This document shows positions 1-64,000 of a stretch of 64,000 nucleotides of DNA, one piece after another (the stretch's first letter is position 1; each line of letters starts with the position of its first letter). Origin of the DNA: Acidimicrobiales bacterium (GTDB lineage Bacteria > Actinomycetota > Acidimicrobiia > Acidimicrobiales > JAHWLA01); the NCBI GenBank assembly GCA_035536915.1, contig DATLNE010000031.1, forward strand, positions 124,001 through 188,000. The letters run 5' to 3'. A program made the translations under genes and the position numbers. The notes beneath the pieces were generated by a model. That model saw only the letters and a program-made list of their open reading frames with translations, was not told the origin of the DNA and did no database searches.

Positions 1-1344
1 GAGGTCTTCGCGGCCCGGCGGGCCCACCAGTTGCACACCTACCGGCAAGCCCGTGGCATCTCTGCCTGCGGGCATGCTGAGGGCGGGTTGGCCGGTGACG
101 TTGAAGGGCTGGGTGAACGCGATGTGGCGTGCCACCAGGCGGGTCACGGCGAGCGGGTCGCCCGGCGGGGGGTCGTAGTCGGCCAACGGCACCGCCGGCT
201 CCGGCACGGTGGGCGTGAGGAGGATGTCGATGTCACCCTGACGCTCGATCACGGCTGCACCCCAGACGTGCACACGGGTGCGGGCTGCTTCGTAGGCCTC
301 GGCCCCGACGGGCTCGGTCGGCGCAGCCAAGGCCCAGGTGTAGGGCTCGACGTCGGCTTCGCCGAGCTCGCGCCCCAGTGCCTGGGCGATGCGAGCCATG
401 CGCGCCCGTGCACCGACCCGGGCAAGAGTACGCAGGGCGTCGAGGGGTGCCCCCTCGAACACGCCGGCGACCACGTCAAGGCGATGCCCGGCGTGGCGGA
501 GCGCTTCGACGGTGCGATCCACCGCCGCAGCGCACGAGGGCGCGATGGGGCCGGCTTCCAACACGCCGATGCGCAAGGTGTGCGGCGGGCGTGTGACGGC
601 CTCGATGAACGAGGGCGGCGTGGCGGCCGGGTGATAGAGCTGGCCCGGCACGGCTCCGGCCAGCGCGTCGAGGAGGCCGCCCATGTCGCGCACCGAGCGG
701 GCAAGGCCGAACTCGACCGCATAGGGGTCGACGAAGTCGGAGGGCAACGGCATGCGTCCCCGGGACGGCTTGAGCCCGTACACGCCACACCAAGCGGCGG
801 GGATGCGGAGGCTGCCCGCCAAGTCGTTGCCGTGGGCAAAGGGCACCGCACCCACGGCGACGGCGACTGCCGAGCCGCCCGAGGATCCGCCGGGGGAGCG
901 CTCGGGGGCCCAAGGGTTGCGGGTCGGGCCGTTGGCGAGTGGCTGGGTGGTGGTCTGGAGCCCCAGCTCAGACGTCGCGCCTCGGCCCACGGCGATAAGC
1001 CCACTGGCGCGTAGGCGCTGCCCGAGCGGCGTATCGGCAGGCGACCGGTAGCCCGCGTTCCGCAGCACGCGGTTGCCCATGGTGAAGGGCATGCCCGCCT
1101 GGGTCGCCCCCAGGTCCTTGAGGAGGAAGGGGACGCAGGCGAAGGGGCCGGAGCGGTCGCTTCGGCGGGCGGCATCGACGGCTTCGTCACCGAGGTCGGC
1201 GGAAAGGCAGTTGAACCGTTCGTGGGCCTCGCGCGTCCGCTCGACTGCTTCGGTGACCGCTTCCACCGGGTCGAGGTCGCCGCGCCGGATGGCCTCGGCA
1301 AATCCGGTGGCGTCGGCGCCCTGGACCTCGTCGAGCAGCGTCAT
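1..1344 (-). CDS. Amidase-signature hydrolase, C-terminus beyond window
   Basis: Amidase-signature family enzyme that would hydrolyse a carboxamide in the cytoplasm; the substrate is unknown. From ATG at 1344 the frame stays open for 448 residues to the window edge, so the 3' end is missing. The family triad is visible: Lys76 in PFLLKDLG, cis-Ser154 in PGGSSGGS (151-158) and the nucleophile Ser178 in AGSLRIP. The start overlaps the stop of the acetyltransferase gene (ATGA), making this the last visible gene of a minus-strand operon that begins at 4942. It could remove or recycle an amide in the pathway encoded upstream, or be a general amidase. GatA is unlikely because no gatB or gatC is adjacent. 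The family is clear and the role is not. Confidence 0.88.
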   Translation of the reverse strand, partial: MTLLDEVQGADATGFAEAIRRGDLDPVEAVTEAVERTREAHERFNCLSADLGDEAVDAARRSDRSGPFACVPFLLKDLGATQAGMPFTMGNRVLRNAGYRSPADTPLGQRLRASGLIAVGRGATSELGLQTTTQPLANGPTRNPWAPERSPGGSSGGSAVAVAVGAVPFAHGNDLAGSLRIPAAWCGVYGLKPSRGRMPLPSDFVDPYAVEFGLARSVRDMGGLLDALAGAVPGQLYHPAATPPSFIEAVTRPPHTLRIGVLEAGPIAPSCAAAVDRTVEALRHAGHRLDVVAGVFEGAPLDALRTLARVGARARMARIAQALGRELGEADVEPYTWALAAPTEPVGAEAYEAARTRVHVWGAAVIERQGDIDILLTPTVPEPAVPLADYDPPPGDPLAVTRLVARHIAFTQPFNVTGQPALSMPAGRDATGLPVGVQLVGPPGREDL

Positions 1345-2204
1345 CGGGCGAGCTGGGTGAACGCATCGAAGAACGCGGTTGTCGCACCGATGACGCTCGA
1401 CGGCGCGAACGTGGCTCCGTTGAACTCCGGCCGCGCCGGCCGGGTCCCTCCCTCGACGCGGAGCAGGCGTTCCACGTAGGCCTCGAGCGCGCCGGTCAGC
1501 GACGGGGCCGACTGCGCAATCGCCTCCTCGTAGCCCAGCGTGAGGTCGGTGACGTACAGCCACCCCACCGTGCCGGGCGGGATGGCCCATCCGACGGGCA
1601 AGGGCATGTCACCATGGCGGAAGCTGATCTCGGCGCCGCTGAAGGACCACTCGATGTCCAGCCCGCATGCCTGGATGTGCTCGAACAACGCCAACATCGC
1701 GGACCGATGGTGGGTGTCGAGCACGGCTAAGAAACGATCCTCGTCCCAGACCGGCTTGCGCATGTACACGCGCTCGAATCCGTCCTCTTCGCGTTGGTCG
1801 AAGACCGTGAAACCAGCTGCTTGATACAGGGCGATGTTCTCTGTCATGCGCACGTTGGTGTGAAGTCGAAGCTCGCTCACGCCGGCAGCCCGCGCCTGCG
1901 CCTCTGCGTGCATGAGAAAATGCACGCCCAGCCCCCGCTTCTGGTACGTGGGCGTGATCGCCGCGTTCTCGATGTACACATGGTCGTCGGCCACCTTGAC
2001 CTCCAGCAGGCCGACGGTCGTGCCGTCCGCCACGAGCACGTGCAAGGTGCCGCGCTGCACGGCCTCGCCGTAGTCCTCGTACATGGGTGCCGGAGGTCGA
2101 CCGAGGCGCTCGACGTATTTCTTGTACGCAGCCTCAGCTATGGCCATGACGCATGCGAGATCGTCTCGCGTCGCCTGACGCACATCTACAGATGCCTGGT
2201 CCAC
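1341..2204 (-). CDS. GNAT N-acetyltransferase with extra C-terminal domain
   Basis: Predicted acyl-CoA-dependent N-acyltransferase of 287 residues. The GNAT fold occupies about residues 7-150, with the acyl-CoA pyrophosphate loop YQKRGLG at 87-93 and the late motif ENIALYQAAGF (122-132). About 130 further residues follow that I do not recognise and that are absent from minimal GNAT enzymes. I chose GTG at 2204 because GGGAGAG lies a few bases upstream and it follows the sulfotransferase stop by 10 nt; the frame stays open further upstream but would overlap that gene by over 150 nt. It ends in an ATGA overlap with the amidase. In context it may acylate an amine made by the decarboxylase; this is inference. 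Confidence 0.8.
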   Translation of the reverse strand: MDQASVDVRQATRDDLACVMAIAEAAYKKYVERLGRPPAPMYEDYGEAVQRGTLHVLVADGTTVGLLEVKVADDHVYIENAAITPTYQKRGLGVHFLMHAEAQARAAGVSELRLHTNVRMTENIALYQAAGFTVFDQREEDGFERVYMRKPVWDEDRFLAVLDTHHRSAMLALFEHIQACGLDIEWSFSGAEISFRHGDMPLPVGWAIPPGTVGWLYVTDLTLGYEEAIAQSAPSLTGALEAYVERLLRVEGGTRPARPEFNGATFAPSSVIGATTAFFDAFTQLAR

Positions 2205-2214
2205 TCGTCTCTCC

Positions 2215-2943
2215 CTACAAGGCGTGTGCGACGAGGTCGCGGTACGCCGCGAACCCATCAGCTCGGAGGTGCTCGTACTCCGCCGGGATGTCGGGGGGAG
2301 CGACGGGGGGAAGGATGTGGGTGCTCGATTCCAGCGTTTGATGCCACTTCGCCTGCGATTCCGCCTCATGGGGCAGCCAAGGCCGTATGGCGCCGGTGTC
2401 CCATGTGAGCATGTCGTCGCAGAAGTCCACGCCGATTACGGCGCAGAAAGAGCGCAGCACCCGGGCGGGGTCGGCTCGAAAGCGGTCGCCGTCGACCACG
2501 ATCGGCGCCTGTTGAAGATCGCCCGTCGTGCGATCGAAGAGTTGCTTCAACGGGCGGAAGCCGAACTCGTCGGAGGTGGCGTCCGGCTTGAGGCGCGACA
2601 ACGATGCGATGACCGCAGCCGGGTGTCGCACGATGAACGTGTTCGTGATGCGGGCCAGGAAGTCGTCGTCGACGTAGGGGAGCCCTTGGAAGGCCAGCTC
2701 CTTGACGAACACGATCGGGGACGCCGTCGCCTCGATGGCCGCGACGACGTCCTTGCCCTCGGCAGTTCCCAGCCCGGGGCAGTCGCCGTAGCGGCGCGAC
2801 CGGCGGGCAGGACCGAAGTAATAACAGTCGGTGAACGGTTCGTGCAGCACCGTCACTTGCGGATGCTGGGCGAACGCCTTCTCGAAGGCCGTAGACACCG
2901 ATCTCGGCGTGCTCCACAAGACGATGATCCGAGGGCTCGTCAT
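2215..2943 (-). CDS. PAPS-dependent sulfotransferase-like protein
   Basis: Predicted cytosolic sulfotransferase of 242 residues that would move sulfate from PAPS to a hydroxyl or amine of a small molecule. The 5'-phosphosulfate loop is STPRSVSTAF at 11-20, and the 3'-phosphate-binding strand-helix is FIVRHPAAVIASLSRL (103-118). The length fits small bacterial family members. The start at ATG 2943 forms an ATGA overlap with the decarboxylase stop. A frame extension to 3015 is possible, but it would overlap the upstream gene by 75 nt. The divergent APS kinase at 5065 makes its likely donor, which supports true sulfotransfer. The acceptor is unknown, but the neighbouring hydroxylase could create it. 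Confidence 0.8.
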   Translation of the reverse strand: MTSPRIIVLWSTPRSVSTAFEKAFAQHPQVTVLHEPFTDCYYFGPARRSRRYGDCPGLGTAEGKDVVAAIEATASPIVFVKELAFQGLPYVDDDFLARITNTFIVRHPAAVIASLSRLKPDATSDEFGFRPLKQLFDRTTGDLQQAPIVVDGDRFRADPARVLRSFCAVIGVDFCDDMLTWDTGAIRPWLPHEAESQAKWHQTLESSTHILPPVAPPDIPAEYEHLRADGFAAYRDLVAHAL

Positions 2944-4253
2944 CGCGCCGTCGGCTCGAAGCTGGTCGTGCAGTGGAAACTGAAGATGTCGTCGTACGAC
3001 TCCGGCCGCCAACACAGTTCATGGCGATCTCCGTGTACGGCTACCACGCCGGCGCGAGGGCGGATGAAGTTGGTTGCCCGTGACACCGAGTACGCCCCCG
3101 TGTCGTGGAGGACGACCAACTCACCCTCGGAGAGGTCTTCTGGGAGCAGGGCCCGATAGCTGAGGACGTCGCCCTCGTAGCAGAGAGGCCCGCCGACGAA
3201 GTAAGGCGCAGCGGGCCGGGCCTCGCCGACCACGGTCATCGCTCGCACCTCCCCGACCCCCGCGGTGGGGAGCAGGTTCAGGCCGCCGTCGAGGACAGCC
3301 CAGGCGCCGAGTGCCTGGCGCTTCACGCCCACCACTGTGCTCAGGAGGACCATGGCGTCCGACACCACGTAGCGCCCGGGCTCGCAGGCCAGCCGCAGGT
3401 CCGTCAGGCTGTGCTCGTCGAGGAGGTCGTTCACGCCCGCTACGAAGTGCTCCATGTCGAAGCTGCGCCCGGGACGCCGCAGCGCCGAGGCCTCGGCGGG
3501 CGCAGCACTCGAAACCCTCGGCCGGTCTATGCCGGGCACGCCGAAACCCCCGCCGATGTTGAGTGAATCGATCGGGTGGTCCCGCCGCATGCGGGCGGTG
3601 AACGCCATGACGGGGCGCAACGCGTCGAGGAACGCGGCTTCGTCGGTGATCTGACTGCCGAGGTGGCAGTGGACGCCGCGCAATTCGAGCGAGTCCGACG
3701 CAGCGACGCGCGCGGTGAGAGCGTCGGTGGCCGGGTCGCCCAGTGCCCAACCGAACTTTGAGCGGGCCGCTCTCCACTCGGCCGCCTGCGCATAGGCCGC
3801 GTCGTCGCTTCGGTAAACGTTGTGGCCCGGGTGCACTCGCAGGCCGACGCCCACGCGCTCGGACGAGGCGAACTTCTCGAGCAGCGTGATATCAGCGGGT
3901 GAATCGACGTTTACCCGGATCCCGAGGTCGACCGCCCGCCGGATCTCGTCGACCGTCTTCATCGGCCCGTTGAACACGATCCGAGACGGCTCGAACCCGC
4001 TGGCCAACGCCAACTCCAGTTCGTGGCCGGCCACCACGTCGGCGCCCCAGCCGTCGGCGGCCAAGCGAGCGCACACCAGCGGCAGGTAGTTCGTCTTCAC
4101 CGAGTAGTAGACGTCGACGGGCGCTACGCACCGCTGCCAGGCGCGCCGGAATGCCGACGCGTTGTCCGCCAGCTTGGCCAAGTCGAGCACATGGACCGGC
4201 GTTCCGTACCGGCCCGCCAGTTCGCTCCAAGAAGGTGCGGTCCCTACCGTCAT
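2940..4253 (-). CDS. PLP-dependent decarboxylase, LysA/ornithine decarboxylase-like
   Basis: Fold-type III PLP enzyme of 437 residues related to diaminopimelate, ornithine and carboxynorspermidine decarboxylases. The Schiff-base lysine is Lys53 in YYSVKTN. HLGSQ (197-201), GGGFG (234-238) and EPGRY (291-295) line the PLP phosphate site. The second-subunit cysteine is Cys358 in GPLCYEGD, where the usual GPxCESxD is altered, and DTGAY is at 384-388. The CYEGD change argues for an amino acid other than meso-diaminopimelate. It overlaps its neighbours on both sides by ATGA, so it is translationally coupled to the dioxygenase and the sulfotransferase. A plausible role is decarboxylation of an amino acid or hydroxy-amino acid to an amine. 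The substrate cannot be read from sequence. Confidence 0.85.
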   Translation of the reverse strand: MTVGTAPSWSELAGRYGTPVHVLDLAKLADNASAFRRAWQRCVAPVDVYYSVKTNYLPLVCARLAADGWGADVVAGHELELALASGFEPSRIVFNGPMKTVDEIRRAVDLGIRVNVDSPADITLLEKFASSERVGVGLRVHPGHNVYRSDDAAYAQAAEWRAARSKFGWALGDPATDALTARVAASDSLELRGVHCHLGSQITDEAAFLDALRPVMAFTARMRRDHPIDSLNIGGGFGVPGIDRPRVSSAAPAEASALRRPGRSFDMEHFVAGVNDLLDEHSLTDLRLACEPGRYVVSDAMVLLSTVVGVKRQALGAWAVLDGGLNLLPTAGVGEVRAMTVVGEARPAAPYFVGGPLCYEGDVLSYRALLPEDLSEGELVVLHDTGAYSVSRATNFIRPRAGVVAVHGDRHELCWRPESYDDIFSFHCTTSFEPTAR

Positions 4254-4942
4254 TGCGAGGCCTTGGCCAACGCGCCCGCCTCGAAGTCATCGCCGTACCG
4301 CCGGTTCTCCCACGAGTTGACGGCCACGATCCACAGGTCGCGGTACCCCCCTGTGTCGTCGAGGGCGCGCACGTCGGTGGCGAAGTGAAACATCTCCTCG
4401 TCGCGGTAGACGACGGCCTCGTTCTCACGTAGCACATGGGTGAAGAAAGGCTCGCCTGTGCCGCCGTTCGCCAACAGGTGCGTCTCGCCGCCTGCGATGT
4501 TGTGCCTTCGAAAGACCGCGACCATGCCGATCTCGTGGCCGTCGCGATGAGGGCCTTCGGGGACGGAGATGCCCGGCGTGTCTGCCGTAGCAACGACTCG
4601 GCATTGGTGGACGTTCAGTTGCCAGGCCCGCGTTCGGTCAAGGTCGATTATCTCGGCGGCAGCCTGGATCTGCGGGAACGGATCGATTCGCAGTGGTTCG
4701 AGGTGGCGGGGAATGCCACCTGCGAAAGAATTATACTGCTTTGACTGTATAAACGGGCGATGGGGCAACAACGTTAGAAGCCACGAGTGCCCCATCCATT
4801 CCAATTTGTACTGAGAAAACCTTCGGAAGCGGTGGTTGCCTCCGCAGTAAGGATCGACGGGAAGAGCGTCGAACTCCTCCAGTACGGAGGCCGACGGACG
4901 CGGCAACGAGATGATCTGAAAGCCTGCGCTCGCGAATGCCAT
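4250..4942 (-). CDS. 2-oxoglutarate/Fe(II) dioxygenase, amino-acid hydroxylase type
   Basis: Predicted Fe(II)/2-oxoglutarate oxygenase of 230 residues resembling the small family that includes bacterial L-isoleucine 4-hydroxylase (PF10014 type). The metal facial triad is His132 and Asp134 in PHRDGHEIG plus His186 in EEMFHFATDV. It is the first gene of the minus-strand operon. The ATG at 4942 has AAGGGGGG about 6 nt upstream. Its 5' half (around 4730-4810) looks AT-richer than neighbouring genes, which hints at horizontal transfer. It would hydroxylate a free amino acid or amine and so create an acceptor for the sulfotransferase. The family call is good and the substrate is inferred only in general terms. 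Confidence 0.82.
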   Translation of the reverse strand: MAFASAGFQIISLPRPSASVLEEFDALPVDPYCGGNHRFRRFSQYKLEWMGHSWLLTLLPHRPFIQSKQYNSFAGGIPRHLEPLRIDPFPQIQAAAEIIDLDRTRAWQLNVHQCRVVATADTPGISVPEGPHRDGHEIGMVAVFRRHNIAGGETHLLANGGTGEPFFTHVLRENEAVVYRDEEMFHFATDVRALDDTGGYRDLWIVAVNSWENRRYGDDFEAGALAKASQ

Positions 4943-4955
4943 TGAAGCCCCCCTT

Positions 4956-4976
4956 CTGAGACCGCCCCTGTCTCAG
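4956..4976. promoter_or_regulatory. Inverted repeat between divergent dioxygenase and APS kinase
   Basis: A perfect 7-bp inverted repeat, CTGAGAC-N7-GTCTCAG, lies 14 nt upstream of the dioxygenase start in the 122-nt region shared with the divergent APS kinase. It could be an operator for a dimeric regulator or a hairpin in the dioxygenase leader. No regulator gene is adjacent. Confidence 0.45.
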
Positions 4977-5033
4977 TTCTCCAGACTGCGAGGGTTTTAC
5001 CTTCGCACGTCGAAATGCACCTTGCAAGTGAAT

Positions 5034-5048
5034 GCTCCCTTCGGGAGC
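5034..5048 (+). other. Short hairpin upstream of APS kinase
   Basis: GCTCCC-TTC-GGGAGC forms a perfect 6-bp stem with a 3-nt loop in the likely APS kinase leader. It covers an upstream in-frame ATG at 5032, which makes that ATG an unlikely start. Confidence 0.35.
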
Positions 5049-5064
5049 GTCGACAGTTGGGGGG

Positions 5065-5676
5065 ATGTCAGTGTCACGAAGCCCTTGTTCGTCCGTGCTG
5101 TCTTCCCCAGGAACCCTGCTGATCCCCAGTGGTCTGACCGTGTGGTTCACGGGGCTTCCTTCCGCCGGCAAGAGCACGTTGGCAGGCTCGCTTCAAGCTC
5201 GGCTGCTGGCCTCCGGACATCGGGTCGAGGTTCTCGACGGCGACGAGATGCGATGGCACTTGGGAAAGGAACTGGGCTTCGACCATGACGGACGCTCTGA
5301 GAACGTGCGTCGTATTGGGTTCGTCGCCTCGTTGCTTGCTCGCAACGGCGTGGTCGCGCTCTGCCCCGTCATAGCGCCTTACTCGGCAACACGGGAAGAG
5401 GTACGAGTGCTCCATCGCGGTGACTTCTTCGAGGTCTACGTGTCGACGTCGCTGTTCGTGTGTCGCCAGCGCGACGTGAAAGGCCTCTACGCGCGAAGTG
5501 ACATCGGCGAGGTGCGCAACCTGACCGGCGTCGATGATCCTTACGAAGTGCCGGAGCGGCCCGATGTCGTGGTCTCGACGGAAGAGCAGTCGGTCGAAGC
5601 GTGTACCGACCTCATCGTGGACGCCCTTGCCTCGTATGGGACGATGCGACAGGCGCGGGCTACGGAGAGTCGCTGA
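5065..5676 (+). CDS. cysC: Adenylylsulfate (APS) kinase
   Basis: Converts APS and ATP to PAPS, the sulfate donor for sulfotransferases. Numbering from ATG 5065 (203 residues), the P-loop is GLPSAGKST at 30-38. VLDGDEMR follows at about 56-63, the FDHDGRSENVRR substrate motif comes next, and a C-terminal KGLYARSD...FTG-type lid segment is present. The usual serine of the ISP motif is Ala (VIAPYSATR). The start is uncertain: a GGGGGG tract touches the ATG at 5065 and sits 6 nt before GTG 5071, while ATG 5032 lies inside a hairpin. There is no ATP sulfurylase or PAPS reductase nearby, so this copy looks dedicated to the divergent sulfotransferase operon rather than to cysteine synthesis. Confidence 0.9.
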   Translation: MSVSRSPCSSVLSSPGTLLIPSGLTVWFTGLPSAGKSTLAGSLQARLLASGHRVEVLDGDEMRWHLGKELGFDHDGRSENVRRIGFVASLLARNGVVALCPVIAPYSATREEVRVLHRGDFFEVYVSTSLFVCRQRDVKGLYARSDIGEVRNLTGVDDPYEVPERPDVVVSTEEQSVEACTDLIVDALASYGTMRQARATESR

Positions 5677-5697
5677 CAAACCCTGTGTTGCGCTCGG

Positions 5698-6543
5698 TCA
5701 GCCGGTGGCCTTGACGGTGCCGGTCTCGATGCCGTCCCAGAGGACGGTGCGGTCGGCGTCGACCGTCAACCAGCCGTCGTCTTCGACCACGGCGGAGCCC
5801 CGCAACATCACGCCCCGCTTGGCCGCGGGGCCGGGGGCGCCGTAGTCGTCGACGACCACGGCGGCGTCCACCGGAGAGGGCGCGGCTGCCAACGCCAGCA
5901 GGTCAGTGGGCACTTGCGCCCGGCTGTCGTCCTGGTGCCACCGCCCCGGCAATGCCAGCAACGACCCGTCGCCCCAACCCAACGCCACCACGGCACCCAC
6001 CGCGGCCGACGACTGGGCCACGTCGGTCGACGCCGCCGATCCGCACGAGCCCGGCCACGAGCCCCACTGCTCCCGCACGGCGAACCCGTCGAGCAGCGCC
6101 ACTCCCGTGGGCCGCACAGAGAACAGCACTCGTACCTGCGGCACCCGCCACCCCAGCCGTCCCCGCGCCAGGTCGGAGGCGAAGCCCGCCAAGTCGACCG
6201 CATTGCGCAACGAGTACCGGGCCACGGCGGCGGGCGCCCGCAGCACGTCGGCCATCGGGGGGAGGGCGGCGGGATGGAAGGCGGCGACCTCCCCGACCAT
6301 GGCGACAGCCCGCCCGCCCGCCCGCACCAGGACGGCGACCGACGGCCGGCGGGGGAGGAGCCGGGCCTTCAAGGTACCCGCGGCGGCGAAGAACCACAGC
6401 CGCCCGCCGTCGACGGCGTAGAGCTCGGGGGTGACGTGGGGACCGCCGGAAGCAGCCACGGTGACGTACGCCTGGCGACCCTCAGCGAGGACGCCGGCGA
6501 CCAGGGGGTGAGTGAGCGGGTCGATGGGGCGATTGCTACCCAT
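5698..6543 (-). CDS. PPOX/FMN-binding split-barrel protein
   Basis: 281-residue protein whose N-terminal half resembles pyridoxamine-5'-phosphate-oxidase-like split barrels (YVTVAASGGPHVTPELYAV, then a GTLKARLLPRRP basic stretch). This family binds FMN, F420 or heme and reduces or shuttles small molecules. The C-terminal half, about 150 residues, is Ala/Val-rich with no motif I recognise. ATG 6543 gives the start MGSNRP; ATG 6555 is an alternative. It is convergent with the APS kinase (21 nt apart) and divergent from the glycosyltransferase, with only about 30 nt between starts, so the two promoters must overlap. The function is not determinable from sequence. Confidence 0.65.
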   Translation of the reverse strand: MGSNRPIDPLTHPLVAGVLAEGRQAYVTVAASGGPHVTPELYAVDGGRLWFFAAAGTLKARLLPRRPSVAVLVRAGGRAVAMVGEVAAFHPAALPPMADVLRAPAAVARYSLRNAVDLAGFASDLARGRLGWRVPQVRVLFSVRPTGVALLDGFAVREQWGSWPGSCGSAASTDVAQSSAAVGAVVALGWGDGSLLALPGRWHQDDSRAQVPTDLLALAAAPSPVDAAVVVDDYGAPGPAAKRGVMLRGSAVVEDDGWLTVDADRTVLWDGIETGTVKATG

Positions 6544-6573
6544 CGGGGGGCACATGGCATGCTGCCACCCCGC

Positions 6574-8082
6574 ATGTCGGACGCTCCCCCCTCTCTCGAC
6601 GCGGCCCTGCCGCGCTGGGCCGCCCCTGCCCTGGTCGCCACCCTGGTGGCGGGCATCGCCTTCCGCCTGCACAGCGGTTCGGCCCTGTGGCTCGACGAAG
6701 CCCTCACCGTCAACATCGCCTCGGTGCCGCTGGCCGACCTGCCCGACCGGCTTCGCCACGACGGCTCGCCGCCGCTCTACTACGCCCTCCTGCACCTGTG
6801 GATGCGGGTGTTCGGCGACAGCGACCTCGCCGTGCGCTCGATGTCGACGGTGTTCGCCCTCGCCACCCTGCCCGTGGCCTACGTCGCCGGGCTGCGCATG
6901 GCCCGGGGCGACCGCCGCACCGCCTTCTACGGCCTGGCCCTGCTGGCCGCCTCGCCGTTCGCCATCCGCTTCGCCACCGAGGCGCGCATGTACGCGCTGA
7001 TCATGCTGCTCACGACCGTCGGCATCATCGTGGTCGACCGGGCGCTGGAACGTCCCACCGTGGCCCGCCTGCTCCCGTTGGCCGCCATCAGCGCCGCCTT
7101 GGTGATGACGCACTACTGGACGTCGTTCGTCCTGGTGGCCACCGCGGGCGTCGTGCTGCTGTTCCGCCGTGCCCGTCGCGTGGCCGCCGCCACCCTGGCG
7201 GGCGCCGCCGCCGCCGTCCTGCCGTGGCTGCCCGTCCTCCTCTACCAGGTGAAGCACACGGGCACCCCGTGGGCCGCCGCCCCCGGCCTGCACGTGGCCC
7301 TGGCCGCCGTCACCGACTACGCGGGCGGCTACAGCCAGACGGGGGCCTTCCTCAGCCTGCTCATGCTCGGCCTCGCCGTGGTCGCCCTGTTCGGCCGCCC
7401 CGCGGGACCGAAGGCCGTCACCCTGCGCCTGCCCGGCGAACGCCGCCCCACCGCGCTGGCCGCCCTCAGCCTCGGCGGCCTTGCCGTCGGCGTGGTGGCA
7501 TCGGTGCTCCTGCGCAGCGGGTTCGCCGCCCGCTACGCAGCCATCGCCCTCGTGCCGTTCCTCCTCCTCGTGGCCTTCGGCATCCGCAAGCTGCCCTCGC
7601 CCAAGACCCAGGCCGTTGTGGCCGCCGTCTGCGTCGTGCTCGGCTTCCTCGGCGCCATCCCCCTGGTGCACAACCCCCGTTCGCAGGCCCGCCTGGTGGC
7701 CGGCGCCATCACCGAGCGAGCGGCGCCCGGCGACCTCGTCGTCTACTGCCCCGACCAGCTCGGCCCCGCCGTCAGCCGCCACCTGCCCGACGACATGACG
7801 CAGCTCGTCTACCCCACCAAGGGCACGCCGAAGTTCGTCGACTGGGTCGACTACCGGGAGCGCAACCGGGCCGCCGTGCCCGAGGCGTTCGCCGCCGACG
7901 TCCTCCGGCAAGCGGGCGACAACACCGTCTGGCTGGTGTGGGCCAACGGCTACCGCACGTTTTCCGAGGACTGCCAGACACTGCGTGACACGCTGTTGGT
8001 GGCGCGGGGCGAGACACGCAGCGTTAAGCGCATGGGCCGCTACTTCGAGAAGATGATGCTGTACCGCTTCCCCGGGTCGTGA
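6574..8082 (+). CDS. GT-C (GT39/ArnT-like) membrane glycosyltransferase
   Basis: Polytopic membrane protein of 502 residues with a GT-C layout. After the first membrane helix comes LWLDEALT with the acidic pair Asp41-Glu42, the usual catalytic site of lipid-phosphosugar-dependent transferases. DGSPPLYYALLHLWM (63-77) follows, as in ArnT and PMT relatives, then many hydrophobic helices and a hydrophilic C-terminal domain (about 380-502) expected outside the membrane. It would move a sugar from a polyprenyl-phosphate donor to an envelope glycan, lipid or protein. It overlaps the next gene by GTGA, so the two are coupled. Start ATG 6574 has no clear ribosome-binding site. Donor and acceptor are unknown. 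Confidence 0.78.
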   Translation: MSDAPPSLDAALPRWAAPALVATLVAGIAFRLHSGSALWLDEALTVNIASVPLADLPDRLRHDGSPPLYYALLHLWMRVFGDSDLAVRSMSTVFALATLPVAYVAGLRMARGDRRTAFYGLALLAASPFAIRFATEARMYALIMLLTTVGIIVVDRALERPTVARLLPLAAISAALVMTHYWTSFVLVATAGVVLLFRRARRVAAATLAGAAAAVLPWLPVLLYQVKHTGTPWAAAPGLHVALAAVTDYAGGYSQTGAFLSLLMLGLAVVALFGRPAGPKAVTLRLPGERRPTALAALSLGGLAVGVVASVLLRSGFAARYAAIALVPFLLLVAFGIRKLPSPKTQAVVAAVCVVLGFLGAIPLVHNPRSQARLVAGAITERAAPGDLVVYCPDQLGPAVSRHLPDDMTQLVYPTKGTPKFVDWVDYRERNRAAVPEAFAADVLRQAGDNTVWLVWANGYRTFSEDCQTLRDTLLVARGETRSVKRMGRYFEKMMLYRFPGS

Positions 8083-9185
8083 AGCGCAAGGACGTCGTCC
8101 GTGACCTGCGGGCGGCGCTGCCCGGCTGGGTCGCCGCCCGGGTCGTCGTCGCCGCCACCTTCGCCTTCGCCCACTGGTTCGCCGACCGCACAGACCCGCC
8201 GCTGTGGAGCGTGCGCCACCTGCAGGAGGGCCTCCTCGGCTGGGACGCCGTGCGCTACGAGCAGATCGCCCGCTTCGGCTACGAGGCGCTGCCCCAGCAG
8301 GAGCTGCGCTTCTTCCCGCTGCTGCCCATGCTGGCCCGCGGCCTCGGCTTCCTCTTCGGCGGCCACCACGGCGTGGCCCTGCTCGTCATCTCCAGCGTCT
8401 CGGCCCTCGCCTTCGGCGCCCTCATGCACCGCCTCGTCCTCAGCGAGGCCAACGACAGCGCCATGGCCCGGCGCGCCACATGGTTCGTGGCCCTTGCCCC
8501 TGCCGCCTTCGTCTTCGTATGGGGCTACAGCGAGTCGCTGGCCGGCGCCCTCACCGCCGCCGGGTTCCTCGCCCTCAAGAAGCGGGCGTGGTGGTGGGTG
8601 GCGGGCATCGGCGTTTTCCTCGGCCTGACCCGCCCGGTCGGCCTGCTCTTCATGGTGCCGGTCGCCCTCGTGGCCTTGCGCGAGTTCCGCATACGCCAGC
8701 TCGGCCGCATGGCCGCCGCCCTGCTCGCACCGGTGGCGGGCGCGGCGATGTACTGCGCCTGGGTGTGGCGGGCCTTCGGCGACCCCATGATCCCGTTCCA
8801 GATCCAGCAGCAGGACAACTTCCGGGGGCCGGTGATCAGCCCCCTCGGCCCGTTGGCCGCCGCCATCGGCGACGCCTTCGCCGGCACATGGCAGGACAAC
8901 GTGCGCCACCTGCCGTGGATCGCCGTGGCCGTCGTGCTCGTGGTCGTCTGCTTCAAGCACTGGCCGCTGCCCTACGCGGCGTTCGCGGCCGTTACCGTGG
9001 TGGTGGCGCTGAGCGCCGATTGGTGGGGATCGTTCGAGCGCTACGTGTTCAGCACGGTGCCGATCGTGCTGGCGGCGGCGAGCGCGAGTCGCACGAAGTG
9101 GCGCGAACGAGCGATGCTGGTAGTCGGAGCCGCGGCCATGGGGACGTACAACGTCTTGGCCTTGCTCGGCTCCTACGTGCCGTGA
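8079..9185 (+). CDS. PIG-V-like mannosyltransferase family membrane protein
   Basis: Predicted GT-C glycosyltransferase of 368 residues. The segment LLGWDAVRYEQIARFGY (53-69) matches the WD-x-x-x-Y-x-x-I-A-x-x-GY signature of PIG-V-type mannosyltransferases, and it is followed by FFPLLPML, also typical. About eight to ten hydrophobic helices are visible. The start is GTG 8079, whose last two bases are in the stop of the preceding glycosyltransferase. Together the pair probably extends an envelope glycan using polyprenyl-phosphomannose or a related donor. The family is supported and the substrate is inferred. Confidence 0.75.
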   Translation: MKRKDVVRDLRAALPGWVAARVVVAATFAFAHWFADRTDPPLWSVRHLQEGLLGWDAVRYEQIARFGYEALPQQELRFFPLLPMLARGLGFLFGGHHGVALLVISSVSALAFGALMHRLVLSEANDSAMARRATWFVALAPAAFVFVWGYSESLAGALTAAGFLALKKRAWWWVAGIGVFLGLTRPVGLLFMVPVALVALREFRIRQLGRMAAALLAPVAGAAMYCAWVWRAFGDPMIPFQIQQQDNFRGPVISPLGPLAAAIGDAFAGTWQDNVRHLPWIAVAVVLVVVCFKHWPLPYAAFAAVTVVVALSADWWGSFERYVFSTVPIVLAAASASRTKWRERAMLVVGAAAMGTYNVLALLGSYVP

Positions 9186-9215
9186 ACGACAGACGAGGGT
9201 AGAGCGCGCAGCCAC

Positions 9216-10646
9216 ATGCCGAACAAGAACGAGAAGTCGCCGCAGGTCGCCATCATCGGGGCCGGCCCCGCAGGCCTGACCGCCGCCTACCAGTTGGCCA
9301 AGGCAGGCCATGGGGCGAGCACCACGGTGCTGGAATCCGAGAACGTGGTGGGCGGCATCAGCCAGACCGCCGAACGTGACGGTTGGCGCTTCGACATCGG
9401 GGGCCACCGGTTCTTCACCAAGGTGAAGGCGGTCGAGGAGCTGTGGCACGAGATCCTCCCCGACGAGGACTTCCTCACCCGTCCCCGCCTCAGCCGCATC
9501 TACTACCGGGGCAAGCTCTTCGACTACCCCCTGAAGGCCATGAACGCCCTCAAGGGGCTCGGCCTGATCGAGGCCTTCCTGTGCGTCGTGTCCTACGTCT
9601 GGGCCCGCATCCGCCCGCCCAAGGACCAGACCACCTTCGAGGGCTGGACCACGGCCCGGTTCGGCAAGCGCCTCTACACAATCTTCTTCAAGACCTACAC
9701 GGAGAAGGTGTGGGGCGTGCCCGCCACCGAGATCCAGGCCGACTGGGCGGCGCAGCGCATCAAGAACTTGTCGCTGTTCAAGGCCGTGCTCAACGCGCTG
9801 CTGCCCAAGCGCAACCAGAAGGACATCACCAGCCTCATCGAGGAATTCCAGTACCCCAAGTACGGCCCCGGGATGATGTGGGAGCGCTGCACCGAACTGG
9901 TGCAGGCCGAGGGCACCAAGGTGCTCATGGAGACGCCGGTGACGGCCATCGAGCACGAGGGCGGCAAGGCCGTGGCCGTGCACGCGGGCGGCACCCGCTA
10001 CGAGGCCACCGACGTGGTCTCGTCGATGCCGATCTCCACGCTGGTCAAGATCATGCAGCCCCAGCCGCCGGCCGAGGTCATCGACGCCGCCAACGGCCTG
10101 GCCTACCGCGACTTCCTCACCGTGGCCTTGGTGGTGCCGCTCGAGGCGGGCTTCCCCGACAACTGGATCTACATCCACTCGCCCGACGTGAAGGTGGGCC
10201 GCATCCAGAACTTCGGGTCGTGGTCGCCGTACCTGGTCAAGGACGGGCGCACCTGCCTCGGCCTCGAGTACTTCATCTTCGAGAGCGACGACATGTGGTC
10301 GTGGCCCGACGAGAAGCTGGTCGAGCAGGGCAAGGTGGAGCTGGGCAAGCTCGGGCTCGTCGACCCGTCGAAGATCGAGTCGGGCTACGTGGTGCGGATG
10401 CCCAAGGCGTACCCCATGTACGACGACAAGTACAAGGCTCGCGTGGGCGTCATCCGCGACTGGATTCAGCAGAACACGCCCAACGTCTTCCCGGTCGGCC
10501 GTAACGGGATGCACAAGTACAACAACCAGGACCACTCCATGCTGACGGCCATGCTGTCGGTGGAGAACATCCTGGGCGCCTCCCACGACATCTGGTCGGT
10601 GAACGTGGAAGAGGAGTATCACGAGGAGAAGGCCAAGAGCGCCTGA
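9216..10646 (+). CDS. FAD-dependent oxidoreductase, UDP-galactopyranose mutase-like
   Basis: Flavoprotein of 476 residues. The dinucleotide fold starts at VAIIGAGPAGLTAAYQL (11-27). GGHRFFTK follows, a motif shared by UDP-galactopyranose mutases and related amine-oxidase-fold proteins. The C-terminal GRNGMHKYNNQDHSM (about 428-442) is the usual FAD-closing segment of this group. It is longer than a canonical UGM (about 390 residues), so it may act on a different nucleotide sugar or a lipid-linked sugar. It lies 30 nt after two membrane glycosyltransferases on the same strand and probably works with them in cell-envelope glycan synthesis. The exact reaction is not settled by sequence. Confidence 0.72.
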   Translation: MPNKNEKSPQVAIIGAGPAGLTAAYQLAKAGHGASTTVLESENVVGGISQTAERDGWRFDIGGHRFFTKVKAVEELWHEILPDEDFLTRPRLSRIYYRGKLFDYPLKAMNALKGLGLIEAFLCVVSYVWARIRPPKDQTTFEGWTTARFGKRLYTIFFKTYTEKVWGVPATEIQADWAAQRIKNLSLFKAVLNALLPKRNQKDITSLIEEFQYPKYGPGMMWERCTELVQAEGTKVLMETPVTAIEHEGGKAVAVHAGGTRYEATDVVSSMPISTLVKIMQPQPPAEVIDAANGLAYRDFLTVALVVPLEAGFPDNWIYIHSPDVKVGRIQNFGSWSPYLVKDGRTCLGLEYFIFESDDMWSWPDEKLVEQGKVELGKLGLVDPSKIESGYVVRMPKAYPMYDDKYKARVGVIRDWIQQNTPNVFPVGRNGMHKYNNQDHSMLTAMLSVENILGASHDIWSVNVEEEYHEEKAKSA

Positions 10647-10723
10647 CGATTCGGCGTATCATCTGCGGCGGAGCCCGCTTCAAGGCGGTAGGCGGGCCCG
10701 CACTGCTTCTCGCAGGGGGCCGG

Positions 10724-11044
10724 ATGCCAGGCGAATTCTTCGTTCGCCCTGTCGCCGATGCGACCTGTACCACGGTCGCCGTCGGCGGTGATGTCGATAC
10801 CTACACCTCGCCCGAGTTGGTGCGCGCCCTCGACGAGGTCGTGCGGGCCGGCGCATCCGAGGTGGTGGTCGACGTGGCCGAGGTGACCTTCATCGACTCC
10901 TCCGGACTGGCCGCGCTCATCGGCGGGGCCAAGCAAGCCCGCAGCCACGGCGCCTCGCTGAAAGTGACGCGTGCCGACGCGAGCGTGCGGCGCCTGTTCG
11001 AGATCGCCGGGCTGAACGAGATCCTCGGCGTCGAACCCGACTAG
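10724..11044 (+). CDS. STAS-domain anti-sigma factor antagonist
   Basis: Single-domain STAS protein of 106 residues, the SpoIIAA/RsbV type. The phosphorylatable serine is Ser59 in FIDSSGLAALIGG. In partner-switching systems the unphosphorylated form binds a kinase-type anti-sigma factor and frees its sigma factor. Neither partner is encoded nearby, so the target is unknown. AGGGGG sits a few bases before ATG 10724. The stop codon shares the tetranucleotide CTAG with the stop of the convergent EF-G-like gene. Confidence 0.85.
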   Translation: MPGEFFVRPVADATCTTVAVGGDVDTYTSPELVRALDEVVRAGASEVVVDVAEVTFIDSSGLAALIGGAKQARSHGASLKVTRADASVRRLFEIAGLNEILGVEPD

Positions 11045-13098
11045 TGCTGCTTGGTGGCGACCTTGTCGTAGAACTGCTGGGGCAGCACGTCGTAGTGGTC
11101 GTGGCGGGTGGTGAAGCGGCCCCGGCCACCGGTGAGCGAGCGCAGGTCGATGGCGTAGCGCAGAAGCTCGGAGGTGGGCACGTGGGCCACCACGATCTGC
11201 TCGCCGTCGTTGCCGCTCTCGGTGCCTTGGACCCGGCCGCGGCGGGCGTTGAGGTCACCCATGACGTCGCCTTGGTAGGCGGCGGGCACGGTGACTTCGA
11301 GCAGTGAGACGGGTTCGAGGATGACCGGGCCTGCCTTGGCCATGGCCTCCTGCAGGGCCAACGAGCCCGCCATCTTGAAGCTCATCTCCGAGCTGTCGAC
11401 GGCGTGGTACTTGCCGTCGTAGAGGGTGACCTTGAGGTCGACGACGGGAAAGCCGTAGTGGCCGCCTGAGGCCATGGCCTCGCGGATGCCTTTCTCCACC
11501 GCGGGGATGAACTGGCGGGGGATGGCGCCGCCCACGATCTGGTCGGCGAACTCGAAGCCCGCGCCCCGCTCCAGCGGCTCGATGCGGATGTCGGCCACGC
11601 CGAACTGGCCGTGGCCGCCCGACTGCTTCTTGTACTTGCCCTCGGCTTCGGCCGACCCGGTGATCGTCTCGCGGTAGGGGACCTTGACCGGCTGGGTTTC
11701 CACCTCGACGCCGAACTTGCGCGACAGGCGTTCGGTGACGATGGCCAGGTGGGTCTCACCCATGCCGGAGAGCAGGGTCTGGTGCGTTTCGTCGTCGCGG
11801 CGCACGAACAGCGCAGGGTCTTCGTCCTGCAGCTTGTGCAGGGCGGTCATGAGCTTGTCCTCGTCGCCCTTCGACTTAGGGCTGATGGCGATCGACAGCA
11901 CCGGCTCGGCGGCGGGCGGCGGAGGCACGACCACCGGCATGTTCTTGGGGGCGAGGGTGTCGCCGGTGCGGGTGTCGCCCAGCTTGGCCACCGCGGCGAT
12001 GTCGCCCGCGGGCACCTCGGACACCTGGTCCTGCTCCTTGCCCCGCAGGGTGAACAGGGAGTGCAGCTTCTCGTCGCCGTGGGTGCGGGTGTTGGCCAGC
12101 ACGGTGTCGGGGCGGATGGTGCCCGACAGCACCTTGAACATCGACACCTTGCCCACGTGGCGGTCGGCCAGCGTCTTGAATACGTAGGCCAGCGGCTGGC
12201 CTGTGGGGTCGCAGGCCACCTCCTCCATGGTGTCGCCCGCTTCCACGGCGACGGGCGGTCGGTCGGTGGGTGCGGGGCCGATTTCGCAGATGAACTTGGC
12301 CAGGCGGTCGATGGCCACGCCCTTGGCCGCCGAGCCGCAGACGACGGGGAAGACCGACGCCGCGGCCACGCCGTGGGCGAGGGTGTCCTCCAGCTCCTTG
12401 GGGCTGGGGATGTCGCCTTCGAGGTAGCGCTCGGTGAGCTCGTCGTCGGCCACCACGATGCCTTCCACGAGGTTGTCGTGGACCTGGTGCTCCAGCGCCT
12501 CCATCTCGTCGGGGATGGGGCCTTCGACAGGGCCGCCGCTGTCGTAGGTGATGGCGGTGTCGGTGAGCAGGTCGGCCACGCCGTGGAAGGCGGCCTCGGC
12601 CCCGATGGGCAGTTCGAGGGGAGCGACGCCTGCGCCGAAGATGTCCCGCAGTTGGTCGAGGGTACGCTCGAAGTCGGCCCGTTCCCGGTCGAGCTTGTTG
12701 ACGAAGATCATGCGGGGCACGTCGAGCGAAGCGGCCAGCTTCCAGGCGATCTCGGTCTGCACCTCCACGCCTTCCACGGCGCTGACCACGAACACGGCGA
12801 GGTCGGCCACCCGCAGGGCGGCTTCCACCTCGCCCATGAAATCGGCGTAGCCGGGGCAGTCGATCAGGTTGATCTTGTGGCCCTCGAACTCGAAGGGCGC
12901 CAGCGACGCGGAGAGGGAGATGTGGCGCTTGACCTCTTCGGCGTCGAAGTCGGTGGTGGTGTTGCCGTCTTCGACGCGGCCTTGGCGGGAGATGGCGCCC
13001 GCGCAGTACAAGAGGGCCTCGGCCAGCGTGGTCTTTCCGGCACCACCGTGCCCCACCAGGGCGACGTTCCTGATCTTGGCGGGCGGGAAGCTCTTCAC
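11041..13098 (-). CDS. Elongation factor G-like GTPase (EF-G2 type)
   Basis: 685-residue translational GTPase with the full EF-G domain order. G1 is GHGGAGKT at 16-23, G3 is the DCPG of LIDCPGYADF, and G4 is NKLD. The usual AHIDAGKT of G1 and the RGITI of the G2 switch are both replaced (GHGGAGKT and KRHISLSA), which is typical of the EF-G2 paralogues of actinomycetes rather than of canonical FusA. It stands alone, away from rpsL, rpsG and tuf, as expected for a paralogue. GTG 13098 has a GAGG element about 8 nt upstream. Reported relatives bind GTP but poorly support translocation, so a stress, ribosome-recycling or regulatory role is more likely. That last point is inference from the family. 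Confidence 0.88.
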   Translation of the reverse strand: MKSFPPAKIRNVALVGHGGAGKTTLAEALLYCAGAISRQGRVEDGNTTTDFDAEEVKRHISLSASLAPFEFEGHKINLIDCPGYADFMGEVEAALRVADLAVFVVSAVEGVEVQTEIAWKLAASLDVPRMIFVNKLDRERADFERTLDQLRDIFGAGVAPLELPIGAEAAFHGVADLLTDTAITYDSGGPVEGPIPDEMEALEHQVHDNLVEGIVVADDELTERYLEGDIPSPKELEDTLAHGVAAASVFPVVCGSAAKGVAIDRLAKFICEIGPAPTDRPPVAVEAGDTMEEVACDPTGQPLAYVFKTLADRHVGKVSMFKVLSGTIRPDTVLANTRTHGDEKLHSLFTLRGKEQDQVSEVPAGDIAAVAKLGDTRTGDTLAPKNMPVVVPPPPAAEPVLSIAISPKSKGDEDKLMTALHKLQDEDPALFVRRDDETHQTLLSGMGETHLAIVTERLSRKFGVEVETQPVKVPYRETITGSAEAEGKYKKQSGGHGQFGVADIRIEPLERGAGFEFADQIVGGAIPRQFIPAVEKGIREAMASGGHYGFPVVDLKVTLYDGKYHAVDSSEMSFKMAGSLALQEAMAKAGPVILEPVSLLEVTVPAAYQGDVMGDLNARRGRVQGTESGNDGEQIVVAHVPTSELLRYAIDLRSLTGGRGRFTTRHDHYDVLPQQFYDKVATKQH

Positions 13099-13160
13099 GA
13101 GGCAACCTCACTTCCACTCATCGGTGGTGTCGGATTCGTCAGATTAGCGAACGGCACTGG

Positions 13161-13166
13161 TACCCT
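13161..13166 (+). promoter_or_regulatory. -10 box for pgsA, leaderless type
   Basis: TACCCT ends 6 nt before the GTG start and there is no Shine-Dalgarno sequence, so transcription should begin at the start codon. Confidence 0.6.
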
Positions 13167-13172
13167 GACGGG

Positions 13173-13880
13173 GTGTTCGACGGACGCTGGCGGACCAGCG
13201 TTGACCGAGTCACGGCCCCCGTCGGCGCCTCGATACGACGTTCCGGGGTGACGGCCGACCAGTTCACCGCCTTGGGCCTTGCCATGGCGGGCGTGACCGC
13301 GGTCGTCATCGGTTCGGGGCGCCTGCGCCTGGGGTTCGTGCTGTTGATCGCCTCGGCCGTTCCCGACCTGCTCGACGGTGCCGTGGCCAAGGCGTCGGGC
13401 ACCGCTTCAAAGCGCGGCGCGTTCTTCGACTCGGTGGCCGACCGGGTGACCGACTCGCTGGTCCTCGGTGGCATCGCCTGGCACCTGGCGGCGACCGATC
13501 CTGGTGGGCGCCTGATGCTGCTGCCCATGGCGGTGCTGGGCACCTCCACGTTGATCTCCTACGAGCGGGCCAAGGCGGAGTCGCTGGGCTACTCGGCCAA
13601 GGGCGGGCTGATGGAGCGGGCCGAGCGCATCGTGGCCCTGTGCCTCGGGTTGTTGGTGCCGTCGCTGTTGGTGCCGGTGCTGTGGCTGATGCTGGCGCTG
13701 ACCTCGCTGACCGCCGTGCAGCGGTTCTTCAAGGTGTGGAAGCAGGCCGACGCCCCGCCCCGTCCCCCGGAGCGCACGCCGTGGCGTTCCGGCGCGGTGG
13801 CCATGCGCATGGCCGAGCGGCGCCGCCAGCGGCTGGCCCGCCGGGGCCGGCGGTTCGACCGGGCCCGCACCCGGCCCTAA
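13173..13880 (+). CDS. pgsA: CDP-alcohol phosphatidyltransferase, PI-phosphate synthase type
   Basis: Membrane enzyme of 235 residues that joins CDP-diacylglycerol to an alcohol. The CDP-AP motif is present as Asp65, Asp68-Gly69, Gly82, Asp86 and Asp90 (DLLDGAVAK ... GAFFDSVAD); the usual Arg of the DGxxAR part is Lys73. Several hydrophobic helices follow, then a basic tail rich in Arg. Gene order pgsA, acyltransferase, pimA is that of the mycobacterial PIM operon, so the product is most likely phosphatidylinositol phosphate. The GTG start is leaderless. It diverges from the EF-G-like gene. Confidence 0.88.
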   Translation: MFDGRWRTSVDRVTAPVGASIRRSGVTADQFTALGLAMAGVTAVVIGSGRLRLGFVLLIASAVPDLLDGAVAKASGTASKRGAFFDSVADRVTDSLVLGGIAWHLAATDPGGRLMLLPMAVLGTSTLISYERAKAESLGYSAKGGLMERAERIVALCLGLLVPSLLVPVLWLMLALTSLTAVQRFFKVWKQADAPPRPPERTPWRSGAVAMRMAERRRQRLARRGRRFDRARTRP

Positions 13881-13892
13881 GCGCGCTCGGCC

Positions 13893-14762
13893 TTGTTGCT
13901 CGACGACCTCCGCCGCCGGGCTCCGTACTTCGGTTACCTGGCCGCGTCGAAGGTGGCGCGCACGCTGCCCATGCCGGTGGCGTCGCGGTTGGCTTCCGGC
14001 GCAGCCGTGGTTGCTGCCGCCGCCTTGCCGGGGCGGCGGGCCATGGTGGAGCGGCACATGGCCCGGGTGGGCAGGCCTGGCGCCGGGCGCGAGGTGTTCC
14101 GCTCGTATGCCCGGTACTGGCTGGAGTCGTTCCGCCTGCCCGACGTCTCGCCCGCCGACTTGGAGCGGGGGCTGGAGGCCGAAGGCCTCGAACATCTGGA
14201 GGCGGCCAAGGCGGCGGGCCACGGCGTGATCATGGCCATGCCGCACCTGGGCGGCTGGGACTTCGGCGGTGCCTGGTTCGCCGGGCGGGGCTACAAGACG
14301 ACGGTGGTGGTGGAACTGCTGGAGCCTCCCGAGCTATTCGACTGGTTCGCCCGCTTCCGCTCGCAGCTGGGGGTCGACGTGGTGCCGCTGGGACCGGAGG
14401 CCGCGGGGGCGTTGCTGCGCATCTTGCGCGACGGGGGGATCGTCGGGCTGGTGTGCGACCGCGACATCGGCGGTACGGGCGTGGAGGTGGAGTTCTTCGG
14501 GGAGCGCACCACGCTGCCGTCGGGGCCGGCCACGCTGGCGTTGCGCACGGGTGCGGCGATCTTGCCCACCGCCGTGTACTTCGACGGCGACGGCCACCGC
14601 GGCGTGATCCGTCCGCCGGTCGACACCGTGCGCACAGGCTCGTTCCGGGAAGACGTGGTGCGGGTCACCCAGGCCCTGGCCCGGGAGTTGGAGGACTTCA
14701 TCCGCCAGGCGCCGGAGCAGTGGCACCTGCTCCAGCCCAACTGGCCCTCCGACCGCCCCTGA
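13893..14762 (+). CDS. PIM acyltransferase (PatA-like, LpxL/HtrB superfamily)
   Basis: 289-residue membrane-associated acyltransferase. The HX4D catalytic motif is His118-Asp123 in MPHLGGWDFGG, and the fold and length match the LpxL/HtrB family to which PatA of mycobacteria belongs. PatA acylates the mannose of phosphatidylinositol mannosides with an acyl-CoA at the inner face of the membrane. The position between pgsA and pimA strongly supports this role. The only reasonable start is TTG 13893, 12 nt after pgsA, so the genes are co-transcribed. The family is certain and the exact acceptor is inferred from context. Confidence 0.85.
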   Translation: MLLDDLRRRAPYFGYLAASKVARTLPMPVASRLASGAAVVAAAALPGRRAMVERHMARVGRPGAGREVFRSYARYWLESFRLPDVSPADLERGLEAEGLEHLEAAKAAGHGVIMAMPHLGGWDFGGAWFAGRGYKTTVVVELLEPPELFDWFARFRSQLGVDVVPLGPEAAGALLRILRDGGIVGLVCDRDIGGTGVEVEFFGERTTLPSGPATLALRTGAAILPTAVYFDGDGHRGVIRPPVDTVRTGSFREDVVRVTQALARELEDFIRQAPEQWHLLQPNWPSDRP

Positions 14763-14786
14763 CCCCTGCCCCGCCCCGCCCCGCTA

Positions 14787-14839
14787 CGAAGTTGCGTAGG
14801 AATCGCGCCGTTTTCCGAGCCATTTGGTACGCAACTTCG
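14787..14839. repeat. Inverted repeat after patA-like gene
   Basis: A perfect 12-bp inverted repeat, CGAAGTTGCGTA ... TACGCAACTTCG, is separated by 29 nt, just downstream of the acyltransferase stop. It can form a hairpin that would end or attenuate the transcript. It resembles the other TTG(T)GC palindromes at 15505 and 43266. Confidence 0.55.
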
Positions 14840-14874
14840 GCGGTAGCGTGTTCGGCGTGGGAGGGGGGACCGAG

Positions 14875-15177
14875 GTGCAGGTACGCAGTCGGCGTCGACT
14901 CGCCCGACGAGAGCTTTCGCAGCGCGAACGGATGGCGTGGTGGGGAGCGATTGCCGCCGCGGCCGGCGTGGGTGAGTTGCTCGCCCAGGTCATCGGCCGA
15001 GGCACGTGGGCGGGCGAGTCGTTCGAAGGGTTGTGGGCCGCACCGATGGTTTCCTACACGGTGGTGCTACTGACGCCGCGTGGCGAACCTGCCGGTGCGA
15101 CAGCGCGCTGGCTGCTCCGGGCGCTTCCCGTCTACGTCGTCGTGACGGTCGCCTTCGGTTACCTGTTGAGCCGCTGA
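14875..15177 (+). CDS. Small membrane protein, tandem paralogue 1
   Basis: Unrecognised 100-residue protein with a basic N-terminus (RSRRRLARRE) and about three hydrophobic segments, ending GYLLSR. It aligns end to end with the next protein: WW near the start, TW, GL, GEPA-x-AT-x-R in the loop, and a C-terminal GYL(L/F)SR. The start GTG 14875 follows a GGAGGGGGG tract by about 7 nt; in-frame GTG 14857 after TAGCGT is a leaderless alternative. It sits inside the PIM operon between the acyltransferase and pimA, so a role at the cytoplasmic membrane is likely, but no function can be assigned. Confidence 0.65.
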   Translation: MQVRSRRRLARRELSQRERMAWWGAIAAAAGVGELLAQVIGRGTWAGESFEGLWAAPMVSYTVVLLTPRGEPAGATARWLLRALPVYVVVTVAFGYLLSR

Positions 15178-15503
15178 TGATGGCGCGCCTCTTCGCCTGG
15201 TCCGCTTCGCGTAGCGCAGCATTCGGGGAGCCTCGTCGGCTGTCGTGGTGGGAGCACCTCCTGTGGTGGGTGGGCATCGTGGCCGCCTTCGGGCTTCGGA
15301 CATTCCTCAGCGATCGTCTCGGCGGAGACACCTGGCCCGCCATGTCACTGAGCGGCCTGGGTGCGGGCGCAATCGCTGTGTACGGGCTGTTCCTGCACGC
15401 TCCTCAGGGCGAGCCGGCCTCTGCCACACTTCGGCGGCTCGGGGCGATGACGCTGGCGTTGGTGCCGCTGTTCGTCGTCCTCGGTTACCTGTTCAGTCGT
15501 TGA
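15177..15503 (+). CDS. Small membrane protein, tandem paralogue 2
   Basis: Unrecognised 108-residue membrane protein. Its TGATG junction with the previous gene indicates translational coupling; ATG 15180 is an equally possible start. It has hydrophobic segments around residues 24-40, 55-72 and 90-105, the shared loop motif GEPASATLR and the terminal GYLFSR. The similarity to paralogue 1 is strong enough to see by eye, so this is a gene duplication. The pair could form a heterodimer, as small paired membrane proteins often do, but nothing in the sequence shows a transport motif. Confidence 0.65.
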   Translation: MMARLFAWSASRSAAFGEPRRLSWWEHLLWWVGIVAAFGLRTFLSDRLGGDTWPAMSLSGLGAGAIAVYGLFLHAPQGEPASATLRRLGAMTLALVPLFVVLGYLFSR

Positions 15504-15504
15504 G

Positions 15505-15542
15505 TTCGCAGTAGTGCACCCCCTGGTGTGCACAACTGCGAA
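15505..15542. terminator. Hairpin between small membrane protein and pimA
   Basis: Arms TTCGCAGTAGTGCAC and GTGCACAACTGCGAA pair at 14 of 15 positions around an 8-nt spacer, starting 2 nt after the stop. There is no T-tract. It is probably a terminator or RNA-processing hairpin, and it may be one copy of a dispersed intergenic palindrome. Confidence 0.55.
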
Positions 15543-15567
15543 GTCAACGCATCCGACGCGCCGCCGG

Positions 15568-15573
15568 TAGCCT
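15568..15573 (+). promoter_or_regulatory. -10 box for pimA, leaderless type
   Basis: TAGCCT ends 6 nt before GTG 15580, with no ribosome-binding site. It gives pimA its own promoter downstream of the hairpin at 15505-15542. Confidence 0.6.
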
Positions 15574-15579
15574 CGCGGG

Positions 15580-16674
15580 GTGCGCATCGGCTTGGTGTGC
15601 CCCTACAGCCTCACCGTCCCGGGCGGGGTGCAGGGGCAAGTGCTCTCACTGGCTCGGGCCCTGCGTCGACAGGGCCACGAGGCGCGGGTGTTGGCGCCGT
15701 GCGACGGGCCGCCGCCTGACGGGTTCGTCACCCCGCTGGGCAATTCGATCCCCTTCGCCTCCAACGGCAGCATCGCCCCGTTGGCCCTCGACCTGCCGTG
15801 CGCGCTGCGCACCATCCGGGCCTTGCGCGACGAGGAGTTCGACGTCGTGCACCTGCACGAGCCGCTCTGCCCCGGCCCCACCCTGACGGCGCTGCTGGCC
15901 GCCGACCACCCCATCGTCGGCACCTTCCACCGCTCCGGCGCCAGCCGGGCCTACCGACGCTTCCGGCCTCTCGTGCGCCAGATCGCCGACCGCATCGACC
16001 TCAAGGTCGCTGTCTCCGCAGACGCCCGCCGCACCGCCACCGACGCCCACCCGGGCGACTACGTCCTGCTGTTCAACGCCATCGAGGTGGAGCGGTTCGC
16101 CACGGCGACGCCGACGCCCACCAACGGCCCCACCATCTTCTTCCTCGGTCGCCACGAGCCCCGCAAGGGCCTCGACGTCCTGCTCGAAGCCATGGCCCAC
16201 CTGCCCGCCGACGTGCACCTGTGGGTGGCGGGCGACGGACCCCAAACGGTGGAACTGAAGGAACGCACCCGCAACGACTCCCGCATCGAGTGGCTGGGTC
16301 GGATCGGCGACCAAGAGGTGGCCTCCCGACTGCGGGGCGCCGACGTGTTCTGCGCGCCGAGCTTGCACGGCGAGTCGTTCGGCGTCGTCCTGCTCGAAGC
16401 CATGGCCGCACGCACGGCCATCGTGGCGGGCGACCTGCCCGGCTACCGCAACGTGGCTCGCCCCGACGAACACGCCGTGCTCGTGCCCCCGGGTGACGCG
16501 CCGGCCCTGGCCAAGGGGCTCGAACGAGTGCTCACAGACACCGACCTGGCCGCCCGCCTCGTCGCCGCCGGCGAACCGCGGGCCGCCGAGTTCTCCATCG
16601 AGCAACTGGCCGAGCGCTACGTCGAGCTCTACCAGTCGGTCATCGCGGCGAGCCCAGGTCGACGACGACCCTGA
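15580..16674 (+). CDS. pimA: Phosphatidylinositol alpha-mannosyltransferase PimA
   Basis: GT-B (GT4) glycosyltransferase of 364 residues that adds the first mannose from GDP-mannose to phosphatidylinositol on the cytoplasmic face of the membrane. The N-terminal acceptor domain begins RIGLVCPYSLTVPGGVQGQV, with the glycine loop near residue 15. VVHLHEP (about 88-94), the donor-site segment GRHEPRKGLDVLLEA and the EX7E-type ESFGVVLLEA motif are all present. GTG 15580 is leaderless. Its 3' end overlaps the convergent lipoprotein gene by 35 nt. Gene order with pgsA and the acyltransferase makes the assignment firm. Confidence 0.92.
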   Translation: MRIGLVCPYSLTVPGGVQGQVLSLARALRRQGHEARVLAPCDGPPPDGFVTPLGNSIPFASNGSIAPLALDLPCALRTIRALRDEEFDVVHLHEPLCPGPTLTALLAADHPIVGTFHRSGASRAYRRFRPLVRQIADRIDLKVAVSADARRTATDAHPGDYVLLFNAIEVERFATATPTPTNGPTIFFLGRHEPRKGLDVLLEAMAHLPADVHLWVAGDGPQTVELKERTRNDSRIEWLGRIGDQEVASRLRGADVFCAPSLHGESFGVVLLEAMAARTAIVAGDLPGYRNVARPDEHAVLVPPGDAPALAKGLERVLTDTDLAARLVAAGEPRAAEFSIEQLAERYVELYQSVIAASPGRRRP

Positions 16675-17239
16675 AGGGCGAGGCCAGTGTGGTGACCCGC
16701 ACGCCCTCGGGCCGGGGCCGGGCCCCGATCACCCAGGTGACGACACCCTCGAAGTCGCCCGTGCGCACCGCTTCCTCCACCACCTCGCCCCGCGTGGTGA
16801 TGCGCCGCTCGCCTTGGTAGACGGGCACGACGCGCTCGCCCTGGAAGCGGGCGGTGGCGGCGTTCTCGAAGCGCACCTCGTAGAGCACCTCGCCCTTCAC
16901 CTCGACGGCGTCGCCTGAACCGTCCTCGGTCACCGGCCGCGTGGTGATGTCGACGCGATAGCCGGGCACCGCGTCTTCGAACTCGAACACCACCCGGTCG
17001 AAGCCGTCATGGGCCGCAACCCGTACGGCGGCGAGGTACGCCCGGGTGGCCGACGCGGGCCGCGCCGCGGGCAGGGCGCCGGGCACGAACGCCGTGCTGG
17101 GCGACGTCGTCTCCGCCACCGACGACGAGGTGGACGACGACGAGCTCGTCGAGGCGTCAGCGGTGTCGACCGTGGGGTCGTCGCCGCGGTTGCACGAGGC
17201 GAGCAGGACGAGCGCAGCGACCACGACGAAGCGTTTCAC
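16640..17239 (-). CDS. Lipoprotein with AMIN-like domain
   Basis: 199-residue secreted lipoprotein. The signal peptide ends in the lipobox LLASC, with Cys16 the lipidated residue. A Ser/Thr-rich linker of about 30 residues follows, then a beta-rich domain (about 65-199) resembling AMIN-type domains, with VRVAAHDGFDRVVFEFED near its start and VTTLASPFRVVVDLG at its end. AMIN domains bind peptidoglycan or envelope partners, so the protein is probably held at the outer face of the membrane near the wall. GTG 17239 has no ribosome-binding site, but a CATACT -10 box lies 7 nt upstream. It is convergent with and overlaps pimA. Confidence 0.75.
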   Translation of the reverse strand: MKRFVVVAALVLLASCNRGDDPTVDTADASTSSSSSTSSSVAETTSPSTAFVPGALPAARPASATRAYLAAVRVAAHDGFDRVVFEFEDAVPGYRVDITTRPVTEDGSGDAVEVKGEVLYEVRFENAATARFQGERVVPVYQGERRITTRGEVVEEAVRTGDFEGVVTWVIGARPRPEGVRVTTLASPFRVVVDLGSPR

Positions 17240-17246
17240 GAAGGCC

Positions 17247-17252
17247 AGTATG
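17247..17252 (-). promoter_or_regulatory. -10 box for AMIN lipoprotein gene
   Basis: CATACT on the minus strand ends 7 nt before GTG 17239, with no Shine-Dalgarno sequence; it is a leaderless arrangement. Confidence 0.5.
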
Positions 17253-17258
17253 CGCGCA

Positions 17259-17290
17259 GAAGGGGCCTCCACTGGGGGAGAGGCCCCTTC
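17259..17290 (-). terminator. Terminator hairpin of the LAATG surface-protein gene
   Basis: A perfect 11-bp inverted repeat, GAAGGGGCCTC and GAGGCCCCTTC, with a 10-nt loop lies 47 nt past the stop of the surface-protein gene. It has no long T-run, which is common in GC-rich actinomycetes. Confidence 0.65.
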
Positions 17291-17336
17291 TGCATTGCAA
17301 GCCCGCCAGGCTGTGATGTGGTGGTGGAGGGCGGAC

Positions 17337-19049
17337 TTACCTCGTCGCCCGGCGCACCGGCATCCGCACCCATTCACGGAAGCCGAGGCCAAGGGCGATG
17401 AGAAGCATGGCCAGTGCCGTCAGGGGGACTGCGTTCGTCCCGGTGGCGGCCAGGCTGCGGTCGTTCTCCGTGCCGGTGCCGGGGATGATCGGCGCCGACG
17501 GGGCGAAGTTCGACGTGCTGGTGATCGAAGCGAGGGTGACGTTGCCGCCGTCGGCCAGCGCTCCGGCCTCAGTGGCGTCCACCTCGGCGCCGAGCAGGCC
17601 CATGGCGGCGTCGAGGCCGTCGAGGACTGCGGAGGCACCCAGGCCTTCGAGGGTCTCTTCCACGCTGCCGGCCAGGCCCGTCACTGTGGCGACGATGTCG
17701 GCCAGTGCCTCAGGAGGCGTGATGGTGGCCGACAGGGCGGTGATGCCGTCGACTGCCTCGACGTAGCCGCCCGCCGAGGTGACGCCGTGGTCGGCCGCCC
17801 GCTCGAAGACCTTGACGTCGACCAGGTCGGCCAGGTCGGCGTGCACCACGCCGAGGACGCCGCCGATGGTGTCGTTGACCGTGTTGACGGCGGCGTTGAT
17901 GTCGGCCAGGTGCGAAGCGAGGTCGATGCCGTCGACTGCCACGCCGCCGACCTTCAGGCCGCCCAGCTTGGCGGTCACTTCGGCAACGCTGTTCTCCACG
18001 GTGTCAGCCGCCTTGGTGGTGACGCCTACTTCGACGCCGTTCACCTCGAGCAGGGCCACACCGTCGAGCACGGCGAGCACGTCGTCGATGAGCGTGGTGA
18101 GGGTGCCCTGCACGTGCTCGATAAGGGTGTCGAGCTGTGCGGTGACGTCGGTCAGGTCGGTGATCGCAGTCTCGACGTCGTCGTTGATGACTTCGCCCAA
18201 GCCGATGCCGTTGACGGTCCCGACGATCGTCTGCACGGTCTCGCCGGTCGGCAGCGCCGGCGTCGTGGCAGCGGCTGCGGCCTGCAGCTCGTCGATCTGC
18301 GCATTGAGCGCAGCGACGGCGGTGTCGACGGCCTCACCGGTGGCGAGGTCGCCAACCGGCACGCCGAGCTCGTCGAGCAGGTCGGTCAGCAGGTCGAGGG
18401 GGAGGTCGCCCAACGAGATGTTGAGGCCGGCCAGCAACGAACCGAGGTCGAGCACGACCACTTGGTCGATCTTCACGGCGCGGGTGCCGGTGGAGGCTGC
18501 CGAGGTGGCTGCCGTCTCGACGTCGGAGGTCACGCCTTCCAGGGTGGCCAGGCCACCGGCGACGGCGGCGTCGGTCAGGGCGGCGTCGAGGCCTGCCGTC
18601 GAGGAGGCGGCCGACGCAGCCGAGCTGAGGCTGGCAGCGCCGAGGGTGCCGGACAGCACCGCTTCAGGGATTGTCACGCCGGTCGCAGGCTCGGAGAGGT
18701 TGAGCGAGCCGATGGTCACCGACTCGTCACCGCCGGGCTGCTTCGACTCGGCGGCGCCGGAGCTCAGGTTGAGCGCATCGACAAGCTCGGAGGAGACCTC
18801 CACGCCGGTCAGGCGGGAGAACGCTTCAGGGGCCGAGACGGCGGGGTCGATGGTGGCCCGGGCGTCGTCGCCCAACAGGCGAACCCCGAGGACGGAGCCG
18901 TCGGTGCCGAGGGCCACGCCTACGACGGTGGTGGTCACGTCGGCGGTGCCTACGCCGGCGGTGGCGGCCGAAGCCGAACCGAACGACGAGGCCGCGCCGA
19001 CAAGGACGACGGTGGTGACTGCGGCGACTGCCGCTCGGACGTTTCGCAT
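17337..19049 (-). CDS. LAATG sortase-anchored surface protein
   Basis: 570-residue exported protein. The N-terminus MRNVRAAVAAVTTVVLVG... is a signal peptide, likely cut after the Ala-rich stretch near residue 28. The C-terminus has the complete cell-wall sorting signal: LAATG, a hydrophobic helix (PLTALAMLLIALGLGF) and a basic tail ending RRATR. LAxTG is the form used by class E sortases of high-GC Gram-positives. The body is Ala/Val/Asp/Thr-rich with heptad-like repeats and almost no aromatic residues, so it may be an extended or helical stalk. GGGGGAA lies about 6 nt before ATG 19049. No sortase is in the window. The domain function is unknown. Confidence 0.8.
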   Translation of the reverse strand: MRNVRAAVAAVTTVVLVGAASSFGSASAATAGVGTADVTTTVVGVALGTDGSVLGVRLLGDDARATIDPAVSAPEAFSRLTGVEVSSELVDALNLSSGAAESKQPGGDESVTIGSLNLSEPATGVTIPEAVLSGTLGAASLSSAASAASSTAGLDAALTDAAVAGGLATLEGVTSDVETAATSAASTGTRAVKIDQVVVLDLGSLLAGLNISLGDLPLDLLTDLLDELGVPVGDLATGEAVDTAVAALNAQIDELQAAAAATTPALPTGETVQTIVGTVNGIGLGEVINDDVETAITDLTDVTAQLDTLIEHVQGTLTTLIDDVLAVLDGVALLEVNGVEVGVTTKAADTVENSVAEVTAKLGGLKVGGVAVDGIDLASHLADINAAVNTVNDTIGGVLGVVHADLADLVDVKVFERAADHGVTSAGGYVEAVDGITALSATITPPEALADIVATVTGLAGSVEETLEGLGASAVLDGLDAAMGLLGAEVDATEAGALADGGNVTLASITSTSNFAPSAPIIPGTGTENDRSLAATGTNAVPLTALAMLLIALGLGFREWVRMPVRRATR

Positions 19050-19186
19050 CAAAGTTCCCCCAGGTCGGGTCGGACTCATACCTGTTGAGCACTTTGACCT
19101 CCGGACGCTTCCGCGCCTATCGCCCGATCAGGTCATTTAGTCCCGCGCGAAAGGACTAGTCACCGGGTGGGCAGCGGCCCATCGCC

Positions 19187-19192
19187 TACCAT
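19187..19192 (+). promoter_or_regulatory. -10 box for lemA
   Basis: TACCAT ends 9 nt before ATG 19202; no ribosome-binding site is visible. Confidence 0.45.
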
Positions 19193-19201
19193 CGCCCCCT
19201 G

Positions 19202-19753
19202 ATGAGCGCCCTCTGGATCGTCGTCGCGGTCCTCGTCCTCGCCGTGATCTACGTGATCGCCGTCTACAACGGCTTGATCCGTCGTCGGAACCGCATCGAC
19301 GAGGGCTGGGCCCAGATCGACGTGCAACTGCAGCGCCGCTACGACCTCATCCCCAACTTGGTGGAGACGGTCAAGGGCTACGTCGAGCACGAACAAGGGG
19401 TGTTCGAAGAGGTGACCCGGGCCCGCACCGCGGCCATCGGCGCCCAAGGCGTGCCCGCCCAAGCCGAGGCCGAGAACGTCGTCACCAACGCGCTGCGTTC
19501 GCTGTTCGCGGTGGCCGAGGCCTACCCCGACCTCAAGGCCAACCAGAACTTCCTCGCCCTGCAGGAGGAGCTGTCGGGCACCGAGGGCCGCATCGCCTAC
19601 GCCCGCCAGTACTACAACGACGCCGTGCGCGACTACAACACCAAGATCCAGTCGTTCCCCGGGAACCTGGTGGCCGGCGCCTTCTCCTTCACGCCCCGCG
19701 ACTACTTCGAGGCCGACGACACCACCCGCGGGCCGGTGTCCGTGCAGTTCTGA
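19202..19753 (+). CDS. lemA: LemA family membrane protein
   Basis: 183-residue protein with one N-terminal membrane helix (about 4-22), then the LemA signature YNGLIRRRNRIDEGWAQIDV and QLQRRYDLIPNLVETVKGY (about 43-61), and a long helical region outside the membrane. LemA proteins have no proven biochemical role. They are repeatedly found beside HtpX proteases and TPM-domain proteins, and that pairing is seen here: htpX begins 5 nt after the stop. A shared role in membrane-protein quality control is a reasonable inference. Confidence 0.88.
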   Translation: MSALWIVVAVLVLAVIYVIAVYNGLIRRRNRIDEGWAQIDVQLQRRYDLIPNLVETVKGYVEHEQGVFEEVTRARTAAIGAQGVPAQAEAENVVTNALRSLFAVAEAYPDLKANQNFLALQEELSGTEGRIAYARQYYNDAVRDYNTKIQSFPGNLVAGAFSFTPRDYFEADDTTRGPVSVQF

Positions 19754-19758
19754 TCGCC

Positions 19759-20673
19759 TTGTTCGACCAGATCACGCACAACAAGCGACGCTCCACGCTG
19801 CTCGTCGCCTCCTTCTTCCTGGTGGTGGCGGCCGCCGGGTGGGCCTTCAACGTCCTCATCGGCGGCGGCATCACCGGACTGGTGATCGCCACGGTCATCG
19901 TGCTGGGCATGTCGGCGGGCGCGTACTTCAAGGCCGACGCCATCGCCTTGGCCATGAGCCACGCCCGGCCCGCCGACCCTGCCGAGCATGCCCGGCTGCA
20001 CAACCTGGTCGAGGGGCTCTGCATCGCTGCGGGCCTGCCCAAGCCTCGCCTCTACATCGTGGAGGACGACGCCCCCAACGCCTTCGCCACCGGCCGCGAC
20101 CCCAAGCACGCCGCCGTGGCGGTGACCACGGGCCTGCTGGCCAAGCTGAACCGGGTGGAGCTCGAAGGCGTGCTGGCGCATGAGCTCAGCCACATCAAGA
20201 ACTACGACGTGTTGGTCTCGACGCTCGCCGTCACCATGGTGGGCATCGTCGCCTTGCTGGGCGACTGGGGCTTGCGCTTCCTGTGGTGGGGCGGGCCGCG
20301 CCACAAGGACGACAGCAGCGACGGCGGGGGGGGAGCGGGCGGGTGGATCATGGCGGGCCTGGCCTTCGGCTTCCTGCTGCTGGCCCCGCTCAGCGCCAAG
20401 CTCATGCAGTTCGCCGTCAGCCGTCGGCGGGAGGCGCTGGCCGACATCACCGGCGTGTCGCTGACCCGCTACCCGCCGGGGCTCATCGCCGCGCTGGAAA
20501 AGCTGCGCGATGACCGTACCGTGGTGCACAGCGGCTCCCGGGCCACGGCGCACCTCTGGATCGAGTCTCCCGTTCCCCGGGAGGAGTCGGAGGGCAAGCT
20601 GGCCAAACTGGGCCGGCTGTTCGACACCCACCCACCCTTGGAGGAGCGGATCCAAGCGCTCAGGGAGTTGTGA
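19759..20673 (+). CDS. htpX: HtpX-like membrane zinc metalloprotease
   Basis: 304-residue M48 membrane protease with its active site in the cytoplasm. The zinc motif is His141-Glu142-x-x-His145 in LAHELSHIKNYD, with the third ligand Glu225 in RREALAD. N-terminal helices lie at about 15-32 and 38-55, and a second hydrophobic pair flanks a Gly-rich loop (about 183-197). It would cleave misfolded membrane proteins. The start is TTG 19759, 5 nt after lemA. The stop overlaps the ATG of the next gene (TGATG), so the three genes are coupled. Confidence 0.9.
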   Translation: MFDQITHNKRRSTLLVASFFLVVAAAGWAFNVLIGGGITGLVIATVIVLGMSAGAYFKADAIALAMSHARPADPAEHARLHNLVEGLCIAAGLPKPRLYIVEDDAPNAFATGRDPKHAAVAVTTGLLAKLNRVELEGVLAHELSHIKNYDVLVSTLAVTMVGIVALLGDWGLRFLWWGGPRHKDDSSDGGGGAGGWIMAGLAFGFLLLAPLSAKLMQFAVSRRREALADITGVSLTRYPPGLIAALEKLRDDRTVVHSGSRATAHLWIESPVPREESEGKLAKLGRLFDTHPPLEERIQALREL

Positions 20674-21701
20674 TGCGACGCATTGCCTTGGCTGTTGCCC
20701 TGGTCCTCGCCACTGCTGCGTGCGGCGGCGGCAAGAAGGAAGCTGCTACCACGACGACGAGCGTGGTGGAGACGACGACCACCACCATGCTGAGCCAGTT
20801 GCCGCCCGGCGGCGCGCCGCTGACGGGGTTGGTTGCCGATGCCGCCAAGACGGCCCGGCCGTTGCTGATCGTGAAGATCGACAACGCGCCGAAGGCTCGT
20901 CCGCAGGCCGGGCTGAACCAGGCCGACGTGGTGGTGGAGGAGGCGGTCGAGGGCGGGGTCACCCGTTTCGTCACCATGTTCCATTCGCAGGACGCCGACC
21001 CCGTGGGGCCGGTGCGTTCGGCCCGGTCCACCGACATGTTGCTGGCGGCGCCGCTCAACCGGCCCCTGTTCGCGTACTCCGGCGCCAACGCAGGCTTCGA
21101 CAAGCTCATCCGCGAGTCGCCGGTGGTCGACGTCGGCTACGAGGCCCAGACCGCCCAGTACACCCGGGAGCGGGGCCGCCCCGCCCTCTACAACGTGTTC
21201 TCGGCCACGCCCCGCCTGCACGGGCTGGCGCCCGCCGGTTCCGGCCCGCCGCCGCCGCTGTTCTGGTACCGGCACCCCGGCCAGCCGTCTGTGGGTGACG
21301 CCATGGGCGGGGTGCGCATGGAGTACCGGGGCAAGATCGTCACCGCCGTGCAGTGGGCGTGGGACGCCGGTGTCGGGCTGTGGAAGCGCAGCCAGGACGG
21401 TGGCCCCCACGTCGACGCCGCGGGCGCGCCGGTAACGGCCCACAACGTCGTCGTGCAACTCGTCACCTACCACGACACCGGTTACCGGGATCAGTCAGGC
21501 GCCGAGGTGCCCGAAGCCGACCTGGTGGGCGAAGGCGAGGCGTGGGTGCTGTCCGACGGCAAGGTGGTGAAGGGCCGCTGGAAGCGGGGTGCGGCAGGCG
21601 AGGTCACCCAGTACCTCGACGGCGCCGGCCAGCCGATCCGCCTCACGCCGGGGCGCACGTGGGTGGAGCTGCCCATCCCCGGCAACGCCACACTCGGCTG
21701 A
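20673..21701 (+). CDS. DUF3048/YerB-type lipoprotein, copy 1
   Basis: 342-residue lipoprotein. The signal peptide ends in ATAAC, then Gly/Lys residues and a Thr-rich linker (about 27-40). The DUF3048 (YerB) fold follows, with VKIDNAPKARPQAGLNQADVV near residue 70 and GPVRSARSTD about 40 residues later. YerB-like proteins are exported and of unknown function. ATG 20673 sits in a TGATG overlap with htpX, with GGGAG about 6 nt upstream. A second copy follows directly. Confidence 0.82.
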   Translation: MRRIALAVALVLATAACGGGKKEAATTTTSVVETTTTTMLSQLPPGGAPLTGLVADAAKTARPLLIVKIDNAPKARPQAGLNQADVVVEEAVEGGVTRFVTMFHSQDADPVGPVRSARSTDMLLAAPLNRPLFAYSGANAGFDKLIRESPVVDVGYEAQTAQYTRERGRPALYNVFSATPRLHGLAPAGSGPPPPLFWYRHPGQPSVGDAMGGVRMEYRGKIVTAVQWAWDAGVGLWKRSQDGGPHVDAAGAPVTAHNVVVQLVTYHDTGYRDQSGAEVPEADLVGEGEAWVLSDGKVVKGRWKRGAAGEVTQYLDGAGQPIRLTPGRTWVELPIPGNATLG

Positions 21702-21714
21702 CACCCTGGACGGC

Positions 21715-22743
21715 ATGCGCCGTACCACCGTTGCCGTCGTCGCCCTCGCGCTGATCACCACCGCCTGCGGAGGCGGCGACCAGAAGCTCGCGTCGACCAC
21801 CACGACGATCGTCCCCCAGGCCACCACGTCGACGATCCCGCCCGAGGCTGCCTTCCTCACCGGGGTGCCGCAGCCCGACGGCAAGAAGCAGGACCGGCCT
21901 GCGCTGACCATCAAGGTCGACAACGCGCCACTCGCCCGTCCGCAAGCGGGCCTCGACGCCGCCGACGTGGTCTTCGAGGAAGTGGTGGAGGGCGGGGTCG
22001 TGCGCTTCCTGGCCGTGTTCCACTCCAAGGACGCCGACGTGGTCGGCCCGGTGCGGTCGGTGCGTCCCGTCGACCCCGAGATCGTCACCCCGATCAAGGG
22101 CTTGTTCGCCTCCTCGGGCGGGGCGCCGCAGTTCGAGCGGCTCATCAAGAAGGCGCCGGTGACATTGGTCGGCTGGGACGACCTGCCCAAGGCCTACACA
22201 CAGCGCAAGGGCCGTCCGGCGCCGCACAACCTGTTCACGTCGACCACCGAGCTCTACAAGGGGGCCAAGAAGGCGGCCACGCCGCCACCGCCCCTGTTCA
22301 CCTTCCTTCCCACCGGGCAGCCCTTCGCAGTGGCGGGCGGTTCGCCGCTGACATCGCTGGCGGTCCAGATGGGCGGGCCCACCAAGGCCGAGTGGAACTG
22401 GGACGACGGGGTCGGCGTGTGGCGGCGCGTCACCAACGGCACCGAGCACAAGCTCGACAACGGCCAGCAGCTGGGGTTCACCAACGTGATCATCCAGTTC
22501 GTGCGCTACGTCGACACCGGTTCCCGCGACACCGCGGGCTTCGCCGTGCCGACGGCCAAGGTCATCGGCAAGGGCGAGGCGTGGATCCTGTCGGACGGCC
22601 GCCTGGTGAAGGCCAAGTGGGACAAGGCGTCGGCCGCCGCCATCACGTCGTACACCGATTCGTCGAACCTGCCGGTGAAGCTCACGCCGGGCACGACGTG
22701 GGTGGCGTTGGCGCCGATCGGTGCGCAAACGACAGTGAGGTAG
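21715..22743 (+). CDS. DUF3048/YerB-type lipoprotein, copy 2
   Basis: 342-residue paralogue of the preceding protein with the same plan: lipobox ITTAC, a Thr-rich linker, then VKVDNAPLARPQAGLDAADVV and GPVRSVRPVD. It starts at ATG 21715, 13 nt after copy 1. The divergence is large enough that this is an old duplication rather than a recent amplification. Both copies keep the whole domain and the lipobox, so neither appears to be decaying. A longer in-frame start at 21589 would overlap copy 1 and lose the signal peptide. Confidence 0.82.
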   Translation: MRRTTVAVVALALITTACGGGDQKLASTTTTIVPQATTSTIPPEAAFLTGVPQPDGKKQDRPALTIKVDNAPLARPQAGLDAADVVFEEVVEGGVVRFLAVFHSKDADVVGPVRSVRPVDPEIVTPIKGLFASSGGAPQFERLIKKAPVTLVGWDDLPKAYTQRKGRPAPHNLFTSTTELYKGAKKAATPPPPLFTFLPTGQPFAVAGGSPLTSLAVQMGGPTKAEWNWDDGVGVWRRVTNGTEHKLDNGQQLGFTNVIIQFVRYVDTGSRDTAGFAVPTAKVIGKGEAWILSDGRLVKAKWDKASAAAITSYTDSSNLPVKLTPGTTWVALAPIGAQTTVR

Positions 22744-22757
22744 GGGAGGCCGGGCCG

Positions 22758-22763
22758 TAGAAT
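22758..22763 (+). promoter_or_regulatory. -10 box for pdxS
   Basis: TAGAAT ends 7 nt before ATG 22771. It overlaps the upstream in-frame ATG 22762, which supports 22771 as the real, leaderless start. Confidence 0.6.
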
Positions 22764-22770
22764 GGCGGCC

Positions 22771-23655
22771 ATGGCTGAACGGGAAACGGGAACCGCACGC
22801 GTCAAGCGAGGCTTGGCCGAGATGCTCCGAGGCGGCGTGATCATGGACGTCGTCACGCCGGAGCAGGCGAAGATCGCCGAGGACGCAGGTGCGGTGTCGG
22901 TGATGGCGCTCGAGCGGGTGCCCGCCGACATCCGGCGCGACGGCGGCGTGGCCCGCATGAGCGACCCGTCGATGATCGAGGGCATCAAGGAGGCCGTGAC
23001 CATCCCGGTGATGGCCAAGGCCCGCATCGGCCACTTCGCCGAGGCCCAAGTGCTGGAGTCGCTCGGCGTCGACTACATCGACGAGTCCGAGGTGCTGACC
23101 CCGGCCGACGAGGCCCACCACATCGACAAGTGGGCGTTCACCGCGCCCTTCGTGTGCGGCGCCACCAACCTGGGCGAGGCGTTGCGCCGGCTGTCGGAGG
23201 GGGCGGCGATGATCCGGTCGAAGGGCGAGGCGGGTACCGGCAACATCGTGGAGGCAGTGCGCCACCTGCGCTCGATCCTGGGCGACATCCGCAAGATCAC
23301 CCAGGCCGATTCGGCCGAGCTCTACGGCTGGGCCAAGGAGCTGCAGGCGCCGGTGTCGCTGGTGCAGGAGGTCGCCGAGACGGGGCGGCTGCCGGTGCCC
23401 ATGTTCTGCGCCGGGGGCATTGCCACGCCGGCCGATGCGTCGCTGGTGATGCAGTTGGGCGCCGAGGCGGTGTTCGTGGGGTCGGGCATCTTCAAGTCGG
23501 CCGACCCGCCCCGCATGGCCCGGGCCATCGTGGAGGCCACCACCCACTTCCGTGACGCCTCGATGGTGGCCAAGGTCTCGCGGGGGCTGGGCGAGGCCAT
23601 GCGCGGCCTGGAGATCGGCGGGTTGGAGACGAAGCTCGCCGACCGCGGGTGGTAG
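22771..23655 (+). CDS. pdxS: Pyridoxal 5'-phosphate synthase subunit PdxS
   Basis: Lyase subunit (294 residues) of the DXP-independent vitamin B6 pathway; it builds PLP from ribose 5-phosphate, glyceraldehyde 3-phosphate and ammonia from PdxT. The two catalytic lysines are Lys83 in [10 protein letters not shown] and Lys151 in [11 protein letters not shown]. The protein forms a TIM-barrel dodecamer. The start at 22771 is chosen because the -10 box covers the alternative ATG at 22762. The pdxT gene follows after an inverted repeat. Confidence 0.95.
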
Positions 23656-23661
23656 ACCCCG

Positions 23662-23710
23662 CGTCCCGAGTACATAGCCGGCGAAATTCGCCGGCGATGT
23701 ACTCGGGACG
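23662..23710. repeat. 24-bp inverted repeat covering the pdxT start codon
   Basis: Two 24-nt arms (23662-23685 and 23687-23710) are reverse complements at 23 of 24 positions around a single base. The left arm begins 6 nt after the pdxS stop. The right arm contains the pdxT ATG at 23697. As RNA it would bury the pdxT start in a very stable hairpin; as DNA it is a near-perfect palindrome. Confidence 0.75.
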
Positions 23711-24272
23711 GAAGGTCGGGGTGCTGGCGTTGCAGGGCGACGTGCGGGAGCACTCGGCCGTGCTGTCCGAGTTGGGGGCGCATGTGGTCGAGGTGCGCAC
23801 GCCGGAAGACCTGGCGGCGGTCGAGGCGCTGGTGCTGCCGGGTGGCGAGTCCACCACCATCTCGCTGCTGTTGCAGTCGTCCGGGCTGTTCGAGCCCATC
23901 GCCGACCGCTTGCGCGAGGGCATGCCGGCGTTCGGCACGTGCGCCGGGATGATCCTGCTGGCGTCCGAGGTGGTCGACGGCCGTCCCGACCAGCGCACGT
24001 TCGGCGCCGTCGACATCGCCGTTCGGCGCAACGCCTTCGGTCGCCAGGTCGACTCGTTCGAGGCGGTGCTCGACGTCGACGGCGTGGGCTCGGTGCCCGC
24101 GGTGTTCATCCGGGCGCCCTTCGTGGAGCGGGTGGCCGACGGCGTCGAGGTGCTGGCCGCGGTGGACGGGCACCCGGTGGTGTGCCGTTCCGGCGCCGTG
24201 CTGGTGGCGTCGTTCCACCCCGAGCTGTCGGGCGACTTGCGCATGCACGAGCTGTTCCTGGGAGGCTGGTAA
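23697..24272 (+). CDS. pdxT: Pyridoxal 5'-phosphate synthase glutaminase subunit PdxT
   Basis: Class I glutamine amidotransferase of 191 residues that feeds ammonia to PdxS. It begins MYSGRKVGVLALQGDVREHSAV. LPGGEST is near residue 47, the nucleophile Cys is in FGTCAGMILL, and the His-x-Glu pair is in SFHPELSGD. ATG 23697 lies inside the right arm of the inverted repeat; GTG 23649 is in frame but overlaps pdxS. There is no free ribosome-binding site, so translation probably depends on coupling to pdxS or on opening of the hairpin. Confidence 0.93.
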   Translation: MYSGRKVGVLALQGDVREHSAVLSELGAHVVEVRTPEDLAAVEALVLPGGESTTISLLLQSSGLFEPIADRLREGMPAFGTCAGMILLASEVVDGRPDQRTFGAVDIAVRRNAFGRQVDSFEAVLDVDGVGSVPAVFIRAPFVERVADGVEVLAAVDGHPVVCRSGAVLVASFHPELSGDLRMHELFLGGW

Positions 24273-24274
24273 TC

Positions 24275-25024
24275 ATGAGCGGTCACTCCAAATGGGCGAC
24301 GATCAAGCACAAGAAGGGCGCCCAGGACAAGGCGCGGGGGAAGCTGTTCGCCAAGCTGATCCGCCAGGTCGAGGTGGCGGCCCGGGAGGGCGGGGGCGAC
24401 ATCAACGCCAACGCCACCCTGCGCACCATGTTCACCAAGGCCCGTGACGCCTCGGTGCCGATCGACACCATCGAGCGGGCCATCAAGCGGGGCACGGGCG
24501 AGTTGGAGGGCGTCAAGTACGAGCCCATCACCTACGAGGGCTACGCCCCCAACGGCGTGGCCGTCATCGTGGAGACGCTGTCCGACAACCGCAACCGCAC
24601 CGGTGCCGACATCCGCTCGATCTTCACCAAGAACGGCGGGTCGACGGCCGAGCCTGGCGCCGTGTCGTGGCAGTTCGAGCGCAAGGGCGTGGTGATCCTG
24701 CCCAAGAAGGTCACCGAGGACGAGCTCATGGACGTGGCCCTGGAGGCGGGGGCCGAGGACTTGCAGGACCAAGGCGATTCGTGGCAGCTCACGTGCGCCC
24801 CCACCGACCTGAACGGGCTGCGCACGGCGCTGGAGGAGGCGGGGATGGCCTTCGACTCGGCCGACGTGACCATGCTGGCGTCGACGTCGGTGCCTCTCGA
24901 CAGCGAGGGCGACGCCCGCAAGGTGCTCAAGCTGATCGACGCGCTGGAGGACCACGACGACGTGCAGAACGTCTACGCCAACTTCGACATCCCCGACGCC
25001 ATCATCGAACTGGTCGAGGCGTAG
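24275..25024 (+). CDS. YebC/PmpR family protein
   Basis: 249-residue member of the YebC (TACO1) family. It starts [20 protein letters not shown], the family hallmark, with the three-domain plan of about 250 residues intact. Members have been described as DNA-binding regulators and, more recently, as factors that relieve ribosome stalling at proline stretches. ATG 24275 has GGGAGG about 9 nt upstream, inside the end of pdxT. In actinomycetes yebC often lies between pdxT and ruvC, as here. Confidence 0.92.
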
Positions 25025-25029
25025 CGGCC

Positions 25030-25497
25030 GTGGCCGGCGTCAAGAGCGGGGAGGCCGCTCCCGACTTCACCTTGCCCGGCACGGGCGGGCGGTCGTACTC
25101 GCTGTCCGACTACCGGGGCCAGCCAGTGCTGCTGGTGTTCTACCCGGGCGACAACACGCCGGTGTGTACGACGCAGCTCAACACCTACTCGTCGAACATC
25201 GACCAGTTCGAGGGACTCGGCGCGCAGGTGCTGGGCATCAGCCCCCAGGACGTGGACTCCCACGAGCAGTTTTCGTGCAAGCAGGGCGGGTTCAAGTTCC
25301 CGTTGCTGGCCGACTGCGACAAGTCGGTCGGCCGGGCCTATGCCGTGGTGGGGCCGCTGGGCTTCTACAAACGGTCGGTGTTCGTGGTCGACGGCGACGG
25401 CGTCATCCGCTACGCCCACCGATCCGCCCACGGGCTGACCTACAAGAAGACCGACGAGCTCCTCGCCGCCGTCAAGGCCGCCGCCGCCACCGTCTGA
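25030..25497 (+). CDS. Peroxiredoxin (BCP/PrxQ-like)
   Basis: 155-residue thioredoxin-fold peroxidase that reduces hydroperoxides. The peroxidatic cysteine is Cys46 in [12 protein letters not shown]. The usual resolving cysteine five residues later in PrxQ/BCP is absent ([10 protein letters not shown]). Cys83 (FSCKQGG) or Cys97 (LLADCDKS) could resolve instead, or the enzyme may be 1-Cys. GTG 25030 is 5 nt after the yebC stop, so it is co-transcribed with the pdx-yebC genes. Confidence 0.88.
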
Positions 25498-25526
25498 GGG
25501 TCCACCACCGGCGGCCTAACCCCGGT

Positions 25527-25532
25527 TACCCT
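25527..25532 (+). promoter_or_regulatory. -10 box for ruvCAB, leaderless type
   Basis: TACCCT ends 7 nt before ATG 25540; there is no ribosome-binding site. Confidence 0.6.
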
Positions 25533-25539
25533 CGAACGC

Positions 25540-26046
25540 ATGTTCGTGTTGGGCATCGACCCGGGGGTGTCCCGGTGTGGCTACGGCGTCGCCTCCCGCA
25601 ACCGTGCCGGCATGGCCGCAGTCGCCGCGGGCGTGCTGACCACGCCGAAAGACGACCCGTTGCCCGACCGGCTGGCCTCGCTGAACCGCGAACTGCGGGC
25701 GCTGATCGCCGAGTTCAACCCCGAGGCGGTGGTGGTCGAGCGGGTCTTCTTCCAGACCAACGTGCGTACCGCCATGTCGGTGGCCCAAGCCAGCGGGCTG
25801 GCCTTGGCCGCGGCCTCGGAGGCGGGCTGCACGGTGGCGCAGTACACGTCGAACGAGGTGAAGCTGGCGGTGGCCGGGTACGGCGCCGCCACCAAGGAAC
25901 AGGTGCAGCGCATGGTCCAGTCGTTGCTCGGCCTGCCCGAGCCGCCCCGCCCGCCCGACGCCGCCGACGCCTTGGCGCTGGCGCTCTGCCACCTCACGCT
26001 CGCCCCCCGGCTGGCCCGGGTGGCCGCCGCCGGAGGTGCGCAGTGA
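25540..26046 (+). CDS. ruvC: Holliday junction resolvase RuvC
   Basis: 168-residue endonuclease that resolves Holliday junctions with RuvAB during recombinational repair. The acidic metal site is complete: Asp7 (LGIDPG), Glu67 (VVVERVFF), Asp140 and Asp143 ([13 protein letters not shown]). The C-terminus is Ala/Arg-rich. It overlaps ruvA by GTGA, giving the usual ruvC-ruvA-ruvB operon with its own promoter. Confidence 0.95.
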
Positions 26047-26636
26047 TCGGGTCGCTGCGGGGCGTCGTGCTCGACCGGTCGGCCGACGGCAACGAGCTGT
26101 TGGTCGAGGTGGCCGGGGTCGGCTACCGGGTCACGGTCACGCCCGCGGTGCTGGCCACCGTCGAGCTCGACGGGCCGACGTTCCTCCACATCCACACCCA
26201 CGTTCGCGAAGACGCCCTCGTCCTCTACGGCTTCGTGACCCGCCAGGAACGGGCGTGCTTCGAAGCGCTGCTGGGCGCCCACGGCGTCGGCCCTGCCCTG
26301 GCCATGGCCATCCTGGCCGCCCTCAGCCCCAACGCCTTGCAGCGGGCCGTCGCCATCGACGACGTCGACGCCCTCACCACCGTCCCCGGCGTGGGCAAGA
26401 AGACGGCCGCCCGCCTCCTCATCGAACTCAAAGCCCGCCTCGACCTGCCCGACCTGGAGCTGGCGGTGGTCGGCGGCAACGGCACCGACAGCACCCGCTC
26501 CGAGGTGCGCGCCGCCCTCGCAGGCCTCGGCTACGGCCCCGACGAGGTGCGCGACATCGTGCGCGACCTGCCCGACGACGGCTCGGTCGAGGACCTGCTC
26601 AAGTCCGCTCTCAAGCAACTGGCCACGGTGCGTTGA
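26043..26636 (+). CDS. ruvA: Holliday junction DNA helicase subunit RuvA
   Basis: 197-residue tetrameric junction-binding subunit. Domain I starts [12 protein letters not shown]. Domain II has two helix-hairpin-helix motifs, at [16 protein letters not shown] and [16 protein letters not shown]. Domain III (about 150-197) contacts RuvB. GTG 26043 overlaps the ruvC stop and the ruvA stop overlaps the ruvB start, so all three are coupled. Confidence 0.95.
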
Positions 26637-27673
26637 GCCCGCGCGAAGAAGTGCTCACCAGCCCGGCGGTGGCCGATCCGGTGGAGGTGGCCGAGGAGGT
26701 CACGCTCCGGCCTCGGCGGCTGAGCGAGTTCGTGGGCCAGCCCCAGCTCAAGGAGCACCTCGACATCGTGCTGGAGGCCGCCCGCCGCCGCGGCCACCCC
26801 GCCGACCACCTGCTGTTCGCCGGCCCGCCCGGCCTGGGCAAGACCAGCCTGGCGGGCATCGTGGCCACCGAGATGGGTGTGGGCCTGCGCATCACCTCAG
26901 GCCCCGCCCTGGTGCGGGCGGGCGACCTGGCCGCCATCCTCACCGACCTCCACGAGGGCGACATCCTCTTCATCGACGAGATCCACCGGCTGGGCCGGGC
27001 CGTCGAAGAAATCCTCTACCCGGCCATGGAGGACTTCCAGCTCGACATCGTGCTGGGCAAGGGCCCCGCCGCCCGGTCCATCCGCCTCGACCTGCCCAAG
27101 TTCACCCTGGTGGCGGCCACCACCCGCACCGGCCTCATGACGGGGCCGCTGCGCGACCGCTTCGGCTTCGTGGCCCGCCTCGACCACTACCCGGTCGACG
27201 ACCTGCAGGAGATCGTGCACCGGGCCGCCCGCATCCTCGGTGTCACCCTCGATCGCGAGGGTGCCCGTGAGATCGCGGGCCGCAGCCGAGGCACCCCCCG
27301 CATCGCCAACCGCCTGCTGAAGCGGGTGCGCGACTTCGCCGAGGTCCGGGGCGACGGCGTGGTCACCGCGGCCATCGCCTCCCAGGGCCTGACCCTGTTC
27401 GGCGTCGACGAAGCGGGCCTCGACAAGGTCGACCGGGCCATCCTCGACACGGTGTGCCGCCGATTCGGCGGCGGACCTGTCGGCCTGTCGACCCTGGCCG
27501 TCAGTGTGGGGGAGGAGACCGAGACCGTCGAAGACGTCTACGAGCCGTTCCTGTTGCAACTGGGCATGCTCAAGCGCACCCCCCGGGGCCGGGTGGCCAC
27601 CCCCGCGGCCTGGCAGCACCTCGGCTTGGCCGCCCCCCGAACGGTCGACGCCCCCGTCCTGTTCGACGACTGA
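26633..27673 (+). CDS. ruvB: Holliday junction DNA helicase RuvB
   Basis: AAA+ motor (346 residues) that drives branch migration. Walker A is GPPGLGKTS, Walker B is LFIDEIHRL, sensor 1 lies in AATTRTG, and the arginine-finger region is GPLRDRFG. A winged-helix C-terminus ends in the usual [17 protein letters not shown]. The start is TTG 26633 in a TTGA overlap with ruvA, or GTG 26651; the sequence does not decide. It is convergent with a small minus-strand gene whose stop lies 1 nt away. Confidence 0.95.
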
Positions 27674-27674
27674 G

Positions 27675-27884
27675 CTACTTGGGCGGCAGTACCCGGGCCT
27701 CTTTGGGCACCGAGAGCTCGTCGGGCAGCGGGTTCTGCTGGCAGATGCCCAGGTCGGCTTCGACCACCACGACGCAGGCCCAGTCTGTGCCGGAGCGCCC
27801 GGCGGTGTCGGCCAGAGCGGGCACCACGCCTGCGGAAAGGGCGGCGAAGGCGGCGCCCAGGATGAAGACCACACGCTTGGTCAT
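27675..27884 (-). CDS. Small exported protein downstream of ECF sigma
   Basis: 69-residue protein with a clear signal peptide (MTKRVVFILGAAFAALSAG, likely cut after PALA) and a short mature part with Cys37 and Cys48 that could form a disulfide. I do not recognise it. ATG 27884 overlaps the stop of the sigma gene (ATGA) and has AAAGGA upstream, so it is made with the sigma factor. It might act as an extracytoplasmic signal partner, but the only evidence for that is position. Confidence 0.7.
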   Translation of the reverse strand: MTKRVVFILGAAFAALSAGVVPALADTAGRSGTDWACVVVVEADLGICQQNPLPDELSVPKEARVLPPK

Positions 27885-28975
27885 TCGGAGTCCTTTCTGA
27901 GGTCGTCCACGTAGTCGCCTGCCGTCAGCACAACTTCGTCGGCGGCGCCTGTGGGGTTCGCTCCGAGGTAGGCGACGCCGTCGGCGCCGTTGTTCACCTC
28001 TTGTTCCTGTGTGCGTTCGATGCCGTTGTCGACACCGACGTCCTGTGTGCCCAGTCCGACAGGGGGCACGGCCGACCCACCCCGTTCCTTGCCGGGTTGC
28101 TTGGGCGTGGCGGCCGGGACGTCGGCCCGCGACGTCGTCGCAGGTGCCGACGGGACCGCCGCAGGCGAGGAGGCGGCGGTGGGGGCGACGGCGACGGCGG
28201 CCGCCGGTGACATGGTCACGGCAGACGCCTGCGTGTTGCCTCCGCCGGTGAGCATGGTCGTCGACCCCACCACCACGGCAGCAGCCGCCATGGCGTTGCC
28301 CACGGTGGGCGCCCACGACGGCACGCTCCACTCGTCGACCCGCAGCTTGAGCCGCAGGGCCGCCATCTTCCGCCCGAACCAGCCGAGGCCGATACCGGCA
28401 GCCACGGGCACGGCGTCGGGGCCGGCCAGCACGTCGAACTCTCGTTTGAGGGCCTTGCGGGCCCGGTGCAGCAAGGCTTCGACCGTCCCCAGGTTCACGC
28501 CGAGGTGCTCGGCGATGTGCTGGTACGACCACCCGTGGTGTTCGCGCAGCGACAGGACGTCGCGGTGGCGCGGCGTCAACCGGGCCATGGCCTGGTTGAG
28601 CATCTCGGCATCGACGGCGCGGATAACCCGGTCGTGGTCGCCCTCCCAGGCGCCCAGGTCGATGACCGCGGCGGGCTCGCTGCGCGCCCGGCGGCGGAAC
28701 TCGTCGGTGCAGAGGCGAGCAGCGATCACGCTCAGCCAGGGGTAGAACTTGCGCTCGCCCCCCAGGCGAGGCAGCGCTCGGTAGGCCCGCGCAAATGCCT
28801 CTTGCGCCACTTCCTCCGCAGCGTGCGGGTCGTGCAGTCGGCGCACGCAGGAGCGGTACAGGCGTCCGAAGTACCGGCGGTACAGGTCTTCGAACGCGCC
28901 GTCGTCTCCTGCTTGCGAACGAACGACGAGGTCGCGGTCGCGGCAGAGGTCCACATCATCGGCGCGAAGTGCCAT
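27881..28975 (-). CDS. ECF sigma factor with C-terminal membrane extension
   Basis: RNA polymerase sigma-70 family protein of the ECF class, 364 residues. Region 2 is about residues 12-80 (DLVVRSQAGDDGAFEDLYRR, EEVAQEAFARAYRAL). Region 4 is about 125-175 (LTPRHRDVLSLREHHGWSYQHIAEHLGV). A C-terminal half with no counterpart in simple ECF factors follows: a hydrophobic segment near 220-240 (GNAMAAAAVVVGSTTML), then an Ala/Pro/Thr-rich, probably extracytoplasmic tail. No anti-sigma gene is adjacent, so the tail may tether or sense. I chose ATG 28975 for its GGTGAGG; ATG 29062 would add 29 residues. It is divergent from queA. Confidence 0.8.
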   Translation of the reverse strand: MALRADDVDLCRDRDLVVRSQAGDDGAFEDLYRRYFGRLYRSCVRRLHDPHAAEEVAQEAFARAYRALPRLGGERKFYPWLSVIAARLCTDEFRRRARSEPAAVIDLGAWEGDHDRVIRAVDAEMLNQAMARLTPRHRDVLSLREHHGWSYQHIAEHLGVNLGTVEALLHRARKALKREFDVLAGPDAVPVAAGIGLGWFGRKMAALRLKLRVDEWSVPSWAPTVGNAMAAAAVVVGSTTMLTGGGNTQASAVTMSPAAAVAVAPTAASSPAAVPSAPATTSRADVPAATPKQPGKERGGSAVPPVGLGTQDVGVDNGIERTQEQEVNNGADGVAYLGANPTGAADEVVLTAGDYVDDLRKDSE

Positions 28976-29049
28976 CGCCTCACCCCAGTACTGCTGCTCG
29001 AGCTGACCCCTGCGAGCTTGGTTCGCCGCAGAGGGTGGTAGTTCCTCTC

Positions 29050-29055
29050 TAGTCT
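29050..29055 (+). promoter_or_regulatory. -10 box for queA operon
   Basis: TAGTCT ends 10 nt before GTG 29066, with no Shine-Dalgarno sequence. It lies in the region shared with the divergent sigma gene. Confidence 0.5.
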
Positions 29056-29065
29056 CGCTCATGCC

Positions 29066-30064
29066 GTGACCCGCGTCGATGCTTTCGAGTACCAGTTGCC
29101 CCCGGAGGCAATTGCCCAGCAACCCGTCGAGCCCCGGGATGCGGCGCGCCTACTGGTGTCGCTCGACGCCGGCGCCCCGCCCCAGCACCGCCACGTGCGC
29201 GACCTGCCCGACCTGCTGGAGCCCGGCGACCTGCTCGTCGTCAACGACACCCGGGTGCGCCCGGCCCGCCTCCACCTGCACAAGGAGACCGGCGGTGCGG
29301 CCGAGGTGCTGCTGCTCGAACCGGCCGGCCCCTCGTCGCTGGCGTGGGAGGCCCTGGTGCGGCCGGGGCGACGCCTGCCGCCCGGCACCCGCCTGTTCGG
29401 CAACGACGGCACTGCTGTGGTGGAGGTGGGTGAGCCCGTGGGCGACGACGGCAGGCGGCTCGTCACCCTGCTCGACGACCCCGACCGCCACGGCACCGTG
29501 CCGCTGCCCCCGTACATCACCGAGGCGTTGGCCGACCCCGAGCGCTACCAGACGGTGTACGCCGCCCGGCCGGGCTCGGTGGCGGCGCCCACGGCGGGCC
29601 TCCACCTGAGCCGCGACGTGCTCGACCGGTGCGCGGCCAAGGGGGTCGGACTGGCCCGGGTCGAGCTGGTGGTCGGCCTCGACACCTTCCGGCCCATCGC
29701 CACCGAGGCGGTCGAGGACCACGTCATGCACTCCGAGCGCTACACGGTGCCCGCCGAGACTCTGGACGCCTGCGCCGCGGCTCGGCGGGTGGTGGCCGTG
29801 GGCACCACGTCGGTGCGGGCGCTGGAGTCGGCCGCCGCCCGGGGCGAGATGGAAGGGCGCACCGACCTGTTCATCTCGGGCGACTACCCGTTCAAGGTGG
29901 TCGACGTGCTGCTCACCAACTTCCACCTGCCCCGTTCGACCCTGCTCGTCCTGCTCGAGGCCTTCTGCGGCCCCGGGTGGCGGACGCTGTACGACGAGGC
30001 GCTGGCCGAGGGCTACCGGTTCCTCTCCTTCGGCGACGCCATGCTTGTGAGCCGCCGCCCGTGA
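29066..30064 (+). CDS. queA: tRNA preQ1(34) S-adenosylmethionine ribosyltransferase-isomerase QueA
   Basis: 332-residue enzyme that transfers and isomerises the ribose of SAM onto preQ1 in tRNA to give epoxyqueuosine. Family segments are visible: FEYQLPPEAIAQ at the start, VNDTRVRPAR (about 59-68), PYITEALADPERYQTVYA, SVAAPTAGLHL and NFHLPRSTLL near the C-terminus. It overlaps tgt by GTGA; together they form the queuosine modification step. No preQ0 biosynthesis genes are in the window. Confidence 0.95.
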   Translation: MTRVDAFEYQLPPEAIAQQPVEPRDAARLLVSLDAGAPPQHRHVRDLPDLLEPGDLLVVNDTRVRPARLHLHKETGGAAEVLLLEPAGPSSLAWEALVRPGRRLPPGTRLFGNDGTAVVEVGEPVGDDGRRLVTLLDDPDRHGTVPLPPYITEALADPERYQTVYAARPGSVAAPTAGLHLSRDVLDRCAAKGVGLARVELVVGLDTFRPIATEAVEDHVMHSERYTVPAETLDACAAARRVVAVGTTSVRALESAAARGEMEGRTDLFISGDYPFKVVDVLLTNFHLPRSTLLVLLEAFCGPGWRTLYDEALAEGYRFLSFGDAMLVSRRP

Positions 30065-31170
30065 CCCTCGCCATCGACATCGAGGCGCTCGACGGCGCGG
30101 CCCGGGCGGGCGTCGTCACCACGGCCCGGGGGACGTTCCACACCCCGTGCTTCATGCCGGTGGGCACCAAGGGCTCGGTGCGGGCGGTCTCGTCGGCCGA
30201 CCTCGACGACCTCGGCGTAGAGGTGGTGCTGGGCAACACCTACCACCTCATGCTGCGGCCCGGCGCCGAGTTGGTGGAGTCGCTGGGCGGCCTCGGCGCC
30301 TTCTCGGGGTGGACGGGCCACACGCTGACCGACTCCGGCGGCTTCCAGGTCTTCTCCCTCAAGCCCAAGGTCGACGACGACGGCGTGACGTTCCGCTCGA
30401 CGTACGACGGGTCGTCGCACCGGCTCACCCCGGAGGACGCAGTGCGGGTGCAGTCGCAGATCGGCGCCGACATCCAGATGGTGCTCGACGTGTGCCCGCC
30501 GTTGCCGTCGCCGCCCGGGGTGGTGCGGCTGGCCGTGGAGCGCACGGCGGCGTGGGCGGCCCGGGCCCGCACCGCGCCTCGCCGCGAAGGGCAGGCGCTG
30601 TTCGGCATCGTGCAGGGTGGCGTCGACCCGGTGCTGCGGGGCGAGAGCGCCCAGCGCACGGTCGAACTCGACTTCGACGGGTACGGCATCGGCGGGTTGT
30701 CGGTGGGGGAGCCCCGGGCGGAGATGCTGCCGGCGTTGGATGCCGCCCTGGCCGAGCTGCCGCGTGACCGGCCGCGCTACCTCATGGGGGTGGGGGACGC
30801 CTTGAACCTGGTCGACGCCATCGGGATGGGCGTCGACATGTTCGACTGCGTGCTGCCCACCCGCCTCGCCCGGCACGGCAGCGTGTTGACCTCGGCCGGG
30901 CGGCTGCAGTTGCGCAACGCCGCGTTCGCCCGCGACGACGGCCCCCTCGACCCCGCGTGCGGGTGCCGGGTGTGCGCCCGCTGGTCCCGCGCCTATCTCC
31001 GCCACCTGCTGCAAGTGGGTGAGCTGACGGCCCTGCACCTGCTCACCGTGCACAACCTGGCGTGGACCATCGGCCTGGTGCGAGCGGCCCGGGATGCCGT
31101 GGTCGCGGGCACGTTCCCGACATTTCGTGCAGGCGTCGCCGCCGTGTGGGACGCGGCGCCCACCGCTTAA
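30061..31170 (+). CDS. tgt: Queuine/preQ1 tRNA-ribosyltransferase Tgt
   Basis: 369-residue enzyme that swaps guanine 34 of target tRNAs for preQ1. The catalytic region includes TLTDSGGFQVFSL and the nucleophile Asp in DMFDCVLPTR. The zinc site CGCRVC plus the following Cys-less helix and His (RAYLRHLL) is near residue 305. It starts at GTG 30061 overlapping the queA stop. The length is normal for bacterial Tgt. It is the second gene of queA-tgt-yajC-secD-secF, a widespread order. Confidence 0.95.
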   Translation: MTLAIDIEALDGAARAGVVTTARGTFHTPCFMPVGTKGSVRAVSSADLDDLGVEVVLGNTYHLMLRPGAELVESLGGLGAFSGWTGHTLTDSGGFQVFSLKPKVDDDGVTFRSTYDGSSHRLTPEDAVRVQSQIGADIQMVLDVCPPLPSPPGVVRLAVERTAAWAARARTAPRREGQALFGIVQGGVDPVLRGESAQRTVELDFDGYGIGGLSVGEPRAEMLPALDAALAELPRDRPRYLMGVGDALNLVDAIGMGVDMFDCVLPTRLARHGSVLTSAGRLQLRNAAFARDDGPLDPACGCRVCARWSRAYLRHLLQVGELTALHLLTVHNLAWTIGLVRAARDAVVAGTFPTFRAGVAAVWDAAPTA

Positions 31171-31187
31171 CTGTCACACCCCACTGC

Positions 31188-31193
31188 TAACCT
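31188..31193 (+). promoter_or_regulatory. -10 box for yajC-secDF
   Basis: TAACCT ends 10 nt before GTG 31204; no ribosome-binding site is present. Confidence 0.45.
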
Positions 31194-31203
31194 GCCCCGC
31201 GCC

Positions 31204-31485
31204 GTGGAAGCCCTTCCTCTTCTCATCCTTGTCGCGCTGATGTGGCTGCTCTTGATCCGGCCGCAACAGCAGCGAGTTCGCCGCCAGCGAGACCTGGTCG
31301 CCACCCTGGCGGTGGGCGACCGCGTGGTCACCATCGGCGGCATCAAAGGCACCATCGTCGGGCTCGACGAGGAAGAGGCCCGCATCGAGGTGGCACCGGG
31401 TACGGTGCTCACCCTGGTTCGGCCCGCGGTGAGCCGTAAGGCCGAGGCGGGCGAAACGCGGGGCTACGAAGGGGACGAAGGCTGA
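31204..31485 (+). CDS. yajC: Preprotein translocase subunit YajC
   Basis: 93-residue single-span membrane protein of the SecDF-YajC complex. The N-terminal helix (ALPLLILVALMWLLLI) is followed by RPQQQRVRRQRDLVATLAVGD and GIKGTIVGLDEEE, which are characteristic of the family. The stop overlaps the secD ATG (TGATG). Confidence 0.92.
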   Translation: MEALPLLILVALMWLLLIRPQQQRVRRQRDLVATLAVGDRVVTIGGIKGTIVGLDEEEARIEVAPGTVLTLVRPAVSRKAEAGETRGYEGDEG

Positions 31486-32918
31486 TGCGTCGGGGGACGG
31501 TTGGATCGCTGATCGCCATCGTGGTGATCGCGCTGGGGGCGTTCGTGGCCACCCTGGCGGTGGGTAACTCGCCGCAGTTGGGCCTCGACCTGCAGGGCGG
31601 CACCTCCGTGGTGCTCCAGCCCAAGGACCCGGCCACCCGTGGGGTCCTCAACCAGTCGATCGAGATCATTCGCAACCGGGTCGACGCCCTCGGCGTGGCC
31701 GAGCCCGACATCAGCCGCCTGGGCGACAACATCGTCGTGCAGCTCCCCGGCGTAAAGGATGCCGACCGGGCCTTGGAGATCGTGGGCCAGACGGCCGAGC
31801 TGCGGTTCCGCCCGGTGGTGGGCGAACTGCCGCCGGAGAACGCACCGCCGCCCACCACGTCGAGCACGGCCCCGGCCGACCCGGCGGCTACCACCACCAC
31901 GACGATGAACCCGGCCACAGTGCCGACCACGACGCGCGAGGAGGACCTGCCCGACAAGCCGGTCGTCCTGCCCGAGCTCGACGAGGGCCGCGTGGTCCGG
32001 CGCTACCAGCTCGGCGCTGCCGAGATGACCGGTCGGGCGGTGGCGACGGCCCGAGCCAACTTCACCGCCGAGGCGGGCCAGTGGGCGGTCGACTTCGAGC
32101 TCACCGGCGAGGGCGCCGAGCAGTTCGACGCCATGGCCGCCAAGTACCTGCAGCGCCAGATCGCCATCGTGCTCGACGGGGTGGTGCAGTCGGCGCCGGT
32201 CATCCAGCAGGCCGACTTCAACGGCAAGGGCCAGATCAGCGGCGACTTCACCGAGCGCGAGGCCAAAGACCTCGCCCTGGTGCTGCGCTACGGCGCCTTG
32301 CCCGTCGAATTGGAGCCGCAGTCCACCCAGCGGGTCTCGGCCAGCCTGGGCAAGGACTCCCTGCGGGCGGGCATCATCGCGGGGTTGGCGGGCCTGGCCC
32401 TGGTGCTGCTCTACATGGTCCTGTACTACCGGGCGCTCGGCCTCGTCGTGCTGTTCGGCCTCACCATCTGGGGCACCTTGATGTGGACGATCGTGTCGTT
32501 CCTGGGCGAGACCAGTGGCCTGGCGCTGAGCCTTTCGGGCGCCGTCGGCATCATCATCTCGGTGGGCGTGACCGTCGACAGCTACGTCGTCTATTTCGAA
32601 CGGTTGAAAGACGAGATCCGTTCCGGCAAGACGATCCGATCGTCGGTCGACCGTGGGTTCTCCCGGGCCTTCCGCACCATCCTGGCCGCCGACATCGCCT
32701 CGTTCATCGGCGCCGCCCTGCTGTTCATCCTCACCGTCGGGTCGGTGCGCGGCTTCGCCTTCTTCCTCGGCCTGTCCACCCTGCTCGACGTGGTGGTGGC
32801 CTGGTTCTTCACCCGTCCCCTCGTCGTCCTGCTCGGCCGTAACCGGCTGTTCACCGAGGCTCGATGGCTCGGGGTGGCGCGGGGCTTGGCGGCCACGCCG
32901 GCCGGAGGTGCATCGTGA
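31485..32918 (+). CDS. secD: Protein translocase subunit SecD
   Basis: 477-residue RND-type membrane protein that uses the proton gradient to help Sec export. LGLDLQGGTSVVLQP marks the start of the periplasmic P1 region. A second part ends before five C-terminal helices that include GLALSLSGAVGIIISVGVTVDS. An unusual Pro/Thr-rich insertion (about residues 122-152) interrupts the first periplasmic domain; similar linkers are seen in other exported proteins of this window. It is coupled to yajC and secF by overlapping codons. Confidence 0.94.
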   Translation: MRRGTVGSLIAIVVIALGAFVATLAVGNSPQLGLDLQGGTSVVLQPKDPATRGVLNQSIEIIRNRVDALGVAEPDISRLGDNIVVQLPGVKDADRALEIVGQTAELRFRPVVGELPPENAPPPTTSSTAPADPAATTTTTMNPATVPTTTREEDLPDKPVVLPELDEGRVVRRYQLGAAEMTGRAVATARANFTAEAGQWAVDFELTGEGAEQFDAMAAKYLQRQIAIVLDGVVQSAPVIQQADFNGKGQISGDFTEREAKDLALVLRYGALPVELEPQSTQRVSASLGKDSLRAGIIAGLAGLALVLLYMVLYYRALGLVVLFGLTIWGTLMWTIVSFLGETSGLALSLSGAVGIIISVGVTVDSYVVYFERLKDEIRSGKTIRSSVDRGFSRAFRTILAADIASFIGAALLFILTVGSVRGFAFFLGLSTLLDVVVAWFFTRPLVVLLGRNRLFTEARWLGVARGLAATPAGGAS

Positions 32919-34006
32919 GCCAGCAGCGCAGCATCTGGTCCCGTCTCTACAACGGCGAGACGTCCATCCGCTTCGTCAGCCGCATGAAGCTGTGGTTCCT
33001 GCTCTCGCTGGCCGTCATCGCCATCGGCATGGTCTCGTTGTTCACCCGCGGGCTCAACTTCGGCATCGACTTCGAAGGCGGCACGGCCTGGGAGGTACGG
33101 GCACCTGGCGTGTCGGTGTCGGAGGCTCGCGATGCACTGCGGCCCGTCGGCATGGGCGACGCCAAGATCCAGATCATCGGCGACGACCTGATCCGGGTGC
33201 AGGAGTCCGCCAGCGACCCGGCCAAGTCGGCCCAGGTGACCCAGGCCTTGGCGGACCTCGCCAAGGTCCCGACCAACCAGGTCAACCTCAACGAGGTGGG
33301 CCCCTCGTGGGGCGAGGAGATCACCAACAAGGCCCGACAGGCCCTGATCGTCTTCCTCATCGCCATCACCATCTACATCTCGTTGCGCTTCGAGTGGAAG
33401 ATGGCGGTGGCCACCCTTGTCGCGCTCGTGCACGACATCCTGGTCACCGTCGGGGCGTACTCCCTGTCGGGCTTCGAGGTCACCCCGGCCACCGTCATCG
33501 CGGGCCTGACCATCCTCGGCTACTCGATCTACGACGGCATCGTGGTGTTCGACAAGGTCGATGAGAACACCCGCGGGCTGGCGGCGTCGGGCCGCATGAC
33601 CTACGGCGACATGGTGAACCTGTCGCTCAACCAGGTGCTGATGCGCTCGCTCAACACCTCGATCACCGCCTTGCTGCCGATCCTGTCGTTGCTGGTCGTG
33701 GGCGGCTTCGTCCTCGGCGCCACCACCCTGCAGGACTTTGCCCTGGCGCTGCTCATCGGCCTCACCGCCTCGGCGTACTCGTCGATCTTCATCGCTTCGC
33801 CGCTGCTGGCCCTGCTCAAGGAGCGCGAGCCGCGGTATGCCTCGATCAAGGAGCGGGTGTTGGCCCGCGGCGGCACAGGTGCGCCGTTGACCCCGGCGGC
33901 GGCAGCCGCCGCCTTGGGCGGCGACGGCGGCGACACGCCCTTGCGGCCCACCACAGCTGCGCCTCGCACCCCGCCGCGGCCCCGCAAGAAGGGCAAGCGT
34001 CGGTAG
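32915..34006 (+). CDS. secF: Protein translocase subunit SecF
   Basis: 363-residue partner of SecD. LNFGIDFEGGTAWEV follows the first helix, a periplasmic domain follows, and then helices containing LGYSIYDGIVVFDKVDEN and MNLSLNQVLMRSLNTSIT-like segments. GTG 32915 is preceded by GGAGG and overlaps the secD stop. The C-terminal 50 residues are Ala/Pro-rich and end in a basic cluster (PRKKGKRR). Confidence 0.94.
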   Translation: MSQQRSIWSRLYNGETSIRFVSRMKLWFLLSLAVIAIGMVSLFTRGLNFGIDFEGGTAWEVRAPGVSVSEARDALRPVGMGDAKIQIIGDDLIRVQESASDPAKSAQVTQALADLAKVPTNQVNLNEVGPSWGEEITNKARQALIVFLIAITIYISLRFEWKMAVATLVALVHDILVTVGAYSLSGFEVTPATVIAGLTILGYSIYDGIVVFDKVDENTRGLAASGRMTYGDMVNLSLNQVLMRSLNTSITALLPILSLLVVGGFVLGATTLQDFALALLIGLTASAYSSIFIASPLLALLKEREPRYASIKERVLARGGTGAPLTPAAAAAALGGDGGDTPLRPTTAAPRTPPRPRKKGKRR

Positions 34007-34016
34007 CAGCCGGTAG

Positions 34017-34022
34017 TACCTT
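34017..34022 (+). promoter_or_regulatory. -10 box for apt-rel, leaderless type
   Basis: TACCTT ends 6 nt before ATG 34029, with no ribosome-binding site. Confidence 0.6.
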
Positions 34023-34028
34023 GGGGCG

Positions 34029-34559
34029 ATGGGATACGACGCCGGCTGGCTCAAGGAGCACATCCGCGACATCCCTGATTTCCCCAAGCCCGGCGTGGTG
34101 TTCAAGGACATCACGCCCCTGCTGGGCGACGCCGAAGCATTCCAGGCCACGGTCGACGAGCTGGCCGACGCCTTTGCCGAGTCGCAGGTCGACAAGGTGC
34201 TCGGCGTCGAGGCCCGCGGCTTCATCATCGCCGCCCCCGTCGCCTACCGGTTGGGCGCCGGGTTCGTGCCCGTGCGCAAGGCAGGCAAGCTGCCGTGGTC
34301 GGTGGAGAAGCAGGAGTACGTGCTCGAGTACGGCACCGACTCGCTGGAGGTCCACTCCGACGCCGTGGCGCCGGGGGAGCGGGCATTGGTCATCGACGAC
34401 GTGTTGGCCACCGGCGGCACCGCCGAGGCCACTGTGCGGCTGGTCGAGAAGTTGGGCGGCGAGGTGGTCGGGCTCGGCTTCGCCATCGAACTGGGCTTCC
34501 TCGGCGGCCGGTCCAAGCTGGCAGGGCACGAGATCGTGTCCCTGATGGATTTCGGGTAA
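34029..34559 (+). CDS. apt: Adenine phosphoribosyltransferase
   Basis: 176-residue salvage enzyme that makes AMP from adenine and PRPP. It has the type I PRTase fold: FPKPGVVFKDITPLL near residue 17, EARGFIIAAPVAYRLG (about 61-76), and the PRPP loop ALVIDDVLATGGTAEA (about 119-134). It is followed after 6 nt by rel, as in many actinomycetes (secDF-apt-rel). Confidence 0.95.
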   Translation: MGYDAGWLKEHIRDIPDFPKPGVVFKDITPLLGDAEAFQATVDELADAFAESQVDKVLGVEARGFIIAAPVAYRLGAGFVPVRKAGKLPWSVEKQEYVLEYGTDSLEVHSDAVAPGERALVIDDVLATGGTAEATVRLVEKLGGEVVGLGFAIELGFLGGRSKLAGHEIVSLMDFG

Positions 34560-34565
34560 CAGGCG

Positions 34566-36752
34566 GTGGCAACGGTCCTGCCCTGGCGCCGACAGGCGGC
34601 CCCCGACGAAGGCATCCTCGGGCCGCTGCTGCACGCCTACCGGTCCCGTCACCCCAAGGCCGACGTCAGCCTCATCCTGCGGGCCTTCGAGGCCGCCGAC
34701 CGGGCGCACGCCACCCAGGTGCGCAAGTCGGGCGAGCCCTACATCCACCACCCCATCGCGGTGGCGACCATCGTGGCCGAGCTCGGCCTCGACGACGTGA
34801 CGATCGCCTCGGCCCTGCTGCACGACGCCGTGGAGGACACCGGCGTCACCGTCGACGACGTGTCGGCGGAGTTCGGCTCGGTGGTGGCCGCCATCGTCGA
34901 CGGCGTGACCAAGCTCGACCGGGTGCGCTTCGACTCCAAGGAAGCCCAGCAGGCCGCCTCCATGCGCAAGATGCTGGTGGCGATGGCCAAGGACTGGCGA
35001 GTCCTGATCATCAAGCTGGCCGACCGCCTCCACAACATGCGGACGATCGCCGCCATGCCGGAGTTCAAGCAGCGGCGCACGGCCCAGGAGACCATCGACA
35101 TCTACGCGCCGCTGGCGCACCGCCTCGGCATCCAGGAGATGAAGTGGCAGTTGGAGGACCTGGCCTTCGCCGCCCTGTACCCCAAGCGCTACGCCGAGAT
35201 CGAGCAGATGGTGGCCATGCGGGCGCCGGAGCGCGAGATCTACCTGGCTCAGGTGTTGGAGCAGGTGCGCGACCGCCTGTCAGAGCTGCGCATCGACGGG
35301 GAAGTCACCGGCCGGCCCAAGCACCTGTGGTCCATCTACGAGAAGATGGTCGTCAAGGGCAAGGAGTTCGACGAGATCTACGACCTCGTCGGCATCCGGG
35401 TGCTGGTCGACTCGGTCAAGGACTGTTACGCCGCGCTGGGCTCCATCCACGCCACGTGGAAGCCGGTGCAGGGGCGGTTCAAGGACTACATCGCCATGCC
35501 CAAGTTCAACCTCTACCAGTCGTTGCACACCACGGTGGTGGGGCCCCAGGGCAAGCCGCTGGAGGTGCAGATCCGCACCCGGGAGATGCACCACCGGGCC
35601 GAGTTCGGCATCGCCGCCCACTGGGGCTACAAGGAGCAGGCGCCCGCCGACGTGGCCTGGCTGCAGCGGATCGTCGACTGGCAGTCCGAGACCAACAACC
35701 CGGCGGAGTTCTTGGAGACGCTGAAGCTCGACCTGGAGCAGGACGAGGTCTTCGTCTTCACCCCCAAGGGCGACGTGGTGACGATGCCCGCGGGCGCCAC
35801 GCCCGTCGACTTCGCCTACTCCATTCACACCGACGTGGGGCACCGCTGCATCGGCGCCCGGGTGAACGGCCGGCTGGCGCCCCTCGACTCCAAGCTGCAC
35901 TCGGGCGACACCGTCGAGATCTTCACCTCCAAGGTGCCGTCGGCCGGGCCGTCGCGCGACTGGTTGAAGATCGTCGTCACGCCCCGGGCCCGCAACAAGA
36001 TCCGCCAGTGGTTCTCCCGTGAGCGCCGCGAGGACGCCATCGAGATGGGCCGCGACGAGCTGTCGAAGGCGTTGCGCAAGGAAGGATTGCCGGTCCAGAA
36101 GCTGGCGTCGTCACCGGTGCTGCTGAAGCTGGCCGAGACGATGAACTACGTCGACATCGACGCGCTGCACGCGGCGATCGGCGACGGCCACGCCTCGGCC
36201 AAGTCGATCGCCCAGCGGGTCGCTCGCGAGCTGCGGGGCGGCGACCACGAAGAACAGCTGCCCACGACGGCGCGCTCGCCCCGCCGGCCGTCGCGGCGCA
36301 AGTCGGTGGGCGTGCACGTCGAGGGGCTCGACGACGTGATGGTGCGGCTGTCGCGCTGCTGCACCCCGGTGCCGGGCGACGAGATCATCGGCTTCGTGAC
36401 CCGAGGGCGGGGTGTGTCGGTGCACCGGTCCGACTGCGCCAACGCGCTGGCGCTGACCGATCGCATCATCGAGGTGGAGTGGGACCGCGACCGGGGCGGC
36501 GTGTTCGTGGCGTCGATCGAGGTGAAGGCGCTCGACCGGGCCCGCCTGCTGGCGGATGTGACCAGGGTGCTGTCCGAGCACCACGTGAACATCCTGGGTT
36601 CGTCCACCCACGTGGGCGCCGACCGGGTGAGCCGCATGCGCTTCGACTTCGAGCTGGCCGACCCGTCGCACCTCGACTCGATGATCACATCGGTCAAGCG
36701 CATCGACTCGGTCTACGACGCCTACCGCATCGTCCCCGGGAAGGGCGCATAA
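34566..36752 (+). CDS. rel: Bifunctional (p)ppGpp synthetase/hydrolase Rel
   Basis: 728-residue long RSH enzyme that makes and degrades the alarmone (p)ppGpp. The HD hydrolase has HHPIAVA, LLHDAVEDT and KLADRLHNMRT. The synthetase has KGKEFDEIYDLVGIRV, and its RFKD motif is the basic RxKD form of bifunctional enzymes rather than the ExDD form of synthetase-only RelA. TGS (VFVFTPKGDVVTMPAGATPVD), helical/zinc-finger-like (LSRCCTPVPGD) and C-terminal ACT domains follow. Start GTG 34566. All catalytic segments are intact. Confidence 0.95.
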   Translation: MATVLPWRRQAAPDEGILGPLLHAYRSRHPKADVSLILRAFEAADRAHATQVRKSGEPYIHHPIAVATIVAELGLDDVTIASALLHDAVEDTGVTVDDVSAEFGSVVAAIVDGVTKLDRVRFDSKEAQQAASMRKMLVAMAKDWRVLIIKLADRLHNMRTIAAMPEFKQRRTAQETIDIYAPLAHRLGIQEMKWQLEDLAFAALYPKRYAEIEQMVAMRAPEREIYLAQVLEQVRDRLSELRIDGEVTGRPKHLWSIYEKMVVKGKEFDEIYDLVGIRVLVDSVKDCYAALGSIHATWKPVQGRFKDYIAMPKFNLYQSLHTTVVGPQGKPLEVQIRTREMHHRAEFGIAAHWGYKEQAPADVAWLQRIVDWQSETNNPAEFLETLKLDLEQDEVFVFTPKGDVVTMPAGATPVDFAYSIHTDVGHRCIGARVNGRLAPLDSKLHSGDTVEIFTSKVPSAGPSRDWLKIVVTPRARNKIRQWFSRERREDAIEMGRDELSKALRKEGLPVQKLASSPVLLKLAETMNYVDIDALHAAIGDGHASAKSIAQRVARELRGGDHEEQLPTTARSPRRPSRRKSVGVHVEGLDDVMVRLSRCCTPVPGDEIIGFVTRGRGVSVHRSDCANALALTDRIIEVEWDRDRGGVFVASIEVKALDRARLLADVTRVLSEHHVNILGSSTHVGADRVSRMRFDFELADPSHLDSMITSVKRIDSVYDAYRIVPGKGA

Positions 36753-36782
36753 GGAGTTGCGCGGATAGGTCGCCCGCCGCTC

Positions 36783-36811
36783 GCCGTAGGTCGTTCTCGA
36801 CGGCCTACGGC
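36783..36811 (+). terminator. Hairpin after rel
   Basis: A perfect 8-bp inverted repeat, GCCGTAGG and CCTACGGC, with a 13-nt loop starts 31 nt after the rel stop. There is no T-tract. The rest of 36753-36951 is non-coding and AT-richer than the genes; I see no RNA gene in it. Confidence 0.45.
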
Positions 36812-36951
36812 CGCCGAGACAGGCGCTGTGCTCGTTTTGTCGCCTCGCCTATCGGCTCGGCTCCTAAGCCCAGCCCTGAAATCATTTCCTCCGAGGAGCG
36901 TGTATCGCTCGTCAGCCAATCGGCGTGACGACAGCGATGAAAGGGCTCAAC

Positions 36952-37416
36952 ATGTTTCGCAAGCTTGGGGTCGCGGCTACGACGCTCGCGGCGGTAGTCG
37001 GTTTGGTCTCTCCGGCCATGGCCAGTGATGCCGGGGCAGGCCCGCGCAAAGCGACAGTCACAAACACCCTGCTCGGCATCGGCGCGTACTACGTGCTGGC
37101 GGGCGAGGCAGTCGAGACCGACGTCACAAACGGGCTCGCTACGACGATCAGCGCCACGTGCAACGTAACACTGGTGCTCATCGAGGTCCAACCTCGCCGG
37201 ATGGACCCCCTGTGCTCGATCCGCGACAAGAGCACCGGCCGTCACTACCAGTTGACGACGCTCCAGAACCGCGGCACGGCGGCGGCTGCAGGAAGCTTCG
37301 TCGTCACCCAGAGCCACGGCTACGAGCTGTGCGTCGGGATCATGACCTACTACCCGGGCGACATCCCCGGCGGCCGGTACGACGCACCCTGTGTGACGCT
37401 GACCAGCGGCGTGTAA
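36952..37416 (+). CDS. Exported four-cysteine protein of unknown function
   Basis: 154-residue protein that I do not recognise. The signal peptide is MFRKLGVAATTLAAVVGLVSPAMA with a cut near residue 24. The mature part is about 130 residues, beta-rich by eye, with four cysteines (in SATCNVT, DPLCSIR, YELCVGI and DAPCVTL) that could form two disulfides. ATG 36952 has AAAGGG 6 nt upstream; in-frame starts at 36925 and 36937 would lengthen the signal peptide. It lies alone between rel and hisS. Confidence 0.72.
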   Translation: MFRKLGVAATTLAAVVGLVSPAMASDAGAGPRKATVTNTLLGIGAYYVLAGEAVETDVTNGLATTISATCNVTLVLIEVQPRRMDPLCSIRDKSTGRHYQLTTLQNRGTAAAAGSFVVTQSHGYELCVGIMTYYPGDIPGGRYDAPCVTLTSGV

Positions 37417-37454
37417 CGACGCTTTACCCACGAAGGACGGCACGGCCGGGCAAC

Positions 37455-37460
37455 TAACCT
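37455..37460 (+). promoter_or_regulatory. -10 box for hisS-aspS, leaderless type
   Basis: TAACCT ends 6 nt before GTG 37467; no ribosome-binding site is present. Confidence 0.6.
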
Positions 37461-37466
37461 CCGGCC

Positions 37467-38690
37467 GTGCCCGACTTCCAGGCGCCGCCTGGCACCTTCG
37501 ACGTGTTGCCGCCCCAGTCCGCTCGCTACGAGCGGCTCGTGGCTGCCTTTGCCGACCACGTCGGCCGGGCGGGCTACGGCCTCGTGGTCAGCCCCATGTT
37601 CGAGGACATCGGCGTCTTCCAGCGGGTGGGGGAGTCCACCGACGTCGTCCGCAAGGAGATGTACGACTTCGACGACAAAGGCGGCCGCCGCATCGCCTTG
37701 CGCCCCGAGGGCACGGCCAGCGTGGTGCGGGCCTACGTGCAGCACCGGCCCACCCCGCCGTTCAAGGCCTGGTACGCCGGCCCCAACTTCCGCTACGAGC
37801 GCCCGCAGGCGGGCCGCTACCGCCAGCACCACCAAGTCGGCGTCGAGGTCCTTGGCACCGAGGACCCCGACCTCGATGTCGAGGTCGTCGCCCTGCTGTC
37901 GGGCTTCTACGCCCGGCTCGGCCTGCAGCAGGTCACCCTCAAGCTGAACAGCCTGGGCGACGCCATCTGCCGCCCCGCCTACCGCGACGCCCTCGCCGCC
38001 CACTTCCGCACCCAGTCCTTGTGCGACGAGCACAAGGACCGCATCGACGACAACCCGCTGCGCATCCTCGACTGCAAGCGCGACCCCTGCCGCGCCGCCT
38101 CGGCCGACGCCCCCCTCCAGGTCGACCACCTGTGTGACCCGTGCAAGGCCCACTACGACCGAGTGCAGCGCGGGCTCAGCGCCCTTGCCATCGCCTACAC
38201 GCCCGACCCCCGCCTGGTGCGAGGCCTCGACTACTACACCCGCACCACCTTCGAGTTCGCCGCCACCGCGCTCGACAGCGCCCAGGACGCCGTCGGCGGC
38301 GGCGGGCGCTATGACGGCCTGGCCGAATCCCTCGGCGGCCCGCCCACGCCGGGCATCGGCTTCGGCGCGGGCATCGAGCGCATCCTGCTGGCCTGCGACG
38401 CCGAAGGCGTCTTCCCGACCCCGGCCACCACCCTCGACGTCTTCGTGGTCGACACCACCGGGGGCGACGCCGCCCGCGACGCCACCTCCGCCCTCCGGCA
38501 GCACGGCATCCGGGCCGACCGCGCCTTCGACAACCGCAGCTGGAAGTCGCAGATGAAAGCAGCCACCCGCAGCGGCGCGCCCCTGACCTTGAACATCGAG
38601 CCCGACGGCTGGACCCTGCGCACCAGCGACGGCGAGCGCGAGCCCGTCACCGCCGAGACTGTCGTCGACCACGTGAGAAAGCGACTATGA
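37467..38690 (+). CDS. hisS: Histidine-tRNA ligase
   Basis: Class II aminoacyl-tRNA synthetase of 407 residues. Motif 2 is FRYERPQAGRYRQHHQ. The histidine-specific segment is LVRGLDYYTRTTFE, and motif 3 is PGIGFGAGIERILLA, before an anticodon-binding domain of about 90 residues. GTG 37467 is leaderless. The stop overlaps the aspS ATG (ATGA). Confidence 0.95.
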   Translation: MPDFQAPPGTFDVLPPQSARYERLVAAFADHVGRAGYGLVVSPMFEDIGVFQRVGESTDVVRKEMYDFDDKGGRRIALRPEGTASVVRAYVQHRPTPPFKAWYAGPNFRYERPQAGRYRQHHQVGVEVLGTEDPDLDVEVVALLSGFYARLGLQQVTLKLNSLGDAICRPAYRDALAAHFRTQSLCDEHKDRIDDNPLRILDCKRDPCRAASADAPLQVDHLCDPCKAHYDRVQRGLSALAIAYTPDPRLVRGLDYYTRTTFEFAATALDSAQDAVGGGGRYDGLAESLGGPPTPGIGFGAGIERILLACDAEGVFPTPATTLDVFVVDTTGGDAARDATSALRQHGIRADRAFDNRSWKSQMKAATRSGAPLTLNIEPDGWTLRTSDGEREPVTAETVVDHVRKRL

Positions 38691-40411
38691 GGACCGACTA
38701 CTGCGGCACCCTGACTCCCGAGCACGTCGGGCGCACCGTCACCCTGTGCGGCTGGGTAGGCCGGCGCCGGGAGCACGGCGAGCACCTGGCCTTCGTCGAC
38801 CTGCGCGATCACACCGGCCTCGTGCAGTGCGTGGTCGACGGCGCCCACGACATCCGCAACGAGTACGTCCTCAAGGTCACCGGCACCGTCCGCCACCGCC
38901 CCGAAGGCACCACCAACCCCAACCTGCCCACCGGCGAGGTCGAGGTCGGCGACTGCGACGTCGAGGTGCTGTCGACCGCCGAGCCGCCCCCGTTCCCCAT
39001 CACCGACCGCATCGAGGCCGACGAGACCGTCCGCCTGCGCCACCGCTACCTCGACCTGCGCCGCGACCGCATGCAGCGCAACCTGCGCACCCGGGCCAAG
39101 GTGAACAGCGCCATCCGCAAGGCCATGGAGCGCCAGGGCTTCGTGGAGATCGAGACGCCCATGCTCATCGCCTCCACCCCGGAAGGCGCCCGCGACTTCG
39201 TGGTGCCCAGCCGCCTCAAGCCCGGCAGCTTCTACGCCCTGCCCCAGAGCCCGCAGCTGTTCAAGCAGCTCAGCATGGTGGGCGGCATCGATCGGTACTA
39301 CCAGATCGCCCGCTGCCTCAGGGACGAGGACCTGCGCGCCGATCGGCAGTTCGAGTTCATGCAGCTCGACGCCGAAATGAGCTTCGCCACCCAGGAGGAC
39401 GTCTTCGCCGCCATCTCCGAGGCGGTGGCCGACGCCACCGAGGCAGCCACCGGCACACGCCCGTCCGAAGTGCCCCGCATGACGCATGCGGAGGCGGCCG
39501 AGCGCTTCGGCAGCGACAAGCCCGACGTGCGTTTCGGCATGGAACTGGTCGAGCTCACGCCGGTCTTCGCCGCCACCGAGTTCAACGCCTTCAAGGCCGC
39601 CTGCGTCAAGGGCATCCGCGTGCCCGGCGAAGGGCAGGCCACCCGCAACCGCCTCGACGCCCTCACCGACATGGCCAAGCGCTTCGGCGCCAAGGGCCTG
39701 GTCTGGATGCGCGTGGCCGACGGCAACACCCTCGACTCGCCGGTGGCCAAGTTCCTCAGCGACGACGAGCTGCAGGGCATCGCCTCGACCCTTGAAGCCC
39801 AGCCCGGCGACCTCCTGCTGCTGGTGGCCGACGAGCGCCGCACCGCCCAGCACGTGCTCGGCCTGCTCCGCCTGGAACTGGGCAAGCCCCCCGTCAACGA
39901 AGGCGGTTTCCACTTTCTTTGGGTGACCGACTTCCCCCTGTTCGAGGCCGTCGACGAGGCCACGGGCAAGCCCGTCCCCGCCCACCACCCGTTCACCATG
40001 CCGCACCCCGACGACATGGAGAAGCTCGACACCGACCCGCTGGCCGTGCGCAGCCAGGCCTACGACCTCGTCGTCAACGGCTGGGAACTGGGCTCGGGCA
40101 GCGTGCGGATCCACCGGGGCGACGTGCAGCAGCGCATCTTCGGCCTACTGGGCATCGGCGCCGAAGAGGCCCAGGCCAAGTTCGGCTTCCTGCTCGACGC
40201 CTTCCGCTACGGCGCCCCGCCGCACGCGGGCTTCGCCTTCGGCATCGACCGCTTGGTCGCCATCCTCTGCGGCGAGGAGAACATCCGGGAGGTCATCGCC
40301 TTCCCCAAGACCCAGTCGGGCCTCGACCCCCTTACCGGCGCGCCCAGCGAGATCGACCCCAAGCAGCTCACCGAGTTGGGCATCCGCTTGCTGCCCCCGC
40401 CGCAGAACTAG
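38687..40411 (+). CDS. aspS: Aspartate-tRNA ligase
   Basis: 574-residue bacterial-type AspRS. An OB-fold anticodon domain is at about 1-105 (LCGWVGRRREHGEHLAFVDLRD), motif 1 is RQGFVEIETP, and motif 2 is RCLRDEDLRADRQFEF. A GAD insertion domain lies in the middle, and motif 3 is HAGFAFGIDRLVAIL. It is translationally coupled to hisS. Whether it also charges tRNA-Asn cannot be told here, as no gatCAB is in the window. Confidence 0.95.
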   Translation: MRTDYCGTLTPEHVGRTVTLCGWVGRRREHGEHLAFVDLRDHTGLVQCVVDGAHDIRNEYVLKVTGTVRHRPEGTTNPNLPTGEVEVGDCDVEVLSTAEPPPFPITDRIEADETVRLRHRYLDLRRDRMQRNLRTRAKVNSAIRKAMERQGFVEIETPMLIASTPEGARDFVVPSRLKPGSFYALPQSPQLFKQLSMVGGIDRYYQIARCLRDEDLRADRQFEFMQLDAEMSFATQEDVFAAISEAVADATEAATGTRPSEVPRMTHAEAAERFGSDKPDVRFGMELVELTPVFAATEFNAFKAACVKGIRVPGEGQATRNRLDALTDMAKRFGAKGLVWMRVADGNTLDSPVAKFLSDDELQGIASTLEAQPGDLLLLVADERRTAQHVLGLLRLELGKPPVNEGGFHFLWVTDFPLFEAVDEATGKPVPAHHPFTMPHPDDMEKLDTDPLAVRSQAYDLVVNGWELGSGSVRIHRGDVQQRIFGLLGIGAEEAQAKFGFLLDAFRYGAPPHAGFAFGIDRLVAILCGEENIREVIAFPKTQSGLDPLTGAPSEIDPKQLTELGIRLLPPPQN

Positions 40412-40447
40412 GTCAACGCGAGGGGCCATCGTTCCGATAGCCCTTGT

Positions 40448-41959
40448 GTGACAACCGACGAGGTGGCGACGCGCCTGCGCGACGAGCGCTTCGCCCACGA
40501 GGCGCGCATCGTCGGCATCCGCAACTTCACCACGCCCTCGTTGGAGGCCGTCGAGCGCCGCCGCTCCGAACTGTGGACGGTCGCCTTCCTGGCCATGGTG
40601 TGCATGGCCATCGCCGTCATCCTCCTGAGCATCAACAAGGAGGCGGCCGATGTCGTCAAGCAACCCGCCTTCCGAGTCGCCGTGCTCGGCGTCACCGTGG
40701 TGCTCGCCGCCTACGTGCTGGAGAAGGAACGCCACCTCCGCAAGCTGACCCGCCTGCTCATGGACGAACGGGTGCTGACTGCCGCCCTGTCGAACCGCCT
40801 CAAGGAGCTGGCCATGCTCTGCGAGGTGGGCAAGGCGGTGAACTCCGTCCTCGACCTCGACCAGGTGCTCGGGATCATCCTGTCGAGCGCCACCGAGCTG
40901 CTCGAAGGCTCCAGCGGTTCGGTCATGCTCTTCGACGGCGACCAGCTGCGAGTGGTGTCCGAGCAGGGCAACCCGTCGGCCTTCGACGCGCACGTAGCCA
41001 TGGGCGACGGCATCTCCGGCCAGGTGGCGCTGCTGCGCGAACCCATGCTGATCAACGGACGGGTGGAGTCGTCGCGCCGAATCGCGGTGGAGAGCGCCAT
41101 GAGCGTCCCCCTGCTCAACCGGGACGAACTGCTGGGCGTGCTCAACGTCAACGGCAGCCGTGAGCGGGTGTTCACTGAGTACGACCTGCGGGCGCTGACG
41201 CTCTTCGCCGACCACGCGGCGGTCGCCATCGCCAACGCCCGCCTGTACGAGGCGGAACGGGTGCACGTGGCCGAACTGCTCGAGCTCGACCGCATGAAGT
41301 CGGAGTTCATCGCCACCGTCAGCCACGAACTGCGCACGCCGCTGACCTCGATCATGGGCTGCACCCGCACCATGCAGCGCAAGGAACTGCCCGCCGAAGT
41401 GACGGCCGAGTTCCTGCAGATGATCGAACGCCAAGGCCAGCGCCTGCTCGCCCTCATCGAAGACGTGCTCGACGTGCAGCGGGCGGGCGCCGTCGACGAG
41501 GTCGGCATCGTCCCCCTCGACGTGCGGCTCCTGCTCGAAGAGGTGCAGCGCGTGCAGGCGGCGGCCGAGCGAGAGGTCCGCCTCGGCGTGGTGCCCCACC
41601 TGGTGGTGCTGGGCGACCGCCCCAGCCTGGAGCGGGTGTTCACCAACCTGGTCGACAACGCCCACACGCATGGCGGGGGCAACGTGACCATCGAGGTGGC
41701 CGCCGTGCTCGACGGCGACATGCCGTCGGCCCTTGTCTCGGTGCTCGACCGTGGGCGCGGCGTCGACCCCGACGACGCCGAGCGCATCTTCGAGCGCTTC
41801 AAGCGAGGCCCCGGGGCGTTCTCGCCGGGCATGGGGCTCGGCCTCTACATGGTGCGCTCGTTGGTCGAGGCCCAAGGCGGCCGCGTGTGGGTGACGCCTC
41901 GGGACGGCGGCGGCGCTGCCTTCCGGGTGCTGCTGCCCTGCACCGCGCAGGAGGCGTAG
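40448..41959 (+). CDS. Orphan sensor histidine kinase with GAF domain
   Basis: 503-residue membrane kinase. Two helices at about 43-62 and 76-92 enclose a very short loop, so it probably senses through its cytoplasmic GAF domain (about 118-268) rather than an outside ligand. HisKA follows with the phospho-acceptor His293 in FIATVSHELRTPL. HATPase_c follows with NLVDNAHTHGGG, DRGRGVDP and GMGLGLYMVRS. No response regulator is adjacent. GTG 40448 follows a weak TAGCCC box and no ribosome-binding site. Confidence 0.88.
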   Translation: MTTDEVATRLRDERFAHEARIVGIRNFTTPSLEAVERRRSELWTVAFLAMVCMAIAVILLSINKEAADVVKQPAFRVAVLGVTVVLAAYVLEKERHLRKLTRLLMDERVLTAALSNRLKELAMLCEVGKAVNSVLDLDQVLGIILSSATELLEGSSGSVMLFDGDQLRVVSEQGNPSAFDAHVAMGDGISGQVALLREPMLINGRVESSRRIAVESAMSVPLLNRDELLGVLNVNGSRERVFTEYDLRALTLFADHAAVAIANARLYEAERVHVAELLELDRMKSEFIATVSHELRTPLTSIMGCTRTMQRKELPAEVTAEFLQMIERQGQRLLALIEDVLDVQRAGAVDEVGIVPLDVRLLLEEVQRVQAAAEREVRLGVVPHLVVLGDRPSLERVFTNLVDNAHTHGGGNVTIEVAAVLDGDMPSALVSVLDRGRGVDPDDAERIFERFKRGPGAFSPGMGLGLYMVRSLVEAQGGRVWVTPRDGGGAAFRVLLPCTAQEA

Positions 41960-41969
41960 CGTCGGCGCC

Positions 41970-43262
41970 GTGACGGCGCCCGACGACCTCTTTGCTGCCG
42001 CCCTCGACGAACGCCTGGCCCAGCAGGCGCCGCTGGCCGCCCGCATGCGCCCCCGGTCGATCGACGAGGTGGCGGGCCAGGAGCACCTGCTCGGGGCCGG
42101 CGCCCCCTTGCGGGCGCTCATCGAGTCGGACCGCCTGTCGTCGATCATCCTGTGGGGCCCGCCGGGCACCGGCAAGACCACCCTGGCCCGGCTCATCGCC
42201 GATGCCACCAGCCGGGTGTTCGTGCCGCTGTCGGCGGTCACCGCAGGGGTGAAGGACGTGCGCGAGGTGGTGGAGGCCGCTCGTCGCCGCCTGGCCGAGA
42301 ACGGACGGGGCACGATCTTGTTCCTCGACGAGGTCCACCGCTTCAACAAGTCGCAGCAGGACGCGCTCCTGCCATCGGTGGAGGACGGCACGCTGACGCT
42401 GGTGGGGGCCACCACCGAGAACCCGTACTTCGAGGTGAACGCCCCGCTGCTGAGCCGCTCGACCTTGTTCCGGCTGGAGCCGCTGTCGCCAGAGGCACTG
42501 CGGTCGATCCTCGACCGGGCGCTGGCCGCCGAGGGGGCGACGGCCGACGACGACGCGCTCGACTTCATCGTGAACCTGGTCGACGGCGACGCCCGGGCCG
42601 CGCTCACCACCCTGGAGGTGGCGTTGGCCCTGGCCGACGGCGCCGTGTCGTTGGCCGACGTGGAAGCGGCCCGGTCGGCCCGCGCCCTGCGCTACGAACG
42701 CGACGACCACTACGACATCGTTTCCGCCTTCATCAAGAGCATCCGCGGCTCCGACGTCGACGGCGGCCTCTACTGGCTGGCCCGCATGCTGGCCGCCGGT
42801 GAGGACGCCCGGTTCATCGCCCGCCGGCTGGTGATCCTGGCGTCGGAGGACGTGGGCATGGCCGACCCCATGTCGCTGCTGGTGGCCGACGCCGCCGCCC
42901 GGGCCGTGGAGTTCGTGGGGCTGCCCGAGGCGCAGCTGAACCTGGCGCAGGCGGTCATCCACTTGGCCACGGCGCCCAAGTCGAACTCGGTCATCACCGC
43001 CCTGGGCGCCGCCCAGGCCGACGTGCGCGAACGGCCCGCCGGGCCGGTGCCTCCCCAGTTGCGCGACTCCCACTACAAGAGCGCCAAGAAGCTCGGCCAC
43101 GGCGTGGGCTATCGCTACCCCCACGACGACCCCCGCGGGTGGGTGGAGCAGGAGTACCGGCCCGACGAGGTGGCCGACCGCACCTACTACGAGCCGTCAC
43201 CCCACGGGCGGGAGGCCGACATCGCCCGCCGCTGGCAGGAGCGCCGCGGCATCACCGACTGA
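41970..43262 (+). CDS. rarA: Replication-associated recombination protein RarA (MgsA)
   Basis: 430-residue AAA+ ATPase of the RarA/Mgs1/WRNIP1 family, which acts at stalled replication forks. Walker A is GPPGTGKTTLA, Walker B is ILFLDEVHRFNKSQQD, and sensor 1 is GATTENPYFEVN. The C-terminal tetramerisation domain has SAFIKSIRGSDVDGGLYWLARML and PHDDPRGWVEQEY, both family marks. It starts at GTG 41970, 10 nt after the kinase gene. Confidence 0.93.
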   Translation: MTAPDDLFAAALDERLAQQAPLAARMRPRSIDEVAGQEHLLGAGAPLRALIESDRLSSIILWGPPGTGKTTLARLIADATSRVFVPLSAVTAGVKDVREVVEAARRRLAENGRGTILFLDEVHRFNKSQQDALLPSVEDGTLTLVGATTENPYFEVNAPLLSRSTLFRLEPLSPEALRSILDRALAAEGATADDDALDFIVNLVDGDARAALTTLEVALALADGAVSLADVEAARSARALRYERDDHYDIVSAFIKSIRGSDVDGGLYWLARMLAAGEDARFIARRLVILASEDVGMADPMSLLVADAAARAVEFVGLPEAQLNLAQAVIHLATAPKSNSVITALGAAQADVRERPAGPVPPQLRDSHYKSAKKLGHGVGYRYPHDDPRGWVEQEYRPDEVADRTYYEPSPHGREADIARRWQERRGITD

Positions 43263-43265
43263 CTT

Positions 43266-43299
43266 GCCAGTTGTGCGCGGTACGCCGCGCACAACTGGC
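43266..43299 (+). terminator. Perfect 15-bp terminator hairpin after rarA
   Basis: Arms GCCAGTTGTGCGCGG and CCGCGCACAACTGGC flank a TACG loop, 3 nt after the rarA stop. It is very stable, with no T-tract. The core CAGTTGTGC is also present in the palindrome at 15505. Confidence 0.75.
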
Positions 43300-43317
43300 G
43301 GCTCAGCGCCGGGCGAT

Positions 43318-43323
43318 TAGTGT
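43318..43323 (+). promoter_or_regulatory. -10 box for DUF948 gene
   Basis: TAGTGT ends 9 nt before ATG 43333; no ribosome-binding site is visible. Confidence 0.4.
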
Positions 43324-43332
43324 CACCCGGCT

Positions 43333-43695
43333 ATGAGCGGTGGGGAAGTCGCAGCCGTTATCGCGTCGGTGGCACTGGTGGTCGCCGTCGTCGCCCTCCT
43401 GTTCGCCTTGGTGGCGCTGACCCGCACCCTGGGCACCCTGCGCACCGCGGTCGAGGACCTGCGGCGGGAGACCCTTCCTGTCCTCCACGACCTGCGCACC
43501 ACGGTGGGCACGGCCAACGCCGAACTCACCCGGGTCGACTCCCTGCTCACCACGGCCGAGTCCGTGGGCGCCACCGTCGACTCGGCCAGCAGGCTGGCCT
43601 ACCTGGCCTTCTCCAACCCGGTCATCAAGGTCCTCGCCCTGGCCAGCGGCACCGGCCGGGCCGCCCGCCGCCTCCGCCGCACCACCCCGCGCTGA
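43333..43695 (+). CDS. DUF948 membrane protein
   Basis: 120-residue protein with an N-terminal membrane helix (about 6-29), then an amphipathic helical region with DLRRETLPVLHDLRTTVGTANAEL, as in DUF948 proteins. Function is unknown. It lies in the conserved actinomycete neighbourhood upstream of alaS and is followed after 1 nt by another small membrane protein. Confidence 0.75.
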   Translation: MSGGEVAAVIASVALVVAVVALLFALVALTRTLGTLRTAVEDLRRETLPVLHDLRTTVGTANAELTRVDSLLTTAESVGATVDSASRLAYLAFSNPVIKVLALASGTGRAARRLRRTTPR

Positions 43696-43696
43696 A

Positions 43697-43936
43697 ATGT
43701 TCAAGCGACTGTTCTGGCTGGTGGTCGGCGCGGGCTTCGGCTTCGGGGTCAGCTTCTGGCTCACCCGCTTCGTCAAGGAGACCGTCAACCGGTACTCCCC
43801 GGAGCGGGTCAGCGCGGACCTGGGCAGCGCCCTCAAGGAGTTCGGCACAGACCTGCGGGCGGCGGCCACAGAGGCGGTGGAGGGCATGCGGGAGGCCGAA
43901 GCCGACCTGCGGGCCCGAATAGAGCCGAACAGGTAA
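43697..43936 (+). CDS. Small conserved membrane protein upstream of alaS
   Basis: 79-residue protein with one N-terminal helix (FWLVVGAGFGFGVSFWL) and a charged helical tail (RYSPERVSADLGSALKEFG). Short proteins of this type recur beside DUF948 genes before alaS in actinomycetes. No function can be assigned. ATG 43697 is 1 nt after the previous stop, so the pair is coupled. Confidence 0.7.
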   Translation: MFKRLFWLVVGAGFGFGVSFWLTRFVKETVNRYSPERVSADLGSALKEFGTDLRAAATEAVEGMREAEADLRARIEPNR

Positions 43937-43947
43937 CCACCCCCCGG

Positions 43948-43953
43948 TAGGCT
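43948..43953 (+). promoter_or_regulatory. -10 box for alaS operon
   Basis: TAGGCT lies 11 nt before ATG 43965; GTG 43956 is only 2 nt away and so an unlikely start. Confidence 0.5.
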
Positions 43954-43964
43954 CGGTGTTCGCC

Positions 43965-46544
43965 ATGGACGCCACCGCCTCCGCCCTCCGCAAGGCCTTC
44001 GTCGACTTCTTCGTGGAGCGCGGGCACACGCACGTCCCCTCGTCGAGCCTGATCCCGCACGACAAGACGGTGCTGTTCACCGTGGCAGGCATGGTGCAGT
44101 TCAAGCCCTACTTCCTGGGCGACGAGGCGGCGCCGTTCCCTCGGGCCACCACCGTGCAGAAGTGCTTCCGCACCCTCGACATCGACATCATCGGCACCAC
44201 CGCCCGGCACTGCACGTTCTTCGAGATGCTGGGCAACTTCAGCTTCGGCGACTACTTCAAGGAAGGCGCCCTCCCGTTCGCCTGGGAGCTGGTGACCGAG
44301 GTGCTCGGCTTCCACCCCGACCGCCTGTGGGTCACCGTCCACGAGAGCGACGACGAGGCGGCCGACATGTGGCTCCGCTTGGTCGGCGTCCCCCAAGAGC
44401 GCATCCAGCGCCTCGGCGACGAGGACAACTGGTGGGCCATGGGCGACAAGTACGGCCCCGGCCCGTGCGGCCCGTGCTCGGAGATCTACTACGACCTCGG
44501 CCCCGACTACGGCCCCGACGGCGGCCCCCTCCACGGCGGCGAAGACCGCTTCGTGGAGATCTGGAACCTGGTCTTCATGCAGTACAACCGCATGCCCGAC
44601 AAGAGCCTGGTCGAGTTGCCCAAGAAGAACATCGACACCGGCGCAGGCTTCGAGCGCATCCTGCCGATCCTGCAAGGCGGCTACTCGGTGTTCGAGACCG
44701 AGCTCATGCGGCCCATGGTGGCCGCCGCCGAGGGCATCACCGGCCGCCGCTACGGCGACGACGAGCGCACCGACATCAGCCTGCGCATCATGGGCGACCA
44801 CGCCCGGGCCATGAGCTTCCTGGTCAGCGACGGGGTGTTCCCCTCCAACGAGGACCGGGGCTACGTGCTGCGCCGCATCATCCGTCGGGCCGTGCGCCAC
44901 GCCTTCCAACTGGGCGTCGACAAGCTGGTGACGCCCACCCTGGTCGACGCCACCGTCGACACCCTGGGCGAGGCGTGGCCCGAGCTGTCGCGCAACCACG
45001 ACTTCGTGCTCGACGTGGTGACCCGGGAGGAAGAGCGCTTCCGTCAGACCCTGAAGTCGGGCTCGGCCATCCTCGACGAGGAGATCGCCAAGGCCCGCCG
45101 GGTCTCGGGCGAAGCGGCCTTCCGCCTGCACGACACCTTCGGCTTCCCCATCGAGCTGACCAAGGAGATCGCCGAGGAGCGGGGCGTCGAGGTCGACCTG
45201 CCTGGGTTCGAGGACTCGATGCAGGAGCAGCGGCGCCGGGCCAAGGAGGACCGCAAGGCGGCGGGCGGCGGCAATGACGTGGCCGTCGAGCTCTACCGCG
45301 ACATCGTGGAGGAGTTCGGCACCACCGAGTTCACCGGCTACGCGGAGCACGAGTCGAAGGCCCGCGTCCTGGCCGTCATCCCCAACGGCGACCAAGTCGA
45401 GGTCTTCCTCGACCGCACCCCGTTCTACGCCGAAGGCGGCGGCCAGGTGGGCGACACCGGCACCGTCACCACGCCCACCGGCACGGCCCGGGTGCTCGAC
45501 ACCACCTACGCCCTGCCCGGCCTCCACCGCCACACCGCCGAACTGATCGAGGGCGAGATCACCGCGGGCCAGGAGGCCACCGCCTGCATCGACACCGAGC
45601 GCCGTGAGTCGATCCGCCGCAACCACACCGGCACCCACCTCCTGCACTGGGCGCTACGCGAGGTGTTGGGCAGCCACGTGAAGCAGCAGGGCTCGCTGGT
45701 GGCGCCCGACTACCTGCGCTTCGACTTCAGCCACCACTCGCCGGTGAGCGACGACGACCTGGCGCAGATCGAGCACATGGTGAACCAGCGCATCCTGGCC
45801 AACGAGCCGGTGCGGTCCTACGAGACCTCCAAGGAACAGGCCGAGCAGCTCGGCGCCATCGCCTTCTTCGGCGACAAGTACGGCGACTTCGTGCGCATCG
45901 TCGAGGCGGGCACCCGTTCCATGGAACTGTGCGGCGGCACCCATGTCGGCGCCTTGGGCATGATCGGCCCGGTCAAGGTCCTCTCCGAGAGCTCGATCGG
46001 GTCCAACATGCGCCGCATCTTCGCCCTCACCGGCGAGGCCACCCTGGAGCACTTCCGCCAAGAAGAGCGGCTGATCGAACAGGCGGCCGACCTGCTCCGG
46101 GCCAAGCCCGAAGAGCTGCCCGATGCCGTGCTGCGCACCATCCAGCGCCAGAAGTCACTGGAGGACGAGCTCAAGGCGTTGCGCGCCCAGGTGGCCAAGG
46201 CCGAATCGGGTGCGCTGGCGGCCGACGCCGTCGACGGGTGCGTGGTGCTACGGCGCGACGGCTTGGCCCAGGACCAACTGCGCGACCTCGCCCTCGCCAT
46301 CCGCGAGCAGCCGGGCGTGCGGGCCGTCGTCCTCGTGGGCACGCCCGACGGCGAACGGGTGGCATTGGTGGCTGCCACGGCCAAGGACTCCGGCCTGCAG
46401 GCCGGCCCCCTCCTGGCCGAGGCGGCCAAGGCGGTCGGTGGCGGTGGCGGTGGCAAGGGCGACGTGGCCGTGGCGGGTGGCAAGGACGTCTCGGGCATCG
46501 ACCGCGCCCTCGAGGTCGTGCGCAGCGCCCTCGGCATCGGGTGA
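43965..46544 (+). CDS. alaS: Alanine-tRNA ligase
   Basis: 859-residue AlaRS with the complete bacterial plan. The catalytic class II core includes RKAFVDFFVERGHTHVPSSS, FTVAGMVQFKPYFLG and HCTFFEMLGNFSFGDYF. The editing domain has RRNHTGTHLLHWAL and the distal CGGTHVGALG zinc motif. The C-terminal C-Ala domain has a Gly-rich end (GGGGGGKGDVAVAGG). The start at ATG 43965 is chosen over GTG 43956 from the -10 spacing. It heads alaS-ruvX-mltG-aroE, all overlapping or adjacent. Confidence 0.95.
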   Translation: MDATASALRKAFVDFFVERGHTHVPSSSLIPHDKTVLFTVAGMVQFKPYFLGDEAAPFPRATTVQKCFRTLDIDIIGTTARHCTFFEMLGNFSFGDYFKEGALPFAWELVTEVLGFHPDRLWVTVHESDDEAADMWLRLVGVPQERIQRLGDEDNWWAMGDKYGPGPCGPCSEIYYDLGPDYGPDGGPLHGGEDRFVEIWNLVFMQYNRMPDKSLVELPKKNIDTGAGFERILPILQGGYSVFETELMRPMVAAAEGITGRRYGDDERTDISLRIMGDHARAMSFLVSDGVFPSNEDRGYVLRRIIRRAVRHAFQLGVDKLVTPTLVDATVDTLGEAWPELSRNHDFVLDVVTREEERFRQTLKSGSAILDEEIAKARRVSGEAAFRLHDTFGFPIELTKEIAEERGVEVDLPGFEDSMQEQRRRAKEDRKAAGGGNDVAVELYRDIVEEFGTTEFTGYAEHESKARVLAVIPNGDQVEVFLDRTPFYAEGGGQVGDTGTVTTPTGTARVLDTTYALPGLHRHTAELIEGEITAGQEATACIDTERRESIRRNHTGTHLLHWALREVLGSHVKQQGSLVAPDYLRFDFSHHSPVSDDDLAQIEHMVNQRILANEPVRSYETSKEQAEQLGAIAFFGDKYGDFVRIVEAGTRSMELCGGTHVGALGMIGPVKVLSESSIGSNMRRIFALTGEATLEHFRQEERLIEQAADLLRAKPEELPDAVLRTIQRQKSLEDELKALRAQVAKAESGALAADAVDGCVVLRRDGLAQDQLRDLALAIREQPGVRAVVLVGTPDGERVALVAATAKDSGLQAGPLLAEAAKAVGGGGGGKGDVAVAGGKDVSGIDRALEVVRSALGIG

Positions 46545-46957
46545 GGGTCGTCGGAATCGACCTCGGGAGCAAGCGAATCGGCGTGGCCACCAGCGACGCC
46601 ACCGGCACCATCGCCTCGCCCTACACCGTCCTCCAACGCCAGGGCCGCGACCGCCAGGCCGACCACCGGGCCATCGCGGCCATCGTGGCCGAGACCGAGG
46701 CCGAACGGGTCGTCGTCGGCCTGCCGCTGTCGCTGTCGGGCGAGAAGGGCCCCGCTGCCCAGGCGGCCGAGGCCGAGGTGGACGAACTGGCCGCCGTCGT
46801 CGGTGTGCCGGTTGAGACCTGGGACGAGCGGCTGACTACGGTGAGCGCGGACAGGTCGATGATGGAGATGCGCATGAAGGCCGACGCCCGCCGCCGCGTC
46901 GTCGACAAGGTGGCCGCTGCAATCCTGCTCCAAGCGTGGCTGGACGCCCACCGATGA
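46541..46957 (+). CDS. ruvX: RuvX/YqgF RNase H-fold nuclease
   Basis: 138-residue YqgF-family protein, a putative Holliday junction resolvase and pre-16S rRNA-processing nuclease. VVGIDLGSKRIGVATSD opens the RNase H fold with its catalytic Asp, VVGLPLSLSGEKGPAA is the middle motif, and DERLTTVSA plus VDKVAAAILLQAWLD follow. GTG 46541 overlaps the alaS stop, and its own stop overlaps mltG (ATGA). Confidence 0.92.
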   Translation: MRVVGIDLGSKRIGVATSDATGTIASPYTVLQRQGRDRQADHRAIAAIVAETEAERVVVGLPLSLSGEKGPAAQAAEAEVDELAAVVGVPVETWDERLTTVSADRSMMEMRMKADARRRVVDKVAAAILLQAWLDAHR

Positions 46958-48030
46958 CGACCCTCTACGACGACGAAGCCGTCTACGAGCCCATGCCCCC
47001 CGAGCGGCGCGGCGGCGGGCGCAAGGTGCTGCGCGTGGTGCTCGCCTTGGCCGTCATCGCTGTTCTCCTCGCGGGCGCCGCGGGCGCTTACGTGCTCAAC
47101 CAGGTCAACGGCTCCTCCGGCGGCGAGGACGTGGCCGTCAGCATCCCCATGGGCTCGTCGACCCAGCGCATCGCCGCCATCCTCGACGACAAGGGCGTGG
47201 TGTCGAGCGCCCGCCTGTTCTCCGTCTACGTGCGCTTCACAGGGGGCGGCCCCTTCAAGGCGGGCGACTACACCCTCCAGCGCAACTCGCCCTACAGCAA
47301 GGTGGTCGACGCCCTCGACACAGGCCCCGAGGCGCAGGTGGTGCGCCTCACCATCCCCGAGGGGCTCACCCTCAACCAGATCGCCGAGCGGGTGGGCAAG
47401 CTGCAAGGCCGCAGCCGCGACCGCTTCCTGGAGCTGGCCAAGGGCGGCCAGGTGCGTTCGCAGTTCCAGCCCGACAACGGCACCAACCTCGAAGGCTTCC
47501 TGTGGCCGGAAACCTACGAGTTCGACCCCAAGGACGACGAACTGGTCATCCTGCGCCGCATGGTGGAGGCCTTCGACGCGGCCGCCTCGCAGCTGGGCCT
47601 CGACCAGTCGCAGTCGAAGGTGGGCCTGACCCCGTACCAGACGATCATCGTCGCCTCCATGATCGAGGAGGAGGCCAAGATCGCCGAGGAGCGGGGCAAG
47701 GTGGCCACCGTCATCTACAACCGCATCAAGAAGGGCGAGACCCTGGGCATCGACGCCACCCTGCGCTACGGGCTCAACCGTCCCACGGAGCCGCTGCGCC
47801 AGAGCGACTTGGCCTCCGACAACCCCTACAACACCCGCAAGCTCAAGGGCCTGCCGCCCACGCCGATCGCCTCGCCGGGCCGGTCGTCGCTGGAAGCGGC
47901 GCTCAACCCGACGCCGGGGCCGTGGCTGTTCTACGTCCTGGCCGACCGCGACGGCCGCCACGCCTTCGCCGTCACCATCACAGAGTTCAACCGCTACAAG
48001 GCCGAGGCCCAGGCCAAGGGGCTCCTCTGA
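46954..48030 (+). CDS. mltG: Endolytic transglycosylase MltG
   Basis: 358-residue membrane-anchored lytic transglycosylase that cuts nascent glycan strands and ends their elongation. After a cytoplasmic tail a single helix lies at about 27-50, then a LysM-like subdomain (about 62-130). The YceG domain follows, with LEGFLWPETYEF, ASMIEEEAKIAEERGKVATVIYNR (catalytic Glu) and DATLRYGL. It sits in the usual alaS-ruvX-mltG-aroE order. Confidence 0.93.
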   Translation: MTTLYDDEAVYEPMPPERRGGGRKVLRVVLALAVIAVLLAGAAGAYVLNQVNGSSGGEDVAVSIPMGSSTQRIAAILDDKGVVSSARLFSVYVRFTGGGPFKAGDYTLQRNSPYSKVVDALDTGPEAQVVRLTIPEGLTLNQIAERVGKLQGRSRDRFLELAKGGQVRSQFQPDNGTNLEGFLWPETYEFDPKDDELVILRRMVEAFDAAASQLGLDQSQSKVGLTPYQTIIVASMIEEEAKIAEERGKVATVIYNRIKKGETLGIDATLRYGLNRPTEPLRQSDLASDNPYNTRKLKGLPPTPIASPGRSSLEAALNPTPGPWLFYVLADRDGRHAFAVTITEFNRYKAEAQAKGLL

Positions 48031-48050
48031 CGGTCTCGTCGGCCACTCGG

Positions 48051-48842
48051 GTGGCCGGGGTCATCGGCGACCCCGTGCGGCACTCGCTGTCGCCCTCGCT
48101 CCACAACGCGGCGTTCGCGGCCTTGGACCTCGACTGGGTGTACCTGGCCTTCGAGGTGCCCGCGGGGTCGGCGGCCGCCGCCGTCGAGGGCATGCGAGCC
48201 CTCGGCATCGACGGGCTGAACGTGACGATGCCCCACAAAGCGGACGTCGCTGCCGCCGTCGACCGCCTCTCGCCGGTGGCCGAACGCCTCGGCGCGGTGA
48301 ACACCGTGGTACGGCGGGGCGGGGTGCTGGTGGGGGAGTCCACCGACGGAGCCGGCTTCGTCGATGCCCTGCGCCTCGACGAGGGCTTCGACCCGGCGGG
48401 CAAGCGCTGCCTGGTGATCGGCGCAGGGGGCGCGGCCCGTGCCGTGGTGCTGGCCCTGGCCGAGGCGGGCGCCGAGGTCGTGGTCGTCGGGCGCACGCCC
48501 GAGCGGGTGGCCGCCTGCGCCGCCTTGGGCGGCCGGGTGGGCACGGCCGATGAAGCGGCGGGCGCCGACTTGGTGGTCAACGCCACCCCCGTGGGCATGG
48601 GCGACGACGCCGCCCTGCCGCTCGACCCCGCCAACCTGGGGGCAGGCCAGGTGGTGGCCGACCTGGTGTACCACCCCCTGCACACGCCACTGCTGAGCGA
48701 GGCCCGCGCCCGGGGCGCGGTGGCCGTCAACGGCTTGGGCATGCTCATCCACCAGGCGGCGCACGCGTTCCGGCTGTGGACGGGGGAGGACCCGCCGTTG
48801 GAAGTCATGTCGGCCGCTGCGGTTCGTGCGCTGTCCCGCTGA
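48051..48842 (+). CDS. aroE: Shikimate dehydrogenase
   Basis: NADP-dependent enzyme of the shikimate pathway. GDPVRHSLSPSLHN binds shikimate, NVTMPHK holds the catalytic Lys, GAGGAARAVVLAL is the NADP loop, and the C-terminal GLGMLIHQAAHAF is typical. From GTG 48051 the protein has 263 residues and starts inside the first beta strand (VAGVIGDP). An in-frame CTG at 48027 overlaps the mltG stop as CTGA, would give a more usual N-terminus, and matches the overlap style of this operon. The true start is unresolved. Confidence 0.93.
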   Translation: MAGVIGDPVRHSLSPSLHNAAFAALDLDWVYLAFEVPAGSAAAAVEGMRALGIDGLNVTMPHKADVAAAVDRLSPVAERLGAVNTVVRRGGVLVGESTDGAGFVDALRLDEGFDPAGKRCLVIGAGGAARAVVLALAEAGAEVVVVGRTPERVAACAALGGRVGTADEAAGADLVVNATPVGMGDDAALPLDPANLGAGQVVADLVYHPLHTPLLSEARARGAVAVNGLGMLIHQAAHAFRLWTGEDPPLEVMSAAAVRALSR

Positions 48843-48867
48843 AGTTCGGGAAGGGAAATGCCGAAGA
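48840..48867 (+). promoter_or_regulatory. Sigma-28/WhiG-like promoter upstream of the PATAN gene
   Basis: TGAA (48840-48843), exactly 16 nt, then GCCGAAGA (48860-48867). It has the same spacing as four other pilus-gene promoters in this window. The predicted start near 48875 leaves room for the GGAGG site before 48897. Confidence 0.6.
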
Positions 48868-48896
48868 ACCAGTGATCAACGCTGCCGGAGGTCCCC

Positions 48897-49919
48897 GTGT
48901 CACTGCACGGAACGCTGGAAACCTTTGCTCTCCCCGACGTACTGGCGCTGCTTGCTGCCACCAAGAAGAGTGGCGAGCTGCGCGTGGTCGGGGGGAAGAC
49001 CGATGGACGGGTGTGGTTCGACGCGGGCGCCGTGGTGGGTGCCGACGTGGGCCGAGCCGTGGGCTACGTCGATGCCGTCTTCGAGCTGTTGCGCCTGGAG
49101 ACCGGCAAGTTCTCCTTCGACGCCGAGAAGACGGCCGACGCCCCCGCTGAGCCTTCGAGCATCGAGCCGCTGCTGGCCGAAGCCCAGGCCCGGCTGGCCG
49201 AATGGCGTTCGATCGAAGCGATCATCCCCTCGGTCGACCACGCCGTGGTGCTGGCTGCCGACATCAGCCACCCCCACGTCATGGTGACCGGACCGCAATG
49301 GCGGGCCCTGGTCGGCGTGTCGTCGTCGCCGACCGTCAGCGCCGTCATCGACCGCCTGGGCACCGGCGAGTTCGACACCTGCCGCACCCTCAAGGAACTG
49401 GTCGATGCCGGGCTGCTCACGGTGGAGGAGCGGGCCGCCGCCCCTGCGCCTGCGCCCGCCCCGGAACCCGAGCCTGCGCCTGTCGTGGCCGTCGAGCCCG
49501 AATCTGCGCCGGAACCTGAGCCTGCGCCTGTGGTGGCGGCCGAACCCGAGCCCGAGCCCGAGGTCGTCCCGGAGCCCGAGCCCGTGGCCGAAGCACCGGT
49601 CGTGCCCGTCCAACTCGACCCCACGCCCGCGGGCGAGCGCCCCAAGATCCAGGCCCTGACCAGCTCGCCTGCCGCCGATGCGGCGCAGTTGGAGTCGACG
49701 CCCGCCACCGAAGCCGACGAGCTCGTGCGCCAGGTGGCAGCCATGGAAGCGCCCGCCGAGGCGCCCGAACCCGAGGTGCAGGCCGCCGAGCCCGAGCCCC
49801 AGCCCGCCCCGGAACCCGAGGCGGAGACGCCTGTTCCTGCGGCTGCAGCTGCGGCCGAGGCCGAGGAGCCGATCAACCGCGGCCTCCTGCTCAAGTTCCT
49901 CTCGTCGGTGCGTACCTAG
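48897..49919 (+). CDS. PATAN/DUF4388-domain protein
   Basis: 340-residue cytoplasmic protein. The N-terminal about 100 residues match DUF4388 (PATAN): LHGTLETFALPDVLALLAATKKSGELRV, then GRVWFDAGAVVGA. A second helical domain reaches about residue 178. A long Pro/Glu/Ala-rich unstructured stretch follows, and the tail NRGLLLKFLSSVRT. PATAN domains occur in regulators of twitching motility and surface behaviour. The gene lies just upstream of pilB under a promoter of the same type, so a regulatory role in the pilus is likely. GGAGG precedes GTG 48897. Confidence 0.75.
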   Translation: MSLHGTLETFALPDVLALLAATKKSGELRVVGGKTDGRVWFDAGAVVGADVGRAVGYVDAVFELLRLETGKFSFDAEKTADAPAEPSSIEPLLAEAQARLAEWRSIEAIIPSVDHAVVLAADISHPHVMVTGPQWRALVGVSSSPTVSAVIDRLGTGEFDTCRTLKELVDAGLLTVEERAAAPAPAPAPEPEPAPVVAVEPESAPEPEPAPVVAAEPEPEPEVVPEPEPVAEAPVVPVQLDPTPAGERPKIQALTSSPAADAAQLESTPATEADELVRQVAAMEAPAEAPEPEVQAAEPEPQPAPEPEAETPVPAAAAAAEAEEPINRGLLLKFLSSVRT

Positions 49920-49962
49920 GACATCGCGGTTGCCCGCCGGTGGCAAGTGGGAGAATTCCCTC

Positions 49963-49989
49963 TTGAAACCGGCACGCGCGTGCCGATCT
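49963..49989 (+). promoter_or_regulatory. Weaker sigma-28-like promoter and palindrome before pilB
   Basis: TTGA-N15-GCCGATCT. The spacing is one base shorter than in the other copies. The perfect palindrome CGGCACGCGCGTGCCG overlaps the -10 element and could be an operator. The predicted start is about 6 nt before ATG 50003. Confidence 0.45.
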
Positions 49990-50002
49990 GAGACGTAGCC
50001 CT

Positions 50003-51679
50003 ATGTCTGAAGAGAACCAGCTCGGCGCACTCCTCGTGGCAAGCAAGCTCCTGAGCCAGGAGCAGCTCGATGCTGCCATCGCCGAGCAAGCCGACACCAG
50101 CAAGTCGCTGGGCCGCATCCTCATCGACAACCGGCTCCTGAAGGAGTCCGACCTGGTGTCGGTGCTGGCCGCCCAGCTGGGGCTGGAGTTCGTCGACCTC
50201 GACGAGACCCAGATCGACGCCAGCGCCGCCGGCCTCATCAGCGACGCCCTGGCCCGCCGCTACCAGGCGCTGCCCATCGGCTGGGACAACGGCCGCCTGG
50301 TGCTGGCCATGGCCGATCCCGGCAACGTGTTCGCCGTCGACGACATCCGCACGATGACCAAGAGCGAGATCAAGGTCGTCGTCACCACGCCTGCGTCGGT
50401 CAACGCGGCGATCGACAAGTACCACCGCATGGACAGCGAGGCCGAGGACATCTCGGCCCAGGCGGCCAGCGAGTTCGACGACCTCGACGACATCTCCAAC
50501 GTGCGGGAGGTCGTCGAAGACGCCCCCATCGTCAAGCTGGTCAACCTGCTCATCACCCAGGCGGTCAACGACCGGGCGTCCGACATCCACATCGAGCCCA
50601 CCGAGCGCGACGTGCGGGTGCGCTACCGCATCGACGGCGTGCTCCACGAGGTGATGCGGCCCCACAAGAGCATCCAGTCGGGGATCATCTCCCGGCTCAA
50701 GATCATGGCCGACATCAACATCGCCGAGCGCCGGGTTCCCCAGGACGGCCGGGTGTCGGTGACACTGCAGGGCAAGCAGGTCGACCTCCGGGTGGCGACC
50801 CTGCCCACCGTGTACGGCGAGAAGATCGTCATGCGCATCCTCGACAAGTCGACCGCGCTGTTGAAGCTGAGCGACCTCGGCTTCCTGCCGTCGAGCATGG
50901 ACCGCTTCGAGAAGTCGTACCGCAAGCCCTACGGCACCATCCTGGTCACCGGGCCCACCGGCTCGGGCAAGTCGACCACCCTGTACGCCACCCTCAACAT
51001 CCTCAACGACGAGTCGAAGAACGTCATCACCGTCGAGGACCCGGTGGAGTACCGCCTGCCCGGCATCAACCAGGTGCAGGTCAACAACAAGGCAGGCATG
51101 ACCTTTGCCGCTGCCCTGCGCTCGATCCTGCGCTCCGACCCCGACATCGTGCTGGTAGGCGAGATTCGCGACCGCGAGACCGCCACCATCGCCATCGAGG
51201 CCGCCCTCACCGGCCACCTCGTGCTCTCCACCCTGCACACCAACGACGCCGCCACCACCCCCACCCGCTTGGTGGAGATGGGCGTGGAGCCGTTCCTGGT
51301 GGCCTCGGCCCTCGACTGCATCGTGGCCCAGCGCTTGGCCCGACGCCTGTGCGAGAAGTGCAAGGAGCCGTACCAGGCGACCATGGCCGAGCTGCAGACG
51401 GCGGGCTGGGACATGGAGGGCGAAGAAGAGCCCCCCGTCGTGTACCGCCCGGTGGGCTGCACCCAGTGCGGCAAGACCGGCTACCACGGCCGTTTCGCCA
51501 TCCACGAGGTCCTCACCGTGACCGAGGACATCGAGCGCATGATCGTCGACCGTGAGCACTCCGAGGACATCAAGAAGATGGCCATTGCGCAGGGAATGCT
51601 CACGCTCCGTGGTGCCGGCCTGGTCCATGTCCGCGAGGGCATGACGTCGATCGAGGAGATTCTCAGGGTCGTCGCCTGA
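50003..51679 (+). CDS. pilB: Type IV pilus extension ATPase PilB
   Basis: 558-residue hexameric motor that drives pilus assembly at the cytoplasmic face. The N-terminus (about 5-60) is an MshEN-type repeat (LGALLVASKLLSQEQLDAAI, then SLGRILIDNRLLKESDLVSVL), a module known to bind c-di-GMP in relatives. N2 domain RASDIHIEPTERDVRVRYRIDG follows. Walker A is GPTGSGKSTTLYATL near 315, then an Asp box and Walker B (DIVLVGEIRD), and a zinc-type CEKC ... CTQCGKTGYHGR. All motor motifs are intact. No ribosome-binding site precedes ATG 50003. Confidence 0.93.
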   Translation: MSEENQLGALLVASKLLSQEQLDAAIAEQADTSKSLGRILIDNRLLKESDLVSVLAAQLGLEFVDLDETQIDASAAGLISDALARRYQALPIGWDNGRLVLAMADPGNVFAVDDIRTMTKSEIKVVVTTPASVNAAIDKYHRMDSEAEDISAQAASEFDDLDDISNVREVVEDAPIVKLVNLLITQAVNDRASDIHIEPTERDVRVRYRIDGVLHEVMRPHKSIQSGIISRLKIMADINIAERRVPQDGRVSVTLQGKQVDLRVATLPTVYGEKIVMRILDKSTALLKLSDLGFLPSSMDRFEKSYRKPYGTILVTGPTGSGKSTTLYATLNILNDESKNVITVEDPVEYRLPGINQVQVNNKAGMTFAAALRSILRSDPDIVLVGEIRDRETATIAIEAALTGHLVLSTLHTNDAATTPTRLVEMGVEPFLVASALDCIVAQRLARRLCEKCKEPYQATMAELQTAGWDMEGEEEPPVVYRPVGCTQCGKTGYHGRFAIHEVLTVTEDIERMIVDREHSEDIKKMAIAQGMLTLRGAGLVHVREGMTSIEEILRVVA

Positions 51680-51690
51680 CCAGCCGATAC
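51663..51690 (+). promoter_or_regulatory. Sigma-28/WhiG-like promoter upstream of pilT
   Basis: TCAG (51663-51666), 16 nt, then GCCGATAC (51683-51690), the best match to GCCGATAA in the window. It overlaps the 3' end of pilB. The predicted start lies 1-3 nt before ATG 51699, so the message would be nearly leaderless. Confidence 0.65.
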
Positions 51691-51698
51691 ACCTGTTC

Positions 51699-53315
51699 AT
51701 GCAGGCCGCATCGCGCCGATTGGGCGAGTTCCTCGTAGACCGCAAGGTCCTTTCACGAGACGTGCTCGAACAGCTCCTCGTCAGGGAGCAGAACGAGCGG
51801 GTTCCGTTGTCCAAGCTCCTCATGTCCGACGGACATGTGGGGGAGAAGGACATGGTCGCCGCGGTGGCGGCGCAGGTGGGCATCCGGTTCGTCGACTTCG
51901 ACCACACCGCCGTCAACCCGACCCTGGACTCGCTGATCCCGGCCGAGCTGGCCCGGGCGCATGTCGCCGTGGCCGTCGACCTCGAAGGCTCCGACCTCCT
52001 GGTCGCCATGGTCGACCCGTCCGACCGCGACGCCATCGGCCAGATCGAGAAGGCGACGAGCTGGACCGTGCTGCCCGCCATCGCCGTGCGCAGCGAGCTG
52101 GAGCGGGTGGTCAACGCCATGTACGGTCCGGCCGCCGGCGCAGCCGGCCCCGTCGGTGCGGGCGTGGCAGGCGACATCGAGATCGCCGTCGACGAAGCAG
52201 GCGGCTCGACCGCCGCCATGGCCCCGGCCAGCGAGATCGCCGCCCAAGAGCTCCACGTCAACGAGCTGCTGGAGCGGGTCGTCGACCTCGGCGGTTCCGA
52301 CCTCCACATGACCGCAGGCGTGCCGCCCGCAGTGCGGGTGCACGGCGAGATCAAGCACCTCACCGAGTTCCCGGTGATGACGCCGTCGGAGATCCGCCGG
52401 ATGATCTACGCCATCCTCACCCAGAAGCAGCGGGAGCGCTTCGAGAACGACCTCGAGCTCGACACCTCGCACTCGGTGCCCGGCCTGGGCCGCTTCCGCG
52501 TCAACGTCTTCCTGCAGCGCGACTCGGTCGGCTCGGTCATGCGCGTGATCCCCTCGGAGGTCGTGCCCTTCGACCAGCTGGGATTGCCCGCCGCGGCCCA
52601 GCAGTTCGCCGGGTTGCCCCGTGGCCTGATCCTGGTCACCGGGCCGACCGGCTCGGGCAAGTCGACGACCTTGGCGTCGATGGTCGACATCATCAATGCC
52701 GGCAAGCCGTGCCACATCATGACGGTCGAGGACCCCATCGAGTTCCTCCACCACCACAAGACCGCCGTCATCAACCAGCGTGAAGTCGGCGAGGACACCT
52801 ACTCGTTCGCCGCTGCCCTCAAGCACGTGCTGCGCCAGGACCCCGACGTGATCCTCGTGGGTGAAATGCGCGACCTGGAGACCATTTCGACGGCGCTGAC
52901 CGCGGCCGAAACCGGCCACCTGGTCTTCGCCACCCTCCACACCCAGGACGCCCCGCAGTCGGTCGACCGCGTGATCGACGTGTTCCCGGCGCACCAGCAG
53001 CAGCAGGTGCGGGTGCAGCTGGCCGCCGCCCTGCAGGGCATCGTGACCCAGCAGCTGGTTCCGACGCCCACCGGCCGAGGCCGGGTCGTCGCCTCCGAGG
53101 TGCTGGTGGCCACGCCGGCGGTCCGCAACCTCATCCGTGAGGGCAAGACGCACCAGATCTACTCCGCCATGCAGGCAGGCGGGAAGTACGGCATGCAGAC
53201 CATGGACATGTCGCTGGCCGGCCTGGTCAAGGCCGGGAAGATCTCACTGGAGACCGCGCTGGAGCGGTGCGCCAACGAACAAGACCTCCGACGCCTCATC
53301 GGCGGCGGACAGTAA
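51699..53315 (+). CDS. pilT: Type IV pilus retraction ATPase PilT with N-terminal MshEN domain
   Basis: 538 residues, against about 345 for ordinary PilT. Residues 1-150 are an added MshEN/T2SSE-N module (RLGEFLVDRKVLSRDVLEQLL, PLSKLLMSDGHVGEKDMVAAV). A short linker leads to a complete PilT core from about 184: GGSDLHMTAGVPPAVRVHGEI, Walker A GPTGSGKSTTL near 314, DPDVILVGEMRD, HTQDAPQSVDRVIDVFP, and the C-terminal AIRNLIRE-type helix (AVRNLIREGKTHQIYSAMQ). It should power retraction, with the extra domain a likely c-di-GMP sensor. It lies between pilB and pilC. Confidence 0.9.
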   Translation: MQAASRRLGEFLVDRKVLSRDVLEQLLVREQNERVPLSKLLMSDGHVGEKDMVAAVAAQVGIRFVDFDHTAVNPTLDSLIPAELARAHVAVAVDLEGSDLLVAMVDPSDRDAIGQIEKATSWTVLPAIAVRSELERVVNAMYGPAAGAAGPVGAGVAGDIEIAVDEAGGSTAAMAPASEIAAQELHVNELLERVVDLGGSDLHMTAGVPPAVRVHGEIKHLTEFPVMTPSEIRRMIYAILTQKQRERFENDLELDTSHSVPGLGRFRVNVFLQRDSVGSVMRVIPSEVVPFDQLGLPAAAQQFAGLPRGLILVTGPTGSGKSTTLASMVDIINAGKPCHIMTVEDPIEFLHHHKTAVINQREVGEDTYSFAAALKHVLRQDPDVILVGEMRDLETISTALTAAETGHLVFATLHTQDAPQSVDRVIDVFPAHQQQQVRVQLAAALQGIVTQQLVPTPTGRGRVVASEVLVATPAVRNLIREGKTHQIYSAMQAGGKYGMQTMDMSLAGLVKAGKISLETALERCANEQDLRRLIGGGQ

Positions 53316-53327
53316 GGGGACAAGGGG

Positions 53328-54545
53328 ATGGCCGAGACCTACACCTACAAGGTTCGCGACAAGGCAGGAAAGATGCTGTCGGGCTCCATCGAGGCCGACA
53401 GCACCACCCTGGTCGCCAACAAGCTGCGGCAGATGGGCTACGTGCCCCTGGCCATCGACAAGAAGGCCACGGGCGGCGTCAACAAGGAGCTCTCGCTCTT
53501 CAAGCCCAAGGTCAAGATGAAGGACCTTGCGGTCTTCAGCCGCCAGTTCGCCACCATGATCAACTCGGGCCTGTCGCTCCTGCGCTCGCTGAGCATCCTG
53601 GAGGAGCAGACGGAGAGCAAGGCGCTCAAGCCGATCCTCCACGAGGTCCGCACCGACGTCGAGAAGGGCGCGTCGTTGTCGCAGGCGCTGGCCCGACACC
53701 CGAAGGCGTTTAACCGGCTCTACGTCGCCATGGTGCGAGCGGGCGAGACGGGCGGCGTCCTCGACTCCGTGCTGCTGCAGCTTTCCGACACCATCGAGAA
53801 GCAGGTGGAACTGAAGCAGAAGATCAAGGCGGCCTTGACCTACCCGGTCGCGGTGCTCGCCTTGGTCATGCTCATCGTCACCGCGATGCTCCTGTTCGTG
53901 GTGCCCACCTTCAAGGGCATCTACGGCGACCTCGGCGGCACCCTGCCGCTCCCGACCCGCATCCTCATGCTCGTCTCCGAGGCGTTGAAGAAGTGGTTCC
54001 CGCTCGTGGTGGTCGCCCAGATCGCCGGACTCTTCGCCTTCAAGCGGTGGATCGAGACGGAGACCGGACGTGGTGCCTGGGACGCCTTCAAGCTGAAGGT
54101 CCCGGTGTTCGGCGGCCTCGTGCACAAGACGGCGGTCACCCGCTTCTCCCGCACCTTGGCCAGCCTGCTGCGTTCCGGTGTGCCGATCCTGGAATCGCTG
54201 GAGATCACCTCCGAGACCGTGGGGAACACCGTCGTCGCCAAGGCTGTGAAAGACATGCAGGAGGGCGTCAAGCAGGGCGAGCCGATCGCCAAGCGCATGG
54301 CGGAGCACGACAAGATCTTCCCGCCCATGGTCACCCAGATGCTCGCCGTCGGTGAAGAGACCGGCGCCGTCGACACCATGCTCGACAAGGTGGGCGAGTT
54401 CTACGAGCAGGAAGTGGAGTCGACGGTCAACGCGCTGACCTCACTCCTCGAGCCGCTGCTCATCATGTTCCTTGGTGGTGCGGTCGGCGGCATGGTGATC
54501 GCCCTCTACATGCCGATGTTCAACGTGATCAACCTGATCAAGTAG
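53328..54545 (+). CDS. pilC: Type IV pilus inner-membrane platform protein PilC
   Basis: 405-residue GspF/PilC-family membrane protein that couples the ATPases to the pilus. An N-terminal FKVRDKAG-type segment (YTYKVRDKAGKMLSG) is followed by two homologous GspF domains, FSRQFATMINSGLSLLRSL (about 67-85) and FSRTLASLLRSGVPILESL (about 271-289), with three membrane helices. AAGGGGAC precedes ATG 53328. It is the last gene before a strong terminator. Confidence 0.93.
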   Translation: MAETYTYKVRDKAGKMLSGSIEADSTTLVANKLRQMGYVPLAIDKKATGGVNKELSLFKPKVKMKDLAVFSRQFATMINSGLSLLRSLSILEEQTESKALKPILHEVRTDVEKGASLSQALARHPKAFNRLYVAMVRAGETGGVLDSVLLQLSDTIEKQVELKQKIKAALTYPVAVLALVMLIVTAMLLFVVPTFKGIYGDLGGTLPLPTRILMLVSEALKKWFPLVVVAQIAGLFAFKRWIETETGRGAWDAFKLKVPVFGGLVHKTAVTRFSRTLASLLRSGVPILESLEITSETVGNTVVAKAVKDMQEGVKQGEPIAKRMAEHDKIFPPMVTQMLAVGEETGAVDTMLDKVGEFYEQEVESTVNALTSLLEPLLIMFLGGAVGGMVIALYMPMFNVINLIK

Positions 54546-54550
54546 TCCCC

Positions 54551-54602
54551 CCGGACGTTCGCAGCAGCCCGCCTCGACCGAGGCGGGCTGCTGCGCGTCC
54601 GG
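54551..54602 (+). terminator. Strong terminator after pilC
   Basis: A 15-bp perfect stem (54561-54575 with 54580-54594, GACC loop) is extended by an outer CCGGACG/CGTCCGG pair. It ends the pilB-pilT-pilC unit and isolates the pilin gene downstream. Confidence 0.8.
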
Positions 54603-54622
54603 TGACTAGTTCGTGCCGTCGT

Positions 54623-54650
54623 CGAAGAGTCATTTTCGGATGGACGATTA
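54623..54650 (+). promoter_or_regulatory. Weak sigma-28-like promoter before pilin 1
   Basis: CGAA, 16 nt, then GACGATTA (54643-54650). The -10 part fits the pilus motif and the -35 part is poor. The predicted leader of about 65 nt contains a GTGCG/CGCAC hairpin and ends in AAAGGGG. Confidence 0.4.
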
Positions 54651-54722
54651 ACACGGCCAGTGGCCGTTGCCGATCTTTCCCGTGTGCGTGATCTGGCGCA
54701 CAACTGCGAAAGGGGTGCGGGG

Positions 54723-55253
54723 ATGGACCACAACCGGAGGGGCGGGGAGGACGGGTTCACCCTGGTCGAACTACTGGCAGTCGTCGCCATCATCGGCATC
54801 CTCAGTGCGATCGCCGTTCCGACGCTCCTGCGGGCCCAGGGCAGCGCCAAGAAAGCGTCTGCGCAGTCGAACGTCCGCTCGGCGCTGAGTGCAGTCAAGA
54901 CGCTCCCCGTCGAACACCACGCGTACTGGGTGGACACGGAGACAACCACGCTGGGGCTGCTCCAGGCGGCTGAGCCCTCGTTGCAGTGGGTGGCGACAAT
55001 GGGCAGTCCCTCCGGCACGTCCGACGAGGTGAGCTGGACCTCTACCGCCACCCAGGTCGTCGTAGCCGTGCGCTCTGCCGACGGCCACTGCTTCTACGTC
55101 CGTGACATCACCGATCCCGACAACCCCGAGGCGGGCACGTCGTACGGGAAGACCGTGGTGAGCTCGGCAACACCGTGCGAAGCCGACGGCGCAGGCCCGG
55201 TGTGGAAGAGTTCGCAGGCCGCCGGGTGGCCGAACACCGGCCCCAGCGCCTGA
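54723..55253 (+). CDS. Type IV pilin-like protein 1
   Basis: 176-residue prepilin. A short leader ends in Gly11, then FTLVELLAVVAIIGILSAIAVPTLLRAQ-type helix with Glu16 at the +5 position, the PilD cleavage and methylation signature. The C-terminal domain has Cys in GHCFYVRD and TPCEADG that can form the pilin D-loop disulfide. It resembles pilin 2 in overall plan (SALSAVKTL, LLQAAEPSLQWV). ATG 54723 has AAAGGGG upstream. It could be a second major pilin or an abundant minor pilin. Confidence 0.85.
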   Translation: MDHNRRGGEDGFTLVELLAVVAIIGILSAIAVPTLLRAQGSAKKASAQSNVRSALSAVKTLPVEHHAYWVDTETTTLGLLQAAEPSLQWVATMGSPSGTSDEVSWTSTATQVVVAVRSADGHCFYVRDITDPDNPEAGTSYGKTVVSSATPCEADGAGPVWKSSQAAGWPNTGPSA

Positions 55254-55269
55254 GCCTGGAAAACCCGCT

Positions 55270-55297
55270 CAAGTCGGGCAGCGAATCCGGCGATACA
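55270..55297 (+). promoter_or_regulatory. Sigma-28/WhiG-like promoter upstream of riboswitch and pilin 2
   Basis: TCAA (55270-55273), 16 nt, then GGCGATAC (55290-55297). The predicted transcription start near 55304 lies immediately before the riboswitch, so the RNA would begin with the aptamer. Confidence 0.65.
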
Positions 55298-55307
55298 TCT
55301 AGTGCGA

Positions 55308-55410
55308 GCAGGTGCTCTTGAAAAAGGCAAACCCGTCGGGAGGCGGGGGCGCAATGCCACGGAGCCGATCCCCACAGCGTGGTGGGAAGGCCAGCCGGGC
55401 TACCTGGAGG
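55308..55410 (+). ncRNA. Cyclic di-GMP-I (GEMM-I) riboswitch-like leader
   Basis: The leader of pilin 2 follows the GEMM-I layout. GGT of the outer stem comes first, then GGCAAACC, a 6-bp stem CCCGTC/GGCGGG capped by the GNRA loop GGGA, then GGCGCAATGCC (consensus GACGCAAAGCC). A second stem CCACG/CGTGG follows, then GGGAAGG and GCCGGGCTACC closing the outer stem. The base before CGCAA is G where A is the rule, and CAAAG is CAATG, so ligand affinity may differ. About 90 nt follow before ATG 55499, with a possible CCGAT/ATCGG stem as expression platform. Confidence 0.75.
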
Positions 55411-55498
55411 ACCGATTCCGGTGAGTTACGGATCGGGCCCGATGGGAGGGGTTCACGGTTCGCAATCCATTGCACATCACCGGAAAGAGAGCTTCCAC

Positions 55499-56017
55499 AT
55501 GATTGACGCCATTCGTCGGCGCTTGGCCAAGGACGAAGAGGGCTTCACCCTCATCGAACTGATGGTCGTTGTCCTGATCATCGGCATCCTCGTCGCCATC
55601 GCCGTCCCGACCTTCCTGAAGGCTCAGGACAATGCGAAGAGCAAGGCTGCGACCTCGAACCTGCGGTCCGGCCTGAGCGGTTCCAAGACCTTCTTCACCG
55701 AGAACCAGTCCTACGCCGGTGCCACCGTTCTCCTCCTCAAGGGTGTCGAGCCCTCGCTGGACTGGACGACCGGCGCTTCCACGACGCCCGAGCAGATCTC
55801 GTTCGCAGTGGACACAAGCGGCAACATCATGGGCCTGGCCAACCGTTCCAAGGCGGGCTACTGCTACTTCATCGTGGACAACACCACGAGCGGATCCGGC
55901 GGTACCACCTACGCCAAGTCGAAGGCGACAGCCGCCACGTGCACGGCCACCACGAGCGCAACCTTCGTGGCTGCCGACTACGACTTCGGCTCCAGCACCA
56001 GCACCGCCAAGTGGTAA
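55499..56017 (+). CDS. Type IV major pilin-like protein 2
   Basis: 172-residue prepilin with leader MIDAIRRRLAKDEEG cut after Gly15, then FTLIELMVVVLIIGILVAIAV with Glu20 at +5. The globular part has a cysteine pair (GYCYFIVD and ATCTAT) and a Ser/Thr/Gly-rich surface, ending SSTSTAKW. It is probably the main pilus subunit, because it alone has a dedicated promoter, a c-di-GMP-type riboswitch and a strong terminator. The ribosome-binding site is weak (GAAAGAG), consistent with control of translation. Confidence 0.9.
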   Translation: MIDAIRRRLAKDEEGFTLIELMVVVLIIGILVAIAVPTFLKAQDNAKSKAATSNLRSGLSGSKTFFTENQSYAGATVLLLKGVEPSLDWTTGASTTPEQISFAVDTSGNIMGLANRSKAGYCYFIVDNTTSGSGGTTYAKSKATAATCTATTSATFVAADYDFGSSTSTAKW

Positions 56018-56042
56018 CCAGCTGAACCTGAGCATTGCGGAG

Positions 56043-56068
56043 GTGGGCGGGGCTTCGGCCCCGCCCAC
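56043..56068 (+). terminator. Intrinsic terminator after pilin 2
   Basis: An 11-bp perfect stem, GTGGGCGGGGC/GCCCCGCCCAC, closes on a C(TTCG)G tetraloop and is followed by TTT. It is the clearest terminator in the window. Confidence 0.9.
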
Positions 56069-56089
56069 TTTCGCGTTCACGTTCCGCTC

Positions 56090-56095
56090 TAGCCT
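56090..56095 (+). promoter_or_regulatory. -10 box for pilD
   Basis: TAGCCT ends 8 nt before ATG 56104; there is no ribosome-binding site. pilD thus has a housekeeping-type promoter, unlike its pilus neighbours. Confidence 0.5.
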
Positions 56096-56103
56096 CCGCC
56101 ACG

Positions 56104-56877
56104 ATGACTGCGTTCCTCGTTGTGACCGCCGCTCTGTTCGGCCTGGTCGTCGGTTCCTTCCTCAACGTGGTGATCTACCGGGTCCCGCGGAAGGAGTCCG
56201 TCTCCACACCCCGCTCGCGATGCCCGCACTGCGGCACCCAGCTCGCAGCGCGCGACAACGTGCCCGTGCTCTCGTGGCTGCTGCTTCGCGGTCGGTGCCG
56301 CACGTGCCGCACAGCGATTGCTCCCCGGTACCCACTGGTGGAAGCCGGCACGGGTGTGCTCTTCGCCGTGGTCGCCGCTCGCCTGCACGACGATGCCGCC
56401 GCACTGCCGGCCTTCCTCGTCCTGGCCGCTGCGTGCCTCGCTATCTCGCTGATCGACTTCGAGCACTTCATCGTGCCGAACCGCATCGTCTACCCGACGC
56501 TGTTCCTCATGGCCCCTCTGTTCCTGGCCGCCGCGGTCGTCGACGGCGACTGGAGCTCGCTCAGAGGGGCCGCCCTCGGTGGCGTGCTCGGCTTCGGCAT
56601 CCTCTTCGTCATCCACGTGATCAGCCCGCGCGGCATGGGCTTCGGTGACGTGCGCCTGGCCGGGCTGCTCGGCGTCGCCCTCGGTTGGCTCGATCTCGGC
56701 CACGTCCTGCTCGGCCTGTTCCTCGGCTTCCTCACGGCGTCGGTGGTGAGCGTGGCCCTGATTGCGTCCAAGCGCCGGACGCGGAAGGACCGGGTGCCGT
56801 TCGGTCCGTTTCTGGCCGTCGGCGCCTTCCTGGCTCTGCTGGTCGGAGAGCCGATCCTGCGCTGGTACGGCGTGTGA
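56104..56877 (+). CDS. pilD: Prepilin peptidase/N-methyltransferase PilD
   Basis: 257-residue membrane aspartyl protease that removes prepilin leaders and methylates the new N-terminus. The N-terminal methylase-type domain has GSFLNVVIYRVP and a complete four-cysteine zinc site (Cys40, Cys43, Cys65, Cys68). The protease aspartates are Asp118 in LIDFEHFIVPN and Asp182 in GMGFGDVRL. It would process all the prepilins encoded on either side. Confidence 0.95.
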   Translation: MTAFLVVTAALFGLVVGSFLNVVIYRVPRKESVSTPRSRCPHCGTQLAARDNVPVLSWLLLRGRCRTCRTAIAPRYPLVEAGTGVLFAVVAARLHDDAAALPAFLVLAAACLAISLIDFEHFIVPNRIVYPTLFLMAPLFLAAAVVDGDWSSLRGAALGGVLGFGILFVIHVISPRGMGFGDVRLAGLLGVALGWLDLGHVLLGLFLGFLTASVVSVALIASKRRTRKDRVPFGPFLAVGAFLALLVGEPILRWYGV

Positions 56878-56902
56878 CTCCTGTGCCTGATGGTGAAACT
56901 GT

Positions 56903-56930
56903 TCAAGCCTGTTGAAATTGTTGACGATGT
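56903..56930 (+). promoter_or_regulatory. Sigma-28/WhiG-like promoter upstream of HTH-pilMN operon
   Basis: TCAA (56903-56906), 16 nt, then GACGATGT (56923-56930). A TAGAGT box at 56944 could be a second, housekeeping -10 element for the same operon. Confidence 0.6.
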
Positions 56931-56990
56931 AGCCAACTGTGCGTAGAGTGTTAGTTGAGCGGGGCGGCTCGTCGGAGATCGAGGCCGAGC

Positions 56991-57173
56991 ATGTCTCTGG
57001 ACACTGAACATCGTCTGTTGCGAGTACAAGAGGTCGCCGACGCCATGCGGGTGTCCAACATGACCGTGTACCGCCTCATCCAGTCCGGAGAACTGTCGGC
57101 CATGCGAGTGGGCCGCAGCTACCGGATCAGGGAGCGTGACGTGGAGGCGTATCTGGCAAGGGGGACCGCCTGA
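56991..57173 (+). CDS. Small excisionase/MerR-type HTH DNA-binding protein
   Basis: 60-residue single-domain winged-helix protein: RVQEVADAMRVSNMTVYRLI (helix-turn-helix, about 11-30) and GELSAMRVGRSYRIRERDVEAYL. It resembles the excisionase-type HTH_17 family that also includes small regulators such as BldC. No integrase or phage gene is near. It overlaps pilM by TGATG, so it is made with the pilus genes and is a good candidate for their local regulator. ATG 56991 has GAGG about 7 nt upstream. Confidence 0.8.
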   Translation: MSLDTEHRLLRVQEVADAMRVSNMTVYRLIQSGELSAMRVGRSYRIRERDVEAYLARGTA

Positions 57174-58831
57174 TGGCGACCCGCGTGGTGGGCCTCGACA
57201 TCGGTAGCTATGCCGTGCGCGCCGCAGAATTGGCGCTCGGTGGCAACCAGCCCACGTTGGAGCGCTTCGCGCAGGTGACGTTGCCACCCGGTGCCGTTCG
57301 CAACGGCGAGGTAGTCGACGCCGCCGCTGTGGCGTCGTCGATCCGCAGGCTGTGGAGCGAAGGCGGGTTCAAGTCGAAGCGGGTCATCGTCGGCGTGGCC
57401 AACCAGCGCGTCGTGGTCCGCCAAGCGGAACTCCCCTCCATGAGCGAGGCCGACCTCGAGTCGGCATTGCGCTTCGAGGCCCAGGAGCTCATCCCCATCC
57501 CGATCGAGGACGCCATCCTCGATTTCCAGATCCTCGGCGACACCGTCGGCGCCGACGGCGAGCCGCGGATGCGGGTGCTGCTCGCTGCTGCGCAGCGCGA
57601 CATGGTGCGATCGCACGTCGCCGCCGTCGAAGGCGCGGGCTTGGCGACGGCCGCGGTCGACGTCATCCCCTTCGCGCTGGTGCGATCGGCGACACTTGGT
57701 TCCTCGTACTTCGAGAGCGACGGCGGCGCCGAAGCAGTGGTCTGCATCGGCGGCGGAGTGACCAACGTGGTCGTCCACGAGCAAGGCGTGCCGCGTTTTG
57801 TCCGAGTGCTGTTGGTCGGCGGTGACGACATCACCGAGGCCATCGCCCGCGAACTCAACGTCGACCTCGACATCGCCGAGGACCTGAAGCGTCGCGCCGC
57901 GGCGGGCGGTGGCGACGACGCCGTTGCCCGGGCCGGCCAAATCGTGTCGTCGCGACTCAATCCTCTTGTCGAGGAGATCCGCGGCTCGATCGACTACTAC
58001 TCGGCGCAGACGCAGTCGGCCCCCATCACCCGGGTCCTCGTCACCGGTGGGGCCAGCCGCACCCCGGGCCTCATGGAACGCTTGCAGGCCCAGTTGGGCT
58101 CTCGGGTCGAGCCCGCGCATCCGTTGGCAGGCCTGCGGGTCGGTCCGATTGGCATCGACGAGTCCCAGCTGGCCGAGCTCGAACCGCTCTTGGCCGTGCC
58201 TGTCGGCCTTGCCCTGGCAGGCGAGGTGCAGAAGGGCGTACGTCGCATCTCGCTCCTGCCGCGCGAGATCGCCGCAGTTCGGGTCCAGCGCCGACAGACG
58301 GGTGCTGCGCTCGTGGGTGTCGGGGCGTTGGCGGTGATTCTCTTGGCGCTGTGGGCTGCACGTTCAGCCCAAGGCAACGACGAGCAGGAGAAAGCTGACG
58401 ATGCCGAGGCCGAGGTCGTCGACCTGCAGCGCGAGCGAGCCCAGCATGCCGGCGCGACCGGCCTGCAGGCCGAGGTGACCCAGCGGGAGGCGCAGTTCCG
58501 ACAGGTGCTGGCCGACGACGTCGCTTGGACGAAGATCTTCAACGAGGTGGCCTCCGTCATCCCCGACGACGTCTGGCTCGTCAGCTTCGTCGGGCAGAAG
58601 GGCGCTTCGGGAACGGTCAACGTGACGGGACAAGGCTTCGACCACACGTCCACGGCGCGCTGGCTCCTCCGGGCCGCCGACATCAAGTCGTTCTCTGGGG
58701 TGTGGGTTGCAAACTCCACCGTGAGCGGCACTGGTCGCAACACGATCGTGAACTTCACCTCACAGGCGAACTTGACTCCCAGCGCCCGATCCAATCGTCT
58801 CGACACCCGACTGAGGAACGAACCGTCATGA
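57173..58831 (+). CDS. PilM-PilN fusion protein
   Basis: 552 residues combining two pilus assembly proteins. Residues 1-350 are PilM, an actin-like ATPase with VVGLDIGSYAVRAAEL, FEAQELIPIPIEDAILDFQIL and VTGGASRTPGL. Residues 353-552 are PilN: RRISLLPREI is the PilM-binding motif normally at the very N-terminus of PilN, then a membrane helix (about 375-393), a coiled coil and a ferredoxin-like domain. In most bacteria these are separate genes joined by protein contact; here the contact is a covalent link. The stop overlaps the pilO ATG (ATGA). The frame is continuous with no sign of a sequencing join. Confidence 0.88.
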   Translation: MATRVVGLDIGSYAVRAAELALGGNQPTLERFAQVTLPPGAVRNGEVVDAAAVASSIRRLWSEGGFKSKRVIVGVANQRVVVRQAELPSMSEADLESALRFEAQELIPIPIEDAILDFQILGDTVGADGEPRMRVLLAAAQRDMVRSHVAAVEGAGLATAAVDVIPFALVRSATLGSSYFESDGGAEAVVCIGGGVTNVVVHEQGVPRFVRVLLVGGDDITEAIARELNVDLDIAEDLKRRAAAGGGDDAVARAGQIVSSRLNPLVEEIRGSIDYYSAQTQSAPITRVLVTGGASRTPGLMERLQAQLGSRVEPAHPLAGLRVGPIGIDESQLAELEPLLAVPVGLALAGEVQKGVRRISLLPREIAAVRVQRRQTGAALVGVGALAVILLALWAARSAQGNDEQEKADDAEAEVVDLQRERAQHAGATGLQAEVTQREAQFRQVLADDVAWTKIFNEVASVIPDDVWLVSFVGQKGASGTVNVTGQGFDHTSTARWLLRAADIKSFSGVWVANSTVSGTGRNTIVNFTSQANLTPSARSNRLDTRLRNEPS

Positions 58832-59601
58832 ACCGGCGTGTGGTCATGCTCGCAGTGGTCGGGGCCCTCGTGTTGATGCTGCTCTGGTACATGGTGCTCT
58901 GGAGCCCGGCCAACAGCAAGGTCTCGGAAGCGAAGGAACGCCGCGAAGCCGCAGAAGAGCAAGCCACGCAGCTGCGGACCGAAATCCAGCGCCTGAAGGC
59001 CGCCGCGAGCAGCGAGGCGACGCAGCGGGCGCGGCTGGTGAACCTGAAGGCGGGCATCCCTGACTCTCCCGACCTCGGCCAGTTCATCCTCGACACGAAC
59101 GACGCCGCCGTTCGTTCTGCCATCGACTTCATAAGCGTCGCGCCGAGCGTGCCGACTGCCGCTGCCGCGGCGGCGCCCACCGCTGCTGGCGGGACGACGG
59201 CAACGACGGCTCCGCCCGTGACGACCGCCACCACCGCCGTGGGTGCCACCGGCACCGGGGCCGTTGCGCCCGCCTCCGGGCCGGCCGAGATCCGCCTCGC
59301 CCTCCAGGTCCAGGGCGGGTACTACCAAGTGCTCGATTTCCTGAACCGAATCACCGACATGCCTCGGATCGTGGTGATCGATTCGTTGAACGTCACCGGA
59401 TCGGCGACGGGGAGGCTGACCGTCGCCCTCACTGCCCGCATGTTCACCCGGGCCGTGCCGCCCGAGTTCGGGGGTGTGGCAACTCCGACGACCACCACCA
59501 CGACCGCTCCGGGTGGCGCCACCACGACGACGGCCGTCGGCGGAGCAACCACCACGACGGCCGCAGGGGCCACCACCACGACTGCGGGAGTGAGGCCATG
59601 A
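58828..59601 (+). CDS. pilO: Type IV pilus assembly protein PilO
   Basis: 257-residue bitopic membrane protein. A helix lies at about 5-23, then a coiled coil (about 28-66), an Ala/Thr linker (about 112-145), a ferredoxin-like PilO domain with LALQVQGGYYQVLDFLNRI near 160, and a Thr-rich tail of repeated GGATTTT units. PilO pairs with PilN beneath the pilus platform. It overlaps both neighbours by ATGA. Confidence 0.83.
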   Translation: MNRRVVMLAVVGALVLMLLWYMVLWSPANSKVSEAKERREAAEEQATQLRTEIQRLKAAASSEATQRARLVNLKAGIPDSPDLGQFILDTNDAAVRSAIDFISVAPSVPTAAAAAAPTAAGGTTATTAPPVTTATTAVGATGTGAVAPASGPAEIRLALQVQGGYYQVLDFLNRITDMPRIVVIDSLNVTGSATGRLTVALTARMFTRAVPPEFGGVATPTTTTTTAPGGATTTTAVGGATTTTAAGATTTTAGVRP

Positions 59602-60290
59602 CGCAGCCGACCGAGATCGCCACAGCCGAGCGCAGCCGCGTCCCCGTCATCCTGGGGGCCGGTGCTGCTGCGCTGCTTCTCGTCTTTCTGTTGTCGCGGG
59701 TGGTGGGAGGCGGCGGCGACGATGAGGACGCCACGCCTCGTTCCACGTCCTCCACCGTTCCCCGCACCACGTCGACGACCGCTCGGCCGACAGCGCCGGT
59801 CGAGAGCTTCGAGGTCTTCTCGCAGAAGAACCCCTTCCTGCCGCTCCGGACAGTTGGCGGTGCTACCGCCGGGGGCACGACCGGCGGAACTACGGGCGGC
59901 ACCACCGGGGGCACGACGGGCGGCACCACCGGCGGTAGCACCGGGGGCACCACCGGGGGCACGACCGTAGGGACCACATCGGGCGGCACCACCGGCGGCA
60001 CTGGGGGGACCACTGGTGGAACGTCCGGCGGTACGACCGGGGGAACGACATCGGGAGGCACCTCCCAGCCCCGCCGAAGCGACCGGGTAACGCTGGTCGA
60101 CGTCTTTGCCGAGGGTGGGCGAGTGGTCGCCAACGTCCGGGTGAACGAGACCGTCTACAAGGTGGCCGTCGGTGACACGTTCGCCACGAGCTACAAGGTG
60201 TTGTCGTTGTCGCAGTCCGACGACTGCGGCCGGTTTGCCTTTGGCGACGACACGTTCCGGCTCTGCAGGGGCGAGCAAGCTCTCAAGTAG
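59598..60290 (+). CDS. PilP-like protein with long Gly-Thr repeat linker
   Basis: 230-residue membrane protein. One helix is at about 16-36, then a Ser/Thr stretch and FEVFSQKNPFLPL, the motif that in PilP and GspC leads into the partner-binding part. About 65 residues of GGTT-type repeats follow, and a small beta domain (about 162-230) with VTLVDVFAEGGRVVANVRVN and two cysteines. Position after PilO and this plan suggest a PilP-like role, but there is no outer-membrane secretin in this organism type, so the partner would differ. Confidence 0.65.
   Translation: MTQPTEIATAERSRVPVILGAGAAALLLVFLLSRVVGGGGDDEDATPRSTSSTVPRTTSTTARPTAPVESFEVFSQKNPFLPLRTVGGATAGGTTGGTTGGTTGGTTGGTTGGSTGGTTGGTTVGTTSGGTTGGTGGTTGGTSGGTTGGTTSGGTSQPRRSDRVTLVDVFAEGGRVVANVRVNETVYKVAVGDTFATSYKVLSLSQSDDCGRFAFGDDTFRLCRGEQALK
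59868..60060 (+). repeat. Tandem GGC-ACC-type minisatellite coding Gly-Gly-Thr-Thr
   Basis: About 15 degenerate 12-bp units (GGN GGN ACN ACN) encode an uninterrupted GGTT repeat inside the PilP-like gene. Synonymous variation between units shows it is not newly expanded. Length may vary between strains by slippage. Confidence 0.85.
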
Positions 60291-60311
60291 CTGCACGCCA
60301 CAACCGATCAC

Positions 60312-60335
60312 GAAGGCGGCCCTTCGGCCGCCTTC
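60312..60335 (+). terminator. Terminator hairpin after the pilP-like gene
   Basis: A perfect 10-bp stem, GAAGGCGGCC/GGCCGCCTTC, with a CTTC loop lies 21 nt after the stop. It ends the HTH-pilMN-pilO-pilP unit. Confidence 0.8.
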
Positions 60336-60375
60336 GTCGCGTCCGGGGTCCGGCGCGACTGCAGGCAAAAAGGAC

Positions 60376-60403
60376 TCAGTCGGCATGCTCGCAATGCCGA
60401 CAT
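60376..60403 (+). promoter_or_regulatory. Sigma-28/WhiG-like promoter upstream of minor-pilin operon
   Basis: TCAG (60376-60379), 16 nt, then GCCGACAT (60396-60403). The predicted start is at or just before ATG 60412. An 8-bp inverted repeat GTCGGCAT-N7-ATGCCGAC (60379-60401) spans the element and could be an operator. Confidence 0.6.
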
Positions 60404-60411
60404 AGCTCAGG

Positions 60412-61956
60412 ATGACACTGCGATTCCGACGCGACGAGGCGGCGCCCGAGGCGGGGTTCACCCTGATCGAGGTTGTGGTCGCGCTTTCCGTCATGGCCGT
60501 GGTAGCCGTGGCCCTGGCCGGCGTGCTCGAGTCGGGGCTCCGCGCTCTGGCTGCATCGAAGGCACGGTCGCAGGGCAACGAGATCGCCACCCAGGGCATC
60601 GAAGACCTCCAGCGCTTCTCCTTCAACAACCTCGGGCTGTGCGCTGCTCCGACGGGCACGGCCCCGACGGGGCTCGACAACACGGTCTTCCTCTCGAACT
60701 GCCCTACGCCTCCCGCTGCGGTTCCGTACGTCGAACCCTGCTCTGGAGCGACGGGCACCGTTCCGGACGAGGAGTACGCCTGCGTCCGCAACAACGTCAC
60801 CTACACCGTGAAGCGCTACGTCGCCTGGAGTGATTCCGCGCAGACGACGAAGCGGTTGGCTGTCTTCGTCGAGTGGGACGACCTCACCGGTCGTCATCAG
60901 GTCTCGCAGCAGAGCTCCTTGCGGGCACCCGACCAAGCGGCCATCACCGGGCTGGCCCCGCCGGCGTTTGCCGCGACTCCGGCCCCGACGGTGTCGCCGT
61001 CCAACGTTTCACTCAACGGCGGGGTGCTGGGGTCGTCGCTGACGTTCCAGGCATATACGAACAAGAACTTGAACGGTGCTGCGGCGACCACGCTTGCCAA
61101 CGCCGTCCCCACGCACCAACCGAACCAGAACGTCAACGTGCAGGTGAGCAGCGCCGCCGGCTTCCCCACCTACAACGGGTTCCCCGTGACGATCAACGGT
61201 GAGACGTTCAAGGTCGTGGCCGGCGCAGGCAGCACGACGTGGACAGCCACAGCCTCGGGCACCACCGCGATCAGCAGTGGCGCCGCTGTGAGCTTTGCGG
61301 GCGACCGAGTCTTCGCCATGTTCCGCACCATCGGCGCCAATGGAAGCCCGCAGGCTTCCACCGTGACGTTGTCGCTCACCTCGGAGACCGCCACCGCGTT
61401 GTACTGGTCCGCAACCGTGTCGGCCGCCGACGGCTTCGTGTTCGGCAACGGCTCGCAATACGTGACGTTCGGCATCTTGCGTGCCGCCGACGGAAAGTCG
61501 ACGTCGGCGGTGGCAACACCCGCCGTCCAGTTCTGCCCCAGCGAGGACCCGACCTGCGCCGACATCTCCATGCCGCGCTTCGTGGGGATCACCGCTCCGA
61601 GCCCGGTGTCGATCGGGACCAGCGGCTCGTTGGCGAACGACGTGACCGTTCGGGCAACGACGAAGAACGTCACCTCGGCGGACACCGTGACGCTCACCTT
61701 CCTTACGCAGGCGGGCTCCGTGACCATCAACCTCAGCGCAGATCCCGACACCGCGCCGTGCGCACCGCCCGCCACCGCCGTGGCCGAGGACGACTGCTTC
61801 TGGGTGGGCACAATCACCAGAGATTCGGGCTATCGCTTCCCCAGTGGCGACCAGTTCTTCTACTTCGGCGCCCAGCAAGTGAGCGACGGCGATCCCGCAA
61901 CCATCGACGACGGATCGACCGGGGCTGCGCCGCCCGTCCAGGTGAGGTTCCAGTGA
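60412..61956 (+). CDS. Large prepilin-like protein, 514 residues
   Basis: Prepilin with leader to Gly15, then FTLIEVVVALSVMAVVAVALAGVLESG with Glu20 at +5, as in PilV/PilW-type minor pilins. It is roughly three times the size of a normal minor pilin. A first domain with cysteines (LCAAPTG, SNCPTP, EPCSGATG, EYACVRN) is followed by about 350 residues of Thr/Ser/Ala-rich beta-like sequence resembling stacked Ig-type repeats. It may be a tip protein with an adhesive domain. It is first of three coupled genes; the stop overlaps the next start (GTGA). Confidence 0.78.
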   Translation: MTLRFRRDEAAPEAGFTLIEVVVALSVMAVVAVALAGVLESGLRALAASKARSQGNEIATQGIEDLQRFSFNNLGLCAAPTGTAPTGLDNTVFLSNCPTPPAAVPYVEPCSGATGTVPDEEYACVRNNVTYTVKRYVAWSDSAQTTKRLAVFVEWDDLTGRHQVSQQSSLRAPDQAAITGLAPPAFAATPAPTVSPSNVSLNGGVLGSSLTFQAYTNKNLNGAAATTLANAVPTHQPNQNVNVQVSSAAGFPTYNGFPVTINGETFKVVAGAGSTTWTATASGTTAISSGAAVSFAGDRVFAMFRTIGANGSPQASTVTLSLTSETATALYWSATVSAADGFVFGNGSQYVTFGILRAADGKSTSAVATPAVQFCPSEDPTCADISMPRFVGITAPSPVSIGTSGSLANDVTVRATTKNVTSADTVTLTFLTQAGSVTINLSADPDTAPCAPPATAVAEDDCFWVGTITRDSGYRFPSGDQFFYFGAQQVSDGDPATIDDGSTGAAPPVQVRFQ

Positions 61957-62636
61957 CGGTTCTCCGCAAGGTGATCCGGAGCCGCGACGAGGCGGGCATG
62001 ACGGTGATCGAGGTCTCGCTCGCCCTCCTGATCCTGGGTATTGCAATGGCCGGCGCGCTGAACTTCCTCGATCGGGCGTCGATCCTCACCATCCGCACCG
62101 ACTCGCACGCCAGCGCCGAAGACGCGACGCAGCAGGCTTTGCGACGGGTGACGCAGGAACTTCGCGCTGCGACCCCGGTCGGCGCGCCGTGCACCGCCGC
62201 CACCGACACTGCCAGCCCGTCGCTACCTGCCGGTTACGACAACTGTGTGCAGTTCACCGTTCAGCGCACCTCGAGTGGCCTCGATCCGTGCTCGCGGACC
62301 GTCCACGTCTTCGCCCTCGTACCGACGGACAACGGCGTCGGCCAACTCGTCGAGAACCGCACCCGTTACGCAGGAACAGGGACAGGCGCCACCTGTCCGG
62401 GCACCGTCGAGGCGTCTCGCCGCGTCCTGCTCGACAAGGTTGTGACCGGAGGCGGCGCGCTGTTCACGTGGCTCCGCGGCGACGGCAGCGTCATCCCGAC
62501 GACGTCGGCAGCCGCTTCCACAGATGTTCCCAAGGCGAGTTCCGTACGCGTCGCCGTTGCCGTCCGCTACAGCACGCAAGCGCCGCCGCTGTCGTCGTCG
62601 AGCGTGGCCGCGTTGCGCAACAACATCAGTCGCTAG
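61953..62636 (+). CDS. Minor pilin-like protein (PilW type)
   Basis: 227-residue prepilin. The leader ends in Gly15, then MTVIEVSLALLILGIAMAGAL with Glu20 at +5; Met instead of Phe at +1 is unusual but tolerated by prepilin peptidases. The C-terminal domain has four cysteines (GAPCTAA, YDNCVQF, LDPCSRT, GATCPGT). GTG 61953 overlaps the preceding stop. It is probably part of the tip or priming complex of the pilus. Confidence 0.78.
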   Translation: MTVLRKVIRSRDEAGMTVIEVSLALLILGIAMAGALNFLDRASILTIRTDSHASAEDATQQALRRVTQELRAATPVGAPCTAATDTASPSLPAGYDNCVQFTVQRTSSGLDPCSRTVHVFALVPTDNGVGQLVENRTRYAGTGTGATCPGTVEASRRVLLDKVVTGGGALFTWLRGDGSVIPTTSAAASTDVPKASSVRVAVAVRYSTQAPPLSSSSVAALRNNISR

Positions 62637-62648
62637 GAGCGAAACGAG

Positions 62649-63959
62649 ATGCGAATCCAACGAAGCGAAGAGGGGAGCATGGTCATCACTGCCATGGTCT
62701 CGTTCATCGCGACCGCCGTCATCGCCGCCATGCTCACCACGGTGTGGCGCGACCTGCGTGTCACGCGCCGCTCCGGCGATGCGGCCAACGCACTGCAGGT
62801 GGCCGACGCGGGCATCAACGACGCCATCAAGTCAGTACGCAACGCAGTGCCCGTTGTCGGCGCGTGCCCGCAGTACCCGGCCCTTGCAGGCTTTACCCGC
62901 ACGGCGAGCCTGGCCAGCGGCGCCTACACGTATTGCGCGGCGGAGACCCAGGACTCCACCGGCCGCTCCGTGTGGTACATCGACGCCACCGGCACCGACG
63001 CAACGGGTGTGGAGCGGCGCGTGCGCAGCGAGGCCGTCGCCGAACCGCTGTTCCCCAATGCAATCAACGTCATCGCCAGCGGCAGCTTCTCGTCGGGCTT
63101 CAGCGTCGACAGCTACAAGGACGAGGTGAATCGGTGCACGAAGAAGGGTGTGATCGGGACCAACAGCCCAAGCACGTTCAGCTTCGGGAACAACGGCCTC
63201 AACAGTTCCGACAACTGCCAGAACAATCCGAACGGGACCTTCCCGCATCCGCCCGACGGTTGTGTCGCCTACTCGATCAACGGCACGGCGACGATCCCCG
63301 CCTCGAAAACCGGCTCTGGGCAGTGCCCGCCTGCGACGACGACCACAGCGTCGCCAGAGTTCTCGATGGCGACGCCTGACCCGCCGACCACCTACGACTA
63401 TCCGGCATCCGGGCAGAGCAACGCCAACTTCTCGTGCACCCAACCGAACCTCGTCGCCGGCAAGACGTACTTCTACAACGCCGTCACCCTCGGCGTCGGG
63501 TGCGGCTTCCCCGCCGCGGGCCCGCACCCGTCGATGGCCAGTCCCACCATCATCTACACGACCGCGCTCACGATTGCGGGCGGCAACGGCAACTCAGTCA
63601 CCAACGCGATCAACCCTCCGCCGAACTCCTCCGCCGTATGTGGGGCGACCCATGGTGCTGCGGGAGCCAACGCCTGGTATTGCCCGGGATGGCCCGGCGC
63701 GTTGCAGATCTACGTGATCGGCAACGGCACGGTGACGTTCTCGGGGAACCACTCCGTGTTCTGGGGCGTCATCAAGGCCCCCAGCGGCTCGGCGACGTGG
63801 TCGGGCGGCGGCGGAGCGCAGTACGAGATCTTCGGCTCCATGGTGGCGCAGAGCGTCAGTGGCGGCGTCCAAGCCAAGTGGCACTATGACGAGAACCTCG
63901 GTGGCCTCACCACCGGGCGCTTCTTCGGCCGCAACTGGCGGGAAGAGCCGCTGCAATAG
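62649..63959 (+). CDS. PilX-like pilus-associated protein
   Basis: 436-residue protein with an N-terminal hydrophobic helix (MVITAMVSFIATAVIAAML) followed by DLRVTRRSGDAANALQVADAGINDAIKSV, the plan of PilX-type proteins encoded with minor pilins. A classical G-FTLIE cleavage site is missing (EEGSMVITAM), so processing is uncertain. The long Cys-containing C-terminal part is unrecognised. GGAGCGAAACGAG precedes ATG 62649, 12 nt after the previous gene, in the same operon. Confidence 0.7.
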   Translation: MRIQRSEEGSMVITAMVSFIATAVIAAMLTTVWRDLRVTRRSGDAANALQVADAGINDAIKSVRNAVPVVGACPQYPALAGFTRTASLASGAYTYCAAETQDSTGRSVWYIDATGTDATGVERRVRSEAVAEPLFPNAINVIASGSFSSGFSVDSYKDEVNRCTKKGVIGTNSPSTFSFGNNGLNSSDNCQNNPNGTFPHPPDGCVAYSINGTATIPASKTGSGQCPPATTTTASPEFSMATPDPPTTYDYPASGQSNANFSCTQPNLVAGKTYFYNAVTLGVGCGFPAAGPHPSMASPTIIYTTALTIAGGNGNSVTNAINPPPNSSAVCGATHGAAGANAWYCPGWPGALQIYVIGNGTVTFSGNHSVFWGVIKAPSGSATWSGGGGAQYEIFGSMVAQSVSGGVQAKWHYDENLGGLTTGRFFGRNWREEPLQ

Positions 63960-63986
63960 CTCCGGGGAGGTCGGAGTGGCGCCCAC

Positions 63987-63992
63987 TACGAT
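63987..63992 (+). promoter_or_regulatory. -10 box at window end
   Basis: TACGAT is followed by 6 nt and then GT at the window edge. By analogy with the leaderless genes here, a gene starting with GTG at 63999 is likely. Confidence 0.4.
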
Positions 63993-64000
63993 GAGGGCGT

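Follow-up and report, generated by a model that had tools for sequence, protein, structure and literature searches.

The stretch of DNA that was analysed (64,000 nt; hereafter the window) carries a type IV pilus gene cluster in the order pilB-pilT-pilC-pilin-pilin-pilD-pilM, and a structured RNA element is encoded between its two pilin genes. The genes of the cluster are:

50003-51679, + strand: PilB-type assembly ATPase with an MshEN domain (PF05157, 77.0 bits, cut-off 23.1; NF053729, 52.3 bits, cut-off 38)
51699-53315: PilT-type ATPase
53328-54545: PilC
about 54726-55253: second pilin-like gene, just upstream of the aptamer
55499-56017, + strand: type IV pilin of 172 aa, the controlled gene (N_methyl PF07963, 33.0 bits; TIGR02532, 28.9 bits, cut-off 16.3)
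about 56104-56877: prepilin peptidase (pilD)
57173-58831: PilM

An earlier note on this DNA had placed the RNA directly upstream of the major pilin. It does lie directly before a type IV pilin gene, whose start (55499) follows the 3' end of the aptamer by 91 nt; that this is the major pilin is likely, though not proven, because the second pilin-like gene lies just upstream. GTG 55379 or GTG 55421 as an alternative pilin start, in an open frame that continues through the pilin, was discarded since it is out of frame in the copy of the same genus (L043). The MshEN domain of the PilB-type ATPase is a possible third c-di-GMP input, besides the two control steps proposed below, but the key Arg and Gly are substituted in both of its motifs (QLG and SLG, read from the sequence), so that c-di-GMP binding is uncertain. 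Pfam also places an N-terminal MshEN domain (52.8 bits) on the PilT-family ATPase, where it falls short of the NCBIfam cut-off for the c-di-GMP motif. To our knowledge, retraction ATPases seldom carry such a domain. The gene just upstream of pilB (48897-49919) encodes a DUF4388-domain protein whose long tail is rich in proline and glutamate.

A cmscan search of the 64-kb window reached a single Rfam family, RF01051, with one match. The match scores 58.1 bits (gathering score 35; E 9e-9), and the alignment is full-length (model positions 1-87 of 87). This is the covariance search that the earlier note had proposed for its suspected GEMM-I aptamer; the identification holds, and every piece named there is present, as are the two base differences it described:

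55316-55407, + strand: c-di-GMP-I (GEMM-I) aptamer, RF01051 (contact residues according to PMC4744006 and PMC11218506)
55315-55318, + strand: P1 5' strand CUCU, read from the sequence, pairing with GGAG 55406-55409
55349, + strand: G for the Rfam-consensus A, in an internal loop
55355, + strand: T for the Rfam-consensus A; the outermost P3 consensus pair is lost (cmscan marks it as non-standard)

The conserved motifs follow one another as GGCAAACC (55326-55333), the GNRA loop GGGA (55338-55341), GCGCAATGCC (55349-55358), the second stem and GCCGGGCTACC (55394-55404). The P1 strands change together among relatives (CUCC/GGAG in L024, GUUC/GAAC in L025). We dropped a candidate pairing of the 5' CUCUU with the Shine-Dalgarno (SD) sequence, as CUCUU is the P1 5' strand. 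In the Vc2 structure the ligand is contacted by G20, A47 and C92 (PMC4744006, PMC11218506), and the counterparts, with the numbering transferred manually through the Rfam alignment, are unchanged in the pilin aptamer (G 55326, A 55353, C 55403). The interhelical C-G pair between the P2 and P3 sides, named in PMC4744006, is likewise kept in the Rfam alignment (C 55350, G 55394). The tetraloop receptor that accompanies the GGGA loop is unlike the GAAA-type consensus. Across the class set, pilin-type aptamers mostly carry GGAA, GAGA or GGGA loops and those before CAP-domain proteins carry GAAA with a CCUA-type P3 segment, suggesting matched loop-receptor classes.

At the equivalent of 55349, the 87 aptamers of the class set have A 61, G 15, C 6 and T 5 times, and the 29 scorable aptamers of the wider phylum have G 16 and A 13 times; the G is ordinary variation. 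At the equivalent of 55355, A is found in 79 of the 87 class copies and in 29/29 phylum copies, C in seven class copies, including the pilin riboswitch L043 of the same genus, and T only in the aptamer under study. The outermost P3 pair has thus been lost repeatedly among relatives, and a change of specificity is not indicated; any effect of the two bases on affinity would probably be modest. The aptamer is thus confirmed as a genuine and fairly ordinary member of RF01051, and its intact contact bases lead us to expect c-di-GMP as the ligand, bound in the standard pocket.

The genome encodes six RF01051 copies. Two precede CAP-domain proteins and the others precede a secreted glycosidase-like protein, a camelysin-like protein, a short secreted protein and the pilin of 55499-56017. 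RF01051 is present in 17/99 sampled genomes of relatives, in 34/395 genomes of the class and in 154/396 genomes of the phylum, and in the class set and the set of relatives together a pilin-type gene lies downstream of 30 copies. A contig-level search for pilin relatives gave no confirmed matches, and those used here come from a search of genomes. The six copies and the recurrence before pilins in 30 leaders argue for function. One locus of another genome (L037, G008:C51:57500-64500) has three pilin genes in tandem, and every one of them is preceded by a separate sigma28-type promoter and c-di-GMP-I riboswitch. Secreted CAP-domain proteins follow many other copies (L001, L004 and relatives), and L003 precedes a camelysin-like protein, possibly a biofilm-fibre protein. 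Before a PilV-like gene (L040; G008:C6, aptamer G008:C6:50749-50836, - strand), the P1 3' strand GGAGG appears to be the SD itself, suggesting that ligand binding there would be a direct OFF signal.

Upstream of the aptamer lies a predicted promoter:

55269-55296, + strand: predicted sigma28/WhiG-family promoter, with the -35 element TCAAG at 55269-55273, N16 at 55274-55289 and the -10 element GCGATA at 55290-55295 (GGCGATAC at 55289-55296)

It follows the sigma28/WhiG-type pattern of a TAAA-type -35, a GCCGATAA-type -10 and a spacing of about 15-16 nt, with TCAA for TAAA (C for A) at -35. The WhiG consensus in Rubrobacter is TAAA/GCCGATAA, a consensus shared by WhiG and FliA sigma types (PMC8325347), and a mapped FliA-type promoter in Bdellovibrio reads TTAAG-N16-CCGATA (PMC3627812). 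The pilin promoter is the only zero-mismatch match to TMAA-N16-GSCGATA in the window. Weaker sigma28-like matches, near chance, lie at 54649-54675 before the upstream pilin-like gene (two mismatches) and at 51663-51689 before pilT (one mismatch).

In the 75 nt preceding the aptamer, the pattern occurs in 57/86 class copies from 32 genomes by hand count, against a mean of 1.6 and a maximum of 6 in shuffled controls; the copies are not independent, though the contrast is large. At control positions of the class set it is found in 2/84 (-400) and 0/80 (+300). A relaxed pattern is present before 25/26 pilin and 31/60 non-pilin copies, and in the phylum set before 21 of 30, against 1.0 in shuffles. 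We had first noticed the pattern in pilin leaders, but the consensus derives independently of them, from Rubrobacter and Bdellovibrio. It is strongly indicated that the pilin mRNA has its predicted start, about 20 nt 5' of the aptamer, at a flagellar/WhiG-type sigma promoter.

The region between the aptamer and the pilin start contains the elements of a candidate expression platform, of which P4 and the ribosome-binding region were read from the sequence:

55303-55309, + strand: 5' strand TGCGAGC of a proposed outer helix P0, at about the expected transcription start, complementary to 55458-55464
55412-55436, + strand: local hairpin P4 (CCGATTCC / GGATCGG), which would occupy the anti-SD strand
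55416-55424, + strand: anti-Shine-Dalgarno (anti-SD) strand TTCCGGTGA, a perfect 9-bp complement of 55477-55485
55458-55464, + strand: 3' strand GTTCGCA of P0, whose complementarity to 55303-55309 includes one G-U pair
55477-55489, + strand: ribosome-binding region TCACCGGAAAGAG, of which 55477-55485 pairs with the anti-SD strand

The complement of TTCCGGTGA, TCACCGGAA (55477-55485), continues into the ribosome-binding region GGAAAGAG. Across the 26 leaders compared, the cognate anti-SD helix has a mean energy of -10.06 kcal/mol versus -5.91 kcal/mol for non-cognate pairings, a value that none of 10,000 permutations reached. The pairing is kept with other letters in L037 (CGTGACTGC/GCAGTCACG), L047 (CTCCTGCG/CGCAGGAG), L087 (CGTGATGGGG/CCCCATCACG) and L112 (TCGTCGGTG/CACCGACGA). 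This covarying helix indicates translational control. Hairpins resembling P4 stand 3' of the aptamer in several further leaders of pilin genes (e.g., CCCCG/CGGGG in L037), and because the anti-SD strand overlaps P4, two states would be available to the leader. Helix P0, which crosses the anti-SD helix, has moderate support from pairing energies: its own strands pair at -8.30 kcal/mol versus -7.16 kcal/mol for non-cognate strands in narrow windows (243/10,000 permutations), with a core that is nearly invariant, whereas RNAduplex with wide windows did not support it (2728/10,000).

Folding with and without a locked aptamer gave the same mean SD openness (0.45) and did not separate ON from OFF. 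Class I switches of C. difficile are reported to be uniformly OFF in reporter tests (PMC6200980). We slightly favour the sign in which high c-di-GMP turns pilin translation off.

Two sigma28-type genes were found in the genome. One encodes WhiG (TIGR02479, 279 bits), with S. venezuelae WhiG as its best solved match (6pfj, 347.6 bits). The other, on contig C11, is FliA-like and adjoins a gene assigned by eye as FlgN-like; this second gene (G000 contig C11, 8636-9289) is located between c-di-GMP-I riboswitches at 718-792 and 18031-18120. A search of the genome with the exact RsiG motif as a DNA pattern gave no clear RsiG, which was then located with the PF22802 profile on contig C44 (L090, G000:C44:9105-9599) as two repeats of 61.5 and 31.3 bits (cut-off 27). 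The presence of RsiG and WhiG points to a genome of the Actinomycetota, probably of the Acidimicrobiia. RsiG is encoded in 16/17 riboswitch-bearing relatives, the exception being a genome that is 70% complete, versus 52/82 of the others.

Neither repeat of the RsiG found here retains the full consensus E-x3-S-x2-R-x3-Q-x3-D, the residues being A-S-R-Q-D and E-S-R-H-N, and the alterations are partly common to L164 and L166. In the own genus the E of motif 1 is replaced by A and the D of motif 2 by N or A; the RsiG of G008 has lost these two residues as well, which are retained almost without exception in the rest of the RsiG proteins compared. Thus, c-di-GMP sensing by this RsiG is uncertain. 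In Rubrobacter, Schumacher and colleagues showed type IV pili to be governed by RsiG, c-di-GMP and WhiG (PMC8325347). We infer that WhiG is the sigma factor that uses the pilin promoter.

We consider it probable that a translational c-di-GMP-I riboswitch acts on a pilin mRNA driven by sigma28/WhiG. The mRNA would start at the flagellar/WhiG-type promoter and carry the c-di-GMP-I aptamer in its leader, and c-di-GMP, bound in the standard pocket, would shift the leader between two states. In the OFF state the anti-SD strand would be paired to the ribosome-binding site and translation would be off; in the ON state it would be held in P4, possibly with P0 formed, and translation would be on. Control would be mainly translational at this step. 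Because RsiG and c-di-GMP hold a WhiG-family sigma factor in other actinobacteria, c-di-GMP may act twice on the pilin gene, at transcription start and at translation. If high c-di-GMP turns translation off and RsiG holds WhiG at high c-di-GMP, these would be two reinforcing locks. More tentatively, GEMM-I riboswitches may be placed routinely on WhiG transcripts throughout the Actinomycetota, with c-di-GMP acting serially through RsiG-WhiG, the riboswitch and, for pili, perhaps the MshEN domain of PilB.

The earlier note had suggested that the two substitutions might shift specificity among cyclic dinucleotides. The T at 55355 is indeed unique among the 116 copies tallied and adjoins the binding pocket. 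However, known retargeting changes lie at G20 (cGAMP) or at G20 and C92 (c-di-AMP) (PMC7288161), both bases being unchanged in the pilin aptamer, as is the A47 contact; given also that both differing positions vary among relatives, with G common at 55349 and C recurring at 55355, a retuning to cGAMP or c-di-AMP seems highly improbable. A weakened or decaying aptamer, giving no useful response in a leader kept for other reasons, would account for the departures from consensus at two positions and three pairs, and Vibrio Vc1 illustrates that tight binding need not follow from intact contacts (PMC4744006). Such decay is nevertheless improbable in our judgement, as the score of 58 bits exceeds the cut-off, the architecture is retained in the copy of the same genus and covariation in the leader extends across the class.

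It is also conceivable, though unlikely, that the switch works mainly by transcription termination, intrinsic or Rho-dependent, and that the anti-SD pairing is incidental. GC-rich hairpins do follow the aptamer, and some GEMM-I switches elsewhere are transcriptional, including Bc1 with its two terminators (PMC11218506). Against this, inspection by eye found no U-tract terminator 3' of the leader hairpins, and it is with the ribosome-binding region that the post-aptamer strand covaries. A realistic possibility, if not the one we would expect, is that a flagellar FliA-like sigma rather than WhiG uses the promoter; the riboswitch would then be the only c-di-GMP input before assembly, and the pilin would be co-expressed with flagella. 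The FliA-like gene beside the FlgN-like gene, the consensus common to both sigma types (PMC8325347) and the altered RsiG residues of the own genus all fit this explanation, but the genome has both WhiG and RsiG, and in Rubrobacter pili are known to be under WhiG-type control (PMC8325347).

With translational control of a sigma28/WhiG-driven pilin as the preferred reading, the aptamer adds one member to a large family, and no change of specificity is needed. Its possible importance lies in the wiring: riboswitches stand behind sigma28/WhiG-type promoters far above chance, class- and phylum-wide, and the genomes with such promoter-linked riboswitches mostly encode RsiG too. This predicts that poorly studied actinobacteria have a large regulon of surface proteins, among them pilins, CAP-domain proteins and the camelysin-like protein, and it offers a case, directly open to testing, in which one second messenger would act on one gene at two successive control steps. 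The open-access papers searched yielded no report of a systematic coupling between GEMM-I and WhiG/sigma28 promoters, which is weak evidence of novelty as most subscription papers were outside the scope of the search.

Compared with Vc2 of V. cholerae, the type example of RF01051, the pilin aptamer shares the full-length model match, the contact residues, a GNRA loop, P1 and a position in the leader of a surface-structure gene; it differs in its two non-consensus bases, a GGGA instead of a GAAA loop, the anti-SD platform and the WhiG/sigma28-type promoter. The cGAMP riboswitches of Geobacter (GEMM-Ib), which carry a changed position 20, belong to the same RNA superfamily and are likewise linked with pili and extracellular structures. 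A G20A mutant binds cGAMP (PMC7288161). Membership of GEMM-Ib requires A at position 20 and was rejected for the pilin aptamer, which has G at 55326.

Riboswitches for c-di-GMP before pilins are already known, for example Cdi-2-4 of C. difficile, which also precedes a type IV major pilin gene (pilA1); unlike the element described here, Cdi-2-4 is a class II riboswitch of unrelated fold and an ON switch that acts via transcription read-through (PMC6200980). The RsiG-(c-di-GMP)-WhiG system of Rubrobacter and Streptomyces resembles the present case in its WhiG and RsiG genes and in the WhiG-type promoter of a type IV pilus gene, but the word riboswitch is absent from the Rubrobacter paper (PMC8325347) and the RsiG motif residues are altered here. 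In Bdellovibrio, FliA-type promoters and a c-di-GMP riboswitch RNA likewise occur in one regulatory programme; this merRNA, in contrast to the pilin leader, is without a downstream gene, and its own promoter is not listed as FliA-type (PMC3627812).
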